A stretch of 64,000 nt of DNA from Thiobacillus sp. (GTDB taxonomy: Bacteria > Pseudomonadota > Gammaproteobacteria > Burkholderiales > Thiobacillaceae). The notes beneath the pieces are model-generated. The model did not search any database and was not told the DNA's origin. It saw only the letters and a program-made list of their open reading frames with translations. Positions 1 to 64,000 of this stretch are shown one piece after another. Within the stretch, counting starts at the first letter, position 1; each line of letters begins with the position of its first letter. Made by a program: the position numbers and the translations under genes. The stretch is taken from contig JAJPEP010000029.1 in assembly GCA_021166845.1 (NCBI GenBank), positions 1 to 64,000 on the forward strand. The letters run 5' to 3'.

Positions 1-76
1 GTTCCTGCAGCATCGCGGCCAGCGTTTGCAGGATCTGCAAACGGCGCTCGCCGGGTTTCCTGGCTTCCCCTTCCAT
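1..76 (-). CDS. slmA: SlmA-like nucleoid occlusion factor, N-terminal fragment
   Basis: Only the first 25 residues lie in the window; the gene runs off the left edge. The start reads MEGEARKPGERRLQILQTLA, which resembles the N terminus of betaproteobacterial SlmA, a TetR-fold DNA-binding protein that blocks FtsZ ring assembly over the nucleoid. The ATG has a good Shine-Dalgarno (GGGGAGA) seven to twelve bases upstream. The identification rests on a short stretch, so another TetR-family protein is possible. The mobile element begins about 50 bases upstream of this gene. Confidence 0.6.
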   Translation of the reverse strand, partial: MEGEARKPGERRLQILQTLAAMLQE

Positions 77-125
77 CCGTCTCTCCCCTGTTTTTATGGG
101 GGGGATTATCGCTGATGTTGGGTGA

Positions 126-176
126 ATTGGTGGGTCCGCACGGACTTGAACCGTGGACCAAGGGATTATGAGTCCC
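126..176. repeat. attL: direct repeat copied from the 3' half of the tRNA
   Basis: This 51-bp stretch is identical to the segment at 5562-5612 that forms the CCA end, T arm and anticodon 3' strand of the tRNA. It stops matching at base 177, inside the anticodon stem, so this copy is a tRNA fragment and not a gene. It marks the left junction of the integrated element. Tyrosine integrases that use tRNA genes usually cross over in the anticodon or T loop, which fits the extent of the identity. Confidence 0.92.
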
Positions 177-507
177 GGGACTTCGTCCCCCTTAGACAGA
201 CAAGCTGTCCAAGGTATCCCCTTCCCCTGCTATATCAACTACTTAGTGAGTTCTGACGAACCCTTACAGACAGCCAGCCGAAGGGCTGGTCTATGCCTAC
301 ATAGGAAAAGTGTAGCACACTTGGCACAGAATTGACACGAAATGTTTTCGTAACCCGTTGAAGATAAAGAACTAAAAGGAATATTTCAAAGGGGGTGGCA
401 AGGGGGGTGCCCCGCCCCTGTACCTATATTGCATTACACCTAGAAAATATCCGCACCAAATTCCGGGGTACACTATCTTGATTACGAAAAGGGGAGGGGG
501 GGGGGAA
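177..507. other. Non-coding left arm of the element
   Basis: No convincing gene is seen in these 331 bases. Just inside the repeat are short hairpins: GGGAC/GTCCC at the junction and CCAGCC-gaag-GGCTGG at 274-289. The stretch also contains a candidate integrase arm site (321-338) and a purine-rich tract with GGCA/TGCC symmetry near 398-412. A TACACT hexamer at 469-474 could be a -10 element for the lipoprotein gene, but no matching -35 was found. Confidence 0.5.
321..338 (+). repeat. Candidate integrase arm-type site (left)
   Basis: TTGGCACAGAATTGACAC matches 14 of 18 bases of a sequence in the same orientation at the other end of the element (5499-5516). Both are built from two TTGRCAC half-sites spaced 11 bases apart. 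Lambda-type integrases bind short repeated arm sites near both att cores. That these are such sites is inference from position and repetition. Confidence 0.4.
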
Positions 508-870
508 ATGATTACAAAGACGATCTTTAGTATTTGCTTGGTGGTGGCTGTGGCTGGTTGTGCAACAAATGTAACGATGACAGGGAAAGCTTACCCACCC
601 GTCCCGGTTACAAATGTGAAAGTTCTATTCACAGACAAACCAAAGTGTGACTATGAAGAACTAGGCTTTATTGGAACTCCCGCCATGTGGAACCAAAATG
701 CGGCAATACAATCAGCGCGGGAAAAAGCAGCAGAAATTGGTGCTGACTATTTGCTGATACAAAATGTATCCGTGAACATGTATAACGATGCTATGGTAAG
801 TGGCATGGCCTACAAGTGCGGCACTGTCGATAGGGAAAAAGTTGAGGTAAGCCCACCGGCAGCAAAATAA
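508..870 (+). CDS. Small lipoprotein, cargo of the element
   Basis: The 120-residue product starts with a hydrophobic segment ending in a lipobox (VAGC, Cys18), so it should be lipidated and exported. The mature part contains KVLFTDKPKCDYEELGFI and a helix AREKAAEIGADYLLIQNV. This layout is seen in small outer-membrane lipoproteins of the RcsF/DUF4156 kind, where a Cys near the first strand pairs with a second Cys (here Cys109). The ATG is preceded by a long G-rich Shine-Dalgarno; an upstream TTG in the same frame would spoil the signal peptide. It is the only rightward gene in the element. Its function is unknown; surface modification of the host is one guess. Confidence 0.75.
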   Translation: MITKTIFSICLVVAVAGCATNVTMTGKAYPPVPVTNVKVLFTDKPKCDYEELGFIGTPAMWNQNAAIQSAREKAAEIGADYLLIQNVSVNMYNDAMVSGMAYKCGTVDREKVEVSPPAAK

Positions 871-987
871 AATATACTTCCATTGATATTTATGTTAGGA
901 TTGAAAAAGTAAGGGCTTGTATGCCGTACTGGGAAAAGATTTAGCCAAAGGAAGACCGGCGTGATCTTAGTACCTAGGGAAGCAAGC

Positions 988-1012
988 GCGGGGAAAGACC
1001 TTTCTCCCCCGC
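988..1012. terminator. GC hairpin, possible bidirectional terminator
   Basis: GCGGGG (988-993) pairs with CCCCGC (1007-1012), with further A/T pairing inside. The hairpin lies between the lipoprotein gene and the convergent end of the polymerase-like gene. There is no clear U tract, so it could equally be a replication or packaging structure. Confidence 0.4.
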
Positions 1013-1062
1013 ATACCGGTACTGGGTAATAACCAGCTAATAACCGCACCTTTTGAAAACCT

Positions 1063-1109
1063 CTTAGTAATGCAGTAGAAGATACACAGAATATATCTAT
1101 ATTACTAAG
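1063..1109. repeat. 9-bp inverted repeat at the end of the leftward operon
   Basis: CTTAGTAAT (1063-1071) is a perfect inverted copy of ATTACTAAG (1101-1109), which overlaps the stop codon of the polymerase-like gene. The loop is A+T-rich. The position suggests a transcription end or mRNA 3' structure. Confidence 0.4.
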
Positions 1110-2367
1110 TAATAATAGGGTTTATATCAAAGTAATACATAAACCATTTAGTCATAGTATTGCGAAGCAATGCTTCGTGTTCAATTTGTACTATCAGTGA
1201 ATCGAACACCGGCAGGCATACAATCCCTTTCTTTGCCAGTTCTACCAACACTGAATCAATTAACACGCTATCCATACACTGTAGGGCTGTTCCAAGGCCG
1301 CTATACAAATAAGGCTTAATGGCTTTATGTTTGTCCTCAATTGCACTTAATACCTTCTTACTGTTCTTGATATAAAGATCGTGAGACATTGTATTAAGGG
1401 TTTGTTCCCTGTCTCTGCAATTGAATAGAACAAAGAAAGAATCCTTAACGGCTTGTCTATCTATGCCGGGTATTGCATAACTATCTTCTGGAATAGACAA
1501 AGCTTGTCCAGCCAAGATATATAGAATCGTTGCATGTAGGCATTTATAGTCTAGCTCAACAGTCTTCTTTTTATTGATCTTGATTGTGCTACGTTCTTCT
1601 TTGTTCAGTAACTGCCACCATCCCCCATAGTGTCGCCCGCCACGCGTGAACATCTCATTAAACGTACGATATAAGTGGATTGCCGTTGGGTCTATATATC
1701 GTCCCTTCTTCTTTCCCGATGTGGGGATCGTCAACACTTTAAAGTCAACGTCAGATGTAATGGCAGCGGATTCAATCAGGCTGTTTACTAATCTAAGATT
1801 ATCCCGCCATTGGTTAGTTATTGCATTGTCTTCATAGTCAATAACTTTCTTGTTCTCATCCTTGCGGATAATACTCTCTTCCTCCTCTAGATCAGACGCC
1901 CGCTTGATATATTCAATGCGGCAACTACTAAGGGCAGAAAGAAACTTATCGGTCGCCTTTATTCGGGTGCGGTATCCGCCACCGCCAGTATTATTATGTT
2001 TAAAACTAGACTGTTCAATAAACCCAGCTTCAGTTAACCAGCTATATAGGTTCATCATTAAGTCATATTTCCAGTGAATACGCCGGTATCTACTACCCTT
2101 TGTGTAATCGTTGCGGTTCTTTGAAATCGCCCGCCAAGGGTTAGCCGTCTGGGCAGCCACCCATAAATCTAGCGCAATCGCCATCAATAGCCGCCGATGC
2201 CGGGCTTTCTTGTAGATAACACGGTCTTGAGAAATAACGTCCCATACATGTTCTAGGTCTAACTGTACGTCTGGATGGTCTGCCTTCTTGTAAACACTGA
2301 GCATAGGGGCCGACTTGATAAGGTCTAGTTCAGCCAATAGTAAACCCCTTTGGGTTGTCGTTTTCAT
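1105..2367 (-). CDS. Polymerase-like replication protein of the element
   Basis: The 420-residue product matches no protein I can name, but its C-terminal half has an ordered motif set. These are GRHYGGWWQ (244-252), ELDYKCLH with Asp273, DRQAVKDSF with Arg304 and Lys308, and PVFDSLIV with Asp389. That order (acidic strand, basic helix, acidic strand) matches motifs A, B and C of the DNA polymerase I/T7 RNA polymerase palm. The N-terminal 200 residues have charged helical segments such as YKKARHRRLLMAIALDLW that may bind DNA. I recall similar YGGWWQ...LDYxxLH proteins from plasmids and prophages annotated as hypothetical. The inferred role is replication or priming of the element. The ATG used here has no Shine-Dalgarno. 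A TTG at 2337, seven bases after AAAGGGG and overlapping the upstream stop by eight bases, may be the real start. Confidence 0.7.
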   Translation of the reverse strand: MKTTTQRGLLLAELDLIKSAPMLSVYKKADHPDVQLDLEHVWDVISQDRVIYKKARHRRLLMAIALDLWVAAQTANPWRAISKNRNDYTKGSRYRRIHWKYDLMMNLYSWLTEAGFIEQSSFKHNNTGGGGYRTRIKATDKFLSALSSCRIEYIKRASDLEEEESIIRKDENKKVIDYEDNAITNQWRDNLRLVNSLIESAAITSDVDFKVLTIPTSGKKKGRYIDPTAIHLYRTFNEMFTRGGRHYGGWWQLLNKEERSTIKINKKKTVELDYKCLHATILYILAGQALSIPEDSYAIPGIDRQAVKDSFFVLFNCRDREQTLNTMSHDLYIKNSKKVLSAIEDKHKAIKPYLYSGLGTALQCMDSVLIDSVLVELAKKGIVCLPVFDSLIVQIEHEALLRNTMTKWFMYYFDINPIIT

Positions 2368-2518
2368 CTACAACATTGGGCCACCAATAAGTATTCATTC
2401 CATCATCTACAATACATAAGTCAGGGTCTTTCCATTCCTTATCGGACATTGATTCTAGAAACGCTTTTAGTTCGCCGTCTTCGCTTTCAATCTTCTGCAT
2501 AAATTCTTTTCTGGTCAT
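2330..2518 (-). CDS. Small acidic protein of the element, unknown function
   Basis: The 62-residue product is acidic and helical at its N terminus (MTRKEFMQKIESEDGELKAF), followed by a Trp-rich stretch (MNTYWWPNV). No family was recognised. Its ATG overlaps the stop of the upstream gene by four bases (ATGA), and its own end overlaps the start region of the polymerase-like gene. It should therefore be made in step with its neighbours by translational coupling. Confidence 0.6.
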   Translation of the reverse strand: MTRKEFMQKIESEDGELKAFLESMSDKEWKDPDLCIVDDGMNTYWWPNVVDENDNPKGFTIG

Positions 2519-2712
2519 TCGTTGTCCGCCTTTATTCGCAGGTCTTCAACCATCTCATCCGTAACATATGAATCATCTTCATATTCGTTACCAGATTCAT
2601 CTATGTACGCGGGCGGGCTAGCTTTGTGCGTAGCTGTCGGAACTTCTTTCGCCATCATCTTTTGATACCTTATCGCGTCAAGCCGCTCACTTATAATTTC
2701 ATCCATGCTCAA
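2515..2712 (-). CDS. Small acidic protein of the element, unknown function
   Basis: The 65-residue product has an N-terminal helix (MSMDEIISERLDAIRYQKMM) and a very acidic second half (DESGNEYEDDSYVTDEMVEDL). No family was recognised. Start and stop both overlap neighbouring genes by four bases, which supports real translation. The acidic tail suggests a protein partner or DNA mimicry, but that is only a guess. Confidence 0.6.
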   Translation of the reverse strand: MSMDEIISERLDAIRYQKMMAKEVPTATHKASPPAYIDESGNEYEDDSYVTDEMVEDLRIKADNE

Positions 2713-3212
2713 TGAATCCCCATAATGATGGTATCTGGAAATGAAGCATAGGGAAGATCAATAAAATATTCAGTTCGCTTTGCTTCATTTAGAATTTCTG
2801 GATATGTAACCAACTGTGCCCCAACACTTTTCAAATCAATGAGGGCAGACGCCAACAGTTGCCCCGGCTGGTCTGAGTCAGCTACTGAGTACAGCATCCA
2901 GTCTGCGTAGTCGGCGTTCTGCTCCATTACTTTTTCCAATTCGCTTGGGTAGTTATATTTCTTGGTTGTCCGAAGGGTAAAACCGTTTTGCCAGTATTTA
3001 TAGTGTTCATTTCTCCGCACACGATATGCCACTTTCATTCGCTCAATGTCGATATAGTCATCTACCCCATTAATGGCATCCTCCCGGTAGGTGGGGGGAG
3101 TAAAGACCACGCTGATTAAATTCTTTTCAATCAGAAGACCAGTAGCAATCTGTCTTTGTTGTGCTTGGTAGGCATCCGCCCACGTTCGGGCATCTTGATA
3201 AGCAGTGCTCAT
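2709..3212 (-). CDS. Conserved mobile-element protein, possibly nuclease-like
   Basis: The 167-residue product contains NGVDDYIDIERMKVAYRVRR followed by a FTLRTT strand, then DWMLYSVAD and ALIDLKSVGAQL. I recall this order (acidic strand, VxYRVRR, FTxR, E/L helix, DWxxY, IDL) from hypothetical proteins of plasmids and prophages. It looks like a restriction-endonuclease-type alpha/beta core. The usual catalytic E-x-K is not obvious, so activity is doubtful. The start at MSTAYQ is preferred over an in-frame ATG five codons earlier because it gives the same four-base ATGA overlap as the rest of the operon. Confidence 0.6.
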   Translation of the reverse strand: MSTAYQDARTWADAYQAQQRQIATGLLIEKNLISVVFTPPTYREDAINGVDDYIDIERMKVAYRVRRNEHYKYWQNGFTLRTTKKYNYPSELEKVMEQNADYADWMLYSVADSDQPGQLLASALIDLKSVGAQLVTYPEILNEAKRTEYFIDLPYASFPDTIIMGIH

Positions 3213-3421
3213 AGCTTTGACCCCCAACTACTTCGTACCGTGCCAGACCGCTTCTGAATCTTCTCTTTCCGGGACAGATAGTCCCGAAGGGAATGCAACG
3301 GCCCTAGATATTCTGGACACGCTGCTGCAATCCGTTCTACCTGCTTACGCGCTTCCGCTTCCGCTAAGTTAGCGTAGCTGACGCTACTTTTATCCTTGTT
3401 CGTCAGTCCGTCGTTTTTCAT
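3209..3421 (-). CDS. Small basic protein of the element, unknown function
   Basis: The 70-residue product is hydrophilic with a helical middle (ANLAEAEARKQVERIAAACP) and a basic C terminus (SRKEKIQKRSGTVR). It begins inside the previous gene (32-base overlap) and its stop overlaps the next start by four bases. No family was recognised. The charge pattern would suit nucleic-acid or partner binding. Confidence 0.55.
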   Translation of the reverse strand: MKNDGLTNKDKSSVSYANLAEAEARKQVERIAAACPEYLGPLHSLRDYLSRKEKIQKRSGTVRSSWGSKL

Positions 3422-3647
3422 AGTGTTCGGGTGGGAAAATTGTTAGTGCCCATGCCGGCTGAATTTCGTTCTTCTGCATGTACCTTGCCATTGCTGTCTG
3501 ATTCCACGGCTTACCGTTAGCCTGATAGATACCCATGCCGTTCAGTTCATCAGCAATGCGACGCTGCCCCATTCGCTGTGCAAACTGCCTAACAAGGGGC
3601 ATCACTAGGACGCTGCTTACATCGCTCAAGGCGTTCGCGCCGCTCAC
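3390..3647 (-). CDS. Small HTH-like protein resembling a recombinase helper domain
   Basis: The 85-residue product has RRIADELNGMGIYQANGKPW followed by NQTAMARYMQ. This resembles the helix-turn-helix of the 'recombinase' domain in large serine recombinases (IAxxLNxxGIxxxxGxxW). It is far too short to be a recombinase. A role as excisionase, directionality factor or element regulator is inferred from size and fold. Its ATG overlaps the upstream stop by four bases. Confidence 0.6.
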   Translation of the reverse strand: MSGANALSDVSSVLVMPLVRQFAQRMGQRRIADELNGMGIYQANGKPWNQTAMARYMQKNEIQPAWALTIFPPEHYEKRRTDEQG

Positions 3648-4135
3648 TTCTTCCCCCTGTTTTTAAGGTGGTAGGCAAGCCCCATGGTTTGCTTGTCATT
3701 CCTCATCTGTTTTTGCACAGGAACCGACCAATAGGCACGGGGATCATTTACCCGCAGATCGTCGTAAAACTCCTTATTGCGGTTGGGCTGTTTAATGACC
3801 GACTCATTGTGGGCATCCTGTTCAGCCATCTGTGAAGCTACGGCCCTGTATCGCTGTTCTTCTTTGTACGCGTCCCGCGCTGCCCTGATAGTCCACTTAG
3901 CCCGCTCAGTCTTGGCCTGCATGAGAAGGCCCACCCAGTCAGGTTCACCGTTGCTTTCTTGGGGTGGAATACGTAGCTTTGCGGCTAGCCCCATGGACTT
4001 CGCATATCCCGCACCACGCGTATCAACGCGCCCTTGCATGTCACTGCCCATTTCACTCTTCTGGAAGATCGTTGTGGACGTGTCGCCGTCGTCCATGTTC
4101 ACCAGCCCAAATTCATTGAATTTAAAATTGCTCAT
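3644..4135 (-). CDS. First gene of the element's leftward operon, unknown function
   Basis: The 163-residue product is hydrophilic, with a central charged helical stretch (AKTERAKWTIRAARDAYKEE) and a basic C terminus ending NRGKK. No family was recognised. It is the promoter-proximal gene of seven overlapping genes, so it may be made in the greatest amount. The Shine-Dalgarno (AAAGGTG) is 11 bases from the ATG, which is rather far. Confidence 0.6.
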   Translation of the reverse strand: MSNFKFNEFGLVNMDDGDTSTTIFQKSEMGSDMQGRVDTRGAGYAKSMGLAAKLRIPPQESNGEPDWVGLLMQAKTERAKWTIRAARDAYKEEQRYRAVASQMAEQDAHNESVIKQPNRNKEFYDDLRVNDPRAYWSVPVQKQMRNDKQTMGLAYHLKNRGKK

Positions 4136-4164
4136 ATTTTTGTTGACACCTTTAAAATTTGTTG

Positions 4165-4190
4165 CTATCCTTTCACTTAAGTTAGGATAG
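4165..4190. promoter_or_regulatory. Inverted repeat in the operon leader, possible operator
   Basis: CTATCCT (4165-4171) and AGGATAG (4184-4190) are perfect inverted copies 12 bases apart. They lie between the predicted transcription start (about 4221) and the first ATG of the leftward operon. This position suits a repressor site or a leader hairpin. Confidence 0.45.
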
Positions 4191-4227
4191 TTGTTACTAT
4201 TACTATTGAATTTCTAACTAAGCTTCC

Positions 4228-4256
4228 AGTGTACCACAACTGCGCTTCAATGTCAA
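4228..4256 (-). promoter_or_regulatory. Sigma-70 promoter of the leftward operon
   Basis: On the minus strand, TTGACA (4251-4256) is followed after exactly 17 bases by TACACT (4228-4233). This is a near-consensus promoter and should be strong unless repressed. The predicted start leaves a leader of about 85 bases that contains the inverted repeat at 4165-4190. No other promoter is needed for the seven downstream overlapping genes. Confidence 0.75.
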
Positions 4257-4515
4257 GTAAAATTTTCAATTGACGATTCGCTATACTGTAAGTCATTGTA
4301 TTTAAAGGGAATTATTTTATAGACTTATCCCCACAAACCCAATAGAATTAATAATTCCCGCCATATGGGTTGTGTGAGCAGGGTGGTTAATACTCATTCC
4401 AATACAGCCAATCTAAGCCTTTTAAATCCGCCACCCTATACTAAGTCCTAGAAAATAAGATAGAACAGCGTGGCGGTACCTTAAAACGCGTTTAAAAGGT
4501 ATTCCCTTGATATAT
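4257..4515. other. A+T-rich structured gap, candidate origin of the element
   Basis: No gene is seen. Three perfect inverted repeats are present. GGGAATTATT (4307-4316) pairs with 4350-4359 around a TTATCCCCACA sequence close to a DnaA box. CCTTTTAAA (4418-4426) pairs with TTTAAAAGG (4491-4499). Nested inside that, CCGCCAC (4428-4434) pairs with GTGGCGG (4470-4476). The density of symmetric sequence beside a replication-like operon suggests an origin or regulatory centre. A lambda-type attachment arm is a less likely alternative, because the att core is 1 kb away. Confidence 0.5.
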
Positions 4516-5484
4516 CTAGATTCCCGCCTCCATCTTTCTCAAAAGATCAGCGGGTTTAAGGTGGGTGTACCGGGAAAGCATCTGCATAGTCTTATGTCCG
4601 CTGACTGCGGCGACCTCAAATTGATTCATCCCACGTTCAAACATCCGGGTAATGGCTTCATGCCGTAAATCATGGAAGTGAAAATTAACCATCCCTGCTT
4701 TCTTTAATGCGGTCTCCCATGCCTTGCGGGGGAACACTGGGAACAGACGGCCTATCCCTTTTGGTGGAAGAACTGACAAAGCCTTTTTGGTTAGGGGGAT
4801 GATTCGACCTTCTCCGTTTTTCGCCGTATCTTTTTTTATGACCGACCACGTGAGATCTATCTCAGACCAAGTGAGGAAAACGATTTCACTTTGTCTACAG
4901 GCTGTCTCAAGGGCCAGAACAATCAACCGGGAAAGGTAGGGATGACCAGCACAGGCAGCTAACAACCGCTGTTCTTCATCACCTTCTAACCTGCGGCTTC
5001 GGGCATTGCTGCCCTTTGGCTTGCGTATGGATTGAATTGGGTTGGTTACAGCTATTCCCCATTCTTGGGCTGCAATGGTGAACAGGTGGGAGACGATAGC
5101 CAGTTCTAGGCGTACCGTATTGGATGCAAGACCAGCCCCTAACCGTTTGTCCCGATATGCTGCGAAGTCAGAAGAGCGAAGCGAAGCAAGGGACCGGGCT
5201 GCAAGGTCAGACCGTAGCCATACCCCTATGCGGTCAGCCTCACGGCTTGCGCCTTTCTTCTTTGGGGTGACTTCCCGCCTGTATCGTTCAAGGGCTTGGG
5301 CTAGGGTTGTAGCTTCGGCTTCGCTACGGCAGACAAAGCAACCCCTGTCCATTTCAGACTCAATGGTTCTGGCCCACTTGTCTGCATCAGATCGGGTTGT
5401 AAAGGATTTGGTTTGAAGTGGGTAGCCCTTGCGGGTGATACGAACATTCCACTTCCCGGATGGAAGCTTGCGAATTGATGCCAT
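4516..5484 (-). CDS. Tyrosine integrase of the element
   Basis: The 322-residue product has an N-terminal arm-binding domain (SIRKLPSGKWNVRITRKGY), a core-binding domain, and the catalytic domain of tyrosine recombinases. Catalytic residues visible are Arg197 (TACRQSE), His271 and Arg274 (HFHDLRHE), His297 (SGHKT) and Tyr306 (SRYTHL); Lys222 may be the catalytic lysine. All appear intact, so it could act. It inserts and removes the element at the tRNA. The ATG follows GTGAGG by eight bases; an upstream GTG in frame lies inside a candidate arm site and is less likely. The gene reads away from the tRNA on the same strand, so readthrough from the tRNA or rpoD could feed it. Confidence 0.92.
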   Translation of the reverse strand: MASIRKLPSGKWNVRITRKGYPLQTKSFTTRSDADKWARTIESEMDRGCFVCRSEAEATTLAQALERYRREVTPKKKGASREADRIGVWLRSDLAARSLASLRSSDFAAYRDKRLGAGLASNTVRLELAIVSHLFTIAAQEWGIAVTNPIQSIRKPKGSNARSRRLEGDEEQRLLAACAGHPYLSRLIVLALETACRQSEIVFLTWSEIDLTWSVIKKDTAKNGEGRIIPLTKKALSVLPPKGIGRLFPVFPRKAWETALKKAGMVNFHFHDLRHEAITRMFERGMNQFEVAAVSGHKTMQMLSRYTHLKPADLLRKMEAGI

Positions 5485-5498
5485 GTTCTGCGCCTCAC

Positions 5499-5516
5499 TT
5501 GACACGCAGTTGACAC
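5499..5516 (+). repeat. Candidate integrase arm-type site (right)
   Basis: TTGACACGCAGTTGACAC is the right-end counterpart of the sequence at 321-338, with 14 of 18 bases identical and the same orientation. It lies between the integrase start and the att core. The two half-sites are TTGACAC, 11 bases apart. Binding by the integrase here could also repress its own gene. Confidence 0.4.
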
Positions 5517-5561
5517 AGCCCGGGAAAACATAAGGTCAGAACTATCTAACCCTATGATTCT

Positions 5562-5640
<79 letters not shown>

Positions 5641-5650
5641 GAAAACGTGG

Positions 5651-5673
5651 CAGCCCCGCCGCTGGCGGGGCTG
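5651..5673 (-). terminator. Hairpin after rpoD
   Basis: A perfect 10-bp stem, CAGCCCCGCC/GGCGGGGCTG, with a three-base loop lies six bases beyond the rpoD stop and ten bases before the tRNA. Only a weak U-rich stretch follows. It may terminate rpoD transcription incompletely or act as a processing site between rpoD mRNA and the tRNA. Confidence 0.7.
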
Positions 5674-5678
5674 AGTGC

Positions 5679-7622
<1,944 letters not shown>

Positions 7623-7691
7623 AGGTATTTCTCCGCTCAGGTTCTGCCCAGGCAACCGGATCGGGCAGAAAAAATCGTTCAAAAACCGGTA

Positions 7692-7719
7692 ATTATACTG
7701 CAAACCGGGACTTTGTCTT
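7692..7719 (-). promoter_or_regulatory. Internal promoter for rpoD
   Basis: On the minus strand a perfect TATAAT (7692-7697) lies 16 bases after AAGACA (7714-7719), a four-of-six match to the -35 consensus. It sits in the 112-bp gap between dnaG and rpoD and would give a leader of about 60 bases. A separate rpoD promoter inside the macromolecular synthesis operon is also known in other proteobacteria. Confidence 0.65.
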
Positions 7720-7734
7720 GAGGGATGTGACAAG

Positions 7735-9432
7735 CTAGAATCGTGCTAGTTCAGTCAATTCCCGGCGTTCGCCGGCGCTTAGGCTGTCCAGCGGTCGTGC
7801 CGCCAATTCCTGCCAGCGGCGACGCTGCCAGTCATCGCGCAGCTGCTTTACGGCGCCATCGAATTCCGCGTTCCAGTCCCAGCTGTCGTCTTTGTCGAGC
7901 AAATCCGTCATCAGTTCCTCGATCAGCGGTTCAAGCGCGCTGCCTTTGGCGGTTTCGGTGAGTGTTTGCGGCTTGAGCGGGCCCACCTCGCGCAGCCAGT
8001 TCACCAGTTCGCTCATGTGTCCGCATAAGGGGTCGTTCACGTCCAGCCAGCAGGGATCGACTTCGGCAACGCGCTGCGGGTTCATTAGCAGGGTGCGGGC
8101 GAGGCTGCGCACGCGCGATGGCGCCGGCCGCCGCTGCGGCCGCAAGGGCGGGCGCCGGATGACACCGGGCTTCGTCCCCATGAGGCCGAGCTCATCGGCC
8201 TGCAAGTGCACAAGTTCGGCGATTTGCCGCTGGATCAGGCGGGCCAGTAGCGGCGCGCCAATTTTCTCCAGCAGCGGTTTCGCTTCCTTGATCAGCGTGG
8301 CACGGCCCTCCTGGCTGCCGAGGTTGCGGTCGCGCGACAGTTCGCGTACCAGAAAGGCCGAGAGCGGCAGGGTTTCGGTGTCCAGCAGTTTCAAAAAGGC
8401 AGCCTGTCCGTGGGCTCGGATGGTGCTGTCGGGGTCTTCACCTTCGGGCAGGAACAGGAAGCTGACCTCCTTGCCGTCCTGCAGCGCTTCCAGCGAGTTT
8501 TCCAGTGCACGCCAGGCGGCCTTGCGGCCGGCGTTGTCGCCGTCGAAGGCGTAGATCAGGCGGTCGGTGTGGCGCAGCAGGGCGCGCACATGAATCGGGG
8601 TGGTGGCCGTCCCCAGTGCAGCGACAGCAAATTCCACGCCGTGCTGCGCCAGTGCGACGACGTCCATATAGCCTTCGACCACGATCGCGCGTCCTGCAGC
8701 CTTGATCGCGGCGCGCGCTTCGAACAGGCCGTAAAGCTCCGAGCCTTTGTGGAACAGCGGGGTTTCCGGCGAATTGAGGTATTTCGGCTCCCCCTTGTCG
8801 AGCACCCGGCCGCCGAAGCCGACGATCTGGCCCTTGATGTTCTTGATGGGGAACATGATGCGGTCGCGGAAGCGGTCATAGCGTCGATTGTCGCCGTCGA
8901 CGACCAGTCCCGACGCGGCGAGCGCGTCCGCCGTGTAATCGGCGAAAACCTGCTTTAGCGGTGACCACCCCTCCGGCGCGTAGCCGATGCCGTAGCGGGC
9001 GGCGATGGCGCCGGTCAGCCCGCGCTTTTTCAGATAGTCGATGGCGCGCGGCGTCTGCTTGAGTTGTTTTTTGTAGAACTGCGCGGCCTGTTCCAGCGCC
9101 TCCCACAGCGCGGGTGGCGGCTTGGGGCGGCCGGGTTCGCCGGATTCCGGCACCGGCAGGCCGACGTCCTGCGCCAGCGCCGTCACCGCGTCGGGAAAGC
9201 CCATGTGCTCATATTCCATCAGGAAGCCGAGCGCGGAGCCGTGCGCGCCGCAGCCGAAGCAGTGATAGAACTGCTTGGTCGGGCTGACCGTGAAGGAGGG
9301 GGTTTTTTCGCTGTGGAAGGGGCAGCAGGCCTGGTAGTTCTGCCCGGCTTTTTTCAGCGGCACGCGCCGGTCGATGACGTCGACGATGTCGACGCGGGCG
9401 AGCAGGGTGTCGATGAAATCGCGCGGGATCAT
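7735..9432 (-). CDS. dnaG: DNA primase DnaG
   Basis: The 565-residue product makes RNA primers for chromosome replication. The N-terminal CHC2 zinc finger is complete (Cys37, His40, Cys58, Cys61 in CCPFH...HCFGC). The Toprim core follows with [12 protein letters not shown] and [12 protein letters not shown], which supply the acidic metal ligands. The C-terminal third should be the DnaB helicase interaction domain. Its length is close to the 580 residues usual for the family. It lies between yqeY and rpoD in the classic macromolecular synthesis operon. Confidence 0.97.
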
Positions 9433-9471
9433 GGTTGTTGCATGATAAACCCGGGCGGGCCTGGGTGGGAC

Positions 9472-9918
9472 TCAGCCTGCGAGGCGGGCCTTGATCAGCG
9501 CGGAAACCTGGCCCATGTCGGCACGGCCTGCGAGGCGGGGCTTCAATAGCCCCATCACCTTGCCCATATCCTTGGCGCTGGACGCGCCGGATTCGGCAAT
9601 CGCCGCCGTGACCGCGGCCTCCACCTCGGCGGCGGAGAGCTGCTCGGGCAGATAGGCCTGCAGCACGGCGAGCTCGGCCTGTTCGGCCGCCACCAGGTCA
9701 TCGCGACCGGCCGCCTGAAACTGGCTGATCGAATCCTTGCGTTGCTTGATGAGTTTTTCGACGATGCTACTGACCGCAGCGTCGTCCAGTTCGATGCGTT
9801 CGTCGATTTCTTTCTGCTTGATGGCAGCTAGAAGCAGGCGAATCGTACCGAGGCGCACCGTTTCCTTGGCGCGCATGGCCGTTTTCATGTCGTCCGTGAC
9901 GCGTGCCTTGAGCGACAT
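9472..9918 (-). CDS. yqeY: GatB/YqeY domain protein
   Basis: The 148-residue product is the stand-alone YqeY domain, the same fold as the tail of the GatB amidotransferase subunit. Typical features are the N-terminal LKARVTDDMKTAMRAKE, EYL-type helices (AVLQAYLPEQLSAAEVEAAV), and the C-terminal MGKVMGLLKPRLAGRADMGQ. Its biochemical role is not settled; tRNA binding is suspected from its relation to GatB. The gene commonly sits between rpsU and dnaG in betaproteobacteria. Confidence 0.93.
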   Translation of the reverse strand: MSLKARVTDDMKTAMRAKETVRLGTIRLLLAAIKQKEIDERIELDDAAVSSIVEKLIKQRKDSISQFQAAGRDDLVAAEQAELAVLQAYLPEQLSAAEVEAAVTAAIAESGASSAKDMGKVMGLLKPRLAGRADMGQVSALIKARLAG

Positions 9919-9948
9919 GGGTAGGCGCGATTCCGCGTGAGCGCAGGA

Positions 9949-10161
9949 TCAATACATCTTGGGAGGCAGTTGCTGGCCGCGCAGGCGCTTGCTCTGGCGC
10001 TTGACCGCGGCGGCGAGCTTGCGCTTGCGCTCGGCGGTGGGCTTCTCGTAGAACGTGCGGGCGCGCAGTTCGGTCAAAAGGCCGACTTTTTCGATGGAAC
10101 GCTTGAAGCGGCGCAGGGCGACATCGAACGGCTCGTTTTCTTTGACTTTGACGTGGGGCAT
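9949..10161 (-). CDS. rpsU: 30S ribosomal protein bS21
   Basis: The 70-residue basic protein reads [20 protein letters not shown] and ends in a Lys/Arg-rich tail ([20 protein letters not shown]), as expected for bS21. It binds the 30S platform near the anti-Shine-Dalgarno and helps initiation. It is the first gene of the rpsU-yqeY-dnaG-rpoD operon, linking ribosome, replication and transcription start. The open frame continues upstream, but the conserved MPHV start fits the family length. Confidence 0.96.
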
Positions 10162-10196
10162 GTGCGGATGGCTTCCTGGAAACTGGAAAAACGAGA

Positions 10197-10242
10197 ATAA
10201 TAGCAAGCCCTCAAGGATTTTTCCAGTCCCCCCGTTTTCTCT
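10197..10242 (-). promoter_or_regulatory. Probable promoter of the rpsU operon
   Basis: In the divergent gap between rpsU and tsaD, the minus strand carries TATTAT (10197-10202) preceded by TGC, an extended -10. The -35 is poor (CTGGAA, 18 bases upstream). The predicted start leaves a leader of about 30 bases before rpsU. Confidence 0.4.
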
Positions 10243-11265
10243 ATGCTTGTGCTTGGCGTCGAATCCTCCTGCGATGAAACCGGTGTCGCGCTGTATGACA
10301 GCGCGCACGGCCTGCTGGCGCATGCGCTGTATTCGCAAATCGCCATGCACAACGCGTATGGCGGGGTGGTGCCGGAACTGGCATCGCGCGACCATATCCG
10401 GCGGGTATTGCCCTTGACCCGCGAGGTGCTGGCCGAAAGTGGCCGCACACTTTCCGATATCGATGGCATTGCCTACACCGAGGGGCCGGGGCTCGCCGGC
10501 GCCTTGCTGGTGGGCGCCGGGATGGCGCGTGCGCTGGCTTATGCGCTGGCCGTCCCTGCGGTCGGGGTGCACCACCTCGAAGGCCACATGCTGTCGCCGC
10601 TGATTTCCGATACGCCGCCCGAATTCCCGTTCGTCGCCCTGCTGGTGTCCGGCGGGCACACACAGCTGATGCTGGTGTCGGGGGTCGGACGCTACACCCT
10701 GCTGGGCGAGACCTTGGACGACGCGGCGGGCGAGGCCTTCGACAAGACCGCCCAGCTGCTGGGGCTGGGCTATCCGGGCGGGCCGGCGCTGTCGGCGCTG
10801 GCGGCTACGGGCGATGCCAGCCGCTTCAGTTTGCCGCATCCGATGTTGAATTCGGGCGATTTCGATTTCAGCTTTTCCGGACTCAAAACCGCAGTGCTGA
10901 CGCTGGTACGCAAGGTCGGGCTGGGCGAGGCTGCGGACATCGCTGCGGCGTTCCAGTCCGCGGCGGTGGAGGTGCTGGTGAAAAAAAGTCTGGCAGCCTG
11001 TTCGCACAGCGGCGCGACTCGGCTGGTGGTGGCGGGCGGCGTCGGCGCCAACGCCCACTTGCGCGAGCGGCTCACGCGCGACGCCGCTACGCGCGGCATT
11101 ACTGTGTTTTATCCGCGGCTGGAATTCTGCACCGACAACGGCGCGATGATCGCCTACGCCGGCGCGCAACGACTGGTGTCGCGGCTGAAATTGCCACCGG
11201 CGCAGCCGGATCTGACGTTCGCGGTCAAGCCGCGCTGGGAACTGGCGACGCTCGACGCCGCGTAA
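10243..11265 (+). CDS. tsaD: tRNA threonylcarbamoyltransferase TsaD
   Basis: The 340-residue ASKHA-fold protein transfers the threonylcarbamoyl group to A37 of ANN-decoding tRNAs, working with TsaB and TsaE. It starts with the typical [16 protein letters not shown] and has the metal-binding HHLEGHML motif, LVSGGHTQL, and the C-terminal [16 protein letters not shown] and [15 protein letters not shown]. Full length for the family. It is divergent from rpsU, as in many proteobacteria. The ATG has no clear Shine-Dalgarno. Confidence 0.97.
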
Positions 11266-11287
11266 CGGGCTGGAACATCGCGGCGAT

Positions 11288-12088
11288 TTACTGCTTGAAG
11301 ATCGGGTAGGCCTCGCGCAAGGCCTTGAGCCATTTTTCGCTGCCGGTCAGTTGCGCAATCTGCTCGGGAAACAATAAAAATCCGACCAGCACCGCCATCA
11401 GGCATACCAGAACAACCGTGCCAAAAATGCTTTCCGGTCGCAGCACGCCCCAGTAGCGGCTGGCCAGAAACAGCGCGTCCTTCTTGTGTTCCGACATCAA
11501 CAGCCAGCGCCGCAGCACCTTGACCGCGAGGTAGGCCGCATAGCCGCCAGCCAGCGAGGCAAACACGATGCGGAAGATGGAAAACACGTCGATTCCGCCG
11601 CCGAGATACTGGTGATACAGCCAGGACACGAAGCCAAGCGACAACGATGCCAGGATGGCGACGGCGACGTTGATGAACAGCCGCCTCCTCTCGCGCGCGA
11701 GGTCGCGCTGCCGTTCGATGAAGAAGCCGTCGATCTCGCGCTTGAAGTATTCGACCTTTTCCTGCACCAGCGACGAGAGTTCCGACTTGGCGTGGACGAT
11801 GCGCGCGTCCATCACGGCGCCGAATCTTTCTCCCGCGTAATCGACCAGTTCGCGCACATCGTCCTTGGTGAACTGACGCTGCGCATGCAATTCGTCGGAA
11901 ATCTTGTCGAGCTTGGTGTCGATTTCCTGGCTGGCGCGCCAGATGACATCCTTCAGCTCGGTACCGGCCTGCAGGACGCCGTCTTTCACCACACCCGACA
12001 GACGCTCGCCTGCACGGTCGATCGCATCGCGCGACACCTCGGCGAGGCTTTCCTTTGCGTGGTCGATGGTTTTGTCGAACAGGGCCAT
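11288..12088 (-). CDS. Membrane protein with long N-terminal amphipathic region
   Basis: The 266-residue product begins with about 130 soluble, charged, apolipoprotein-like helical residues ([20 protein letters not shown]). Three or four membrane spans follow ([57 protein letters not shown]). No family was recognised. The chosen ATG lies 14 bases after plsY, so the two may be co-transcribed; the frame stays open further up but overlaps plsY. Convergent with tsaD. The helical head could associate with membrane or nucleoid surfaces, but the function is unknown. Confidence 0.75.
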
Positions 12089-12102
12089 ATTCGTCGGGCG
12101 GA

Positions 12103-12705
12103 TCAGGAGCGGGCGCCGATGCGCCCTTCCTTGCCGTTGACCAGTTTGATGAGGTTGCTCTTGTGACGATAGACCAGCAGCAGCGCGATCACCAGCACGG
12201 CAATCGCGGTGCTCCCCCAACCCAACAGCAGCCCTGCGTAAACCGGGGCGAGCACCGCGGTGGTCACTGCGGCGAGCGAGGAAATGCGGAATACCGCCGC
12301 CATCAACAGCCAGGTCAGCAGGCACGCCAGCCCGAGCCAGGGATTGAGGCCGACCAGCACGCCGAGCGCGGTGGCGACGCCCTTGCCGCCCTTGAAGCCG
12401 AAAAACACCGGGAACAGGTGGCCGATAAAAACGGCCAGCGCGCACAGCAGCACGACACTGTCGTCGAGGCCGAATTGCGGCGCCAGTGCGCGCGCCGCCA
12501 CCACCGCCACCCAGCCTTTCGACGTGTCGCCCAGCAGCGTCAGCACGGCAGCCGCCTTGCGCCCGGAGCGCAGCATGTTGGTCGCCCCCGGATTGCCCGA
12601 TCCGTATTCGCGCGGGTCGGGCAGGCGCATGGCACGGCTGACGATCACCGCAAACGAAATGGAGCCCAGCAGATAAGCGACAGCAACAAACAGCAACGTG
12701 GTCAT
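12103..12705 (-). CDS. plsY: Glycerol-3-phosphate acyltransferase PlsY
   Basis: The 200-residue inner-membrane enzyme acylates sn-glycerol-3-phosphate from acyl-phosphate, the first step of phospholipid synthesis. It shows the three PlsY motifs: GSISFAVIVSR near the start, GSGNPGATNMLR, and the glycine-rich FGFKGGKGVATALG. Five hydrophobic spans are visible. It is divergent from folB, a pairing common in proteobacteria. Confidence 0.96.
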   Translation of the reverse strand: MTTLLFVAVAYLLGSISFAVIVSRAMRLPDPREYGSGNPGATNMLRSGRKAAAVLTLLGDTSKGWVAVVAARALAPQFGLDDSVVLLCALAVFIGHLFPVFFGFKGGKGVATALGVLVGLNPWLGLACLLTWLLMAAVFRISSLAAVTTAVLAPVYAGLLLGWGSTAIAVLVIALLLVYRHKSNLIKLVNGKEGRIGARS

Positions 12706-12774
12706 GGCGAAGTCAGTAAAATGGCAGGTTTGGTTGAGCCCTTGGGGCCGCGCCGCGGATAAATAAAGAAGGCT

Positions 12775-13137
12775 ATGGATATTCTATTTTTACGGGACTT
12801 TCGTCTCGAGCTGATTATCGGCATATACGAGTGGGAACGCAAAGTGCCGCAGCCGGTGCGGCTCGATCTCGAAATCGGCCTGCCGCATAGCAAGGCCGGC
12901 GGCACCGACAACGTCGCCGACACCATCGACTATGGCGCGGTGGCCAAGCGGGTGAAGGACTCCCTGCACAATACGTTGCGGCCGATCACCCTGGTCGAGT
13001 CGGTCGCCGAGCATGTGGCCGCCATTGTGCGGGATGAATTCGGCGCGCCGTGGGTGAGGGTATCGGTCACCAAGTTCGCCATCATCCCGGGCATCAAGGA
13101 GTTGGGCATCACCATCGAGCGCGGCGCGCGTCTGTGA
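12775..13137 (+). CDS. folB: Dihydroneopterin aldolase FolB
   Basis: The 120-residue enzyme cleaves dihydroneopterin to hydroxymethyl-dihydropterin in folate synthesis. It starts with MDILFLRDFRLELIIGIYEWERK, whose Glu binds the pterin, and ends in the conserved KFAIIPGIKELGITIER with the active-site Lys. Usual length. It heads a rightward series of overlapping genes whose other members have no known link to folate. Confidence 0.95.
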   Translation: MDILFLRDFRLELIIGIYEWERKVPQPVRLDLEIGLPHSKAGGTDNVADTIDYGAVAKRVKDSLHNTLRPITLVESVAEHVAAIVRDEFGAPWVRVSVTKFAIIPGIKELGITIERGARL

Positions 13138-13871
13138 GCTTCGAGCACATGGCCGCCATGGCGGCCATCCTGCTGGCGGCGTATTTCATTCGCGGCATCA
13201 CCGGCTTTGGCTCGGGGCTGATTTCGGTGCCCTTGCTGGCGCTGTTCCTGCCGCTGAAATTCGTCGTGCCGCTGATTCTGCTGCTGGACTTCACCGCGTC
13301 GATCGTGATCGGCGGTCTCAATTTCAAGCGCGTGAAGTGGGGCGAGATCGGCGTGCTGATTCCGTTCGGCGTTGTCGGGGTGGTGCTGGGCACCAGCCTG
13401 CTGGTCAATCTGCCGCCCGAGCCCATGCTGATGGCCCTGGCCGGGTTTGTCTTCATCTTCGCGCTGCGCAGCCTGTTCAATATCCACGGCGAGAAACCGG
13501 TCTCGCGCGGCTGGGCGGTGCCGGCCGCGCTCACCGGAGGCACCGTCGGGGCATTGTTCGGCACCGGCGGGCCGCCGTATGTGATCTACCTGAGCCATCG
13601 CATCCGCGACAAGAGCGATTTGCGCGCGACCTTTTCGGCGCTATTTTTTACCGAGGGGTTGACGCGAATTGCCAGCTTTCTGGTGGCAGGGCTGCTGATG
13701 ACGGCCAAGGTGTGGATCGCCTATTTCGTCGCGCTGCCGCTGGTGCTGGGCGCGCTCTACCTGGGCGGGCGGGCGCATGTCGGCCTGAGTCAGGCGCAGA
13801 TGACGCGGCTGGTCGGTGTATTGTTGCTGGTATCCAGCGTGTCGCTGTTGTTCAAGGCCATGAGCGCATGA
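13134..13871 (+). CDS. TauE/SafE family membrane transporter
   Basis: The 245-residue product has about seven or eight membrane spans and the family's repeated glycine-rich segments (IRGITGFGSGLISVPLLALF near the start, GGTVGALFGTGGPPYVIYL in the middle). Members export sulfite, sulfoacetate or other small organic anions. The GTG start overlaps the folB stop by four bases (GTGA), and its stop overlaps the next gene's ATG. This tight coupling suggests it could export a product of the amide-metabolising genes downstream; that is inference. Confidence 0.85.
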   Translation: MSFEHMAAMAAILLAAYFIRGITGFGSGLISVPLLALFLPLKFVVPLILLLDFTASIVIGGLNFKRVKWGEIGVLIPFGVVGVVLGTSLLVNLPPEPMLMALAGFVFIFALRSLFNIHGEKPVSRGWAVPAALTGGTVGALFGTGGPPYVIYLSHRIRDKSDLRATFSALFFTEGLTRIASFLVAGLLMTAKVWIAYFVALPLVLGALYLGGRAHVGLSQAQMTRLVGVLLLVSSVSLLFKAMSA

Positions 13872-14824
13872 GTGAGCTTGAGTTGTTGCATTTTCAATCC
13901 GTGTCGTTCACCGGCTTGGCGCCGGGCGCGCGCCTGATCGTGCTGGGCGCGGTGCACGGTAACGAAACCTGCGGTACGCAGGCGATTCGCCGCGTGATCG
14001 CGGAGATCGAATCCGGCCAGTTTGGGATTGCCGCGGGCAGCGTCACCTTCGTTCCGGTCACCAATCCCCTGGCCTATGCCCGCCGCCAGCGCATGGGCGA
14101 CCGCAACCTCAACCGCAACCTGGCGCCGACCGACACGCCGGCCGAGTTCGAGGACCGTATCGCCAACTGGCTGTGTCCGCTGCTGGCGCAGCATGACGCG
14201 CTGCTTGACCTGCATTCGTTTCATACCGCCGGTCAGCCCTTCGTCATGCTGGGGCCGCAAGACAACGGCGGCACGCTGGAGCCGTTTGCGCGCGCGGCCG
14301 AGGAAACCGCGCTGGCGCTGAGCCTGGGCGTGCACCGCTTCGTCGATGGCTGGCTCGACACCTATGCCGCCGGCGTCGCCCGCCGCCTGGCGGCCGGCGC
14401 GTCGTCGCGCGAGGCCGATGTGCATTACGGCGTGGGAACGACCGAGCACATGCGCGCGCAGGGCGGTATCGCGCTCACCCTGGAATGCGGCCAGCATGAC
14501 GATCCGGCCGCGCCCGAGGTGGCCTGGCACGCCATCCGCAATGCGCTTGCGCATCTGCGGCTGAGCGATGCGCCCGCGCCGGCCCGGGTGACCGATACCG
14601 AGGCGCTGCGCCTGTACCAGGTCGTCGACCGCGCCCATGCGGGAGATGCCTTTGTGCGCGGCTGGTCCAGCTTCGACCGGTTGCGCGCGGGGGAAGTCAT
14701 CGGCACGCGCCACGACGGCAGGCCGGTATTGGCGGATAGCGATGGCTACATCGTCTTCCCCAATCCCAACGCACTGCCGGGACAGGAGTGGTTTTACCTC
14801 GCCCGGCGCAGCACGCGGGTGTGA
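13868..14824 (+). CDS. AstE/AspA-family metallohydrolase (first copy)
   Basis: The 318-residue product belongs to the succinylglutamate desuccinylase/aspartoacylase branch of M14 metallopeptidases, which cut N-acyl amino acids or amides. Zinc-site motifs are GAVHGNETCG (His and Glu ligands) and LLDLHSFH (second His). RRQRMGDRNLNRNL matches the substrate Arg/Asn region, and LTLECGQH the catalytic Glu region. The ATG overlaps the transporter stop. A second, diverged member lies two genes on, with a ligase between them, so the pair may work on the ligase product. The natural substrate is unknown. Confidence 0.85.
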   Translation: MSELELLHFQSVSFTGLAPGARLIVLGAVHGNETCGTQAIRRVIAEIESGQFGIAAGSVTFVPVTNPLAYARRQRMGDRNLNRNLAPTDTPAEFEDRIANWLCPLLAQHDALLDLHSFHTAGQPFVMLGPQDNGGTLEPFARAAEETALALSLGVHRFVDGWLDTYAAGVARRLAAGASSREADVHYGVGTTEHMRAQGGIALTLECGQHDDPAAPEVAWHAIRNALAHLRLSDAPAPARVTDTEALRLYQVVDRAHAGDAFVRGWSSFDRLRAGEVIGTRHDGRPVLADSDGYIVFPNPNALPGQEWFYLARRSTRV

Positions 14825-14901
14825 CGGCTGAAAAAAATGGGTGGTCGGATATGATGGTCAGGGCTGATCCACAACCGACGGGGTGACCGTCGAGCGCGCG
14901 C

Positions 14902-16335
14902 ATGGGACAGGAAATTGATCGCATCCGCTTTTCGGAAGCGGACCTTGAGCAGTTTTCCGCCCGCCTGGCGGAGGAAACGGCAGCCCTGCGGTCGTTTGCC
15001 CAAGCCGGCGGGTTCAAGGATGCGCGCTACGTCGCCGGGTTCGAACTCGAGGCCTGGCTGCTCGATCACGCCGGGCGGCCCAGCCCGGTCAACGAAGCCT
15101 ATCTGCGCGCGCTGAACGATCCGCTGGTGGTTCCCGAGCTCTCCCGCTTCAACGTCGAGCTGAATGCGCCGCCGGCGGAGATGGGCGCGGGCGTGCTGGC
15201 CGCGATGGAGGAATCCCTGCTGACCACCTGGGACGCATGCCAGCGCGTGGCGCACGGCATGGACACGGTGCTGGCGATGATCGGCATTCTGCCGACCATC
15301 CGCGACGAGGATCTGTGTCTGGCCAACATGTCGGCGATGAAGCGCTTCGACGCGCTCAATGCGCAGGTGCTGCAGCAGCGCGGCGGCGCGCCCATCCGCA
15401 TCGATATCGAGGGCGCTGACCAGCTGCACCTGAGCCGGCCCGACGTGATGCTGGAAGCCGCCGCCACCTCGTTTCAGCTGCATCTTCAGGTGCCTTATGA
15501 AAAGGCGGGCCGCTACTACAACGCCTCGCTGCTCAGCTGCGCGCCGCTGCTGGCGGCTGCCGTCAATTCGCCGCTCTTGTTCGGTCAGCGGCTGTGGCAG
15601 GAAACGCGGGTGCCGCTGTTCGAACAGGCGGTCGAACTGGGCGGCTATGGCGGGCTGGCCGAAACCACGGTGCGGCGCGTGACCTTCGGGCGCGGCTATG
15701 TGGCGAGCAGCCCGCTGGAATTGTTCGAGGAAAACCTCGAGCATTACCCGGTGCTGCTGCCGATCCCCCAAGCCGAGCCAGCGACCCGATTTCCGCATCT
15801 GCGTTTGCACAACGGCGCCATCTGGCGCTGGGTGCGGCCGCTGATCGGATTCGATGCAGCCGGACAGGGCCATGTCCGGCTGGAGCAGCGGGTGCTGCCC
15901 AGCGGCCCGACGGTGCTGGACATGGTCGCCAATGCGGCGCTGTATTACGGCCTGGTGCATGCACTGGCGCGACAGCCGCGGGTCGCCGAGTCCGACATTT
16001 CCTTTGCCGCCGCGCGCGCCAATTTCTATGCCGCCGCGCGCCATGGGCTGCAGGCCGAACTGACCTGGCTGGATGGCCGGCGCCATTTGGCGCAGGATCT
16101 CCTCCTCGAAGCGGGGCTGCCGCTGGCGCGCGAGGGGTTGCGCGATTTCGGCCTGGCGGACGCCGAGGTCGAGCATTACCTGGGCGTCGTCGAAGCCCGG
16201 GTGCGCAGCGGCCAGACCGGGTCGGCGTGGCAGCTTCAGCGGTTCGCGCAGGTGGGGGGCGACGTCCACCGCATGATGGACGGCTATCTGGAAAACCAGC
16301 GTTCCGGCGCGCCGGTGCACGAATGGGGCCTGTGA
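14902..16335 (+). CDS. GCS2-family glutamate-cysteine ligase-like enzyme
   Basis: The 477-residue product looks like a carboxylate-amine ligase of the glutamate-cysteine ligase 2 group. Key stretches are VAGFELEAWLLD (metal-binding Glu pair), SRFNVELNAPP and ATSFQLHLQVPYE, the family's strand order around the ATP and metal site. Such enzymes join an amino acid carboxyl to an amine using ATP. Whether it makes gamma-glutamylcysteine or another amide is not determined by the sequence. It sits between two AstE/AspA-type amide hydrolases, and its stop overlaps the next start by one base (TGATG), so the three likely share a pathway. Confidence 0.8.
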   Translation: MGQEIDRIRFSEADLEQFSARLAEETAALRSFAQAGGFKDARYVAGFELEAWLLDHAGRPSPVNEAYLRALNDPLVVPELSRFNVELNAPPAEMGAGVLAAMEESLLTTWDACQRVAHGMDTVLAMIGILPTIRDEDLCLANMSAMKRFDALNAQVLQQRGGAPIRIDIEGADQLHLSRPDVMLEAAATSFQLHLQVPYEKAGRYYNASLLSCAPLLAAAVNSPLLFGQRLWQETRVPLFEQAVELGGYGGLAETTVRRVTFGRGYVASSPLELFEENLEHYPVLLPIPQAEPATRFPHLRLHNGAIWRWVRPLIGFDAAGQGHVRLEQRVLPSGPTVLDMVANAALYYGLVHALARQPRVAESDISFAAARANFYAAARHGLQAELTWLDGRRHLAQDLLLEAGLPLAREGLRDFGLADAEVEHYLGVVEARVRSGQTGSAWQLQRFAQVGGDVHRMMDGYLENQRSGAPVHEWGL

Positions 16336-17333
16336 TGCTGACGCAATACGAAGCCTTGCCGCCCGGCCTGCTGGACCTCCCGGCTGCTCGATTGGGCGAG
16401 GTGCTGCCGGGGCCGACATTGATCCACCTGCCAGGCCGGCGTACGCCGCCCCTTTTTGTTTCGGTACTGCTGCACGGCAACGAGGACACCGGCTGGCTGG
16501 CGGCACAATCGGTGCTGAAGAAGTTTGCATCGGCCGAACTGCCGCGCGCGCTGTCGCTGTTCATCGGCAACGTCGAGGCGGCACGGACAGGGCTGCGCCG
16601 GTTCGACGGCCAGCCGGACTACAACCGGGTATGGCCGGGCGGCGAGGAAGCGCATCCGGCCGAAGCGGCGATGATGCAGGAAGTGGTCGACGCGATGCGT
16701 GCACGCGGCGTATTCGCCAGCATCGACATCCACAACAACACCGGGCTCAACCCGCATTACGCCTGCGTCAACCGGCTGGAGCAGGACTTCCTGCATCTTG
16801 CCGTCCTGTTTTCGCGCATCGTGGTCTATTTCATCCGGCCGCGCGGCGTGCAGTCGGCCGCCTTCGCCGAATTGTGCCCGGCGGTCACGGTGGAATGCGG
16901 CAAGCCGGGCACGCCGGGCGGCGTCGAGCATGCCGCCGCATTCATGGAAGCCTGCCTGCATCTGTCCGAATTTCCCGCGCACCCGCTGCCGCCGCACGAT
17001 GTCGACCTGTTCCATACGGTGGCCACCGTCAAGATCCCGGAGCAGCTGAGCTTCGGTTTTGGGGCGCCCGACGCAGATATCGATTTTGTGCCCGAACTGG
17101 ATCACTACAATTTTCGCGAGCTGGCGCACGGCGATGCCTGGGGGCGGGTGCGCCAGGGCCGCCTGCTGGCGCTGGACGAAACGGGCACGGACATCGGCGA
17201 CCGCCTGTTCGTCTACCGCAAGAACGAGATCACGCTCAGGCGGCCGCTGATGCCGGCCATGCTGACGCGGGACGAGCGGGTGATCCGCCAGGACTGCCTG
17301 TGCTACCTGATGGAGCGGATTGCCTACCCATAA
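16335..17333 (+). CDS. AstE/AspA-family metallohydrolase (second copy)
   Basis: The 332-residue product is a second M14/AspA-type hydrolase, clearly diverged from the copy at 13868. Zinc-binding motifs are VLLHGNEDTGW and SIDIHNNTG; FIRPRGVQSAAFAELCPAVT and VTVECGKPGTPGG correspond to the later active-site strands. It has a longer C-terminal domain (about 100 residues after the catalytic part). Co-translation with the ligase is implied by the one-base stop/start overlap. Its substrate is unknown. It converges with xerD, leaving two bases between them. Confidence 0.83.
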   Translation: MLTQYEALPPGLLDLPAARLGEVLPGPTLIHLPGRRTPPLFVSVLLHGNEDTGWLAAQSVLKKFASAELPRALSLFIGNVEAARTGLRRFDGQPDYNRVWPGGEEAHPAEAAMMQEVVDAMRARGVFASIDIHNNTGLNPHYACVNRLEQDFLHLAVLFSRIVVYFIRPRGVQSAAFAELCPAVTVECGKPGTPGGVEHAAAFMEACLHLSEFPAHPLPPHDVDLFHTVATVKIPEQLSFGFGAPDADIDFVPELDHYNFRELAHGDAWGRVRQGRLLALDETGTDIGDRLFVYRKNEITLRRPLMPAMLTRDERVIRQDCLCYLMERIAYP

Positions 17334-17335
17334 AT

Positions 17336-18226
17336 TCAGCCGCGCGGATGATGCTGCGCGTGGAGCTGTTTCATCCGCTCGCGCGCGACGTGCGTGTAGA
17401 TCTGCGTGGTGGAAATGTCGCTGTGGCCGAGCAGCATCTGCACCACCCGCAGGTCGGCGCCATGGTTCAGCAGGTGCGTGGCGAAGGCGTGGCGCAGGGT
17501 GTGCGGCGACAGCGGGCGGGTGATGCCGGCGGTGCGGGCATGCCGCTTAATGAGGTACCAGAAGGCCTGCCGCGTCATGCCGCCGCCGCGCGCGGTCACG
17601 AACACCGCATCGGAGAGATTCCTTTCCAGCAGCAGCGGCCGTGACTCCGCCAGGTAGCTCCTGAGCCATTGCACTGCCTCCTCCCCCAGCGGCACCAGCC
17701 GGTCCTTGTTGCCCTTGCCGGTGACGCGCAGCACGCCGTCACTGAGGTTCACCGCCGTCAGCTTCAGCCCCACCAGTTCCGATACCCGCAAGCCGGTGGC
17801 ATACAGCGTTTCCAGCATCGCGCGGTCGCGCAGCCCCAGCGGGGTGGCGGCATCGGCGCTGTCGAGCAGGCGCTCCACGTCGGTTTCGGTCAGCGTCTTC
17901 GGCAGCGAGCGCGGCAGCTTGGGGCTGTCGAGATTGAGCGTGGGGTCAAAGGCGATCAGGTTCTCGCGCAGCAGGTAGCGATAAAATCGCTTCAGCGCCG
18001 AGGTGTAGCGCGCTGCGCTGCGCGGTTGCGCGCGACTGGCAAAGCGCCACGCCAGATAGGCTTCGATGTCGCTCGCGGCGGCGGTATTTAGCGCATGGCT
18101 GCGTTCTTTTTCAAGCCAGGCGCCAAAGGTCTTCAGGTCGCGCCGATACGCCGCCAGCGTCAGGTCGGCCAGCCCGTCTTCCAGCCACAGGTGATCGCAG
18201 AACCGGTCAATCAGCGCGTCGTTCAT
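17336..18226 (-). CDS. xerD: Site-specific tyrosine recombinase XerD
   Basis: The 296-residue protein resolves chromosome dimers at dif with XerC, under FtsK control. All catalytic residues are present: Arg147 (GLRVSE), Lys171 (GKGNKD), His242 and Arg245 (HTLRHAFATHLL), His268 (LGHSD) and Tyr277 (IYTHV). The length is that of E. coli XerD (298). Its start overlaps the end of ogt by 20 bases, so the two are co-transcribed. Confidence 0.95.
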   Translation of the reverse strand: MNDALIDRFCDHLWLEDGLADLTLAAYRRDLKTFGAWLEKERSHALNTAAASDIEAYLAWRFASRAQPRSAARYTSALKRFYRYLLRENLIAFDPTLNLDSPKLPRSLPKTLTETDVERLLDSADAATPLGLRDRAMLETLYATGLRVSELVGLKLTAVNLSDGVLRVTGKGNKDRLVPLGEEAVQWLRSYLAESRPLLLERNLSDAVFVTARGGGMTRQAFWYLIKRHARTAGITRPLSPHTLRHAFATHLLNHGADLRVVQMLLGHSDISTTQIYTHVARERMKQLHAQHHPRG

Positions 18227-18677
18227 GCGCCAGCAGCCAGGTTTTCACATCCAGCGGCGCACCGCTGGATGCATGCATGAAGCCGCCCGGGCCGTTCGCC
18301 GCCACCACGCGGTGGCAGGGAATGAGTATGGGCAAGGGATTCGAAGCGCACGCCTGGCCGACCGCGCGCGCCGCGGTGCCGATCCGTTTCGCCAGCGCGC
18401 CATAGGTCGTCGGCTGCCCGGCAGGAATGGCCAGTAGCGCGTGCCACACCCGCAGTTGAAACGGCGTGCCGGCCGGCACGAAGAGCAGATCGAAAGTGTG
18501 GGCGGGGTTGTGCCAGTAGGCTTCCAGTTCATCGGCTAGTTGGCGGACATGCCTGCTGGTTTGTCCGGAAACGGGCGTGTCGGCGGGCAGAAGGTCCAGC
18601 CGTGTCAGGGCTTCGCCGGTGAAGATCGCGCCGAGGTGGCAGGGTGGTGCATCCAGAATGGCATCGTAGATAGGCAT
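18207..18677 (-). CDS. ogt: Methylated-DNA-protein cysteine methyltransferase (Ogt)
   Basis: The 156-residue suicide enzyme repairs O6-alkylguanine by moving the alkyl group to its own cysteine. The acceptor is Cys121 in IPCHRV; the DNA-binding helix (TTYGALAKRIGTAARAVGQA) and ASNPLPILIP precede it. The ATG giving MPIYDAIL is preferred over an in-frame TTG eight codons upstream, which adds nothing conserved. It overlaps xerD, an arrangement also seen in related betaproteobacteria. Confidence 0.93.
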   Translation of the reverse strand: MPIYDAILDAPPCHLGAIFTGEALTRLDLLPADTPVSGQTSRHVRQLADELEAYWHNPAHTFDLLFVPAGTPFQLRVWHALLAIPAGQPTTYGALAKRIGTAARAVGQACASNPLPILIPCHRVVAANGPGGFMHASSGAPLDVKTWLLAHERRAD

Positions 18678-18704
18678 GCCGCATTTTAGCGCCTGGCACA
18701 AATA

Positions 18705-18731
18705 AAAAGCGCCCGCATGAAGCGGGCGTTT
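18705..18731. terminator. Bidirectional intrinsic terminator after rplS
   Basis: A strong GC stem (GCGCCCGC/GCGGGCG with an ATGAA loop) is flanked by A-rich sequence on one side and T's on the other. On the minus strand it is followed by TTTTTATTT and ends the rpsP-rimM-trmD-rplS operon before ogt. Confidence 0.85.
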
Positions 18732-18755
18732 TGCGTTGCGGCAGGAGAAGGGTGC

Positions 18756-19151
18756 TTACTCGGCAGCTACAGCGGGTGTGCCGCCTTTGACCTTGCGGGC
18801 GGGCAGCTTTTCCTTGATGCGGGCGGACTTGCCGGAGCGATCGCGCAGGTAGTACAGCTTGGCGCGGCGGACGTCGCCGCGGCGCTTGACTTCGACGCTG
18901 GCGACCAGCGGCGAATGGGTCTGGAAGGTGCGCTCGACGCCTTCGCCGGCGGAGATCTTGCGCACGGTGAAGGCGGAGTTGAGGCCGCGGTTGCGCTTGG
19001 CGATGACGACGCCTTCGTAGGCCTGCAGACGCTCGCGGGCGCCTTCCTTCACTTTCACCTGGACGACGATGGTGTCGCCGGGGGCGAAGTCGGGGAGGGT
19101 TTTGCCCAGGCGGGCGATTTCTTCCTGTTCGAGTTGTTCGATGATGTTCAT
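18756..19151 (-). CDS. rplS: 50S ribosomal protein bL19
   Basis: The 131-residue protein sits at the interface of the subunits. It shows the family signature [35 protein letters not shown] and [19 protein letters not shown]. It has a short C-terminal extension ([10 protein letters not shown]). The start [12 protein letters not shown] follows a GGAAACATC spacer; the longer open frame upstream has no family similarity. Last gene of the rpsP operon. Confidence 0.97.
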
Positions 19152-19253
19152 GATGTTTCCTTGCATCTGGCGGGAGAGGTGCGCCACCGGGTCTGTTTGG
19201 ACTCCCGGGCGGACGTCACGCCGTTTCACATGGCACGGGGTTGCCGTGCCGCT

Positions 19254-20030
19254 TTAATTCCGCGGCGCACCGGGCGGGTGCGCCGCGAGAAGTTCCTGTT
19301 CCTGCTTCGACAAGCCGCGCTTCGCCAGCAGATCGGGGCGATGGGCCGCCGTAATCATCAGGCTCTGCTGCAACCGCCACTGGGCGATCGCGGCATGGTT
19401 GCCGCTTTTCAACACTTCCGGCACCGCCATCCCATGCCATACTTCTGGGCGGGTGTAGTGCGGGCAGTCGAGCAAGCCGTTGGCGAAGGAATCTTCCAGC
19501 GCCGAATCGACGTCGTTCAACGCGCCCGGCAGCAGCCGGATGATCGCATCCATCAGCGCAAGCGCGGGAAGTTCGCCGCCCGACAAGACAAAGTCGCCAA
19601 GCGAGAGTTCCTCGTCCACCCGGCGCTGCAACAGCCGCTCGTCGATGCCTTCATAACGCCCGCACAGCAAAGCCAGCGCGCGATTTTGGTTCAGCGCGGC
19701 TTCCTTCAGTTCCATCACCCGCTGGTGCGTCAGCGGGCGCCCGCGGGGGGAAAAATGCACCACCCACGGTACCAGATTCTCGCTGGCCAGATCCTGCTGG
19801 ACGGCGTTCAGCGCGCGGTCCAGCGGCTCGGCCTGCATCAGCATCCCGGGGCCGCCGCCGTAGGGGCGGCCATCCACCGTGCGGTGCGGGTCGTCGGTGA
19901 AATCGCGCGGATTCCACGACTTGAACCGGTACAGCCCGCGATCCAGCGCCCGCCGGGTGATGCCATAATCCAGCACGGCATCGAACATTTCAGGGAAGAG
20001 GGTGATGGCATCGAAGCGCACCCCTTCCAT
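19254..20030 (-). CDS. trmD: tRNA (guanine37-N1)-methyltransferase TrmD
   Basis: The 258-residue SPOUT enzyme methylates G37 in tRNAs with a G36, which prevents +1 frameshifting at proline codons. Recognisable parts are [20 protein letters not shown], the substrate loop [19 protein letters not shown], and the SAM-binding trefoil knot ([30 protein letters not shown]). Its stop-start spacing with rimM is one base, so they are coupled. Confidence 0.97.
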
Positions 20031-20031
20031 C

Positions 20032-20538
20032 CTAGTAATCTTCGCCCCAGTCCACCTCGATCTGGCCGCCTGCCACGTCCACTTTGCCGACGAAGGCCGC
20101 GACGAACGGGATCAGGTGTTCGCGCGTCCCCTTGACGACCAGCACGTCGTGCGCGCCGGTTTCCAGCAGGCTGTCCACCCGCCCGAGTTCGACGCCTTCG
20201 CGGTTGACGGCTTTCAGGCCGATCAGATCCGACCAGTAAAACTCGTTTTCCTGCGGCGGCGGCAAGTCGCTGCGCGCCACCGAGATTTCCTGGCCGCGCA
20301 GGGCATACGCCGCGTCACGATCATCAATGCCGGCCAGCTTGGCGACCATGGTGTTGCTGTGGTCCTGGATGGCCTCGACGGCGTAAAGCGCTTGCTGCTC
20401 GCCACGTCCGACGCGCCAGGATTCAAAATCCATCAGCGTTGCCGGGTCGTCGCTGAAGGTCTGGACCTTGACCCAGCCCTTGATGCCGAACGGGGCGGCG
20501 ATGCGCCCCAGCACGATCCAGTCGCTATCTTGGCTCAA
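20032..20538 (-). CDS. rimM: 16S rRNA processing protein RimM
   Basis: The 168-residue protein helps late maturation of the 30S head and binds uS19. It has the N-terminal RimM domain ([20 protein letters not shown]) and the C-terminal PRC-barrel ([20 protein letters not shown] and a typical GAHDVLVV). Usual length. It lies between rpsP and trmD as in most proteobacteria. Confidence 0.96.
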
Positions 20539-20565
20539 GTATCTCGGCCCTGCTGTCCCGTGAAA

Positions 20566-20820
20566 TCAGGCAGCGGCAGCGGACTTGTTCTGCTTGACCA
20601 GGCGGGCGACGGTGTCGGACAGCTGCGCGCCGTTGCCGGTCCAGTAGCTGATGCGCTCCTGATCCAGGCGCAGCGCTTCGGAACCCGCGGCGGCGACCGG
20701 AGTGTAGAAGCCGACGCGCTCGATGAAGCGGCCATCACGGCGGCAGCGCGAATCGGCCACCACCACGTTGTAGAAGGGGCGGTTTTTAGCGCCGCCGCGC
20801 GAAAGACGAATAACGACCAT
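20566..20820 (-). CDS. rpsP: 30S ribosomal protein bS16
   Basis: The 84-residue protein starts with the conserved [20 protein letters not shown] and contains [15 protein letters not shown]. It is an early assembly protein of the 30S subunit. It is the first gene of the rpsP-rimM-trmD-rplS operon and lies 74 bases downstream of ffh, on the same strand. Confidence 0.97.
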
Positions 20821-20894
20821 GATTTAACCCACTGGGTAAACGGAGAAAACCGGGAATTATACCCACAATCTCCCGACTTGCCAGCGTGCCGGCA

Positions 20895-22238
<1,344 letters not shown>

Positions 22239-22324
22239 GGCGGTTCTCTGACACGTCTTCCTTGTTGCCGTTATGGGCGGCGTGGATAATGGGGCTGGCT
22301 GAATTCAGAGTTCCATTTTAACGA

Positions 22325-23110
22325 ATGTCTCCGCTATTGCTGGTTACTTTATGTGTGAGCGCGCTGTATGGCTGGGTGGCCTGGCGCCTGCGGCGCACGC
22401 CGCCCGCCGCGTCGGTGCGCTGGCTGCTGTCGCTGGCCCTGCTGGCCCACGGCGCGCTGATCTATCAGTCGGTGCTGGGGCAGGGCGATATCCGGCTCGG
22501 CTTCGGCAATTCCCTGTCGACCATTCTATGGCTGACCGCGCTGGCCTACTGGCTGACGAGCCAGGGTGCGCCGCTGGCGCGCCTGCAGTCGTGGGTCAGC
22601 GGGCTGGCGGCGGTGTCGGTGCTGGTCATGGCCCTTTTCACCGCCAGCCATGCGATTCCCGACTCGCAGGCACTGGCGCTGCGCATGCACCTGGTCGTGT
22701 CTTTTCTCGCCTATGGCCTGCTGGCCGTAGCAGCCCTGCATGCGGTGCTGATGACCATGCTGGAAAAACAGCTGCATCGCGGCGCGCTCATGCAGGACGG
22801 CGCGCCGCCGCTGCTGACGCTGGAGGCGATGCTGTTCAGGACCATCGGCGTCGGATTCGTGCTGCTGACCCTGGCGGTGTTCAGCGGCGTGTTTTTCTCG
22901 GAAGAGCTCTTCGGCACGCCTTTGCAGTTCTCCCACAAGACCGTGTTCGCCATTCTGTCCTGGCTGGTGTTCGGCGGCCTGCTGGCGGGGCGGCATTTCC
23001 GCGGCTGGCGCGGGCGTACGGCGCTGGTCTGGACGATCACGGGCTTCACCCTGCTTCTGTTGGCCTATCTGGGCACCCAGTTCGTGATGGAAGTGCTGCT
23101 TGGGCGCTGA
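22325..23110 (+). CDS. ypjD: YpjD/CcsA-like cytochrome c assembly membrane protein
   Basis: The 261-residue product has about eight membrane spans and resembles the CcsA/HemX/YpjD group. The tail half contains the conserved pattern LHAVLMTMLEKQL, a Glu/Leu-rich lumenal loop, and SHKTVFAILSWLVFGGLLAG with a histidine that could ligate haem. A role in haem handling is inferred from the family. It is divergent from ffh, the usual place for this gene in proteobacteria, and upstream of the CorC-like gene. Confidence 0.85.
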   Translation: MSPLLLVTLCVSALYGWVAWRLRRTPPAASVRWLLSLALLAHGALIYQSVLGQGDIRLGFGNSLSTILWLTALAYWLTSQGAPLARLQSWVSGLAAVSVLVMALFTASHAIPDSQALALRMHLVVSFLAYGLLAVAALHAVLMTMLEKQLHRGALMQDGAPPLLTLEAMLFRTIGVGFVLLTLAVFSGVFFSEELFGTPLQFSHKTVFAILSWLVFGGLLAGRHFRGWRGRTALVWTITGFTLLLLAYLGTQFVMEVLLGR

Positions 23111-23156
23111 ATCCCGCCCACCGGCGCCCTTGAGCCGCCTTTTTCGGGAATAGCCC

Positions 23157-24455
23157 TTGGAAGCACTCTCTATCAGTACCCTGTTCGGCCTGCTCGCAGG
23201 CCTGCTGTTTTTGTCGGCCTGCTTTTCCGCATCCGAAACCGCCATGATGGCGATCAACCGCTATCGGCTGCGCCATGCCGCGGAAACCGGCCACCGCGGC
23301 GCGATGCTGACCCTGTCGCTGCTGAACCGGACCGACAAGCTGCTGGGCGTAATACTGCTTGGCAACAACCTGGTCAACATCGCTGCCGCGACGCTGGCGA
23401 CGATCATTTCGATCCGCCTGTTCGGCGACTCCGATCTTGCGCTGTCGCTGGCGACGCTGCTGCTGACCTTTTTGATCCTGGTGTTCAGCGAAGTCACGCC
23501 CAAGGTGCTCGGCGCATCTTATCCCGAGCGCGTCGCCTACCCGGCCGCGTATGCGCTGATGCCGATGCTCAAGCTGTCGTATCCGGTGGTCTGGTTCATC
23601 AACCTGTTCGTGCAGGGCATCCTGCGGCTGTTGCGGATCAAGCCGCCCGAGCCGGGGCACGGCAGCCGCCTCGGCCTGGAGGAGTTGCGCACCGTCGTGC
23701 TGGAATCGTCCGGGGTGTTGCCGCGTGAACACCACAGGATCCTGGTGAATCTGCTGGAACTGGAAGACATCACCGTCGACGACGTGATGACGCCACGCAA
23801 CCAGATCGAGGCGATCGATATCGAGGACGCTCCCGAGCGGCTGCGCCAGCAGATTTCCACCAGCCACCACACCCGGATGGTGGTGCATGCGGGCTCGTCC
23901 GACAACCTGCTCGGCGTGCTGCACGTGCGGCGGGTGCTGCACGCGCTGGCCGGCGAGGAACTGGATCCTGAGACTCTGAAGGAAAACCTCGAGGAGCCCT
24001 ATTTCGTTCCGGCCGGCACGCCGCTGTTTACCCAGTTGCGCAATTTCCAGGGCGGCCGCCGCCGGCTGGCGCTGGTGGTCGACGAATACGGCGAGCTGCA
24101 GGGATTGGTGACGCTGGAAGATTTGCTGGAAGAAATGGTCGGCGAATTCACCACGCAGGCGCCGTCGGACACGGGTTACCTGCGGCGTGAAGCGGATGGC
24201 AGCTGGCTTGCCGAGGGCTCCGTCCTGCTGCGCCATCTGAACCGCAAGCTGGGCCTGTCGTTGCCGCTGGACGGCCCGAAGACGCTGAACGGCCTGCTGC
24301 TGGAGCATTTCGAGGACATTCCCGAGGCGGGGGTGAGCATCAAACTGGGCGGCGTGCCGGTGGAAATCGTGCAGACACAGGATCGGGCAGTGAAGATGGC
24401 GCGCATCTATCCGCCGGCATCGGATGGCGTTCCGTCCGGAAACGCCTCAATTTAG
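23157..24455 (+). CDS. HlyC/CorC (CNNM) family transporter
   Basis: The 432-residue product has an N-terminal CNNM/DUF21 membrane domain with the signature LSACFSASETAMMAINRYRL. Two CBS domains follow (VDDVMTPRNQIEAIDI to the mid-300s), then a C-terminal CorC_HlyC domain (LAEGSVLLRHLNRKLGLSLP). Relatives (YfjD, CorB, MpfA) move magnesium or affect cobalt and magnesium resistance. The start is a TTG with GGGA upstream; no closer ATG would keep the first membrane span. Confidence 0.9.
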   Translation: MEALSISTLFGLLAGLLFLSACFSASETAMMAINRYRLRHAAETGHRGAMLTLSLLNRTDKLLGVILLGNNLVNIAAATLATIISIRLFGDSDLALSLATLLLTFLILVFSEVTPKVLGASYPERVAYPAAYALMPMLKLSYPVVWFINLFVQGILRLLRIKPPEPGHGSRLGLEELRTVVLESSGVLPREHHRILVNLLELEDITVDDVMTPRNQIEAIDIEDAPERLRQQISTSHHTRMVVHAGSSDNLLGVLHVRRVLHALAGEELDPETLKENLEEPYFVPAGTPLFTQLRNFQGGRRRLALVVDEYGELQGLVTLEDLLEEMVGEFTTQAPSDTGYLRREADGSWLAEGSVLLRHLNRKLGLSLPLDGPKTLNGLLLEHFEDIPEAGVSIKLGGVPVEIVQTQDRAVKMARIYPPASDGVPSGNASI

Positions 24456-24548
24456 GCGAAAGATCGCCGTTAAGGCCTGTGATCGCCCATTCGCCGTCTC
24501 TCGACGGGTGAGGAATAACCTGATGATGGACTTGTCTGGAACCGAGCA

Positions 24549-26267
<1,719 letters not shown>

Positions 26268-26286
26268 GGTCTAAGGAATTTTCTGT

Positions 26287-27507
26287 ATGGCTACAGCGGC
26301 AAAGGCAGTCAAGGACGCCACCTTCCTGTGGGAAGGCATGGACAAGCGCGGCAAGAAGGTCAAAGGCCAGATGATGGCCGGCGGCGAAGCCGTGGTCAAT
26401 TCCATGCTGCGCAAGCAGGGCGTCACCGTCACCAAGGTCAAGAAACAGAGCACGCTGTTTTCGAGCGGCAAGCGCATCACCGACAAGGATGTCACCCTGT
26501 TCACCCGCCAACTGGCGACCATGATGAAGGCCGGGGTGCCGCTGTTGCAATCGTTCGAAATCGTGGCGCGCGGGCATGCCAACCCGTCGATGCAGCGGCT
26601 GCTGCTGGAAATCAAGGCGGACATCGAGAAGGGCAGCAGCCTTACCCAGGCGTTCGGGCGCCACCCGCTGTATTTTGACGCGCTGTTCTGCAACCTGGTG
26701 GGCGCGGGCGAAGCGGCCGGTATTCTGGATGGCGTGCTTGAACGCCTGGCGGTCTACAAGGAAAAAATCCTCGGCATCAAGAGCAAGATCAAGTCGGCGC
26801 TGTTCTACCCGGTTTCCATCATTGTGGTGGCGTTCGTCATCACGGCCGTCATCATGATTTTCGTCATTCCGGCGTTCAAGGACCTGTTCAGCAGCTTTGG
26901 CGCGGACCTGCCGGGGCCGACCCTGGTGGTGATGGCAATATCGGACTTCTTCGTCCAATGGTGGTGGGCGATTTTCGGTGCCGTCGGCGGCGGGATCTAT
27001 GCCTTGCTGCAAGCCTGGAAGCGCTCGCGCAAGGTGCAGATGTTCATGGATCGGGTCATGCTCAAGCTGCCGATTTTCGGCGAGGTGATCGAAAAGGCCA
27101 CCATCGCGCGCTGGACGCGCACGCTGTCAACCATGTTCGCCGCCGGCGTGCCGCTGGTCGAAGCGCTGGAATCGGTGGGCGGGGCGTCGGGCAACCAGGT
27201 ATTCGTCGAGGCCACCCAAAAGATCCGCAGTGAAGTCTCGACCGGAACGGCGCTGACGCAGGCGATGCAGAACTCGGGACGTTTCCCCAACATGGTGCTG
27301 CAGATGACCGCCATCGGCGAGGAATCCGGCGCGCTCGACTCCATGCTGGGCAAGGTGGCCGACTTTTACGAGGCCGAGGTGGATGACGCCGTGGCGGCCC
27401 TGTCCAGCCTGATGGAACCGATCATCATGGTGGTGCTGGGCGTACTCATCGGCGGCATGGTCATCGCCATGTACCTGCCGATCTTCAAGATGGGCTCGGT
27501 CGTCTAA
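26287..27507 (+). CDS. pilC: Type IV pilus inner-membrane platform protein PilC
   Basis: The 406-residue protein carries two T2SSF domains (FTRQLATMMKAGVPLLQSFE and WTRTLSTMFAAGVPLVEALE), each followed by membrane spans (VSIIVVAFVITAVIMIFVIP; the last IIMVVLGVLIGGMVIAMYLP). It couples PilB to pilin assembly. It follows pilB by 19 bases, and its stop overlaps the pilD start by one base. Confidence 0.97.
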   Translation: MATAAKAVKDATFLWEGMDKRGKKVKGQMMAGGEAVVNSMLRKQGVTVTKVKKQSTLFSSGKRITDKDVTLFTRQLATMMKAGVPLLQSFEIVARGHANPSMQRLLLEIKADIEKGSSLTQAFGRHPLYFDALFCNLVGAGEAAGILDGVLERLAVYKEKILGIKSKIKSALFYPVSIIVVAFVITAVIMIFVIPAFKDLFSSFGADLPGPTLVVMAISDFFVQWWWAIFGAVGGGIYALLQAWKRSRKVQMFMDRVMLKLPIFGEVIEKATIARWTRTLSTMFAAGVPLVEALESVGGASGNQVFVEATQKIRSEVSTGTALTQAMQNSGRFPNMVLQMTAIGEESGALDSMLGKVADFYEAEVDDAVAALSSLMEPIIMVVLGVLIGGMVIAMYLPIFKMGSVV

Positions 27508-28358
27508 TGGAACTGCTGCATGCCGAACCAGCCCTGTTCACCGGGCTGGTTTTTTTATTCAGCCTGCTGGTCGGCAGCTTTCTCAACGTCGTCATCCATC
27601 GCCTGCCCAAAATGATGGAGGCGGAATGGCAGGCGCAGTGCGCCGAACTGCGCGGCGAAACGCCTGCCGAATCCGCGCCTTACAATCTCGCCGTGCCGCG
27701 TTCGGCCTGTCCGCAGTGCGGACATCGGATCACCGCGCTGGAAAACATTCCGCTGCTGTCGTGGTTGTGGTTGCGCGGGCGCTGTTCGGCCTGCAGCGCG
27801 CCGATCGGCGCGCGCTACCCCCTGGTGGAATTGCTTACCGCACTGTTGTCGGCGGCAGTGGCCTGGAAGTGGGGCGTGAGTGTGCAAACGCTGGGTGCGC
27901 TGCTGCTGGTGTGGACGCTGGTCGCATTGGCATTCATCGACCTCGACACCACCCTGCTGCCCGACAGCCTCACCCTGCCGTTGCTGTGGCTGGGGCTGAT
28001 GTTCAATCTGGGCGGGCATTTCGCCAGCCTGCCGGATGCGGTCATCGGCGCCATCGCCGGCTACGGGGTGCTGTGGTCGGTGTACTGGCTCTTCAAGCTG
28101 GTCACCGGCAAGGATGGTATGGGCTACGGCGACTTCAAGCTGCTGGCGGCCATCGGCGCCTGGCTCGGCTGGCAGATGCTGCCCGTTACCCTGTTGCTGT
28201 CGTCGGTGGTTGGCGCGGCGATCGGGATCGCGATGATCGTGCTGGTGAAGCACGACCGGCGCGTGCCGATTCCCTTTGGCCCCTATCTGGCCGGCGGCGG
28301 GCTGGTGGCGCTGTTCTTCGGCGCCGATCTGACCCAGGCCTATCTCGCACAGTTCTGA
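27507..28358 (+). CDS. pilD: Prepilin peptidase PilD
   Basis: The 283-residue aspartic protease cleaves prepilin leader peptides and N-methylates the new N terminus. It has a cytoplasmic zinc-type tetracysteine (CPQCG...CSACS) and the two catalytic aspartates in FIDLDTTLLPD and KDGMGYGDFKLL. About eight spans are visible. The start overlaps pilC by one base and its stop overlaps coaE (TGATG), so translation is coupled. Confidence 0.96.
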   Translation: MELLHAEPALFTGLVFLFSLLVGSFLNVVIHRLPKMMEAEWQAQCAELRGETPAESAPYNLAVPRSACPQCGHRITALENIPLLSWLWLRGRCSACSAPIGARYPLVELLTALLSAAVAWKWGVSVQTLGALLLVWTLVALAFIDLDTTLLPDSLTLPLLWLGLMFNLGGHFASLPDAVIGAIAGYGVLWSVYWLFKLVTGKDGMGYGDFKLLAAIGAWLGWQMLPVTLLLSSVVGAAIGIAMIVLVKHDRRVPIPFGPYLAGGGLVALFFGADLTQAYLAQF

Positions 28359-29056
28359 TGTTCACGGTCGGCCTCACCGGCGGCATCGGGTCCGGCAAGT
28401 CGACCGTCGCCGATTGCTTTGCCGCGCTGGGTGTGCCGGTGATCGATACCGATGTCATTGCACGCGACCTGACCGCACCCGCAAGGGGTACGCCGCCAGA
28501 CGCTGCGGAAGGGTCGCTTCCCAGCAGCGGGGAACCCGCCGGCGTACCCCTTGCGGGTGCTCGCCCTGCGGGCGGGGCGGCACTGGAAGAGATCCGCGCG
28601 GTGTTTGGCGAAACGGTGATGCAGGCCGACGGCACACTGGACCGCGCCGCCCTGCGCCGCCGCGTGTTCGCCGACAGTGCGGCACGGCGCCAGCTCGAAG
28701 CCATCCTGCACCCGCGTATCCGGCAGGTGGTGGGGGACAGGCTCGCCACGTTGAGCGCGCCCTATGCGCTTGTCGTGATTCCCCTGCTGGTGGAAACCGG
28801 CGGCTACCGGGATATGCTGAACCGCGTGCTGGTGGTCGATTGCCCGGAAGATGTGCAGATCGCGCGGGTGAAGGCGCGCAGCGGACTCGCGCATGAAGAA
28901 ATAAAAGCCATTCTCGCGGCACAGGCCGGGCGCGCCGAACGCCTGGCGGTGGCGGATGATATCATCGTCAATACCGCAACGCCGGAGGCGTTGCATGCCG
29001 AGGTGGTCGCGCTGCATCAGCGTTATCTGGCCCTTGCCGCCGTGCCGCCGCCTTGA
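28358..29056 (+). CDS. coaE: Dephospho-CoA kinase CoaE with a 30-residue insertion
   Basis: The 232-residue enzyme phosphorylates dephospho-CoA, the last step of CoA synthesis. The P loop [12 protein letters not shown], the DTDVIARDL motif and the [11 protein letters not shown] strand are intact. After [12 protein letters not shown] comes a 30-residue stretch (42-71), rich in Pro, Ala and Gly, that the family lacks. Normal CoaE continues directly with GGAAL. The insertion is encoded by a large palindrome and keeps the frame, so the enzyme is probably functional with an added surface loop. It is translationally coupled to pilD. Confidence 0.93.
28475..28560. repeat. 86-bp palindromic element inside coaE
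   Basis: The outer arms are perfect 21-bp inverted copies (28475-28495 and 28540-28560), starting GCACCCGCAAGGGGTACG. An imperfect inner stem (GCTGCGGAAG with CTTCCCAGC) completes a long cruciform. Together with ten bases after it, 90 extra bases (28481-28570) separate the conserved TAP and GGAAL codons of coaE. The size is a multiple of three, with no stop in the reading frame. It resembles palindromic repeats known to insert in reading frames, such as the Rickettsia palindromic elements, but is not the same sequence as far as I can tell. Confidence 0.85.
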
Positions 29057-29108
29057 TTTTCCATCTCAATCAGCGACAATCGACTCATCCGAACCAACGC
29101 GGCGCGGC

Positions 29109-29864
29109 GTGATCCACTACGAATATCCCCTGAGCGAACGCATCCGCACCCTGCTGCGGCTGGAGAGTCTGTTCGAACGCTTCGATGCCTATGCCGCATC
29201 GCCCGATCCGCATGCGCATCATGCGGCCTTGCTGACCTTGTTCGAAATGGCGGAAGTGGCGGCGCGCGCCGACCTCAAGTCCGATCTGCTGCAGGAACTG
29301 GACCGGCAAAAAGCCGTATTGACGGCGTTGCGCGGCAATCCGCATGTGCAGGGCGCAACGCTGGAAAGGGTGCTGGCGGCGATCGAGTCGGCGCACCACG
29401 GCATCTATCAGCTGCCCGGAAAAGTCGGCCAGCACCTGCGCGAAGACGACTGGCTGATGGCCATCAAGCAGCGCGCGGCCATCCCGGGCGGGATGTGCGA
29501 GTTCGACCTGCCGTCCTACCATTACTGGCAGCACCAACCGGCCGAACAACGCATCCAGCAACTGCAGTGCTGGCTGGCGCCATTTTCGTCCATTCGTGCC
29601 GCGGTCGACATCGTGTTGGGCTTGCTGCGCGACAGCGGCCAGCCCGAAATCCAGCATGTGGACAATGGCCACTATCAGCGCATGCTCGAAGCGCGCAATC
29701 CTCAGCTGATCCGTGTCGCTCTGGGCGACAATCTGCCGTGCGTGCCGGAGATATCCGCCAACAAGTACATGCTCAACATCCGCTTCGTTCCGGCGGGATC
29801 CGGGCAACTGCGTGCCTGCACCGCCGGGCCGATCGACTTTGATCTGACCTTCTGTACCCTGTGA
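29109..29864 (+). CDS. zapD: Cell division protein ZapD
   Basis: The 251-residue protein crosslinks FtsZ filaments. It has the family start [18 protein letters not shown] and the internal [20 protein letters not shown] and [10 protein letters not shown] segments. The GTG start fits the conserved N terminus; the frame upstream belongs to coaE's tail in another frame. The coaE-zapD-yacG order is typical of beta- and gammaproteobacteria. Confidence 0.95.
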
Positions 29865-30058
29865 AGCCCGCTGCCAAACTTCCCGTTGTCAGTTGCCCGA
29901 TATGCGGTGCGGCCGTGAAATGGACAGCGGAGAATCGCTGGAAGCCGATTTGCAGCGAGCGCTGCAAAATGATCGACCTGGGACAGTGGGCGGCCGAGAA
30001 ATATCGGGTTCCCGCCGACGAGCAGGAACCCGAGGACGACCTCTCGCAAGCCCGGTAA
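29861..30058 (+). CDS. yacG: DNA gyrase inhibitor YacG
   Basis: The 65-residue zinc protein binds GyrB and blocks DNA binding by gyrase. The zinc site is C-P-I-C near residue 12 and CSERC near residue 31, followed by [16 protein letters not shown]. The GTG start overlaps the zapD stop by four bases. It abuts the convergent rpiA with no spacer. Confidence 0.95.
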
Positions 30059-30715
30059 TTACTTTTTGTAGGTCTTGACGCCGGATTCTGTTCCCAGTAG
30101 CAGAACGTCCGCCCCGCGCCGCGCGAACAGGCCGTTGGTGACCACGCCGACGATGAGATTGATCGCGGTTTCCAGCGACGCCGGATCGACGATCGAGAGG
30201 CCATGGACGTCGAGAATGAGGTTGCCGTTGTCGGTGGTGAAGCCCTCGCGCAGTCTGGGCTGGCCGCCGAGTTTCACCAGTTCGCGCGCGACATACGAGC
30301 GTGCCATCGGGATCACCTCGACCGGCAGCGGAAACGTGCCCAGCACGCCGACCAGCTTGCTCTCGTCGGCAATGCAGATGAACTGCTTGCTGCACGCCGC
30401 CACGATCTTTTCCCGCGTCAGCGCGCCGCCGCCGCCCTTGATCATGGCGAAGTGCTCGGTGATCTCGTCGGCGCCGTCGACGTAGATTTCGAGTTCGCCC
30501 ACGCTGTTGAGGTCCAGCACCTGGATGCCGTGGCTTTTGAGGCGGGCGGCGGTGGCTTCCGAACTGGCCACGGCGCCGTCGATGCGGCCCTTCACTGCGG
30601 CCAGCGCGTCGATGAAATAGTTGGCGGTCGAGCCGGTGCCTACCCCGATGATGCCGCCCTTGGCATAATCCACCGCGGCGCGTGCCACGGCTTGCTTCAT
30701 TTCGTCCTGATTCAT
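30059..30715 (-). CDS. rpiA: Ribose-5-phosphate isomerase A
   Basis: The 218-residue enzyme interconverts ribose-5-phosphate and ribulose-5-phosphate in the pentose phosphate/Calvin pathways. It contains [17 protein letters not shown], the catalytic-site [20 protein letters not shown], and the C-terminal [16 protein letters not shown]. Full length. Its stop codon touches that of yacG, so no terminator separates the convergent genes. It is divergent from ilvA. Confidence 0.97.
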
Positions 30716-30795
30716 GATGTTTTCGTCGATTGGGTTGCAGCCGGCTAAGATAGCGGCATCGCCCCAATTTTACAAACCTCGCACCCTCTGCCGCC

Positions 30796-32313
30796 ATGAG
30801 CCCACCTGACGATTACCTCGAACGCATCCTCACTTCGCGCGTCTACGACGTGGCGATCGAGTCGCCGCTCGACGTGGCCCACAATCTGTCGCGGCGCCTT
30901 AACAACCAGATTCTGCTGAAGCGCGAAGACCTGCAGCCGGTGTTTTCTTTCAAGTGCCGTGGCGCCTACAACAAGATGGCGAAGCTGACGCAGGCCCAGC
31001 TTGCGCGCGGCGTGGTGGCGGCCTCGGCCGGCAATCACGCGCAGGGGGTGGCGCTGGCCGCGCAGAAGCTCGGCGCGACCGCCATCATCGTGATGCCGGT
31101 GACCACGCCGAAAATCAAGGTCGATGCGGTAGCCGCGCGCGGCGCGCAGGTCATCCTGCATGGCGATAGCTACGACGACGCCTGGGCCCAAGCTACCCAG
31201 ATCGCCAAGGAAGCCAAGGCGACCTTCGTCCACCCCTACGACGACCCGGACGTGATCGCGGGGCAGGGCACGGTGGCGATGGAGCTGCTGCGCCAGCATC
31301 CGGGCCCGATCCACTCGGTCTACATCCCGGTCGGCGGCGGCGGGCTGATCGCCGGCATGGCGGCCTACATCAAGCGGTTGCGGCCGGAAATCAGGATCAT
31401 CGGCGTCGAGCCCGAGGACGCCGATGCCATGGCGCGCTCGCTGTGCAAGGGCAAGCGCGTCACGCTGCCGCGCGTGGGCATTTTTGCCGACGGCGTGGCG
31501 GTGAAAACGGTCGGCAAGGAAACCTTCCGGCTGGCGCAGATGTACGTCGACGAAATCATCCGCGTCAACAACGACGCGATCTGCGCGGCGATCAAGGACG
31601 TGTTCGAGGACACGCGCTCGATCCTGGAACCGGCCGGCGCGCTGTCGATCGCAGGAATGAAGGCCGCGATCGCGGGCGACCGGCTCAAGGGCAAGACGCT
31701 GGTCGCGGTGTCGAGTGGCGCCAACATGAACTTCGACCGCCTGCGTCATATCGCCGAACGCGCCGAACTCGGCGAGAAGCGGGAAGCGGTGCTGGCGGTG
31801 ACCATTCCCGAGACGCCGGGCAGCTTCAAGGCCTTCTGCGGCCTGCTGGGCGCGCGCAACATCACCGAATTCAACTACCGCTATTCCGACCCCAAAACGG
31901 CGCGTGTGTTCGTCGGTCTGTCGGTGCCGGGAGCGGGCGAGGGCGCGCGCGTGGTCGAGCTGTTGCAGCGCCATGGGCTGGAAGCGCTCGACCTCACCGA
32001 CAACGAGATGGCCAAGCTGCACATTCGCCACCTGGTCGGCGGGCGCGCGCCGGAGGCGGTCAACGAAGTGCTGTACCGCTTCGAGTTCCCCGAGCGCCCC
32101 GGTGCGCTGATGCAGTTTCTGGAAAGCATGAGCCGCGGCTGGAACATCAGCCTGTTCCACTACCGCAACCACGGTGCGGACTACGGCCGCATCCTGGTCG
32201 GCATTCAGGTGCCGGAAAAGGAAAAGCCCGGCTTCCAGAAATTTCTGGATGGGCTGGGCTACCGGTATTGGGACGAGTCCCGCAATCCGGCCTACAAATT
32301 GTTTCTGGCATAG
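30796..32313 (+). CDS. ilvA: Threonine ammonia-lyase, biosynthetic (IlvA)
   Basis: The 505-residue PLP enzyme deaminates threonine to 2-oxobutanoate for isoleucine synthesis. PLP-binding Lys lies in FSFKCRGAYNKM; SAGNHAQGVAL and PVGGGGLIAGMA bind the cofactor phosphate. Two C-terminal ACT-like domains (REAVLAVTIPETPGSFKAFC and VLYRFEFPERPGALMQFL) mark the isoleucine-regulated biosynthetic type. It is divergent from rpiA. Confidence 0.97.
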   Translation: MSPPDDYLERILTSRVYDVAIESPLDVAHNLSRRLNNQILLKREDLQPVFSFKCRGAYNKMAKLTQAQLARGVVAASAGNHAQGVALAAQKLGATAIIVMPVTTPKIKVDAVAARGAQVILHGDSYDDAWAQATQIAKEAKATFVHPYDDPDVIAGQGTVAMELLRQHPGPIHSVYIPVGGGGLIAGMAAYIKRLRPEIRIIGVEPEDADAMARSLCKGKRVTLPRVGIFADGVAVKTVGKETFRLAQMYVDEIIRVNNDAICAAIKDVFEDTRSILEPAGALSIAGMKAAIAGDRLKGKTLVAVSSGANMNFDRLRHIAERAELGEKREAVLAVTIPETPGSFKAFCGLLGARNITEFNYRYSDPKTARVFVGLSVPGAGEGARVVELLQRHGLEALDLTDNEMAKLHIRHLVGGRAPEAVNEVLYRFEFPERPGALMQFLESMSRGWNISLFHYRNHGADYGRILVGIQVPEKEKPGFQKFLDGLGYRYWDESRNPAYKLFLA

Positions 32314-32368
32314 GCCGGCGCACGCGTGGGTACCCGGAGGGGCGAAAACGTGTGCGCCGGCTCCTGAC

Positions 32369-32557
32369 TTATTTCTTGATTCCGCAGGTATTCAAGCCGA
32401 GCAGGCTGTAGGCCGGGCAGAGTTTGAACACGCCGGTGGCGAGCGGAACGACGCCGACCCACGCCCACACCGGACCGCCCATCAGTGCCCAGACGATGAG
32501 GGCGAGGCCGGCAAGAATACGAATGATGCGATCGATGCTACCAACATTGCATGACAT
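32369..32557 (-). CDS. Small DUF2892 membrane protein
   Basis: The 62-residue product reads MSCNVGSIDRIIRILAGLAL and has two membrane spans plus a C-terminal FKLCPAYSLLGLNTCG with conserved Cys. This is the DUF2892 (YgaP-like membrane) layout, often found alone or fused to rhodanese domains and linked to sulfur or redox stress. A good AGGAG Shine-Dalgarno precedes this ATG, while the longer frame has none. Its promoter region carries a CRP/FNR-type site, and the next gene upstream encodes such a regulator. Confidence 0.88.
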   Translation of the reverse strand: MSCNVGSIDRIIRILAGLALIVWALMGGPVWAWVGVVPLATGVFKLCPAYSLLGLNTCGIKK

Positions 32558-32603
32558 GGAGTGCTCCTGAAAATAGTGAGGGGTACCTCGACGAGGTGAC
32601 GCC

Positions 32604-32646
32604 ACTATAGGGGCAGGAGGATCGCGGGTCTGTGATGCACATCACC
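32604..32646 (-). promoter_or_regulatory. Class-II CRP/FNR-type promoter of the DUF2892 gene
   Basis: The palindrome TGTGATGCACATCACC (32631-32646) fits both the CRP consensus TGTGA-N6-TCACA and the FNR-like TNGAT-N4-ATCNA pattern. On the minus strand a TATAGT (32604-32609) follows. The predicted start at about 32597 puts the palindrome centre at -41.5, the standard class-II activator position. It takes the place of a -35 element. The CRP/FNR-family protein encoded next door is the obvious candidate activator. Confidence 0.7.
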
Positions 32647-32654
32647 AAATGCAT

Positions 32655-33326
32655 TCAGGCTTCGGCCAGAAGTTTTGCGCGGTCCGCAATGGCGATGCGT
32701 CCACGCGCGAGGCCGACGCAGCCTGTGACTTCCAGCTTCTTCAGCGCGCGGCTTACCGCCTCGCGGCTGGCGCCAATCTGTGCCGCCAGCCGTTCGTGGG
32801 TGGCTTCCAGAAAGCCGTCGGGCGATGCCAGCAACAGCGCGGCGATCCGTCGCGTCAACGAGCGGAAGGCGACGTCTTCCACGCGCTGCATCATCCGCGC
32901 CAGCCGTTCGGCGAACAACGCGAACACATAGCGGCGAAACGGCGGATGGGCCGTGATCAGCGCATCGAATAGATCATGCGGCATGGCCGCCAGCACCACG
33001 TCGGTCAGGGCCTGTCCGCGCGCTGGATAGTGCGCCTCGCCCAGCAGGCAACTGGTGCTGACGATGCATGACTCCCCGGGGAGGATCCGGTACAACTCGA
33101 TTTCATGGCCGTCGGGCGTGCTGCGCATCACCTGGATTTCACCGGCAATCAGCAGGGGGAATCCCCGGCAGCGATCACCTGCCGCAAAAATCTCGGCGCC
33201 GCGCGGTGCGCGCACCCATTGCAGGCGCTGCGTCAAACGATCTCGCAAGGGCGCGCCCATCCCCTGCAAGGCCGGGAAAGCCGCATGCAGGGATGACAGG
33301 TCGTTCATATCCAGGGTGTGGGGCAT
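32655..33326 (-). CDS. CRP/FNR-family transcription regulator
   Basis: The 223-residue product has an N-terminal cyclic-nucleotide-type beta barrel (GAEIFAAGDRCRGFPLLIAG, RILPGESCIVSTSCLLG). A dimer helix and a C-terminal winged helix follow, with the reading helix in THERLAAQIGASREAVSRAL. The barrel has only scattered cysteines, not the FNR cluster; the GESC in place of the CRP phosphate-binding R-S-A argues against cAMP as ligand. It could sense redox state, haem or NO. An in-frame ATG at 33308 is an alternative start. It is divergent from slt and upstream of the DUF2892 gene it may control. Confidence 0.88.
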   Translation of the reverse strand: MPHTLDMNDLSSLHAAFPALQGMGAPLRDRLTQRLQWVRAPRGAEIFAAGDRCRGFPLLIAGEIQVMRSTPDGHEIELYRILPGESCIVSTSCLLGEAHYPARGQALTDVVLAAMPHDLFDALITAHPPFRRYVFALFAERLARMMQRVEDVAFRSLTRRIAALLLASPDGFLEATHERLAAQIGASREAVSRALKKLEVTGCVGLARGRIAIADRAKLLAEA

Positions 33327-33395
33327 CGGCGGGGTAAAAGGCAGGTGTCTGGTCGCCAATATCTGGCGGTGTGCCTCCATGTTACCCTCGCGCCC

Positions 33396-35357
33396 ATGAT
33401 TCGAGTGTTCTGGCTTGCCTTGTTGTGGATGGGAGTAGCGTCGTTTGGGGCGGCGGCGCCTGGCGATAATGCCGTGCTGCAGGCGCAGCAGGCGTTTGCC
33501 GCGCGCAAGCCGGCCACGCTGGAACAGGTCGCGCGCGGCGTTCCGGCCGATCATGTGCTGGCGCCCTATGTTGAATACTGGCGCCTGATGCTGGCAAGCC
33601 GTTCCGAGGATGCGCGTTTTTCCGATTTTCTGGCGCGCCATCCCGGCAGCCGCATGGCCGAAGCGCTGCGCGCCGACTGGCTGAAATCGCTCGGCGCGCG
33701 TGAGGCGTGGCCGGCCTATCTGGCCGAGTACCCGCGCCTCGTCAAACCCGATGCCGCGCACCAGTGTTATGCCTACCGTGCCGAATGGGCGTCGGGCAAT
33801 CGCAGCCATTTGCGCGAGACAGTGGCCTTGTGGTTCACCGGGCGCGACATGCCGTCGGCCTGCACGCCCTTGTTCGAGCAGCTGATCGGGGCCGGATTGA
33901 TCGGCCAGGAAGACATCTGGCGGCGCATCCGGCTGGCGCTGGAAGCGGGCAACACCGGCGTCGCCAGGACGGCGGCCAATGCCCTGCCGGCAGGGCTGCG
34001 CCCGGCCGCGGCGCTGTTCGATCGGGCCAGCCGCGATCCCGGACGCTTGCTGAAATCCGGCCCGCTTGATTCCGGCAAGCGCGGCGACCGCGAAATCGCG
34101 CTCTATGCGCTCGACCGGCTTGCCCGGCGCAGTTCCAGCGAGGCGGTGCAGGCGCTGCGGAAGTGGGCGCCGCGGTTCGCCGCGGAGGAGCTGCAAGCGG
34201 CTTGGGCGCATCTCGCCACCTGGGCAGCGCGCCGCCATGAGGCGGTTGCCCTGGGATGGTTTCAGCAGGCCGGCGTGGCGGCGACCAACGATTTTCAGCG
34301 CGAATGGCGGGCGCGCGCCGCACTGCGCGCAGGAAACTGGCCAGCCGTGCAGCGGGCGATCGAGGGCATGGGCGAAGCCACTCGCACGCTGCCCGTCTGG
34401 CGTTACTGGCGCGCACGCGCCTTGCAGGCCGCCGGCCAGCGCGCAGCGGCGAATCCGCTGTTTCTGGCATTGGCGCGCGAGCATCATTACTACGGCCAGC
34501 TGGCTCAGGAAGAGCTCGGTCCGGTGATGCAGGCGCCGGTCGTCAACATCAAGACGGGCGGCGACGACGTCGCGGCCATTGCCCGCCAGCCAGGCATTGC
34601 GCGCGCACTGGCCCTGTATCAACTCGGCTTGCGCAGCGACGCCAGCCAGGAGTGGAACTGGACGGTCCAGGCGTTTTCCGACGCCCAGCTGCTGGCAGCC
34701 GCCGAACTGGCGCGGCGCATGGAATGGTATGACCGCGCCATCAACACCGCCGAGCGCACCCGCGAGCTGCACGATTTCGAATTGCGTTTTCTGGCGCCGT
34801 ACCGCGAACTGGCGCAAAAGGCCGCGCGTGAAAACGGACTCGACGAAGCCTGGGTGTTCGGCCTGATGCGGCAGGAAAGCCGCTTTATCAACGTCGCGCG
34901 TTCCGGCGTCGGCGCGTCCGGGTTGATGCAGATCATGCCGGCGACTGCGCGCTGGATCGCAAAACGGCTCGGCATCAAGCGCTTCCATCCGCGCGAGATG
35001 CAGGATCCGGCAAAAAACATCCAGTTCGGCGCGTATTATCTCAAGCACGTTCAAACCAGCCTGGACGATTCTCCGGTGCTCGCCACCGCCGCCTACAATG
35101 CCGGACCGGGACGTGCGCAACGCTGGCGCGACTCCCGGCCGATGGAAGCCGCGGTCTATATCGAGTCGATTCCGTTTTCCGAGACGCGCGATTACGTCAA
35201 AAAGGTGATGAGCAACGCCATGTATTACGCCGCGCGTTTCGGCCAGCCCTCGGCGCTGCTGACAGAACGGCTCGGCACCGTGCCGCCGCGCAAAACCCCG
35301 GCAGATTCCGCCCCCGGCCCTGACGCCGCACTGGAAATCGAGCGGCCGGGCGACTAG
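33396..35357 (+). CDS. slt: Soluble lytic murein transglycosylase
   Basis: The 653-residue periplasmic enzyme cleaves peptidoglycan to 1,6-anhydro products. A signal peptide (MIRVFWLALLWMGVASFGAAA) leads into a long alpha-helical U domain. The C-terminal lysozyme-like domain has catalytic Glu494 in LMRQESRF, GLMQIMPATA and AYNAGPGR. The length equals E. coli Slt70 (645). The ATG used gives a clean signal peptide; the frame upstream overlaps the divergent regulator gene. Confidence 0.95.
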   Translation: MIRVFWLALLWMGVASFGAAAPGDNAVLQAQQAFAARKPATLEQVARGVPADHVLAPYVEYWRLMLASRSEDARFSDFLARHPGSRMAEALRADWLKSLGAREAWPAYLAEYPRLVKPDAAHQCYAYRAEWASGNRSHLRETVALWFTGRDMPSACTPLFEQLIGAGLIGQEDIWRRIRLALEAGNTGVARTAANALPAGLRPAAALFDRASRDPGRLLKSGPLDSGKRGDREIALYALDRLARRSSSEAVQALRKWAPRFAAEELQAAWAHLATWAARRHEAVALGWFQQAGVAATNDFQREWRARAALRAGNWPAVQRAIEGMGEATRTLPVWRYWRARALQAAGQRAAANPLFLALAREHHYYGQLAQEELGPVMQAPVVNIKTGGDDVAAIARQPGIARALALYQLGLRSDASQEWNWTVQAFSDAQLLAAAELARRMEWYDRAINTAERTRELHDFELRFLAPYRELAQKAARENGLDEAWVFGLMRQESRFINVARSGVGASGLMQIMPATARWIAKRLGIKRFHPREMQDPAKNIQFGAYYLKHVQTSLDDSPVLATAAYNAGPGRAQRWRDSRPMEAAVYIESIPFSETRDYVKKVMSNAMYYAARFGQPSALLTERLGTVPPRKTPADSAPGPDAALEIERPGD

Positions 35358-35426
35358 TCTGAATGCTCGATGGACGAAACATCCGGGCTAAAATCGGCAA
35401 CGCCGCATATTTGAAGCAACCTCACC

Positions 35427-36464
35427 ATGAAAATTGAACGCATCTGCATCCTCGGCGGGTCCGGCTTTGTCGGCAGCCATCTCGTCAGCCAGCTCGCCGC
35501 GCGCGGCCTCCAGGTGCGCGTGCTTTCCCGCCGCCGCGAAGCGGCCAAGGACTTGATCCTGCTGCCCACGGTTGAGGTGATCGAGGCCGACGTGCACGAC
35601 CAGCAGGAACTCATCCGCCACTTCCGCGGCATGGATGCGGTCATCAACCTGGTCGGCATCCTGCACGAAAACAAGGTCGGCCGCGTCGACCTGCCGGGCG
35701 CCCGCCGCGGAGACTTCCAGAAAGCCCACATCGAACTGCCGCGCAAGGTCGTCCACGCCTGCGGCGAGGCGGGCGTGCACCGCCTGCTGCACATGAGCGC
35801 GCTCGGGGCCAACCCCAATTCGCGCTCGGCCTACCAGCGCTCCAAGGGCATCGGCGAAGCGCTGGTGCGCGAGGCCGGGATGCGGCATGTCGAGCACGAA
35901 AACTGGTATTTAAACGGCCCCAAGTTCATCCACGGCTACGGCCTCGATGTCACGATCTTCCGGCCGTCGGTGATCTTCGGCCGCGGCGATTCCTTTCTGT
36001 CGATGTTCGCCCGCCTGCTCAAGGTTTTCCCGATGTTGCCGCTGGCGAGCGCCGGCGCGCGCTTTGCCCCGGTGCACGTGGAAGACGTCGCCCGCGCCTA
36101 TGCCGACAGCCTCGACAACCCCGCGACCTACGGCCAGACCTACGACCTGTGCGGCCCCAGGGTCTACACCCTGCAGGAGCTGGTGCGCTACGTGGGCGAA
36201 GTCACCGGCAAGCCACGCAGGATCGTCCCGCTCGGGGACCTGCTTTCCTACCTGCAGGCCTGGGCAATGGAATTCAAGCCCGGCAAAAAACTGATGACGC
36301 GCGACAATTTCTTCGCCATGTGCGTGGATAACGTCTGCACCGGCGGCTGGCCGTCGGTGTTCGATTTCCAGCCGGCAGCGCTCGAAGCCATCGCGCCGGA
36401 TTACCTGCGCGCCGACACGCCGCGCGCACGGTACGAGGGCTACCGCGAAAACGCCCGTCGTTGA
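35427..36464 (+). CDS. NDUFA9-like NAD(P)-binding epimerase family protein
   Basis: The 345-residue product has a Rossmann start ([19 protein letters not shown]) and follows the atypical SDR pattern of complex I subunit NDUFA9. It has [20 protein letters not shown] around the Ser/Tyr/Lys positions and a hydrophobic [15 protein letters not shown]. In betaproteobacteria this gene regularly lies beside cca. A role in quinone or complex I assembly is suggested for relatives but not proven here. Its stop is followed 14 bases later by cca. Confidence 0.87.
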
Positions 36465-36478
36465 GGGCGCCTGCTGTC

Positions 36479-37708
36479 ATGAAAACCTACATCGTCGGCG
36501 GCGCCGTGCGCGATCGCTTGCTGGGGCTGCCGGTGACCGACCGCGACTTCGTCGTCGTCGGCGCCACCCCCGACGAGATGCTGGCGCTGGGTTTCCAGCC
36601 GGTCGGCAAGGACTTCCCGGTCTTCCTGCACCCGCAAACCCACGAGGAATACGCGCTGGCGCGCACCGAGCGCAAGTCCGGCCACGGCTACAAGGGCTTC
36701 AAGGTGTATGCCGCGCCGGAAGTCACGCTGGAAGAGGACTTGCTGCGGCGCGACCTCACCATCAACGCGATGGCCGAGGACGAGACCGGCGCCCTGATCG
36801 ACCCCTGCGGCGGCCAGCGCGATCTGGCCGCCAAAACCTTCCGCCACGTCAGCGCAGCCTTTGCCGAAGATCCTGTTCGAATTCTAAGAGTGGCCCGCTT
36901 CGCCGCCCGTTTTACCGACTTTGCCGTGGCGCCTGAAACCCTCGCACTGATGCGGCAGATGGTGGACAACGGCGAAGTCGACGCGCTGGTGCCCGAGCGG
37001 GTGTGGCAGGAAGTCGCGCGCGGTCTGATGGACGCGCAGCCGTCGCGCATGTTCCAGGTGCTGCGCGACTGCGGCGCGCTGGCCCGGCTGTTTCCCGAAA
37101 TCGACCGCCTGTTCGGTGTGCCGCAGCCGCCCGGGCACCATCCCGAAATCGATACCGGTGCGCATGCCATGCTGGTCGTCGACTGGGCGGCGCGGCAGGG
37201 TTTCAGCCTGCCGGTGCGCTTCGCAGCTTTGACCCACGACCTCGGCAAGGGCGTCACCCCGCCCGAACTCTGGCCCAAACATCACGGCCATGAAGCCAGA
37301 AGCGTCGATCTGGTGCGCGCGCTGAGCGAACGCATCCGCGTGCCTGCCGATTGCCGCGATCTCGCCGTTGCGGTGGCGCGCGATCATGGAACCGTGCACC
37401 GCGCGCTGGAACTGCGTCCCGGCACCCTCGTCGAACTGCTGGAGCGGCTCGACGCCTTCCGCCGCCCCGAGCGCTTCGAAGAATTTCTGCAGGCCTGCGA
37501 GTGCGATTTCCGCGGCCGGCCAGGCTACCCGGACAAGCCTTTTCCCGAGCCGGATTACCTGCGGCAGGCGCTGCAGGCCGCGCAGGCGATCGATGCCGCC
37601 GAGGTGGCGCGCAACGCCGACCCGGCGCGCATCCGGGAGGCCATCTTCCAGGCGCGGGCGGCCGCGGTGGCGGCGTGGCGCGATCGGCCGCCAGCCGGCA
37701 GCCTGTAA
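36479..37708 (+). CDS. cca: Multifunctional CCA-adding enzyme
   Basis: The 409-residue class II nucleotidyltransferase adds or repairs the tRNA CCA end. Its catalytic head is [20 protein letters not shown] with the DxD metal site, and [13 protein letters not shown] follows. A C-terminal HD domain is present ([13 protein letters not shown]), typical of the phosphohydrolase-bearing form. The ATG at MKTYIVGG is chosen over a TTG six codons upstream that overlaps the previous gene. Confidence 0.96.
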
Positions 37709-37836
37709 GTCCGGCTGCCCATTCGGCGATCCTCCCAGCGCCTCTCGAATTTTTGCCGGCAATGCGCGGGCAGTTCAATGCGCCTGTGTCTATCCTTGGA
37801 GAAGCTTGTCCATCGATCGTCAACAGGAGCTTGTCC

Positions 37837-38253
37837 ATGGAATCCAGATTGCTTGTTGTGCTGCTGACCGTCGCGCTGGCGCCAGCCCTGATCGGCTGCG
37901 AGACCGGCCCACGTTATGGCGAAGTCGCGGTGCGCGACCCGCACTACTCGGTGAGGGTGGTGTTCACCGATCAGGACCGTCGCCTGATTCATGACTATTA
38001 CGCGCCGCGCTACCAGAAACTCCCGCCCGGCCAGGCCAGGAAGGGCCGGCTTCCGCCCGGCCATGCCTGGCGGGCAAGACCCAACCAGCCGATTCACGAG
38101 GATGCGCAATGGCGCTACCTCCCTTATGCGCTGGATCAGCGCCTTTCGCGGCTGCCGCCGGAGTATGTGCGCGTCATCATCGGCACCGATGTGGCGATCA
38201 TGAATACCCGTACCCGTGTGGTGGCGGATATCCTTGAGGACATTACCGACTGA
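37837..38253 (+). CDS. RcnB/CigR-like lipoprotein
   Basis: The 138-residue product has a signal peptide ending in lipobox LIGC, so it should be a lipoprotein. The mature part shows the RcnB/CigR pattern: YYAPRYQKLPPGQARKGRLP, LPPGHAWR, then LSRLPPEYVRVIIGTDVAIM and VVADILEDI. Family members sit in the envelope and affect metal efflux or virulence regulation; the function here is unknown. A good AGGAG precedes the ATG, and no neighbour overlaps. Confidence 0.8.
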   Translation: MESRLLVVLLTVALAPALIGCETGPRYGEVAVRDPHYSVRVVFTDQDRRLIHDYYAPRYQKLPPGQARKGRLPPGHAWRARPNQPIHEDAQWRYLPYALDQRLSRLPPEYVRVIIGTDVAIMNTRTRVVADILEDITD

Positions 38254-38283
38254 GCCGGTGTTGCGGACAGGCGTGCATCGGAA

Positions 38284-38733
38284 ATGAGCCAGACAGGTGG
38301 AACCGCCATGGATGATGGGATGCACTGGGTGCATTTTCCGCACCAGGCCGACATGGGGGTGCGCGGCGTCGGCCCCACCCTGGCTGCGGCCTTCGAGCAG
38401 GCGGCACTGGCGATGACCGCCGTGGTGACCGATCCGGTTAGTGTGGCGCCGGCGATGGCAGTCGATATCGACTGCGAGGCGCCGGACGACGAATTGCTGC
38501 TGGTCGACTGGCTTAACGCGCTGATCCTCGAGATGGCGGCGCGCCACATGCTGTTCAGCCGCTTCGAAGTCAGCCTGGACGGGCGTCATCTGCATGCCAC
38601 CGCGTGGGGCGAAGCCGTTGACGTCGAGAAGCACCAGCCGGCCGTCGAGATCAAGGGCGCCACCTATACTGAGCTGAAAGTGGAGAAGGATGAGACCGGG
38701 CGATGGTTGGCCCAATGCGTGGTGGACGTTTGA
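38284..38733 (+). CDS. Archease
   Basis: The 149-residue product matches archease, the protein that speeds RtcB ligation and lets it use other nucleotides. Visible landmarks are [20 protein letters not shown] (with the metal-site Asp), [20 protein letters not shown] and [11 protein letters not shown] near the end. It lies directly upstream of rtcB with three bases between, so the two form an operon. An in-frame ATG eight codons in (MDDGMHW) may be the start. Confidence 0.92.
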
Positions 38734-38736
38734 AAA

Positions 38737-40167
38737 ATGAACATTGACCAGATCAGGCAGGTGTCGGATTTCGAATGGCATATCGCGCCCTCCGGAAAAA
38801 TGCGGGTGCCGGCGGTGATCTATGCGGATCGGGCGTTGATCGCTGAAATGGACGACAAGGTCCATGAGCAGATCGCCAATGTCGCCATGCTGCCGGGAAT
38901 CGTCCAGGCCGCCTACGCCATGCCCGACGCGCATTGGGGCTATGGCTTTCCGATCGGCGGGGTGGCGGCGTTCGATGCCGAGGAGGGCGGCGTGGTATCC
39001 GCCGGCGGGGTGGGCTTCGACATCTCCTGCGGCGTGCGCACCCTGCATACCGGGCTTACGGCGGCAGAGATCGCTCCACTCAAACAGCGGCTGGCCGACC
39101 GCCTGTTCACCCACATTCCGGCCGGTGTGGGCAGCACCGGCCAGTTGCGCCTTGACGCCGGCGAGATGGACGCGATGCTGCGCGGCGGCGCGCGCTGGGC
39201 GGTCGAGCGGGGCTACGGCAGCGAGACCGACCTGGACCGCATCGAGGAGCATGGCTGCATGGCCGGCGCCGAGCCGGGCCAGGTGTCCGAGCAGGCCAAG
39301 CGCCGCCAGCGCGACGAGATCGGCACCCTCGGTTCCGGCAACCATTACCTCGAATTGCAGGAAATCGTCGAGATCTACGACAGCAAGGCGGCCGAACGTT
39401 TCCGCCTGCGCCAGGGCGAGGTGGTGGTCAGCGTCCATTGCGGATCGCGCGGGCTGGGGCACCAGATCGGCACCGAATTCCTCAAACGGATGGTGATCGC
39501 CGCGCCGGGGTACGGCATCGAACTGCCCGACCGCGAACTCGCCTGCGCGCCCATCCACTCGCCTGTCGGCCAGGCCTATCTCGGCGCCATGCGCGCGGCG
39601 GTCAACTGCGCGCTGGCCAACCGCCAGGTCATCACCCACCTCACCCGCAAGGTGTTCGCCGACGTTCTGCCGGGGACCCATCTCACCCTGATCTACGACG
39701 TTTCGCACAACACCTGCAAGGAGGAGTGGCATACGGTCGGCGGCCAGACGCGCCGTTTGTATGTGCACCGCAAGGGCGCAACGCGCGCCTTCGGCCCGGG
39801 GCATCCGAGCCTGCCCGGCGACCTGCGCGATATCGGCCAACCGGTGCTGATTGGCGGCAGCATGGGCACTGCGTCCTACATTCTGGTCGGCACCGAGGAA
39901 GGCATGACGCGCGCCTTCAGTTCCGCCTGCCACGGCGCCGGGCGCGCCATGAGCCGCCACCAGGCCACCCGCCAGTGGCGCGGCCGGGCGCTGGTGGACG
40001 AACTCGCCGGCCAGGGCATCCTGATCCGCAGCCCCTCGCTGCGGGGCGTGGCGGAAGAAGCCCCCGGCGCCTACAAGGACGTCGGCGCGGTGGTGGAAGC
40101 GGCCGACCGTGCCGGGCTGGCGCGCAAGGTGGCGAAGCTGAAGCCGCTGGTCTGCATCAAGGGATGA
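38737..40167 (+). CDS. rtcB: RNA-splicing ligase RtcB
   Basis: The 476-residue manganese-dependent enzyme joins 2',3'-cyclic phosphate and 5'-OH RNA ends. Metal ligands are in GFDISCGVRT (Cys), GSGNHYLE and VSVHCGSRGLGHQ (His). The guanylylated histidine should be His399 in CHGAGRAMSR. The length resembles the archaeal, archease-dependent RtcB (about 480) more than the 408-residue E. coli type, in agreement with the archease gene just upstream. No rtcA or rtcR is seen, so the role could be RNA repair in general. Confidence 0.95.
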   Translation: MNIDQIRQVSDFEWHIAPSGKMRVPAVIYADRALIAEMDDKVHEQIANVAMLPGIVQAAYAMPDAHWGYGFPIGGVAAFDAEEGGVVSAGGVGFDISCGVRTLHTGLTAAEIAPLKQRLADRLFTHIPAGVGSTGQLRLDAGEMDAMLRGGARWAVERGYGSETDLDRIEEHGCMAGAEPGQVSEQAKRRQRDEIGTLGSGNHYLELQEIVEIYDSKAAERFRLRQGEVVVSVHCGSRGLGHQIGTEFLKRMVIAAPGYGIELPDRELACAPIHSPVGQAYLGAMRAAVNCALANRQVITHLTRKVFADVLPGTHLTLIYDVSHNTCKEEWHTVGGQTRRLYVHRKGATRAFGPGHPSLPGDLRDIGQPVLIGGSMGTASYILVGTEEGMTRAFSSACHGAGRAMSRHQATRQWRGRALVDELAGQGILIRSPSLRGVAEEAPGAYKDVGAVVEAADRAGLARKVAKLKPLVCIKG

Positions 40168-40282
40168 GCAAACGGAACCGCTTGGCCCCGCATTGCGCTG
40201 GAACTGTGTCCTGTTCGTGCCGTCGAATCAGCTGGGCGCCTTGTGCGGCACATGGAAACAGCGGCGGAACAAAGGAGAAATC

Positions 40283-41029
40283 ATGCCTTACAGCGAACAA
40301 ACGGTGCAGTCGGTGCGGCCGTGGTCGGACAGGACCTTCAGCTTCACGCTCAGCCGGCCGCAGGATTTTGCCTTCGAGAACGGCGAATTCGTCACCATCG
40401 GCTTGAAGCGCGAGGGCAGGCTGGTGGCGCGCGCGTATTCCATCGTCTCCACCGCCGACCGCGATCATCTGGAGTTCCTCAGCATCCACGTGCCGGACGG
40501 TCCGCTGACCAGCCGGCTGGTCCACATCCGCCCCGGCGACAAGGTGTGGGTCAACGGCAAGGCCACCGGCTCGCTCACGCTCAATCATGTGTCGCCGGGC
40601 CGCACGCTGTACCTGCTGGCAACCGGCACGGGGCTGGCGCCGTTCATGAGCCTGATCCGCGACGCCGGGCTCTATGCGCGCTTCGAGAACGTGGTGCTGG
40701 TGCATTCGGTGCGCACGGCGGCCGAGCTGGCCTACCGCGACGAGATCGAATCGCTGGACAACGCCCAGCTTTATTACGTGCCGACGGTGACGCGCGAGCC
40801 TTTCCCCGTACCCGAGCGCGGCGGCGACCTGTTCCGTTCCGGCGCGCTGTCGCAACGCCTCGGCCTGCCCGCGGCGGATCCCGAACAGGACCGCGTGATG
40901 GTTTGCGGCAACCCGGCGATGACGCGCGAGCTGACGCATTACCTCAAGGATTCAGGCTGGACCCCGACCAGCCATCGCGGCGTCGGCAACTTCACCACCG
41001 AAGTCGCGTTCGTCGTGCATCACGAATAA
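40283..41029 (+). CDS. fpr: Ferredoxin-NADP+ reductase
   Basis: The 248-residue flavoprotein moves electrons between NADPH and ferredoxin or flavodoxin. FAD-binding RAYSIVST lies near residue 50, the NADP pocket in LLATGTGLAPFMSLIRD, and VMVCGNPAMTRELTHYLK near the end. The ATG has a strong AAAGGAG. The C terminus (NFTTEVAFVVHHE) is the extended beta/alphaproteobacterial form. It ends just before a GC-rich terminator shared with the convergent secreted-protein gene. Confidence 0.93.
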   Translation: MPYSEQTVQSVRPWSDRTFSFTLSRPQDFAFENGEFVTIGLKREGRLVARAYSIVSTADRDHLEFLSIHVPDGPLTSRLVHIRPGDKVWVNGKATGSLTLNHVSPGRTLYLLATGTGLAPFMSLIRDAGLYARFENVVLVHSVRTAAELAYRDEIESLDNAQLYYVPTVTREPFPVPERGGDLFRSGALSQRLGLPAADPEQDRVMVCGNPAMTRELTHYLKDSGWTPTSHRGVGNFTTEVAFVVHHE

Positions 41030-41053
41030 TCGCCCCCGGGCCGTGAACAACGA

Positions 41054-41079
41054 ATGGGCCCGGGAAACCCCGGGCCCAT
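41054..41079. terminator. Shared hairpin between convergent genes
   Basis: ATGGGCCCGGG and CCCGGGCCCAT form an 11-bp perfect stem around AAAC. It lies between the stop codons of fpr and the small secreted-protein gene. It has no T tract on either side, so it may be a weak intrinsic or Rho-assisted stop. Confidence 0.7.
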
Positions 41080-41086
41080 CGCCTGC

Positions 41087-41473
41087 CTAGTCGCGGTCGT
41101 GGCGGCGCTGGTCGCGCCGGTCGCTGCGGTGTTCGCGACGACCGTCGCGCCAGTCATCGCGGCGGTCTTTCCGGCCGCGGCGGTCATCCCAGCCATGATC
41201 GTATTCCCGGTAACCGTACTCGCGGTAATGCCGCACATGCGTCACCCGGTGCGGCGGCGGCACGATGACATGACCGGGGTGGTACGGACTATGCGTCCAG
41301 TAACGCGCGCCGCCGGACTCGTATAGCACGCGGAAGCCGTCATGGTGGCGGGCGCCGAACGAGAGCACGAAGTGCGGTTCGACCGAGACCACGCGGCCAT
41401 GGCCATAGTCGCTGTGGGCGATGGCGGCGCCGGAGGCGGCCAAGGTGGTTGCAATCAGAAGGGCGCGTAACAT
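41087..41473 (-). CDS. Small secreted protein with Arg/His/Asp-rich tail
   Basis: The 128-residue product has a signal peptide (MLRALLIATTLAASGAAIA). A short beta-rich part follows (VVSVEPHFVLSFGARHHDGF), then a long tail rich in Arg, Asp and His (DDRRGRKDRRDDWRDGRREH). No family was recognised. The SD is AGGAG. It is last of three consecutive small secreted-protein genes downstream of a response-regulator site. The His/Asp-rich tail could bind metal, but that is a guess. Confidence 0.72.
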   Translation of the reverse strand: MLRALLIATTLAASGAAIAHSDYGHGRVVSVEPHFVLSFGARHHDGFRVLYESGGARYWTHSPYHPGHVIVPPPHRVTHVRHYREYGYREYDHGWDDRRGRKDRRDDWRDGRREHRSDRRDQRRHDRD

Positions 41474-41522
41474 GGTGCTTCTCCTTTCAGGTTCCAGGTC
41501 CGACAGGCTTCCAGGCTGAGCG

Positions 41523-42107
41523 TCAGTCGTTCCACTTATTGCGGCTGCTGTTCCAGCGCTCGCCGCGCTGGTCCTCGGCCACGGAAAAACGCACATCAAG
41601 GGTCAACCATTTGCCCGGGTCGTAGGGCAGGTGAGTGCTGTATTCGCGGCCCTGGAAGCGGTAGCGCACGTCGTAGCCGCTGACCACCTGGCGGAAGTTA
41701 TCCTGGGCGCGGCAGCGTTCCACTTGCTGCGGGCGCGATTCGTAACGGGTGCCGCCGTCGTTCCAGCGGTCGCCTACCACGGCGCCGGTGGCGGCGCCGA
41801 CCGCGGCGGCGGCGACCTTGCCGTTGCCCTTGCCGACGGTGGAACCGATCAGGCCGCCGGCGATGGCGCCGAGAATCGCGCCGCCGGCGCTGTTGCCCTC
41901 CCGATAGCTCTGCGTCTCGTACCCGACGGTTTCGGTCCAGCACTCGCGGCTCGGCTCGTTGATCGTCTCGTAGACCGGCGTGCTGGCCAGAACCTTGGCG
42001 CGTGCGGTAAAACCGTCGCCGTTGCCACGGCCGGGACCGGCCTGCGCTGCGCCGCTGGCGGCCAGCAGTGCGGCAATCAGGGTGATGTTCAGGGTGCGTG
42101 ATTTCAT
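41523..42107 (-). CDS. Glycine-zipper 2TM secreted protein
   Basis: The 194-residue product has a signal peptide (to AAQA) and a central glycine zipper (GGAILGAIAGGLIGSTVGKG), as in the outer-membrane 17-kDa/SlyB-type family. Two Cys flank the zipper (ECWTE and VERCR), and a basic beta-rich C domain follows (VVSGYDVRYRFQGREYSTHL). It may help outer-membrane integrity. AAGGAG precedes the ATG. It lies in the middle of the secreted-protein gene trio. Confidence 0.82.
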   Translation of the reverse strand: MKSRTLNITLIAALLAASGAAQAGPGRGNGDGFTARAKVLASTPVYETINEPSRECWTETVGYETQSYREGNSAGGAILGAIAGGLIGSTVGKGNGKVAAAAVGAATGAVVGDRWNDGGTRYESRPQQVERCRAQDNFRQVVSGYDVRYRFQGREYSTHLPYDPGKWLTLDVRFSVAEDQRGERWNSSRNKWND

Positions 42108-42142
42108 CGTTACTCTCCTTGGTTGATTTAAGTCAGTCGGGT

Positions 42143-42427
42143 TCAGCGGCGGTCGCGGGGGCGACTGCCCTCTTCGGATTGCTGCGGTTGTTTCTGGCGG
42201 CGCCGTTCGTAGCCGTAGCCGTAGCCTCGCGGCTCCTCGGCTTCGTGCCTGGAGGCGCTGCGCTCGTCCTTGCGGGCATCGCGCCGATCCGGACGAACCT
42301 CGTTGCCGCGCTCGCGCTTGGCCACGATGAACGCGCCATCCATCAAGTCCGGGGCGGCCTGAACCGGGGCGGCCAAGGCCAGTCCCAGTGCGGACAGTCC
42401 GGAAATCCAAAGTTGTCGTGTGTTCAT
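42143..42427 (-). CDS. Small secreted basic protein
   Basis: The 94-residue product begins with a signal peptide (WISGLSALGLALAAPVQA) and continues as a highly charged, low-complexity chain (ARKDERSASRHEAEEPRGYG, then GYERRRQKQPQQ). No family was recognised. It is the first gene of the leftward trio and divergent from the response regulator gene, with a TGTAAC repeat site in between. This suggests control by that regulator. Confidence 0.7.
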   Translation of the reverse strand: MNTRQLWISGLSALGLALAAPVQAAPDLMDGAFIVAKRERGNEVRPDRRDARKDERSASRHEAEEPRGYGYGYERRRQKQPQQSEEGSRPRDRR

Positions 42428-42521
42428 CGTGGTCTCCATTTCTGTGGTTGCGTTGCTTCGCTTCCATGCTTCGCAGTCTGGTTGAGGAAAGTAAGCGCAC
42501 TGTTTCGCGCAAGGTCGATTT

Positions 42522-42537
42522 TGTAACAGTGTGTAAC
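42522..42537. promoter_or_regulatory. TGTAAC direct-repeat site, probable response-regulator operator
   Basis: TGTAAC occurs at 42522-42527 and again at 42532-42537, exactly ten bases apart, the layout of OmpR/PhoB-type tandem sites. A TATAGT at 42569-42574 would start transcription at or very near the response-regulator ATG, which has no Shine-Dalgarno, so that mRNA may be leaderless. The -35 position there is poor, consistent with activator dependence. The secreted-protein trio lies on the other side. Confidence 0.55.
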
Positions 42538-42580
42538 TGGGGAGGGAATGGCACCCGGTTGCCGCTGATATAGTTGCCGC

Positions 42581-43294
42581 ATGGAAAAAAACGTGATTTA
42601 CGTAACCGACGACGACTCCGGCATCCGCGAACTGGTGGCCGAATACCTGGCGGGCCAGGGCTATGCGGTCGAGACCGCGGAAGACGCGGCCTCGCTCGAT
42701 CAGCTGCTCGCCGCCCGGCTGCCCGACCTCCTGGTGCTCGACTGGATGATGCCGGGCGAGGACGGCCTGTCGGTGGCGCGGCGGCTGCGCGCGCAGCCTG
42801 GATTTCCGCCCATCATCATGCTGTCGGCCAAGGGCGAGGACATCGACCGCATCATCGGCCTCGAAGTCGGCGCCGACGATTACCTGCCCAAGCCGTTCAA
42901 TCCGCGCGAACTGCTGGCGCGCATCCGCGCGGTGATGCGCCGGCACGGCGGCGCGGCCGCGCCGGCGGCGGCTGAAACCTCGCGGCGGGTGCATTTCGGA
43001 CCCTTCAGCGTCAACCTCGACGCCCGCACACTCAGCCGCGGCGGCGCGGAAATCACGCTGACAAGCGGCGAATACGAACTGCTGGAAATTTTCGTCACCC
43101 ACGCTAACCGCGCGCTGTCGCGCGACTGGCTGATGGACCAGCTGCGCGGCTTCGAGCGCGACCCGTTCGACCGCAGCATCGACGTGCGGGTGAATCGCCT
43201 GCGCAAGAAAATCGAGGACGACCCGGCCAACCCGGCTTACATCCGCACCCAGCGCGGGCAGGGCTATCTGTTCGTGCCGCAGGGCAAGGGGTGA
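42581..43294 (+). CDS. OmpR-family response regulator
   Basis: The 237-residue product has a receiver domain with acidic pocket (YVTDDDSGI), phospho-acceptor Asp54 (LVLDWMMPGEDG) and the conserved Lys in DDYLPKPFN. A C-terminal winged helix follows (LTSGEYELLEIFVTHANRAL, FDRSIDVRVNRLRKKIEDDP). It resembles the OmpR/RstA group. The histidine kinase gene overlaps its end by four bases. It probably regulates its own gene and the divergent secreted-protein trio. Confidence 0.94.
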   Translation: MEKNVIYVTDDDSGIRELVAEYLAGQGYAVETAEDAASLDQLLAARLPDLLVLDWMMPGEDGLSVARRLRAQPGFPPIIMLSAKGEDIDRIIGLEVGADDYLPKPFNPRELLARIRAVMRRHGGAAAPAAAETSRRVHFGPFSVNLDARTLSRGGAEITLTSGEYELLEIFVTHANRALSRDWLMDQLRGFERDPFDRSIDVRVNRLRKKIEDDPANPAYIRTQRGQGYLFVPQGKG

Positions 43295-44610
43295 AGCACC
43301 TTCCTCGTTCCCTGTTCGTCCGCACCGCGCTGACGCTGGCGCTGGCCTTCGTCGTGTTCCAGGCGGCGGCGTTCTGGGTAGTGACCCGCACCCTGATCAT
43401 CCCGGTGGCGGAGCGCTCGGCCGACGACCTGGCCGGCCTGGTCGTGCTGTCGGCGCAGACTTGGGTGGAACTGCCGCCCGAGACGCGTCCGGCGTTCGAG
43501 CGCGAACTGGCGCGCCGCCACGGCCTGCGCCTGACCACCGCCGACGTCGGGGCGACCGCGGATGCGCCGCGGTTTGCGTTCCGCAGCCAGATCGAAGCCG
43601 CGCTGAGCCGCCGCGTGGGCGCGGCGGTCGTATTGCGCGGGGTGCCGAATCAAGCGTCAGCGTGGCTGGATATCCCGGTCGGCGGGTACGACCTGCGGGT
43701 CGGCTTCTTTCCCGGCCGCTATGCTGTCAAGCCGCCGCTGGCCGCGATCGCGGTTGTCGCGCTGGGCACGTTGTTCAGTCTGCTGACCGCCCTGTTTCTG
43801 GTGCGCCGCATCACCGTGCCGCTGGCGCGCGCGGCGCAGGCGGCCAGTCAGGTGGGGGCGGGCGAGCTGCCCGAGCCCTTGCCGGAAACCGGCCCCGCCG
43901 AACTCGCCGAACTCGCCCGCCGTTTCAACACCATGGCGGCCGAAGTGCGCGAGCTGCTGGATAACCGCACCACCCTGCTGGCAGGCATCTCACACGACCT
44001 GCGCACCCCGATGACGCGCCTGCAGCTGAATCTGGAAATGCTGCGCGATGCGCCCGCCCCTGCGCGCATCGATCGCGCGGTGGCCGATCTGGCCGACATG
44101 AACAGGCTGATTGCCGGCTATCTGGAACTGGCGCGGACCACGCAGGCCGAAACGAAGGTGCGCTTCGATCTTGCGGAACTGCTGGAGGAGGTGGCGACCG
44201 ATGCGGGCCTGCCATGGGCGGGCGCGGCGCCGTGCGAGGTCGAGGTGGCGCGGCTGGCGGTGCGGCGGATCGTGTCCAACCTGATCCAGAATGCGCAGCG
44301 CTACGGCGGCGGCACGCCCATCGAGCTGGCTTTGGAATGTTCGGACACGTTGGCGCGGGTGACCGTGCGCGACGCCGGCGCCGGCATCCCCGACGACCAG
44401 ATGGAAAAGGTGTTCAGGCCGTTTTACCGGATGGAGGGCTCGCGCTCACAGGCCACGGGAGGCACCGGGCTGGGGCTGGCGATCGTGCGCCAGCTGGCGG
44501 AAACAAACGGCTGGAAAGTGAAGCTCGGAAACCGTGCGGCGGGCGGCCTGGAGGCAGTGCTGGAAATCCCCCGTTTGCAGCCTGTCGGGCAACCCGAGGG
44601 TCAGGTGTAG
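43291..44610 (+). CDS. EnvZ-type sensor histidine kinase
   Basis: The 439-residue inner-membrane kinase has an N-terminal span (TALTLALAFVVFQAAAFWVV), a periplasmic sensor region of roughly 130 residues, and a second span (AAIAVVALGTLFSLLTALFL). HAMP and HisKA follow, with His235 in GISHDLRTPMTRLQ, then an HATPase with N (SNLIQNAQRYG), G1 (DAGAGIPDDQ) and G2 (GGTGLGLAIV) boxes. The GTG start overlaps the regulator stop by four bases. The tail overlaps the end of the convergent miniprotein gene by ten bases. Confidence 0.94.
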   Translation: MKHLPRSLFVRTALTLALAFVVFQAAAFWVVTRTLIIPVAERSADDLAGLVVLSAQTWVELPPETRPAFERELARRHGLRLTTADVGATADAPRFAFRSQIEAALSRRVGAAVVLRGVPNQASAWLDIPVGGYDLRVGFFPGRYAVKPPLAAIAVVALGTLFSLLTALFLVRRITVPLARAAQAASQVGAGELPEPLPETGPAELAELARRFNTMAAEVRELLDNRTTLLAGISHDLRTPMTRLQLNLEMLRDAPAPARIDRAVADLADMNRLIAGYLELARTTQAETKVRFDLAELLEEVATDAGLPWAGAAPCEVEVARLAVRRIVSNLIQNAQRYGGGTPIELALECSDTLARVTVRDAGAGIPDDQMEKVFRPFYRMEGSRSQATGGTGLGLAIVRQLAETNGWKVKLGNRAAGGLEAVLEIPRLQPVGQPEGQV

Positions 44611-44756
44611 TAGGGCGTGCTCCGCCGCAGCACCCGGAATTCGACAAACAGCAGCGTCAGGCTGAGCATCGACATGCGGTAGGTGCTGCCGCTGAAAAAT
44701 CCCAGCGGCGAACGAGACAGGCTGATGCTCACGCTGGTGGCTCGACCGACTTGCAT
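44601..44756 (-). CDS. Miniprotein B, paralogue of its upstream neighbour
   Basis: The 51-residue product reads MQVGRATSVSISLSRSPLGF and then FSGSTYRMSMLSLTLLFVEF before a basic end. It aligns with the 50-residue neighbour over SP-x2-x-F-x2-x-T-x-RMS-x2-SL-x-LLFV-x-F. Its ATG overlaps the neighbour's stop by one base (TGATG), so it is read by coupled translation. No family was recognised. The hydrophobic half could be one membrane helix or an amyloid-like strand pair. The last ten bases overlap the convergent kinase gene. Confidence 0.6.
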   Translation of the reverse strand: MQVGRATSVSISLSRSPLGFFSGSTYRMSMLSLTLLFVEFRVLRRSTPYYT

Positions 44757-44908
44757 CAGGCTGCGGGCTGGCGTGCAAACAGGGAAAATTGCACGAACAG
44801 CAGTGACAGGCTGGTGAGGCTCATGCGCTCGGTCTGGCCGTGAAACCAGGCGAAGGGCGAGGTGCTGAGTTCGAGAACCAGTTGGTTTTTACCGAATTGA
44901 AATTTCAT
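44756..44908 (-). CDS. Miniprotein A, tandem paralogue
   Basis: The 50-residue product begins MKFQFGKNQLVLELSTSPFA and continues WFHGQTERMSLTSLSLLFVQ. It has a strong AGGAG Shine-Dalgarno. A near-consensus sigma-54 promoter lies about 25 bases upstream. The next gene encodes a clear paralogue. Function unknown: no signal peptide or known toxin motif is seen. The conserved T-x-RMS-x2-SL-x-LLFV-x-F core, kept in both copies despite divergence elsewhere, argues that both are real proteins. Confidence 0.62.
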   Translation of the reverse strand: MKFQFGKNQLVLELSTSPFAWFHGQTERMSLTSLSLLFVQFSLFARQPAA

Positions 44909-44940
44909 GATGCGCTCCTTGCGCGAGGGGTGCCTGAATA

Positions 44941-44959
44941 CCTGCAATGCCTGTGCCAA
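44941..44959 (-). promoter_or_regulatory. Sigma-54 promoter of the miniprotein pair
   Basis: On the minus strand the sequence TTGGCACAGGCATTGCAGG matches the -24/-12 consensus YTGGCACGRNNNTTGCW except at one position (A for G). The spacing of GG and GC is right. The predicted start is near 44932, giving a leader of about 24 bases to a gene with a good Shine-Dalgarno. Sigma-54 promoters need an enhancer-binding activator. Confidence 0.7.
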
Positions 44960-45048
44960 CCGGGCCATGGCAATGTGACAAAAAATGGATCGACAAAACA
45001 AAGGCTTGCAAGATCCGGCCTGAAGGGGCCGGTTGGCATGCTCGCGCG

Positions 45049-45070
45049 GGCTGACGGAAAACCGTCAACC
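45049..45070. promoter_or_regulatory. Palindrome upstream of the sigma-54 promoter, possible enhancer site
   Basis: GGCTGACGG and CCGTCAACC form a near-perfect inverted repeat around AAAA, centred about 127 bases upstream of the predicted sigma-54 start. That is a usual distance for an enhancer-binding-protein site. It also lies upstream of the divergent ABC-F gene, so it could serve that gene or be a hairpin only. Confidence 0.4.
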
Positions 45071-45180
45071 GGTGTCGAAGCGGCAAACGGTCGACATTCC
45101 GAACGGGTGGGGACCCATGTCGGGGTAAAATCCGGTTTTACGATTCAAGCGGTACGTGTCCTGCGCGCCGCATCTTCCGC

Positions 45181-47145
45181 ATGATCATCCTCAAGAATCT
45201 CAGCCTGCGGCGCAGCGCCAAGGTTTTGCTCGACAACGCCTCGGTCTCGATCAACCCCGGCGAACGGGTCGGCCTGGTGGGGCGCAACGGCGCCGGCAAA
45301 TCCAGCCTGTTCGCGCTCATCAACGGCACCCTGCACGAAGACAAGGGCGACTTTTCCATGCCGTCGCAGTGGCGCATGGCGCAGGTGGCGCAGGACATGC
45401 CGGAAACGTCCGAGTCCGCGACCGACTTCGTCATCGCCGGCGACAGCCAGCTGGTCGCGGCGCAGGCCGAGGTCACCGCCGCCGAGGAAAGCGACGACGG
45501 CGAGCGCATGGCGCACGCTTACATGGCGCTGCACGACGCCGGCGCGCACGACGCGCAGTCGCGCGCGCAGGCCTTGATCCTCGGCCTGGGCTTCCAGGTG
45601 CGCGAGCTGAACCAGCCGGTCAACAGCTTTTCCGGCGGCTGGCGCATGCGGCTGCAATTGGCGCGGGCGCTGATGTGCCCGTCCGACCTGCTGCTGCTCG
45701 ACGAACCCACCAACCACCTCGACCTCGATGCGCTGGTATGGCTGGAAGCCTGGCTGAAGAAATACCCCGGCACCATGCTGGTGATCAGCCATGACCGCGA
45801 GTTTCTCGACGCCGTGACCAACGTCACCATCCACATCGAAAACGGCCAGCTCACCCGCTACGGCGGCAACTACAGCACCTTCGAGGACATGCGCGCCGAG
45901 CAGATGGCGCTGCAGCAGGCGGCGTTCGCCAAACAGCAGGACAAGATCGCCCACCTGCAGGACTTCATCAACCGCTTCAAGGCCAAGGCCAGCAAGGCCA
46001 GGCAGGCGCAGAGCCGGGTCAAGGCGCTGGATCGCATGGAACGCCTGGCGCCGATGCTGGCGAGCGCGGATTTCACCTTCGAATTCAAGGAGCCGCTCAA
46101 CCTGCCCAACCCCATGCTGACCATCGACGACGCCAGCTTCGGCTACCCGCCGCCCGCGGATGCGCCTCCTGGCACATTGCCGACGGTGATCGTGCAGCAC
46201 GTCAGCAAGTCGGTCTTCGCCGGGCAGCGCATCGGCATCCTCGGCGCCAACGGCCAGGGCAAGTCGACGCTGGTGAAGACCATCGCGCGCACCCTGCCGG
46301 TGGTCGCGGGCGAAGTGATCGAGGGGCGCGGCCTCAACATCGGCTACTTCGCGCAGCAGGAACTCGACGTGCTGCGCCCCAAAGACACCCCGCTGGAACA
46401 CATGATCCGCCTCGCCCGCGACACCATCGCCAACGGCGGCGCCGGCCAGTTCAGCAGCCGCGAGCAGGATCTGCGCAACTTCCTCGGCACCTTCAATTTC
46501 AACGGAGACATGGTCAAGCAGGCCGTCGGCACCATGAGCGGCGGCGAAAAAGCGCGGCTGGTGTTGTGCATGATCGTGTGGCAGCGGCCGAATCTCTTGC
46601 TGCTGGACGAGCCGACCAACCACCTCGACCTCGCCACCCGCGAAGCGCTGGCGATGGCGCTCAATGAATTCGAAGGCACCCTCATGCTGGTCAGCCACGA
46701 CCGCGCCCTGCTGCGTTCGGTGTGCGACGAATTCTGGCTGGTTACGCGCGGCGGAGTGGAGCCGTTCGACGGCGACCTGGACGACTACCAGCGCTACCTG
46801 CTGGAGGAGGGCAAGCGCCTGCGGGAAAGCCTGAAGGAGGCCGGCAAGGTGGCTAGCGCACCGGTGATCAAGACGGAACCCGCGCCGGCTGCGGCGAAGA
46901 AGCCGGTGTCCTCGGGAAAGATCAAATCGTTGCAGCAGAAACTGGAGAAGCTCGACAAAAGCATGGCTGCGCTACAAGCGGAAAAGGCGGCGTTCGAAGC
47001 CCGCCTGGGCGGAACGCTTACCGTCGGGGAGATTACCGAAACCGGCAGGCAGCTTCAGCATGTCATTGACGAACTGGCGATTGAAGAGGGGGAGTGGCTG
47101 GAATTGTCGGGGGAGATCGAGGCGCTGGAAGCGGCGGGCGCTTAG
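45181..47145 (+). CDS. yheS: ABC-F ATPase, YheS type
   Basis: The 654-residue soluble protein has two ABC domains: GRNGAGKSS with FSGGWRMRLQLARAL and LLLDEPTNHLD, then GANGQGKST with SGGEKARLVL and LLLDEPTNHLD. A linker helix region sits between them and a C-terminal coiled coil at the end (LQQKLEKLDKSMAALQAEKA). ABC-F proteins bind the ribosomal E site and rescue or tune translation. The length and order match E. coli YheS (637). The ATG has no strong Shine-Dalgarno. Confidence 0.93.
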   Translation: MIILKNLSLRRSAKVLLDNASVSINPGERVGLVGRNGAGKSSLFALINGTLHEDKGDFSMPSQWRMAQVAQDMPETSESATDFVIAGDSQLVAAQAEVTAAEESDDGERMAHAYMALHDAGAHDAQSRAQALILGLGFQVRELNQPVNSFSGGWRMRLQLARALMCPSDLLLLDEPTNHLDLDALVWLEAWLKKYPGTMLVISHDREFLDAVTNVTIHIENGQLTRYGGNYSTFEDMRAEQMALQQAAFAKQQDKIAHLQDFINRFKAKASKARQAQSRVKALDRMERLAPMLASADFTFEFKEPLNLPNPMLTIDDASFGYPPPADAPPGTLPTVIVQHVSKSVFAGQRIGILGANGQGKSTLVKTIARTLPVVAGEVIEGRGLNIGYFAQQELDVLRPKDTPLEHMIRLARDTIANGGAGQFSSREQDLRNFLGTFNFNGDMVKQAVGTMSGGEKARLVLCMIVWQRPNLLLLDEPTNHLDLATREALAMALNEFEGTLMLVSHDRALLRSVCDEFWLVTRGGVEPFDGDLDDYQRYLLEEGKRLRESLKEAGKVASAPVIKTEPAPAAAKKPVSSGKIKSLQQKLEKLDKSMAALQAEKAAFEARLGGTLTVGEITETGRQLQHVIDELAIEEGEWLELSGEIEALEAAGA

Positions 47146-47170
47146 AAACCACTGAATTATTCATGCGCGG

Positions 47171-47198
47171 TTGCGAGCGCAGCGAAGAAATCCAGTCT
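47171..47198. repeat. Intergenic repeat, copy 1
   Basis: A 28-bp sequence beginning TTGCGAGCGCAGCGAAG matches 26 of 28 bases of one at 63028-63055. This motif is a dispersed intergenic repeat in many proteobacterial genomes. Here it lies 26 bases after the ABC-F stop. The rest of the 265-bp gap to the next gene has GC-rich partial hairpins but no gene. Confidence 0.6.
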
Positions 47199-47410
47199 GA
47201 GGATGGATGTGAAGCCCCGAATGGCTAAACCTTCAATGCACTGACATGCCGGCTGTGGCCCGGCGGCTAGCCGGCGGTTGTTTAGTAATGCCGTTAAACA
47301 CGGGGTTTCACAATTCCAACAAAAAACCGTAACGAAAAAAGGTCAAGCTCGCTGCGCCTTGTGGCAATTCAAAACACACCTTAATCAAATTTCGTTATTG
47401 GGAGCCTCGC

Positions 47411-49294
47411 ATGAAGCTGAAAATCTTGAACCTTGCCGTCCTGGCAACTTTGGGGCTCGCCGCCCCCTTTGCATTGACCGCGTGTAACAGCGACGACGAC
47501 GAGGCCCGGATCGTTTCGGTCGAATTTGTCGAAACCGCCGCCGCTCCCAATACCGTCGACACGATGTCGCAGAACGTCATCACGGCCAAGGCCGTGGTGA
47601 CCTACGACGATGGCACCAGCAAGGACTTTCCCCTGGCCTATCACACCCTGTTTGGCGTCAACGACAAGGTCGGCGGCAATGCTCACCCGGCTGGACAGGC
47701 TTATGACTACCAAATGCAGCCTCTGATCGACCCCTACGGCCAGCCGGTGGTTTTCGAAACCCCGGATGCCAACAGCCTGCTCAACGTCGATGGCAATCTA
47801 TGGCTGGTCAGCCACCTGGAATACGACTGGCTGCTGTCCGACGGCAGCGAGGCCGACAAGGCCGCCGGCTGGTACAGCCGCGCGCCCAGCGGCATGCTGC
47901 TGACCGGGATCAATCAGGCCGACAACGGCGCCCTGTCCGTGAAGTCCCAGCGTCCGATCGACTTCTCCTCCGTCAACGGCACCTGGATCAACTGCTTCGG
48001 CTCGCAAACGCCGTGGAACACCCACCTGGGTTCCGAAGAGGACTACGATCTGCAGCTCAACCCGTTGAACAGCAACTACGCTACCACTACCGCCGCCGGC
48101 ATCAAGGCCATGACCGAGCTGTACTGGAAAAACACCCAGACCGCCAACCCCTACCATTACGGCTGGATTCCGGAAGTTGTCGTGAACAAGGATGGCGCCA
48201 CCAGCGTGGTCAAGCATTACGCGATGGGTCGCGGTACCTGGGAGATGTCCATGGTTATGGCCGACAGCAGGACCGCCTTGATGGGCGACGATGGCACCAA
48301 CGTCGCCCTCATCATGTTTGTCGCCGACAAGGAGAAAGACCTTTCCGCCGGCGCCCTGTACGCCGCCAAATGGAACCAGACCTCCGCCATCGGCGCCGGC
48401 GCGGCCGATCTGACCTGGTTCAAGCTCGGCCATGCCACCAACGCCGAGATCAAGGCCATCGTCGATGCCGGCACCACCTTCGCCGACATATGGGATTTCG
48501 TTGCTCCCGTCGAGGGCGTCTGCGATGCCGGTTATACACGCGTCCGCACCGGATCCACGGCGGACGAGTGCCTGATGCTCAAGCCGGGCAAGGAAAAGGC
48601 CGCCGCCTTCATGGAAACCCGCCGCTACGCCGCCTATCTGGGCGCCACCACCGAGTGGAACAAGATGGAGGGCGTCGCCTTCAACGCGAAGGACAACAAG
48701 GCCTACATCGCCATGTCCTACATCGACAAGGGCATGAAGGCCGATGCCAGCGGCCCGGTCGATCATATCAAGATCGCCAAAATCAGTGCCGGCGGCACTT
48801 ACACCATGGATATGGCGGGCGGCCAGAAGACGGCCAATGGCGGCGAAGCGATCAACTCCAATCACGTGCCGACCAGGATGTATGTGGAAGCCGGCCTGCT
48901 CGGCGAGGACATGGCGGTTGACGCGCTGGGCAACACGTCCAACCCGAACAAGATCGCCAACGCCGACAACGTGTTCTTCTCCGAGAAAATGCGCACCCTC
49001 TTTATCGGCGAGGACTCGGGCACCCACGTCAACAACTACGTCTGGGCCTACAACGTCGACACGAAGAAGCTGACCCGCATCATGAGCGCGCTGTCCGGCG
49101 CCGAGAATACTGGCCTGCAGGTATTAGACAACGTCAATGGCAAGGGCGCCTACATCATGGGCAACACCCAGCACTGGGGCGACCTTCTCGGCAGCATGCC
49201 GGCCGACCTCAAGGCGCAGATCCAGGCCAAGATCGGTAACGGCGTGAATCAGGGAGTCTTCGGCTACATCGGCGGACTGCCCGCCATCGAGTAA
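47411..49294 (+). CDS. PhoX-like (DUF839) lipoprotein phosphatase
   Basis: The 627-residue product begins with a lipoprotein signal (lipobox LTAC at residue 25) and shows the PhoX/DUF839 pattern. It has ANSLLNVDGNLWLVSHLEYD, PSGMLLTGINQ, an internal NCFGSQTPWNTHLGSEED, and EDSGTHVNNYVWAYNVDTKK near the end. PhoX enzymes are calcium/iron alkaline phosphatases that take phosphate from organic esters. It may be held at the outer membrane. No clear Pho box was recognised upstream. A strong terminator follows. Confidence 0.83.
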   Translation: MKLKILNLAVLATLGLAAPFALTACNSDDDEARIVSVEFVETAAAPNTVDTMSQNVITAKAVVTYDDGTSKDFPLAYHTLFGVNDKVGGNAHPAGQAYDYQMQPLIDPYGQPVVFETPDANSLLNVDGNLWLVSHLEYDWLLSDGSEADKAAGWYSRAPSGMLLTGINQADNGALSVKSQRPIDFSSVNGTWINCFGSQTPWNTHLGSEEDYDLQLNPLNSNYATTTAAGIKAMTELYWKNTQTANPYHYGWIPEVVVNKDGATSVVKHYAMGRGTWEMSMVMADSRTALMGDDGTNVALIMFVADKEKDLSAGALYAAKWNQTSAIGAGAADLTWFKLGHATNAEIKAIVDAGTTFADIWDFVAPVEGVCDAGYTRVRTGSTADECLMLKPGKEKAAAFMETRRYAAYLGATTEWNKMEGVAFNAKDNKAYIAMSYIDKGMKADASGPVDHIKIAKISAGGTYTMDMAGGQKTANGGEAINSNHVPTRMYVEAGLLGEDMAVDALGNTSNPNKIANADNVFFSEKMRTLFIGEDSGTHVNNYVWAYNVDTKKLTRIMSALSGAENTGLQVLDNVNGKGAYIMGNTQHWGDLLGSMPADLKAQIQAKIGNGVNQGVFGYIGGLPAIE

Positions 49295-49318
49295 TTTTTT
49301 CCTGATCGGCGGACCATG

Positions 49319-49347
49319 CAAGGCCGGACGCGAGTCCGGCCTTTTTG
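49319..49347 (+). terminator. Intrinsic terminator of the phoX-like gene
   Basis: AGGCCGGAC and GTCCGGCCT form a nine-bp stem around GCGA, followed by TTTTTGC. It starts about 25 bases after the stop codon. A classical Rho-independent terminator for rightward transcription. Confidence 0.9.
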
Positions 49348-49556
49348 CGCCCAACGTAACCTTCACATGCTTGGCGGCGCGTTTTTCAGCGACATGCCAT
49401 GGGTTGGGGAAAGAAAGATCCAAGGATAATGGGATGGTGGCGGGGCGCGATGCAATCCCGGGCTGCGGGTTCCGCGGTACTCCGAGCCACAGTCAACCCC
49501 GAAACCCCCGCCAACCACGTTAAAATGCGCCTTTGCCGAAAAGCCGCTCATCCGCC

Positions 49557-50480
49557 GTGAAACCCACCTTTCAGGACATCATCCTCACCCTGCAACGCTA
49601 CTGGGCCGAGCGCGGCTGCGCGCTTTTGCAGCCCTACGACATGGAGGTCGGCGCCGGCACCTCGCATACCGCGACCTTCCTGCGCGCGCTCGGGCCGGAG
49701 CCGTGGAAGGCCGCCTACGTGCAGCCGAGCCGCCGCCCCAAGGACGGGCGCTACGGCGACAACCCCAACCGCCTGCAGCATTACTACCAGTTCCAGGTGG
49801 TGCTGAAACCGGCGCCGGCTGACATTCTTGAACTGTATCTCGGTTCGCTTGAGGCGCTCGGCTTCGACCTGAAAAAGAACGACGTGCGCTTCGTCGAGGA
49901 CGACTGGGAAAACCCCACGCTCGGCGCCTGGGGGCTGGGCTGGGAAGTGTGGTTGAACGGCATGGAAGTCACCCAGTTCACCTACTTCCAGCAGGTCGGC
50001 GGCATCGACTGCAAGCCGATCACCGGCGAAATCACCTATGGTTTGGAGCGCCTCGCGATGTATCTGCAGGGCGTGGAAAGCGTGTTTGACCTCGTCTGGA
50101 CCGAGGGGCTGACCTACCGCGATGTCTATCACCAGAACGAGGTCGAGCAGTCGGCCTACAACTTCGAGCATAGCGACGTCGATTTCCTGCTCGCCGCCTT
50201 TTCCGCGCACGAGCAGAAGGCGCAGGAACTGATGGCGGTTCAGCTCGCACTGCCGGCCTACGAGCAGGTGCTGAAAGCCGCGCATACCTTCAACCTGCTG
50301 GACGCGCGCGGCGCGATTTCGGTGACCGAGCGCGCGGCGTATATCGGTCGCATTCGCAACCTGGCGCGCGCGGTGGCGAAGAGTTATCTCGATAGCCGGG
50401 CGCGGCTGGGTTTCCCGATGGCGCCCAAGGCTTGGGCAGGCGAAGTGCTGGCACAGATTGAAAAGAAGGCCGCAGCATGA
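49557..50480 (+). CDS. glyQ: Glycyl-tRNA synthetase alpha subunit
   Basis: The 307-residue subunit of the tetrameric bacterial enzyme holds the catalytic site. Family landmarks are [60 protein letters not shown] and [20 protein letters not shown]. The GTG start at VKPTFQDI matches the family N terminus; the open frame eight codons earlier (TTG) adds no conserved residue. Its stop overlaps the glyS start by four bases. Confidence 0.96.
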
Positions 50481-52582
50481 CCGCCGCAAATTTGCTCGTT
50501 GAACTCTTTGTCGAAGAACTGCCGCCCAAGGCACTGAAGAAGCTGGGCGAGGCCTTTGCTGCCGCGCTTGCCGAAAGTTTGGTCGCACAGGGACTGGCCG
50601 AGTCGACGGCTGCGGTCGCTAACTTTGCCTCGCCGCGTCGCCTTGGCGTGCACATCGAAGGCGTCCTGCAGCGTGCCGCCGACAAGCCGGTGTCGACCAA
50701 GCTGATGCCGGTTGCCGTGGGTCTGGATGCGGAGGGCAAGGCGACGCCTGCGCTGCTGAAGCGCCTGGCCGCGCTGGGTGCCGATACGTCCGCCGTCAGC
50801 CAGTTGCGCCGCGCGGCAGACGGCAAGAATGAAGCGCTGTTCCACGACAGCATCGCACCGGGCACGAATCTCGCCGACGGCCTGCAGCACGCGCTCGAAG
50901 CGGCGATGGCGAAGCTGCCGATCCCCAAGGTGATGCAGTACCAGCTGGCCGACGGCTGGAGCAGCGTGCACTTCGTGCGCCCGGTGCATGGCCTGGTTGC
51001 GCTGCATGGCACGGACATCGTGCCGCTGTCCGTGCTGGGCTTGACGGCCGGGCGCGACACGCAGGGCCATCGTTTCGAAGCGCGCGTCAGTCCGGTGGTG
51101 ATCCGGAGCGCTGACAGCTACGCCAGCCAAATGAAAGACGACGGCGCAGTGATCGCCAGCTTTGCCGAGCGTCGCGCCGAGATCGTTCGCCAACTGCAAT
51201 CTGCAGCTGCGCCCTCGGGTTTGACGCCGGTCGAGGACGACGCGCTGCTGGATGAAGTCACCGCGCTGGTCGAGCGCCCCAATGTGCTGGTCGGTACGTT
51301 CGAGGAGGCCTTCCTCGAAGTGCCGCAGGAATGCCTGATCCTGACCATGAAGGCGAACCAGAAATACTTCCCGCTGCTGGACGCGCAAGGCAAGCTGACC
51401 AACCGTTTCCTCATTGTTTCCAATATCTCGCCTGCCGATGCGTCCGCCGTCATCGGCGGCAACGAGCGGGTTGTTCGGCCGCGTCTGGCCGACGCCAAGT
51501 TCTTCTTCGACCAGGACCGCAAGAAGGCGCTCGATTCGCGCGTGCTGGGGCTGGCCAAGGTGGTGTATCACAATAAGCTCGGCACCCAGGGCGAACGCGT
51601 GACGCGGGTGCAGGCGATCGCCCGCGCCATCGGCGAGAAGCTGGGTGACGAGGCGCTGGCGCTGAAGGCCGACCAGGCCGCGCTGCTGGCCAAAGCCGAC
51701 CTGCTCACCGATATGGTCGGCGAGTTTCCTGAGCTGCAGGGCATCATGGGGCGCTATTACGCGCAGCACGATGGGCTGGCCGACGACATCGCCTTCGCCA
51801 TCGAGGACCACTACAAGCCGCGCTTTGCCGGCGACGCGTTGCCGCGCAGCGACGTTGGCGTGTGTGTCGCGCTGGCGGACAAGCTGGAGACGCTGGTGGG
51901 GCTGTTCGGCATCGGTGAAAAACCCAGCGGCGACCGGGATCCGTTTGCGCTGCGTCGTCATGCGCTGGGCGTGATTCGCATGCTGATCGAAAAGAGCTTG
52001 CCGCTGAGCCTGGACGATCTGGTCAATATCGCTTTCGCCGCCTTCCCGCAGGGAGTGCTCGGACAGGCGCACACTGATGTGTACACGTTCGTGTTCGAGC
52101 GTCTCAGTGGCGCGATGCGCGAACAGGGCTATTCCGCGAACGAGGTCGATGCGGTGCTGAGCCTGAACCCGACGCAGATCCATCTGGTACCGAAGCAACT
52201 GGAGGCGGTGCGTGCCTTCGCAGCATTGCCGGAAGCCCCCACACTCGCCGCCGCCAACAAGCGCGTCGGCAATATCCTTAAAAAGGCCGAGGGCGAGGCG
52301 GGCGGCGGGGTCAACGCGGCATTGTTCGCCGAGACGGCGGAAACTGCGCTGTTTGCCGCGCTCTCCGAGATCGCCCCGCGCGCCGACGCCGCCTTCGCCG
52401 CAGGCGACTACGCCGCGTCGCTGCGGGCGCTCGCGGCGCTGAAAGCCCCGGTCGATGCCTTCTTCGACCAGGTGATGGTCAACGCCGACGATCCCGCGCT
52501 CAAAGCCAACCGACTGGCGCTGCTGCACCGGTTGCACCAGACCATGAATCGGGTTGCGGACTTGTCGCGGCTGGCGGCGTAA
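50477..52582 (+). CDS. glyS: Glycyl-tRNA synthetase beta subunit
   Basis: The 701-residue beta subunit carries tRNA-binding and anticodon-binding parts. The start [20 protein letters not shown] and internal [16 protein letters not shown] are typical. [20 protein letters not shown] and [20 protein letters not shown] mark the HD-like and C-terminal regions. Full length (E. coli 689). Co-translated with glyQ. Confidence 0.97.
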
Positions 52583-52612
52583 GATGGCTTTCTGCACAGC
52601 AGGAGTCTCGCC

Positions 52613-53155
52613 ATGAAACTCATCATTCTCGACCGCGACGGCGTCATCAATTTCGATTCCGACCAGTTCATCAAGTCACCCGACGAATGGAAGCCCATTC
52701 CGGGCAGCCTGGAGGCGATCGCGCGGCTGACGCGCGAAGGTTGGCGCGTGGTGGTGGCGACCAATCAATCCGGCCTGGCGCGCGGATTGTTCGAGATGGC
52801 GACGCTCAACGCCATCCACGCCAAGATGCACAAGGCGGCGGCACAGGCGGGCGGGCGCATCGAAGCCGTGTTTTACTGCCCGCATGCGGCCGAGATGAAC
52901 TGCGACTGCCGCAAACCCAGACCGGGGCTGTTGAATGAAATCGCCGCGCGTTATGGCCATGACCTGCACGATGTGCCCGCGATTGGCGATTCGCTGCGCG
53001 ACCTGCTTGCTGCTGCAAGCGTGGGTGCACGCCCTCTGCTGGTCAAAACCGGCAAGGGCGAGAAAACCCTGGCGGCCGGCGGCCTGCCCGAGAACACCCC
53101 GGCGTTTGCCGACTTGAGCGAGGCCGTCGATCACTTGCTGAAAACGGCCGCATGA
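52613..53155 (+). CDS. gmhB: D-glycero-beta-D-manno-heptose-1,7-bisphosphate 7-phosphatase
   Basis: The 180-residue HAD-family enzyme acts in ADP-heptose synthesis for lipopolysaccharide. The nucleophile motif is LDRDGVIN; VATNQSGLARGLF and the zinc loop CPHAAEMNCDCRKPRPG are characteristic of GmhB. An AGGAG precedes the ATG. Its stop overlaps the plsC GTG/ATG region by four bases. The order glyQS-gmhB-plsC is common in betaproteobacteria. Confidence 0.95.
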   Translation: MKLIILDRDGVINFDSDQFIKSPDEWKPIPGSLEAIARLTREGWRVVVATNQSGLARGLFEMATLNAIHAKMHKAAAQAGGRIEAVFYCPHAAEMNCDCRKPRPGLLNEIAARYGHDLHDVPAIGDSLRDLLAAASVGARPLLVKTGKGEKTLAAGGLPENTPAFADLSEAVDHLLKTAA

Positions 53156-53874
53156 ACCTGATCCGCTCGGTTGTTTTCGCCGTGATGCAGACTGCGCTGA
53201 CGGTGTTTTTCAGCATGGTCGCGCTGCTCAGCTTTCCCTTTTCGGCGCACACCCGCTACCGCATGATCACCGGCTACAACCATATCGTCATTTGGCTTGC
53301 GCGCGTGGTGCTCGGCATCCGCTACGTGGTGCGCGGCCGCGAGAACCTGCCTGCCCGTCCGGCGGTGGTGCTGGCCAAGCACCAGTCGGCATGGGAAACG
53401 GTGGCGTTTCTGTTCCTGTTCCCGCCGGTGTCGGCGGTGATCAAGCAGGAGTTGCTGAACGTGCCGTTCTTCGGCTGGGCCTACCGCATGCTCTCGCCGA
53501 TCGCCATCGACCGCAGCGCCGGGCGCGAGGCGCTGAAACAGATCGTGACCAAGGGCAAGGCCAAGCTTGAGCAGGATTTCTGGGTGCTGGTGTTTCCCGA
53601 GGGCACCCGCGTCGCCCCCGGCGAGAAAGGGCGTTACGGCATCGGCGGCGCCTGGCTGGCGGCGGAGACCGGCGCGCCCATTGTGCCGGTGGCGCACAAC
53701 GCCGGCGAGGTGTGGCCGAAGAACGCCTTCGTCAAGCGCCCCGGCACCATTACCGTCAGCATCGGCCCGGCCATCGAGACCGCCGGCAAGAGCGCGGCGG
53801 AACTTACCCGCGCAGTCGAGGCGTGGATCGAAACCGAAATGACGAGGCTGCCCCCTGCTGCTCCACGCCAATAG
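53152..53874 (+). CDS. plsC: 1-acyl-sn-glycerol-3-phosphate acyltransferase
   Basis: The 240-residue membrane enzyme makes phosphatidic acid. Motif I is HQSAWE, an HX4E form in place of the usual HX4D, seen in some betaproteobacterial PlsC. Motif III is VFPEGTRVAPGEKGRYGIGG, and IVPVAHNAGEVWPK is motif IV. An N-terminal span precedes. The C-terminal ten residues (TRLPPAAPRQ) are unusual and overlap the upstream open frame of the following peptidase. Confidence 0.93.
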   Translation: MNLIRSVVFAVMQTALTVFFSMVALLSFPFSAHTRYRMITGYNHIVIWLARVVLGIRYVVRGRENLPARPAVVLAKHQSAWETVAFLFLFPPVSAVIKQELLNVPFFGWAYRMLSPIAIDRSAGREALKQIVTKGKAKLEQDFWVLVFPEGTRVAPGEKGRYGIGGAWLAAETGAPIVPVAHNAGEVWPKNAFVKRPGTITVSIGPAIETAGKSAAELTRAVEAWIETEMTRLPPAAPRQ

Positions 53875-53968
53875 CGGCGTCCTGCAGATCGGTGACGCCG
53901 CCGTTCCGTACCAGCTGCGGCGCTCGCACCGCCGCCGCACGCTGGGCCTGACCGTCACGCCGCGCGAA

Positions 53969-54562
53969 GTGCGCATCCACGCGCCGAGCTGGACCCCGCG
54001 CGCCGAAATCGAATGTTATGTGCGGCAGCAGCACGACTGGCTGCACCGCGCGTGGACCCGCCTGCAGGCGCGTTCGCCGCAAGCGCGCAGCGAACCACCG
54101 GCCGAAGTGCGCTTTCTCGGGCGCGCGCTCACGCTCGACATTCGGGCCTCCCTGTTCGTCGACATCCAGCGCCGCGGCGGCAGCCTGCGCGTGCATGCCC
54201 CGCTCGACGCCGATGTCGGCGCACTGATTCGCGACTGGCTGCACGGCCAGGCCGTCCGCCTGCTGGCCTGGCGCCTGGCGCGCATCGCCCGCCGGCTGGG
54301 GCGCGCACCCAGCCGCTTCGCCCTGTCCAACGCACAGACGCAATGGGGCAGCTGCACCCGGCGCGGCCATGTCCGCCTCAACTGGCGGCTGGTGCAGGCG
54401 CCGCTCGCTCTGATCGACTACGTTGCCGCGCACGAACTTGCGCACATGGTTCACCTCGACCACTCGCCGCGCTTCTGGGCGCAGGTCGCCGAACTGTGCC
54501 CCGACGCGTTGGCAAGGCGCGCCGAGTTGCGCAGAATGAGTGGGGTGTTGTTTCAGGTTTGA
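53969..54562 (+). CDS. YgjP-type M48-like metallopeptidase, N terminus uncertain
   Basis: The product (197 residues from this GTG) has the zinc motif HELAHMVHLDHSPRFW and the preceding QTQWGSC, typical of the YgjP/DUF45 family. The family's N-terminal strand pair is encoded just upstream in the same frame (LQIGDAAVPYQLRRSHRRRT), back to a stop ending at 53842, but that stretch has no ATG, GTG or TTG. So either a CTG start is used, or translation shifts from plsC at a CCC-C run (53851-53855), or the base call is wrong. The catalytic part is intact. Confidence 0.8.
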   Translation: MRIHAPSWTPRAEIECYVRQQHDWLHRAWTRLQARSPQARSEPPAEVRFLGRALTLDIRASLFVDIQRRGGSLRVHAPLDADVGALIRDWLHGQAVRLLAWRLARIARRLGRAPSRFALSNAQTQWGSCTRRGHVRLNWRLVQAPLALIDYVAAHELAHMVHLDHSPRFWAQVAELCPDALARRAELRRMSGVLFQV

Positions 54563-54631
54563 TTTTCGGAAGGCTTTTTTATCCGCGTCCTTCGCGGATG
54601 AATGTTTTCCACGCTGACAGCCGCGCCGCCG

Positions 54632-55243
54632 TTACTGACTGATCGCCTTGGTGATCAGCGGCACCAGGGGTTCCGGCAGCTTGATCTTGCCGGACAGGGC
54701 AAAGTCCTGGGCATTCTTCGACATCTTGTTCCAGGTCTTGCGGATGATCTCCAGCCATTTCGCCTCGTCGTAGTCGGGCTTGCTGTGAGCGAAAGCCAGC
54801 ATGTAATGCTCGATGAAGACCAGGTCGGCGATATCCTCCAGCAGCTGCGTTTCCGGGTTGCTCTTGATGCCGCGCTTGGCGACGGCCTTCTTGACCCGTT
54901 CGATCATCGCGTCGTCGTAGCCGGCCTGGCGCATCAACTCGCCGGCGGTGTCGGCCTGGAACGTGTATAGCCCGGTGCGCCATGCGTGATAGCCTTCCCT
55001 GGTCATCGGATAGGTGTTGCGCGGCACCTTCCAGCGCTGGATGTGCTGGGCGCGCACCGCCAGCCGTGCGGCTTCCGACGCGTCCGGCGCAAAGCGGCCG
55101 ATCATGTCGGACATGCGCTGGGAATACAGCAGTTCCTTCGGCTGACCCTCGTCCAGGTTGGGGTCTTCCGAATTGGCGGCATCGAACAGTGCCAAGGCTT
55201 GATTGAAACGGGCCTGGTTGAAACTTTCCTGGTTTTCGATCAT
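54632..55243 (-). CDS. DUF4202 family protein
   Basis: The 203-residue product matches the DUF4202 pattern: FDAANSEDPNLDEGQPKELL, AVRAQHIQRWKVPRNTYPMT, GYHAWRTGLYTFQADTAGEL and DLVFIEHYMLAF. The His and Asp pattern suggests an HD-domain-like helical phosphohydrolase, but this has not been shown. The ATG at MIENQESF has GAGG eight bases upstream; the frame is open further but without similarity. It converges with the peptidase gene and is divergent from the Old Yellow Enzyme. Confidence 0.82.
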   Translation of the reverse strand: MIENQESFNQARFNQALALFDAANSEDPNLDEGQPKELLYSQRMSDMIGRFAPDASEAARLAVRAQHIQRWKVPRNTYPMTREGYHAWRTGLYTFQADTAGELMRQAGYDDAMIERVKKAVAKRGIKSNPETQLLEDIADLVFIEHYMLAFAHSKPDYDEAKWLEIIRKTWNKMSKNAQDFALSGKIKLPEPLVPLITKAISQ

Positions 55244-55443
55244 CTTGGAGTCCTCGGCAGCGGGTTGATGTTGAGTTGCATATGCAATTGTCACGAGTAT
55301 AAAGGCCGCAGGTAAATCCCCCGGCGGGGGTATTGGCCGGGGCAAGGTCCGGAACCTGAATCCCGCCCCGCCAAGCGTGGTGTCATGAATGTAAACGGCT
55401 GCGGGCCGACTTGCCCGCAGCACTCAACCCGAAGGAACCCGAC

Positions 55444-56523
55444 ATGACCGATCTTTTTTCGCCCGCCCGCTTCGGCGCCATCGAGCTGGCCAACCGCGTG
55501 GTGATGTCCTCGCTGACGCGCAATCGTGCCGGCGCCGGCAATGTGCCGACGTCGCTGATGGCCGAATACTATCGCCAGCGCGCGTCGGCCGGCCTGATCC
55601 TGACCGAGGCGACGCCGATCTGTCCGGAGGGCCACGGTTACCCGCGCACGCCCGGGATCCACACGCCCGAGCAGATCGCCGGCTGGAAGCTGGTGACGGG
55701 CGCGGTGCATGGCGCCGGCGGCAAGATCGCGCTGCAGCTGTGGCATGTGGGGCGGATTTCGCATCCCGACCTGCAGCCGGGCGGCGCGCTGCCGGTCGCG
55801 CCGTCGGCGATCCGTCCGGCCGGGCAGGTGTTCACCGGGCAGGGCATGAAGGATTACGTGACGCCGCGTGCGCTGGAAACCGGCGAGATTCCCGGACTGG
55901 TCGCCACCCACGCCCAGGCGGCGCGCAACGCCATGGAAGCGGGCTTCGACGGGGTCGAGGTCCATGCCGGCAACGGCTATCTGCTGGATCAGTTCCTGCG
56001 TTCGTCCACCAACCAACGCACCGATGCCTATGGCGGCAGCAAGGAAAACCGCGCGCGCCTGCTGCTGGAGGTGATGGACGCAGTCTGCAAGGCAATCGGC
56101 AACGACCGCGTCGGCGTGCGGCTGTCGCCAGTGACGCCGTTCAACGACATCAGCGACGACCGCCCGCAGGAGACGTTCGATTACGTCGTCACGCAGCTGA
56201 ATCCGCTGAACCTGGCCTTCCTCGACGTGCTGCAGGGAACCGGCGGCGCGCCCAAAGAGCAGTGGATTCCGTTCGACTACGACCGACTGCACGCGCTGTA
56301 TTCGGGCAATTTCATCCGCAACAACGGTTACGACTTCGAGACGGCGCAGCAGGCGGTGATGTCCGGTGCGGCCGATGCGATTGCGTTCGGCCGGCTGCTG
56401 CTGGCTAACCCCGATCTGGTCGAGCGTTTCCGCCGCGGTGCGCCGCTTAATCCACCTGACTACGAAACGCTCTACAGCGGGGAAGAGAAAGGCTACACCG
56501 ACTATCCCTTCCTGCCGGACTGA
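55444..56523 (+). CDS. nemA: Old Yellow Enzyme family alkene reductase
   Basis: The 359-residue FMN enzyme reduces activated alkenes or nitrate esters with NAD(P)H. Landmarks are LTRNRAGAGNVPTSLM, LILTEATPICPEGHGY, ALQLWHVGRISHPDLQPGG, and the active-site region GVEVHAGNGYLLDQFLRSST. The FMN phosphate is bound near ADAIAFGRLLLANPDLVERF. The ATG follows GAAGGAACCC. Substrate is not determined by sequence; nemA is used by analogy. Confidence 0.9.
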   Translation: MTDLFSPARFGAIELANRVVMSSLTRNRAGAGNVPTSLMAEYYRQRASAGLILTEATPICPEGHGYPRTPGIHTPEQIAGWKLVTGAVHGAGGKIALQLWHVGRISHPDLQPGGALPVAPSAIRPAGQVFTGQGMKDYVTPRALETGEIPGLVATHAQAARNAMEAGFDGVEVHAGNGYLLDQFLRSSTNQRTDAYGGSKENRARLLLEVMDAVCKAIGNDRVGVRLSPVTPFNDISDDRPQETFDYVVTQLNPLNLAFLDVLQGTGGAPKEQWIPFDYDRLHALYSGNFIRNNGYDFETAQQAVMSGAADAIAFGRLLLANPDLVERFRRGAPLNPPDYETLYSGEEKGYTDYPFLPD

Positions 56524-56544
56524 GCGTAGCCCCGGAGGGGGCGA

Positions 56545-57324
56545 TCAAGCGGACTGCCGCAGATTGCCCAGATGGCGGGTGATGGCCTCGTAGTCGGCGA
56601 GGGAAAGGTTCTCCGCGCGTTTGCCGGCGTCGATCCCGAGCGCAGCGAAGTCCTCCGGCTTCATCAGGCCGCCCAGCGTGTTTCGCAGCGTCTTGCGGCG
56701 CTGCGAAAACGCGGCGGCAACCACGCGCGCAAACAGCGCTTCGTCGAGCGGCACGATTTCGGCCGGGGTTTTTGGAATCAGGCGGACGGCGGCGGAGTTG
56801 ACCTTGGGCGGCGGGTTGAAGGCGGTGGGCGGCACGTCGAGCAGCCATTCGAGGTGGAAGCGCCGCTGCAGCATGATCGACAGCCGCCCATAGTCGTTGG
56901 TCGAGGGCTCTGCGACCATGCGTTCGACGACTTCCTTCTGCAGCATGAAGGTCATGTCGCGGATGTGCGCGGCAAATTCCAACAGATGGAACAGCAGCGG
57001 CGTGGAAATGTTGTACGGCAGATTGCCGATGATGCGCAGATCGTGGCCGAGCTGGCCGAAATCGAATTTCAATGCATCGCAGCTATGCACGGTGAGGCGT
57101 TCGGCCGGCCAGGCCCGCTGCAGGCGCGCGACGATGTCGCGGTCGAGTTCGACCGCGTGCAGGTGCGGCAGGCGCTCGAGCAGGGGACGGGTCAGCGCCC
57201 CCAGGCCGGGGCCGATTTCGACCACGGTTTCCCTCGCCTGCGGATGGATGGCCTTGACGATGGCATGGATGATGCCGTCGTCGATGAGAAAGTTCTGGCC
57301 GAAGCGTTTGCGGGGGGCGTGCAT
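56545..57324 (-). CDS. rsmA: 16S rRNA dimethyladenosine transferase RsmA (KsgA)
   Basis: The 259-residue enzyme dimethylates A1518 and A1519 of 16S rRNA. It starts [14 protein letters not shown] is bound by [12 protein letters not shown], and the target-base motif is NLPYNIS. The C-terminal helical domain ([20 protein letters not shown]) is intact. It is the last gene of the lptD-surA-pdxA-rsmA run. Between it and pdxA lies 81 bases with a short GGGATCAGGG repeat. Confidence 0.96.
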
Positions 57325-57405
57325 TTCAGGGATCAGGGATCGGGATTCAGGGATCAGGTTTTTTTGTGCGGCTTTAGCCGCGTTTTTATATTAACTGGCA
57401 TCACG

Positions 57406-58407
57406 CTATTCCCTGATCCCTGATCCCTGACCCCTGCCAACCATCTCCATCGCCACCTCGATCGCCGCCAGCAGGCTGCCCACTTCCGCCCGTCCCGTGC
57501 CGGCGAGGTCGAGCGCGGTGCCGTGGTCGACCGAGGTGCGGATGAAGGGCAGGCCCAGGGTGATGTTCACGCCGGCGCCGAAGCTGGCGTACTTGAGGAC
57601 GGGCAGGCCCTGGTCGTGATACATCGCCAGTACGGCGTCGCATGGCTCGACGCGGATGCGCGAGAACAGGGTGTCGGCGGGGAGGGGGCCGACGAGGTCG
57701 ATGCCTTCGCCGCGCAGGCGCTCGAGCACGGGTTCGATAACGTCGATTTCCTCGCGCCCCAGGTGGCCGGACTCGCCGGCGTGCGGGTTGAGGCCGGCCA
57801 CCACAATGCGCGGCCGAATGATGCCGAACTTGCTTTGCAGGTCGGTGTGGAGGATGCGGATCACCTCGACGAGCAGCCCCGGCGTGATGGCGTCGGCGAC
57901 TTCGCGCAGCGGCAGGTGGGTGGTGGCCAGCGCGACGCGCAGGCCGCCGCCGGCGAGCATCATCACGACCTTCCTGGTTCCGCTATGGTCGGCCAGGTAT
58001 TCGGTGTGGCCGGTGAAGGCAAAGCCGGCGTCGTTGATGATGCCCTTGTGCACCGGCGCGGTGATGACGGCGTGATAGGCGCCGTCCAGGCAGCCGGCAA
58101 GGGCGGCGTCGAGCAGGGCCAGCACGTGGGGACTGTTGCGGGGGGCGAGCGTGCCTGCGGTGACGGGTGCCGCGGCCGCAATGTGGCGCACGTGCAGCGC
58201 GCCCGGCTGGTGCGCCGGGATGGCGTCGCCGAGGAGGAAATTGACCGCGATCCCCAGCTGCGCCGCGCGGGCGCGCAGCACGTCGACGTCGCCGAGCACC
58301 GAGAGGCGGCACGGCAGTGCCTGCCGCGACAGCGCGATGCAGAGGTCGGGACCGATCCCGGCGGGCTCGCCTGCGGTGAGCGCGAGCACGGGCAGCTTCG
58401 CGGTCAT
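57406..58407 (-). CDS. pdxA: 4-hydroxythreonine-4-phosphate dehydrogenase PdxA
   Basis: The 333-residue enzyme acts in pyridoxal 5'-phosphate synthesis. It has [13 protein letters not shown] at the start, [20 protein letters not shown] with a metal-site His, [18 protein letters not shown] with a second His, and [18 protein letters not shown] with the third. Full length. It lies eight bases after surA. Confidence 0.96.
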
Positions 58408-58414
58408 GCCGAAA

Positions 58415-59758
58415 TCAGTCGAGCGGATGCAGTTCGACGTAGGCCGAATCGCGGATCTGCCGTACCCAGTCCTGGAAGGCTTCTTCCCCCTTGCGCTCGC
58501 GAATCGCCTGGCGCGCCATCAGTTTCTGGCGTTCCTGCGTGACGTCCTGGTTGCGGCGTTCCAGCACCTGGATCAGGTGCCAGCCGAAGGGCGACTGGAC
58601 CGGCGCGCTGATTTCGCCCGGCTGCAGGGCGTTCATCGCCTTCTCGAAATCGGGCACGGTATCGCCGGGGTTGATCCAGCCGAGGTCGCCCCCCTTGGAG
58701 GCGCTGGCGTCTTCGGAATGCAGGCGTGCCAGTTCGTCAAATTTCACGCCGTTGTCGATGCGCTCTTTCAGCTGCAGCAGCCGGTTGCGGGCATCGGCCT
58801 CCGAGGTGAGCTCGTTGGTCTTGATGAGGATGTGACGGACGTGCGTCTGGGTGACGCTGAGGGCGGCGTCGAGCCCTCGCTTGTCGTTGAGCTTGAGGAT
58901 GTGGAAGCCATTGCTGCTTTTAAGCAGCGGGCTGACCTGGCCGGGTTGCAGTGGCTTCAGCGCATCGGCAAACAGCACCGGCATCTTGCCGCTGGCGCGC
59001 CAGCCGAAGGCGCCGCCCTGCAGGGCATTGGTGGCGTCGGAATGGCTGGCAGACAGCTGGGCGAAATCGGCGCCCGCGGCGAGCTGGACGAGGATATTCT
59101 CGGCGCGGGCACGGCGTGCCTGGATCTGCTCGGGCGAGGCGTTTTCCGGCACGGTAACGAGGATGTGGGCGAAGTTGTATTCGGTTTCCGCGCCCTGCTG
59201 CATTTGTGTTTGCAGATAGCCCTCGATCTCGGCATCGCTGACCGAGATGCGGTTGTCGACGTCGCGCTCGCGGGCGCGTGCGATGAGGAGCTCGTTGCGG
59301 ATGGTGTTGCGCATGCTGTCGAGGCTCTGGCCTTCTTTTTCCAGCGCGGCTGCAAGGCCGGCCAGGTCGAGCTTGTTCTGCGCGGCAATGCGCTGCAGTG
59401 CGCGCTCGACCTGCGCCGGGTCGACCCGGATGCCGGTGCTGCGGGCGTGCTGCTGCAGCGCCAGTTCGGTGACCATGCGTTCGAGCAGCTGCTTTTCCAG
59501 CACCTCGCGCGGCGGCAGCGGCGTGTTCTGGCGCGTCAGGTTCCGCGCCACTTCCTGGTAGCGCCTGGCCAGTTCCTGGCGCGTGATGACTTCGTCGTTG
59601 ACGATGGCGACGATATGGTCGAGCGTCTGCACCGCGGCGTGCGCCGGCGCCAGGGCCGATGCAGCGATCAGCAGCGCCAACCCGAGCGTCAACGTATGAA
59701 ACGTTTGGGCCAATACCCACTGCGGGCGGCGCCATTCAGGGCGTTTGAAGTATTTCAT
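58415..59758 (-). CDS. surA: Periplasmic chaperone/peptidyl-prolyl isomerase SurA
   Basis: The 447-residue protein escorts outer-membrane proteins, including LptD, to the BAM complex. A signal sequence ([20 protein letters not shown]) is followed by the SurA N-domain ([20 protein letters not shown]). Two parvulin domains follow ([20 protein letters not shown] and [20 protein letters not shown]). The start at [10 protein letters not shown] is chosen over one eight codons up because a CAGG lies before it. It overlaps the lptD end by 23 bases. Confidence 0.95.
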
Positions 59759-61958
59759 TGCTGGGCCTGTATCCGGGAACACTTTGTTTCAAAACGTCGA
59801 GCGGATTGGCGCCGAGACGCCCCATACCGTTCAACTCGAGTTGGAAAAACAGCGCGTCGGTGGACTGCTCTTCCTTGGTGGCCAGGCGCTGGAACACTGC
59901 GCGCACCGCCCAGCAGCCACCATTGTATTCAAGCCCCGCCAGGCCTTCGACCAGCTTGTCGTCCTGGAACGAATGGTTGTAGCGGAACATGCCGTACCAG
60001 CGACGGCCGAGCGGCCACTGTCCGGACAGGTCGATCTGTTCGGTGGTTTGGTCTGTGAAGCGGTAGCTAAAGTTCAACGCGCGGCCGGGGCCGGGCCGGT
60101 AGGACGCGCCGAGGTTCTGGCGGATGGTGGTGCCGTTCTGGGTGTCGAGTTGCAAGGCGGTGTCGATGCGCCAGTCGCGCGTGATCTGTCCGCTGACGGT
60201 GGCCAGCAGGTCGGTGGCGTTGCTGGTGCGGATGGGATCGTCCTCGTACAGGGTGACCTGCTGCGTGCTGAAGTAATAACGCTGGCCGAGCGTGACCTGC
60301 AGGCGTTCGAGTCCGCTGGCCTCCTCGATAAAACGGCTGGTGACCGCGAGCGTCAGCTGGTTGGCGTCGTTGACGCGGTCGCCGCCGATGAACTGGTTTT
60401 CGGTGAACATCTGCGCGTAGCTGAAATCGAGCAGTGCGCTGTCGAATACCGGGATATTTTCTTGATCGCGGTACGGCGCGAACACGTAATAGGCGCGCGG
60501 CTCCAGCGTCTGTTCGTAATCCTGGCCGGCAAAGCGGAGCGGACGGTCGAAATAGACGCCGGAATCGAGGCTGAAGATCGGCAGGTTGCGGGTGATGCGC
60601 TGCTCGGCCGCATCGTCGTCCAGCGCGTAGTAGGTGCTGTGCCAGCCGATTTGCGGGGTGAGGAAGCCGTACGAGTTGGTGAGCGGCAGGCGTAGCGTGG
60701 GGTAGGCCAGCACCCGCGTGCCTTCGGGGTTGGCGGAGTCGGGGTGGGCAAAGCGGGTGGCTTCGCTTTCCAGCCTGAGTTCGAGGCCATTGCCCAAGGT
60801 CTGTGTCATTCCCAGGCGGGCGTGCGGCAGGCGCGCATAGGGTTCGACAATGGATTCCTCCGCAGTGGAATCCTGCAGGGTCTGGAAGCTTTGCACACGC
60901 AGTTCGGCGTTCCAGTTGGCATGCTGCGTGGTCACCCAGGCTTCGCGGTTGAGGTGGCTGACCGAAGTGATGGAAATCAGGTTGGACAGGTCGCGGAAAT
61001 AATCGTCGTCGGACACGCGGTTGAACAGCATGCCGGCCTGGGTGTTCGCGTTCAGGCGGTAGTTGTTGTCGAGCGCCACGCTCCAGCGCGAGCGGTCCGC
61101 CTCGCGGTCGTCGGGAAGGTATTCGAGGCGGTTCACGCCGCGGGCGTCGCCCAGCAGATAGCGGAATTCGCCGCCCAGCTGCACGCCGCGGCTGGACAGC
61201 AGGCGCGGATACAGCGTGGCGTCGTAATTGGGCGCGAGATTGAGGTAGTACGGCACCAGGATGTCGAGGCCGCTGCGCTCGGTGGTGCCGATGGTCGGCG
61301 CCAGCATGCCTGTCTTGCGCGCGTCGTCGAGCGGGAAATTCATCCACGGCGTATAGAGGATGGGCACGTCGAGAAAATGCAGCGAGGCGTTGCGCGCGGT
61401 ACCGACGTTGCGGGTTTTGTCGATGTCGAGGTCGCCCACCTTGAGGAACCAGTCGTCGTTGTCGACCGGGCAGGTGGTGTAGGTGGCGTCCTGCAGCGCG
61501 TAGTGGGTCTTGTCGAGGAAATCGATGCGATCGGCGTCGCCGCGTCCCGGCTGGGTCGTGAACCGATAGACCGGCTGCGTGAGTTCGCCGCTGTAGTCGT
61601 TGAGGTTGAGCCTGAGCGAATCGCCCGCCACCCACAGCGCCGGCTGTTCCAGCCTGACCTGGCCGCGTGCCTGCACTTCGTTCAGCGTGGTGTCGTAGAG
61701 CAGCCAGTCGGCAAAGAAATTCTGGCCGGCCTGGCGGGCTTCCACGCGGCCGCTGGCCTCGACGATGCCGGGCGCGTTCGATTCGATGCGGTCGGCCATC
61801 AGGAACAGCGGCCCTTCCGGGCCCGCCACCGCGGCGTCGCTCAGTTCGGCATCGCGTTTCAGCACGAGCGACTCCGCGTCCGCGGAACCGGCGGACAGCA
61901 ACAGCACGACGAGGGCAAAGCCGGGCAGGGAGGACAAGCGATGTAAAATCCGGGCCAA
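59736..61958 (-). CDS. lptD: LPS-assembly protein LptD
   Basis: The 740-residue outer-membrane barrel inserts lipopolysaccharide in the outer leaflet with LptE. A signal peptide (RLSSLPGFALVVLLLSAGSADA) is followed by the OstA-like N domain (MADRIESNAPGIVEASGRVE) and the barrel. A cysteine pattern (TTCPVDNDDW, late NGGCWAVRAVFQR) suggests LptD-type disulfides. The TTG start gives a clean signal peptide and leaves 30 bases to the divergent amgK; an in-frame ATG at 62003 would overlap amgK. Confidence 0.93.
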   Translation of the reverse strand: MARILHRLSSLPGFALVVLLLSAGSADAESLVLKRDAELSDAAVAGPEGPLFLMADRIESNAPGIVEASGRVEARQAGQNFFADWLLYDTTLNEVQARGQVRLEQPALWVAGDSLRLNLNDYSGELTQPVYRFTTQPGRGDADRIDFLDKTHYALQDATYTTCPVDNDDWFLKVGDLDIDKTRNVGTARNASLHFLDVPILYTPWMNFPLDDARKTGMLAPTIGTTERSGLDILVPYYLNLAPNYDATLYPRLLSSRGVQLGGEFRYLLGDARGVNRLEYLPDDREADRSRWSVALDNNYRLNANTQAGMLFNRVSDDDYFRDLSNLISITSVSHLNREAWVTTQHANWNAELRVQSFQTLQDSTAEESIVEPYARLPHARLGMTQTLGNGLELRLESEATRFAHPDSANPEGTRVLAYPTLRLPLTNSYGFLTPQIGWHSTYYALDDDAAEQRITRNLPIFSLDSGVYFDRPLRFAGQDYEQTLEPRAYYVFAPYRDQENIPVFDSALLDFSYAQMFTENQFIGGDRVNDANQLTLAVTSRFIEEASGLERLQVTLGQRYYFSTQQVTLYEDDPIRTSNATDLLATVSGQITRDWRIDTALQLDTQNGTTIRQNLGASYRPGPGRALNFSYRFTDQTTEQIDLSGQWPLGRRWYGMFRYNHSFQDDKLVEGLAGLEYNGGCWAVRAVFQRLATKEEQSTDALFFQLELNGMGRLGANPLDVLKQSVPGYRPSNEILQTP

Positions 61959-61988
61959 GGTTATTGAAATAGCGTTATTCGGAGCGGC

Positions 61989-63002
61989 ATGGCAGTGGAA
62001 CATTTGCAGGCATTACAGGACTGGGCTGCCCGACAGCTGGATGCGACGTCGCTGGACATCGCCCCGGCGTCCGCGGACGCCAGCTTCCGCCGTTATTTCC
62101 GCGTCACTGCCAAAGGCCGCGATTATATCGTGATGGACGCCCCCCCGGCGCACGAGGATTGCCGCCCGTTCATCGCCGTCGCCCGGCTGCTCGGCGACGC
62201 CGGCGTGCATGTCCCGCAGGTGCTGGCGCAGGATCTCGATCGGGGCTTCCTGCTGCTGACCGATCTGGGCAATACCACCTACCTGACAGCGCTCAGCGAC
62301 GCCGCGCTTGATCCAGGCGTGGCGCGCGAGCTGTATCTGGCGTCGAACGACGCGCTGATCCGCATCCAGCAGGCGAGCCGCCCCGGCGTGCTGCCGGAGT
62401 ACGACCGTGCGCTGCTCACCCGTGAGCTGATGCTGTTTCCCGAGTGGTACGTGGCGAAGCACCTCGGTGTCGAAATGAAGGACGAGCAGAAAGCCATCCT
62501 TGACACTGTGTTCGGGCGCATCCTCGCCAACAACCTCGCGCAGCCGCGGGTGTACGTGCATCGCGACTGGCATTCGCGCAATTTAATGGTGTCCGACCCC
62601 AATCCGGGCATTCTCGATTTCCAGGACGCCGTGGACGGCCCCATCACCTACGACCTCGCCTCGATCTACCGCGACGCCTACATCCAGTGGGACGAGGAGA
62701 TGCAGCTCGACTGGGTGATCCGTTATTGGGAAAAGGCGCGCGCCGCCCGCCTGCCGGTGCCGGATGACTTCGGCGCGTTCTGGCGCGACTTCGAATGGAT
62801 GGGCGCGCAGCGCCACATCAAGGTGCTCGGCATCTTCGCGCGGCTGTATCACCGCGACGGCAAGGACGGCTATCTGAAGGACATGCCGCGGGTGATGCAT
62901 TACCTGCGCCGCGTGTGCGAGCGTTATGACGAGTTGAAGCCGCTGCTGCTTTTGCTGGATGGGCTGGAGAATCGGGATGTGAAGGTGGGATACACCTTTT
63001 GA
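61989..63002 (+). CDS. amgK: N-acetylmuramate/N-acetylglucosamine kinase AmgK
   Basis: The 337-residue aminoglycoside-phosphotransferase-fold kinase phosphorylates anomeric MurNAc/GlcNAc in peptidoglycan recycling. The catalytic loop is VHRDWHSRNLM, and the metal motif is LDFQDAVDGPITYDLASIYR. The N-lobe has ASFRRYFRVTAKGRDYIVMD. In many proteobacteria amgK lies beside lptD and is followed by murU, which supplies the uridylyltransferase. Here murU is not the next gene; a repeat tract follows. Confidence 0.9.
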   Translation: MAVEHLQALQDWAARQLDATSLDIAPASADASFRRYFRVTAKGRDYIVMDAPPAHEDCRPFIAVARLLGDAGVHVPQVLAQDLDRGFLLLTDLGNTTYLTALSDAALDPGVARELYLASNDALIRIQQASRPGVLPEYDRALLTRELMLFPEWYVAKHLGVEMKDEQKAILDTVFGRILANNLAQPRVYVHRDWHSRNLMVSDPNPGILDFQDAVDGPITYDLASIYRDAYIQWDEEMQLDWVIRYWEKARAARLPVPDDFGAFWRDFEWMGAQRHIKVLGIFARLYHRDGKDGYLKDMPRVMHYLRRVCERYDELKPLLLLLDGLENRDVKVGYTF

Positions 63003-63485
63003 TGGACGACGAACCAATGTTCTGTCTTTGCGAGCGGAGCGAAGCAATCCAGTCTTCGGCTCGACGCGAGGCACGGCTTGACAGTTTGTGCCTTCGCAGG
63101 GCGACCGATTGTTGGCCGGGGGCAGCCCGGCAGCTTGTCACTTTCTTTTGTCTCGCCAAAAGGAAGTAACCAAAGAAAAGGCGACTTCGACATCCCCGAA
63201 ACCCTGAAAATTGAGCCTGCCGGACGGGCGACAAAGAACTCGCCCCGCTTTATTTGTATTTCGGAGGTGAGCGGGGCTCAAACACCTTTTCCGCTGATCC
63301 ACCCGGCAGGCCCGGTTTTCGGCGTGGCTGTAAGGGGAAGGAAAGTCAAAACCAGGGCGGTGATGACTGGTCAGGTGGCGCTGCTATTTGGGCTTCACAT
63401 ATTCGGCGCATTACGCCTGCGCCCTACGCGGACTTGATGCCGAATCTGTCGGCTAATTAACAAACAGTTCGACCCAGGAAGCAAC
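63003..63485. repeat. 483-bp repeat-rich intergenic tract
   Basis: No credible gene is present. The tract has the 28-bp repeat copy at 63028-63055 (matching 47171-47198). A second segment at 63137-63185 (CACTTTCTTTTGTCTCGCC and CAAAGAAAAGGCGAC) resembles a dispersed repeat that I recall from many beta- and gammaproteobacteria. Another fragment near 63400-63430 (TTCGGCGCATTACGCCTGC) also recalls common repeats. It looks like a scrapyard of short mobile or repetitive pieces where murU would be expected. Confidence 0.6.
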
Positions 63486-64000
63486 ATGAAGCTACGCGAT
63501 TTGTTCGATCAATGCGCAACGGCCTATGACAGGGATCGACCGAAACTTGTCCCGTCATTTGACGAGCTATACGGTACGGCTATGCGCGTAATGCCGTTTG
63601 CCAGCGAAGCGAGAATTCACGTTCTCGATCTCGGAGCGGGAACAGGCCTTTTTGGAGCGATGGTCTCAAAAGTTTTTCCTGCTACAAGACTTCACCTTAC
63701 TGACATATCGGAAGCCATGCTTGCACAAGCGAAGCAGCGGTTCGCGAGCAATCCACTCGTGACCTATTCGTTGCAGGAGCACGCTCAACTAGCTGCCATA
63801 TCTGAATACGATCTCGTGATCTCTGCTTTGTCGATCCACCATCTGGAGAATAGAGACAAGAGAATCCTGTTTCAGAAGATATATCATGCACTTCGCCCTG
63901 GCGGCATGTTCATCAATGTCGATCAGGCTTTGGCGCCTTCCCGTACAGGCGAGGATCAATACGAAAGAATATGGCTTGAGGATGCAAAGACAAACGGCAT
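63486..64000 (+). CDS. SAM-dependent methyltransferase, truncated by the window end
   Basis: The visible 171 residues start MKLRDLFDQCATAYDRDRPK. Motif I is HVLDLGAGTGLFGAMV, motif II LHLTDISEAMLAQAKQRF, and ISALSIHHLENRDKRILFQK with LRPGGMFINVDQ are typical of class I methyltransferases (methyltransferase-25/UbiE-like). AGGA precedes the ATG. The codons are more A+T-rich than the neighbours', suggesting recent transfer. Substrate unknown; the rest lies outside the window. Confidence 0.8.
   Translation, partial: MKLRDLFDQCATAYDRDRPKLVPSFDELYGTAMRVMPFASEARIHVLDLGAGTGLFGAMVSKVFPATRLHLTDISEAMLAQAKQRFASNPLVTYSLQEHAQLAAISEYDLVISALSIHHLENRDKRILFQKIYHALRPGGMFINVDQALAPSRTGEDQYERIWLEDAKTNG

Follow-up and report, generated by a model that had tools for sequence, protein, structure and literature searches.

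The 420-amino-acid product of a gene in a 64,000-nucleotide stretch of Thiobacillus sp. DNA (contig JAJPEP010000029.1; the window) is almost certainly a minimal palm polymerase of the family-A type (Pol I/T7 RNA polymerase superfamily), and its gene sits in a complete integrated mobile element of 5,436 bp, which the protein probably serves as replication or priming enzyme. The polymerase family is already described as phrog_4756, its phage branch being divPolA2 (2024). New here are the complete, bounded element around the polymerase gene, with its empty site; sister elements of 4.1-12 kb with integrase and polymerase, and no replicative helicase recognised in those examined; an N-terminus that looks winged-helix-like in models, below significance; and an active site in which, judged by alignment, the Glu/Tyr/DE of Pol I appears usually as His/Asn/DS, five phage proteins retaining Glu and DE.

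The open reading frame starts with ATG. A preliminary description of the window had read in it the palm motifs A, B and C of family A polymerases and T7 RNA polymerase, and LDYKCLH with Asp273, RQAVK with Arg304 and Lys308, and VFDSLIV with Asp389 are all present; YGGWWQ is present too, although its placing at 244-252 was slightly off, GGRHYGGWWQ being Gly243-Gln252. The protein had no match in Pfam, PADLOC or NCBIfam, and the single sequence gave nothing useful against the PDB (best E 1.1, an aerotaxis receptor). In the PHROGs search it was assigned to phrog_4756 (E 5.7e-46), annotated there as of unknown function. The family is widespread, with tblastn hits of the protein in 220 phage records (115 from Rheinheimera, 87 from Vibrio) and three plasmids; the 60 of the 220 phage records that were listed are labelled 'hypothetical protein' or 'conserved hypothetical protein'. 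Of 300 genomes of the same order searched with a profile, seven matched, the source genome included; six of these are real, and the seventh, a weak phrog_4756 match (G214, L008), reads in translation as a SecD-like membrane protein and was dropped. Motif-guided scans located the family at at least 80 loci in bacterial genomes and at 15 distinct loci in viral contigs. A plasmid tblastn with a Methylobacterium relative returned two records, both already known from earlier searches, and scanning viral contigs with the ICP1 protein found nothing. Three divergent copies (L164, L166 and L167) occur in one genome, that of Vibrio phage 166E36-1.

The fold of the protein was predicted with AlphaFold2 from a 75-row alignment, which gave a confident model (pLDDT 89.8, pTM 0.86). 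The best 50 of 389 Foldseek matches in the PDB consist entirely of DNA polymerases of family A, including Klentaq, the apicoplast polymerase, Bst, Pol nu and Pol theta, and of mitochondrial RNA polymerases; 25 of these 50 have E values of 0.001 or lower (best 9.7e-5), in agreement with the palm reading. Superposition covers only a portion of the model, which keeps the TM-scores of the 50 low (0.27-0.43 of query length). A Rheinheimera phage protein labelled DNA polymerase ranks second among the matches to viral models. Profile comparison by hhalign gave the expected motif A register against Pol I (GGR against TGR, WQ against LQN, and Asp273 against the DYSQ Asp) with scores that are weak taken alone (probability 1.4%, P 0.037); the alignment with T7-like RNA polymerases spans motif C and is likewise weak alone (10.6%, P 0.0029), and the known homologues Pol I and T7 RNA polymerase scored worse against each other (P 0.28), the Pol I profile being shallow. 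In the model, strands 233-237 and 243-247 form a beta-hairpin before the palm, preceded by one long helix (182-200), and the hairpin, palm and fingers region holds Arg245, the motif A Asp273, the fingers residues Arg304 and Lys308 and the motif C Asp389.

Residues 22-165 modelled alone gave a pLDDT of 90.5, and the Foldseek matches of this model (best E 0.014, below significance), classed by protein name, are mostly wHTH proteins, such as CodY, TFIIE, PadR and LmrR. Profile searches of the N-terminus against the PDB gave weak matches, mostly to transcription regulators (2/2 in one search, 8/12 in another). The N-terminal domain thus looks winged-helix-like in the model, at a level that is not significant, and appears to stand in place of an exonuclease and a classical thumb. 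Pfam recognised no exonuclease domain in the protein, as the preliminary description had noted, and its remark on the missing thumb fits the published account of the same family, according to which it has no thumb with homology to that of any other DNA polymerase (PMC11348598).

Conservation of the catalytic residues was assessed in two alignments. In the first, with nine relatives of 19-28% identity collected with no motif filter, Gly244, Arg259, Asp273, Tyr297, Lys308 and Asp389 are among the invariant columns. In the second, of 100 sequences, Asp273, Lys308, Asp389, Arg259 and Tyr297 are each found in 100/100, Arg245 in 99, Arg304 in 98 and Asp295 in 92. The motif scans supplied 95 loci, of which seven fragments or near-copies (L027, L074, L076, L077, L078, L091 and L108) were excluded; from the 88 left, a further 14 were removed for alignment A3 as being fragments, near-copies or long or fused proteins. 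Nine further phage records were chosen by hand among the 60 listed of 220, and the 100 sequences include one identical pair (L006 and L055). Since 74 of the 100 were found through patterns containing motif-C residues, the invariance of motif C rests on the other 26 (25 loci and the 420-aa protein), collected with no such filter, all of which keep both aspartates. The homologues therefore retain Asp273 and Asp389, the check that had been suggested for them. Short motifs do occur by chance, and the order of motifs might have been a fortuitous pattern in an unrelated protein; invariance across 100 relatives together with the family-A fold matches refutes this reading, to which we assign practically no weight.

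Around these invariant residues, the active site differs from that of Pol I. In Pol I of 24 related bacteria, Glu occupies motif A D+5, Tyr occupies fingers K+8 and motif C reads DE; at the same positions seven T7-like RNA polymerases have Gly, Tyr and a consensus DS. The set H/N/DS is exact in 78 of the 100 family sequences, the 420-aa protein included; the latter departs from the family at Phe388, where 94/100 have His. Glu with DE is found in five phage proteins (ICP1, 166E36-1, 1.063, 1.161 and 1.101), three of which also have Tyr, and neither Glu nor DE occurs in any other sequence of the 100. In a tree built by a quick method, with L022 and L053 excluded, a branch with a support of 99, among phage sequences, sets these five apart from the rest, and the difference may therefore be a single change. 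At K+4, the place of Phe762 in Pol I, the 420-aa protein has Phe312; in the 75-row alignment this position is Leu in 38 rows and Asn in 24. The Glu position of motif A (D+5) is His278 in the 420-aa protein. In E. coli Pol I, Glu710 and Phe762 are reported to act against ribonucleotides (PMC7581432). The alignments thus suggest an altered sugar preference for the family, less clearly so for the 420-aa protein because it keeps Phe312 where its relatives mostly have Leu or Asn.

These residues also bear on whether the protein is a small DNA-dependent RNA polymerase, either transcribing genes of the element or of a helper or confined to making RNA primers, an option also raised by the authors of the 2024 divPolA2 study (PMC11348598). 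Motif C is usually HDS, like the T7-like consensus and not the HDE of Pol I, mitochondrial RNA polymerases are among the fold matches, and five of 75 family members match Pfam RNA_pol weakly (best 0.0013; the 420-aa protein itself has no such match), while weak matches of a few members to RNA- or DNA-polymerase families of PHROGs reach 3.9e-4 at best. However, the first 21 rows of PDB fold matches are DNA polymerases, the 420-aa protein is less than half the size of T7 RNA polymerase, Glu and DE, as in Pol I, are present in five members, and Phe312 occupies the position of Pol I Phe762, a residue that contributes to ribonucleotide rejection, although most relatives differ there. On balance an RNA polymerase is unlikely, and we favour a replication or priming enzyme.

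The preliminary description had the gene serving an element, and the gene indeed lies inside a complete one (Table 1). The integrase is beside the tRNA gene, and from it a series of small ORFs runs leftward with the polymerase as the last gene; one cargo gene is on the opposite strand. The distal repeat overlaps a tRNA remnant recognised by Rfam at 131-190 (29.3 bits against a cut-off of 29). Nine of 11 other genomes of the genus match positions 1-176 (or 3-176) in one piece; in eight of the nine fetched loci the site is empty, the flanks being contiguous and overlapping on 49-51 nt of the repeat, as displayed directly in L146. The 51-bp repeats and the contiguous flanks at empty sites define the inserted unit as 5,436 bp. 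The ninth locus (L154, G345) has the left flank only and its site is occupied by a different element.

Table 1. Features of the 5,436-bp element and of its polymerase (positions in the window).
Feature	Position	Strand	Evidence
Distal att, 51-bp direct repeat, remnant of tRNA-Met 3' part	126-176	.	100% identical to 5562-5612
130-aa cargo gene, opposite strand	478-870	+	DUF4156 E 0.0038, below cut-off; no PHROG match
Palm-domain polymerase (phrog_4756/divPolA2/TV-Pol-like), 420 aa	1105-2367	-	phrog_4756, AF2, Foldseek family A
Hairpin, palm and fingers, residues 233-413	1129-1671	-	Model secondary structure, conservation
N-terminal domain, winged-helix-like, residues 54-138	1954-2208	-	AF2 of residues 22-165, Foldseek
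62-aa ORF overlapping polymerase start	2330-2518	-	No homologue in 88 other loci
65-aa ORF	2515-2712	-	No phmmer homologue in 88 other loci (set without L157)
172-aa candidate partner, upstream of polymerase	2709-3227	-	Related genes in 3 other elements
70-aa ORF, coding status unsure	3209-3421	-	No Pfam/PHROG match; no homologue in 88 other loci
85-aa protein, recombinase-type helix-turn-helix	3390-3647	-	Pfam Recombinase 4.8e-5; L157 homologue 1.6e-12
163-aa ORF, first in leftward gene row	3644-4135	-	Homologue in L157, phmmer 1.7e-28
Tyrosine integrase, 329 aa, beside tRNA	4516-5505	-	Pfam Phage_integrase 1.1e-23; phrog_1 1.1e-57
Proximal att, 51-bp direct repeat overlapping tRNA-Met 3' part	5562-5612	.	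Repeat, empty sites
Intact tRNA-Met (cat), integration target	5564-5640	-	ARAGORN; Rfam 71.1 bits

The Pfam scan of the element covered nine ORFs, leaving aside a 60-aa ORF at 153-335 and antisense ORFs, and no replicative helicase was found in those nine. The 172-aa protein gave no significant family match in searches that included Pfam and PHROGs; a nuclease-like look of its sequence, of the PD-(D/E)xK kind, is at most a tentative impression. Its family, compared in alignment A8, comprises four elements only, with relatives found by phmmer in L157 (1.5e-73) and L158 (2.4e-7) and, via L158, in L160 (1.8e-7), and in these three it lies next to or near the polymerase. A 65-aa ORF of L158 weakly matches (0.0044) the Pfam Recombinase model that also matches the 85-aa protein. 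The 163-aa product was considered as an OB-fold protein, but the match to Rep_fac-A_C (E 0.053) is not significant and the assignment was dropped. By reading of its sequence, the 130-aa cargo product appears lipoprotein-like. A two-sequence alignment of the intergenic stretches between the integrase and the 163-aa gene gave nothing readable as an origin.

Sister elements place the same polymerase in comparable settings. In L157, from a genome of the same genus, a perfect 97-nt repeat bounds 5,443 bp, the insertion lying, as the translation reads, at the 3' end of a gene for peptide deformylase. The genes run integrase, 151 aa, 74 aa, 166 aa, 69 aa and polymerase; the 151-, 74- and 166-aa products are homologous to the 163-, 85- and 172-aa products of the tRNA-Met element, the 69-aa ORF takes the place of the 65-aa ORF, and the opposite-strand gene in the corresponding place encodes an Lcl_C/PEP-CTERM protein unrelated to the 130-aa cargo. 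Two genomes from another family of the same order carry elements of 5,408 bp and 4,758 bp in tRNA-Met, and a third carries one of 9,275 bp in tRNA-Leu. The smallest, in Limnohabitans sp. 15K (L103), is 4,094 bp long and has an integrase, the polymerase and three small ORFs. Across 94 polymerase loci, counted without a random-locus control and with an integrase profile built from the ORFs of these same loci, a tyrosine integrase lies within 6 kb of the polymerase in 57, a serine recombinase in 13 and at least one of them in 58; neither is within 6 kb in 36, in some because the contig ends. A tRNA gene is present in 36 of 88 loci, and 18 of these 36 show tRNA-derived repeats of 17-70 nt (70 nt being the upper limit of the search), all flanking the polymerase and spanning 4,094 to 11,987 bp; among 220 random control segments, six had a repeat of at least 14 nt and none had one of at least 17 nt. 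Integrase and polymerase are what the sister elements of 4.1-12 kb have in common.

The other genes of 17 bounded elements, polymerases excluded, were searched as a set (A6) of 111 of 113 ORFs, omitting one att-remnant ORF and one polymerase fragment. Pfam gave 15 Phage_integrase and three resolvase matches, and restriction-modification and other cargo genes occur as single cases; replicative helicase, capsid and terminase were absent from the 25 of 71 Pfam families and the 25 of 109 PHROG families listed. A one-by-one scan of 20 ORFs, part of those in ten elements (L050, L053, L059, L080, L086, L092, L103, L157, L158 and L160), likewise found no replicative helicase, primase, capsid or terminase. 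A carbonic anhydrase and a glycosyltransferase are among the cargo of these ten, as is a caspase-domain protein (L080:7449-8513; Peptidase_C14, 7.3e-11), the principal cargo of an integrase-polymerase element of 4.9 kb in tRNA-Gly. An 836-aa ORF (L059:4093-6603) of a 6.3-kb tRNA-Ser element lies immediately upstream of the polymerase and matches AAA_22 (7.7e-6) and NACHT (0.0093), both below cut-offs; its product may belong to the defence-type ATPases and not to the replication proteins.

The gene content is relevant to the possibility that the protein is an accessory polymerase for repair or recombination, or cargo, the element being replicated solely as part of the host chromosome or in some other way. 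Phage relatives give this some standing: phage KASIA carries an annotated DNA polymerase I besides the relative, several copies are possible, as in phage 166E36-1 with its three, the neighbourhoods of phage relatives are described as variable, and in barbaviruses, which have a regular PolB, divPolA2 was held by the 2024 authors to be most likely not the replicase (PMC11348598). In the most compact elements, however, the polymerase is the one large gene besides the integrase and, given also that an integrase lies within 6 kb in 57/94 loci, it looks like a core component of these elements and not cargo; we therefore regard an accessory role as distinctly improbable.

A phage-satellite way of life is compatible with the replication or priming role: the polymerase would start replication only upon infection by a helper phage, which would package the element. 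The size and plan of the element (an integrase, one replication gene and no capsid gene recognised) resemble those of the minimal PICMI satellites, which are described with an integrase, one replication gene and few others (Nat Commun 2024, PMC10803314), and large phages carry the same polymerase family. Yet Pfam detected neither of the PICMI core genes, alpA and a primase (DUF3987 with DUF5906), among the nine ORFs scanned, and PICMIs are described from Vibrionaceae at a fis site, whereas the present element shares only the integrase and uses a tRNA-Met site. A satellite is thus a tentative possibility; our literature search found no paper combining 'phage satellite' and 'TV-Pol'.

The closest described relatives are found in two separate literatures. 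The family profile matches the divPolA2 representative AUR84708 (MG592441, 25469-26761; L165) with E 1.7e-43; this protein has E/Y/DE, whereas the element family has mostly H/N/DS. The name divPolA2 is used in both the preprint and the journal version of the study (Virol J 2024, PMC11348598), which describes in Caudoviricetes a palm, no exonuclease, an unusual N-terminal domain and structural matches to RNA polymerases, all as in the 420-aa protein; there the family is one of phages, here its relatives lie in small integrated bacterial elements, and the N-terminal domain, reported there as lacking similarity to known domains, looks winged-helix-like here, below significance. The available text of that study cites TV-Pol without linking divPolA2 to it. 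TV-Pol (Iyer, Abhiman and Aravind 2008, PMC2579912) is described as 400-600 aa long, with an extra N-terminal domain in a subset, and the 420-aa protein shares its hairpin Arg, two metal-binding palm Asp residues, and fingers Asp and RxxxK. It likewise has integrase or resolvase neighbours, and the host genera overlap (Loktanella, Methylobacterium, Roseovarius and Paracoccus). From the shared features and these neighbourhoods in overlapping genera, the 420-aa protein likely belongs to the TV-Pol subset with an N-terminal domain. There are differences: the D5 helicase, a usual though not obligatory partner of TV-Pol, was not recognised beside the polymerase in the scanned ORFs, and the TV-Pol N-terminal domain was predicted as all-helical. 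TV-Pol is described with a thumb of two antiparallel helices; our model has the one long helix 182-200 before the hairpin. Microcystis phage Ma-LMM01, a named TV-Pol holder, gave no match to the present profile at E<=10. The work thus ties together bacterial TV-Pol elements and phage divPolA2.

The CCPol of SCCmec was placed in TV-Pol by the 2008 authors and acts as a primase only with its partner MP (PMC7581432). CCPol-MP (eLife 2020, PMC7581432; Rice 2023, PMC10061031) similarly pairs a family-A polymerase of a mobile element with a small operon partner. It is a demonstrated primase, whereas the 420-aa protein is known here from sequence and model, and our literature search found no polymerase or primase assay for this branch. 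By description, CCPol keeps the equivalents of Glu710 and Phe762, where the 420-aa protein has His278 and Phe312, and, unlike in the CCPol-MP system, no OB-fold partner or helicase was identified in the 5,436-bp element. Pipolins (Sci Rep 2020, PMC7385651) likewise encode a polymerase of their own and tyrosine recombinases, and their att repeats lie in a tRNA gene, but their polymerase, piPolB, is of family B, a different catalytic lineage.

In light of these data, we infer that the protein most likely acts as an origin-binding, primer-making polymerase of the excised element. Excision at the 51-bp repeats would be the task of the integrase; binding of an origin on the circle would fall to the N-terminal domain, possibly together with the 172-aa neighbour; the palm domain would make a primer or first strand; and host helicase and polymerase III, or a helper phage, would complete the copy. 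The backing obtained here consists of the fold prediction, the conserved catalytic residues, the bounds of the element, the empty site, the recurrent pairing of integrase and polymerase, and the partly conserved gene order. With no origin identified and no helicase encoded, the element must rely on outside factors for essential steps. More speculatively, the elements of 4-12 kb might replicate without a helicase of their own, with the winged-helix/palm protein as both initiator and primer-independent polymerase; given the change from Glu/Tyr/DE to His/Asn/DS, it may start chains with ribonucleotides or mixed nucleotides. If true, this would be a PolA-type counterpart of pipolins. Precisely bounded elements of 4-12 kb offer small natural systems for studying how a family-A palm starts DNA synthesis, and the 5.4-kb element, with integrase, polymerase and a few small genes, is a good test of the minimum needed for self-copying DNA.

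Some further observations concern the family and the integration site. Six members, mainly from Methylobacterium and kin (L083, L088, L090, L094, L100 and L101), are 655-719 aa long, longer than most relatives. A Paracoccus versutus plasmid (L014) has a second ORF of 200 aa that matches the family profile at 2e-26 and is possibly a second or broken copy of the polymerase. The different element at the tRNA-Met gene of G345 (L156, tRNA-Met 3866-3942) measures about 8.5 kb by flank spacing and encodes an integrase with an Arm DNA-binding domain, an MmeI-like restriction-modification protein, a GmrSD-like protein and a DUF1376/DnaT-like protein, with no match to the palm polymerase profile. Finally, another contig of the source assembly (G000:C87) ends with positions 1-141 at 100% identity, an overlap that runs from just outside the element into the att repeat and could be an assembly branch at the element edge.
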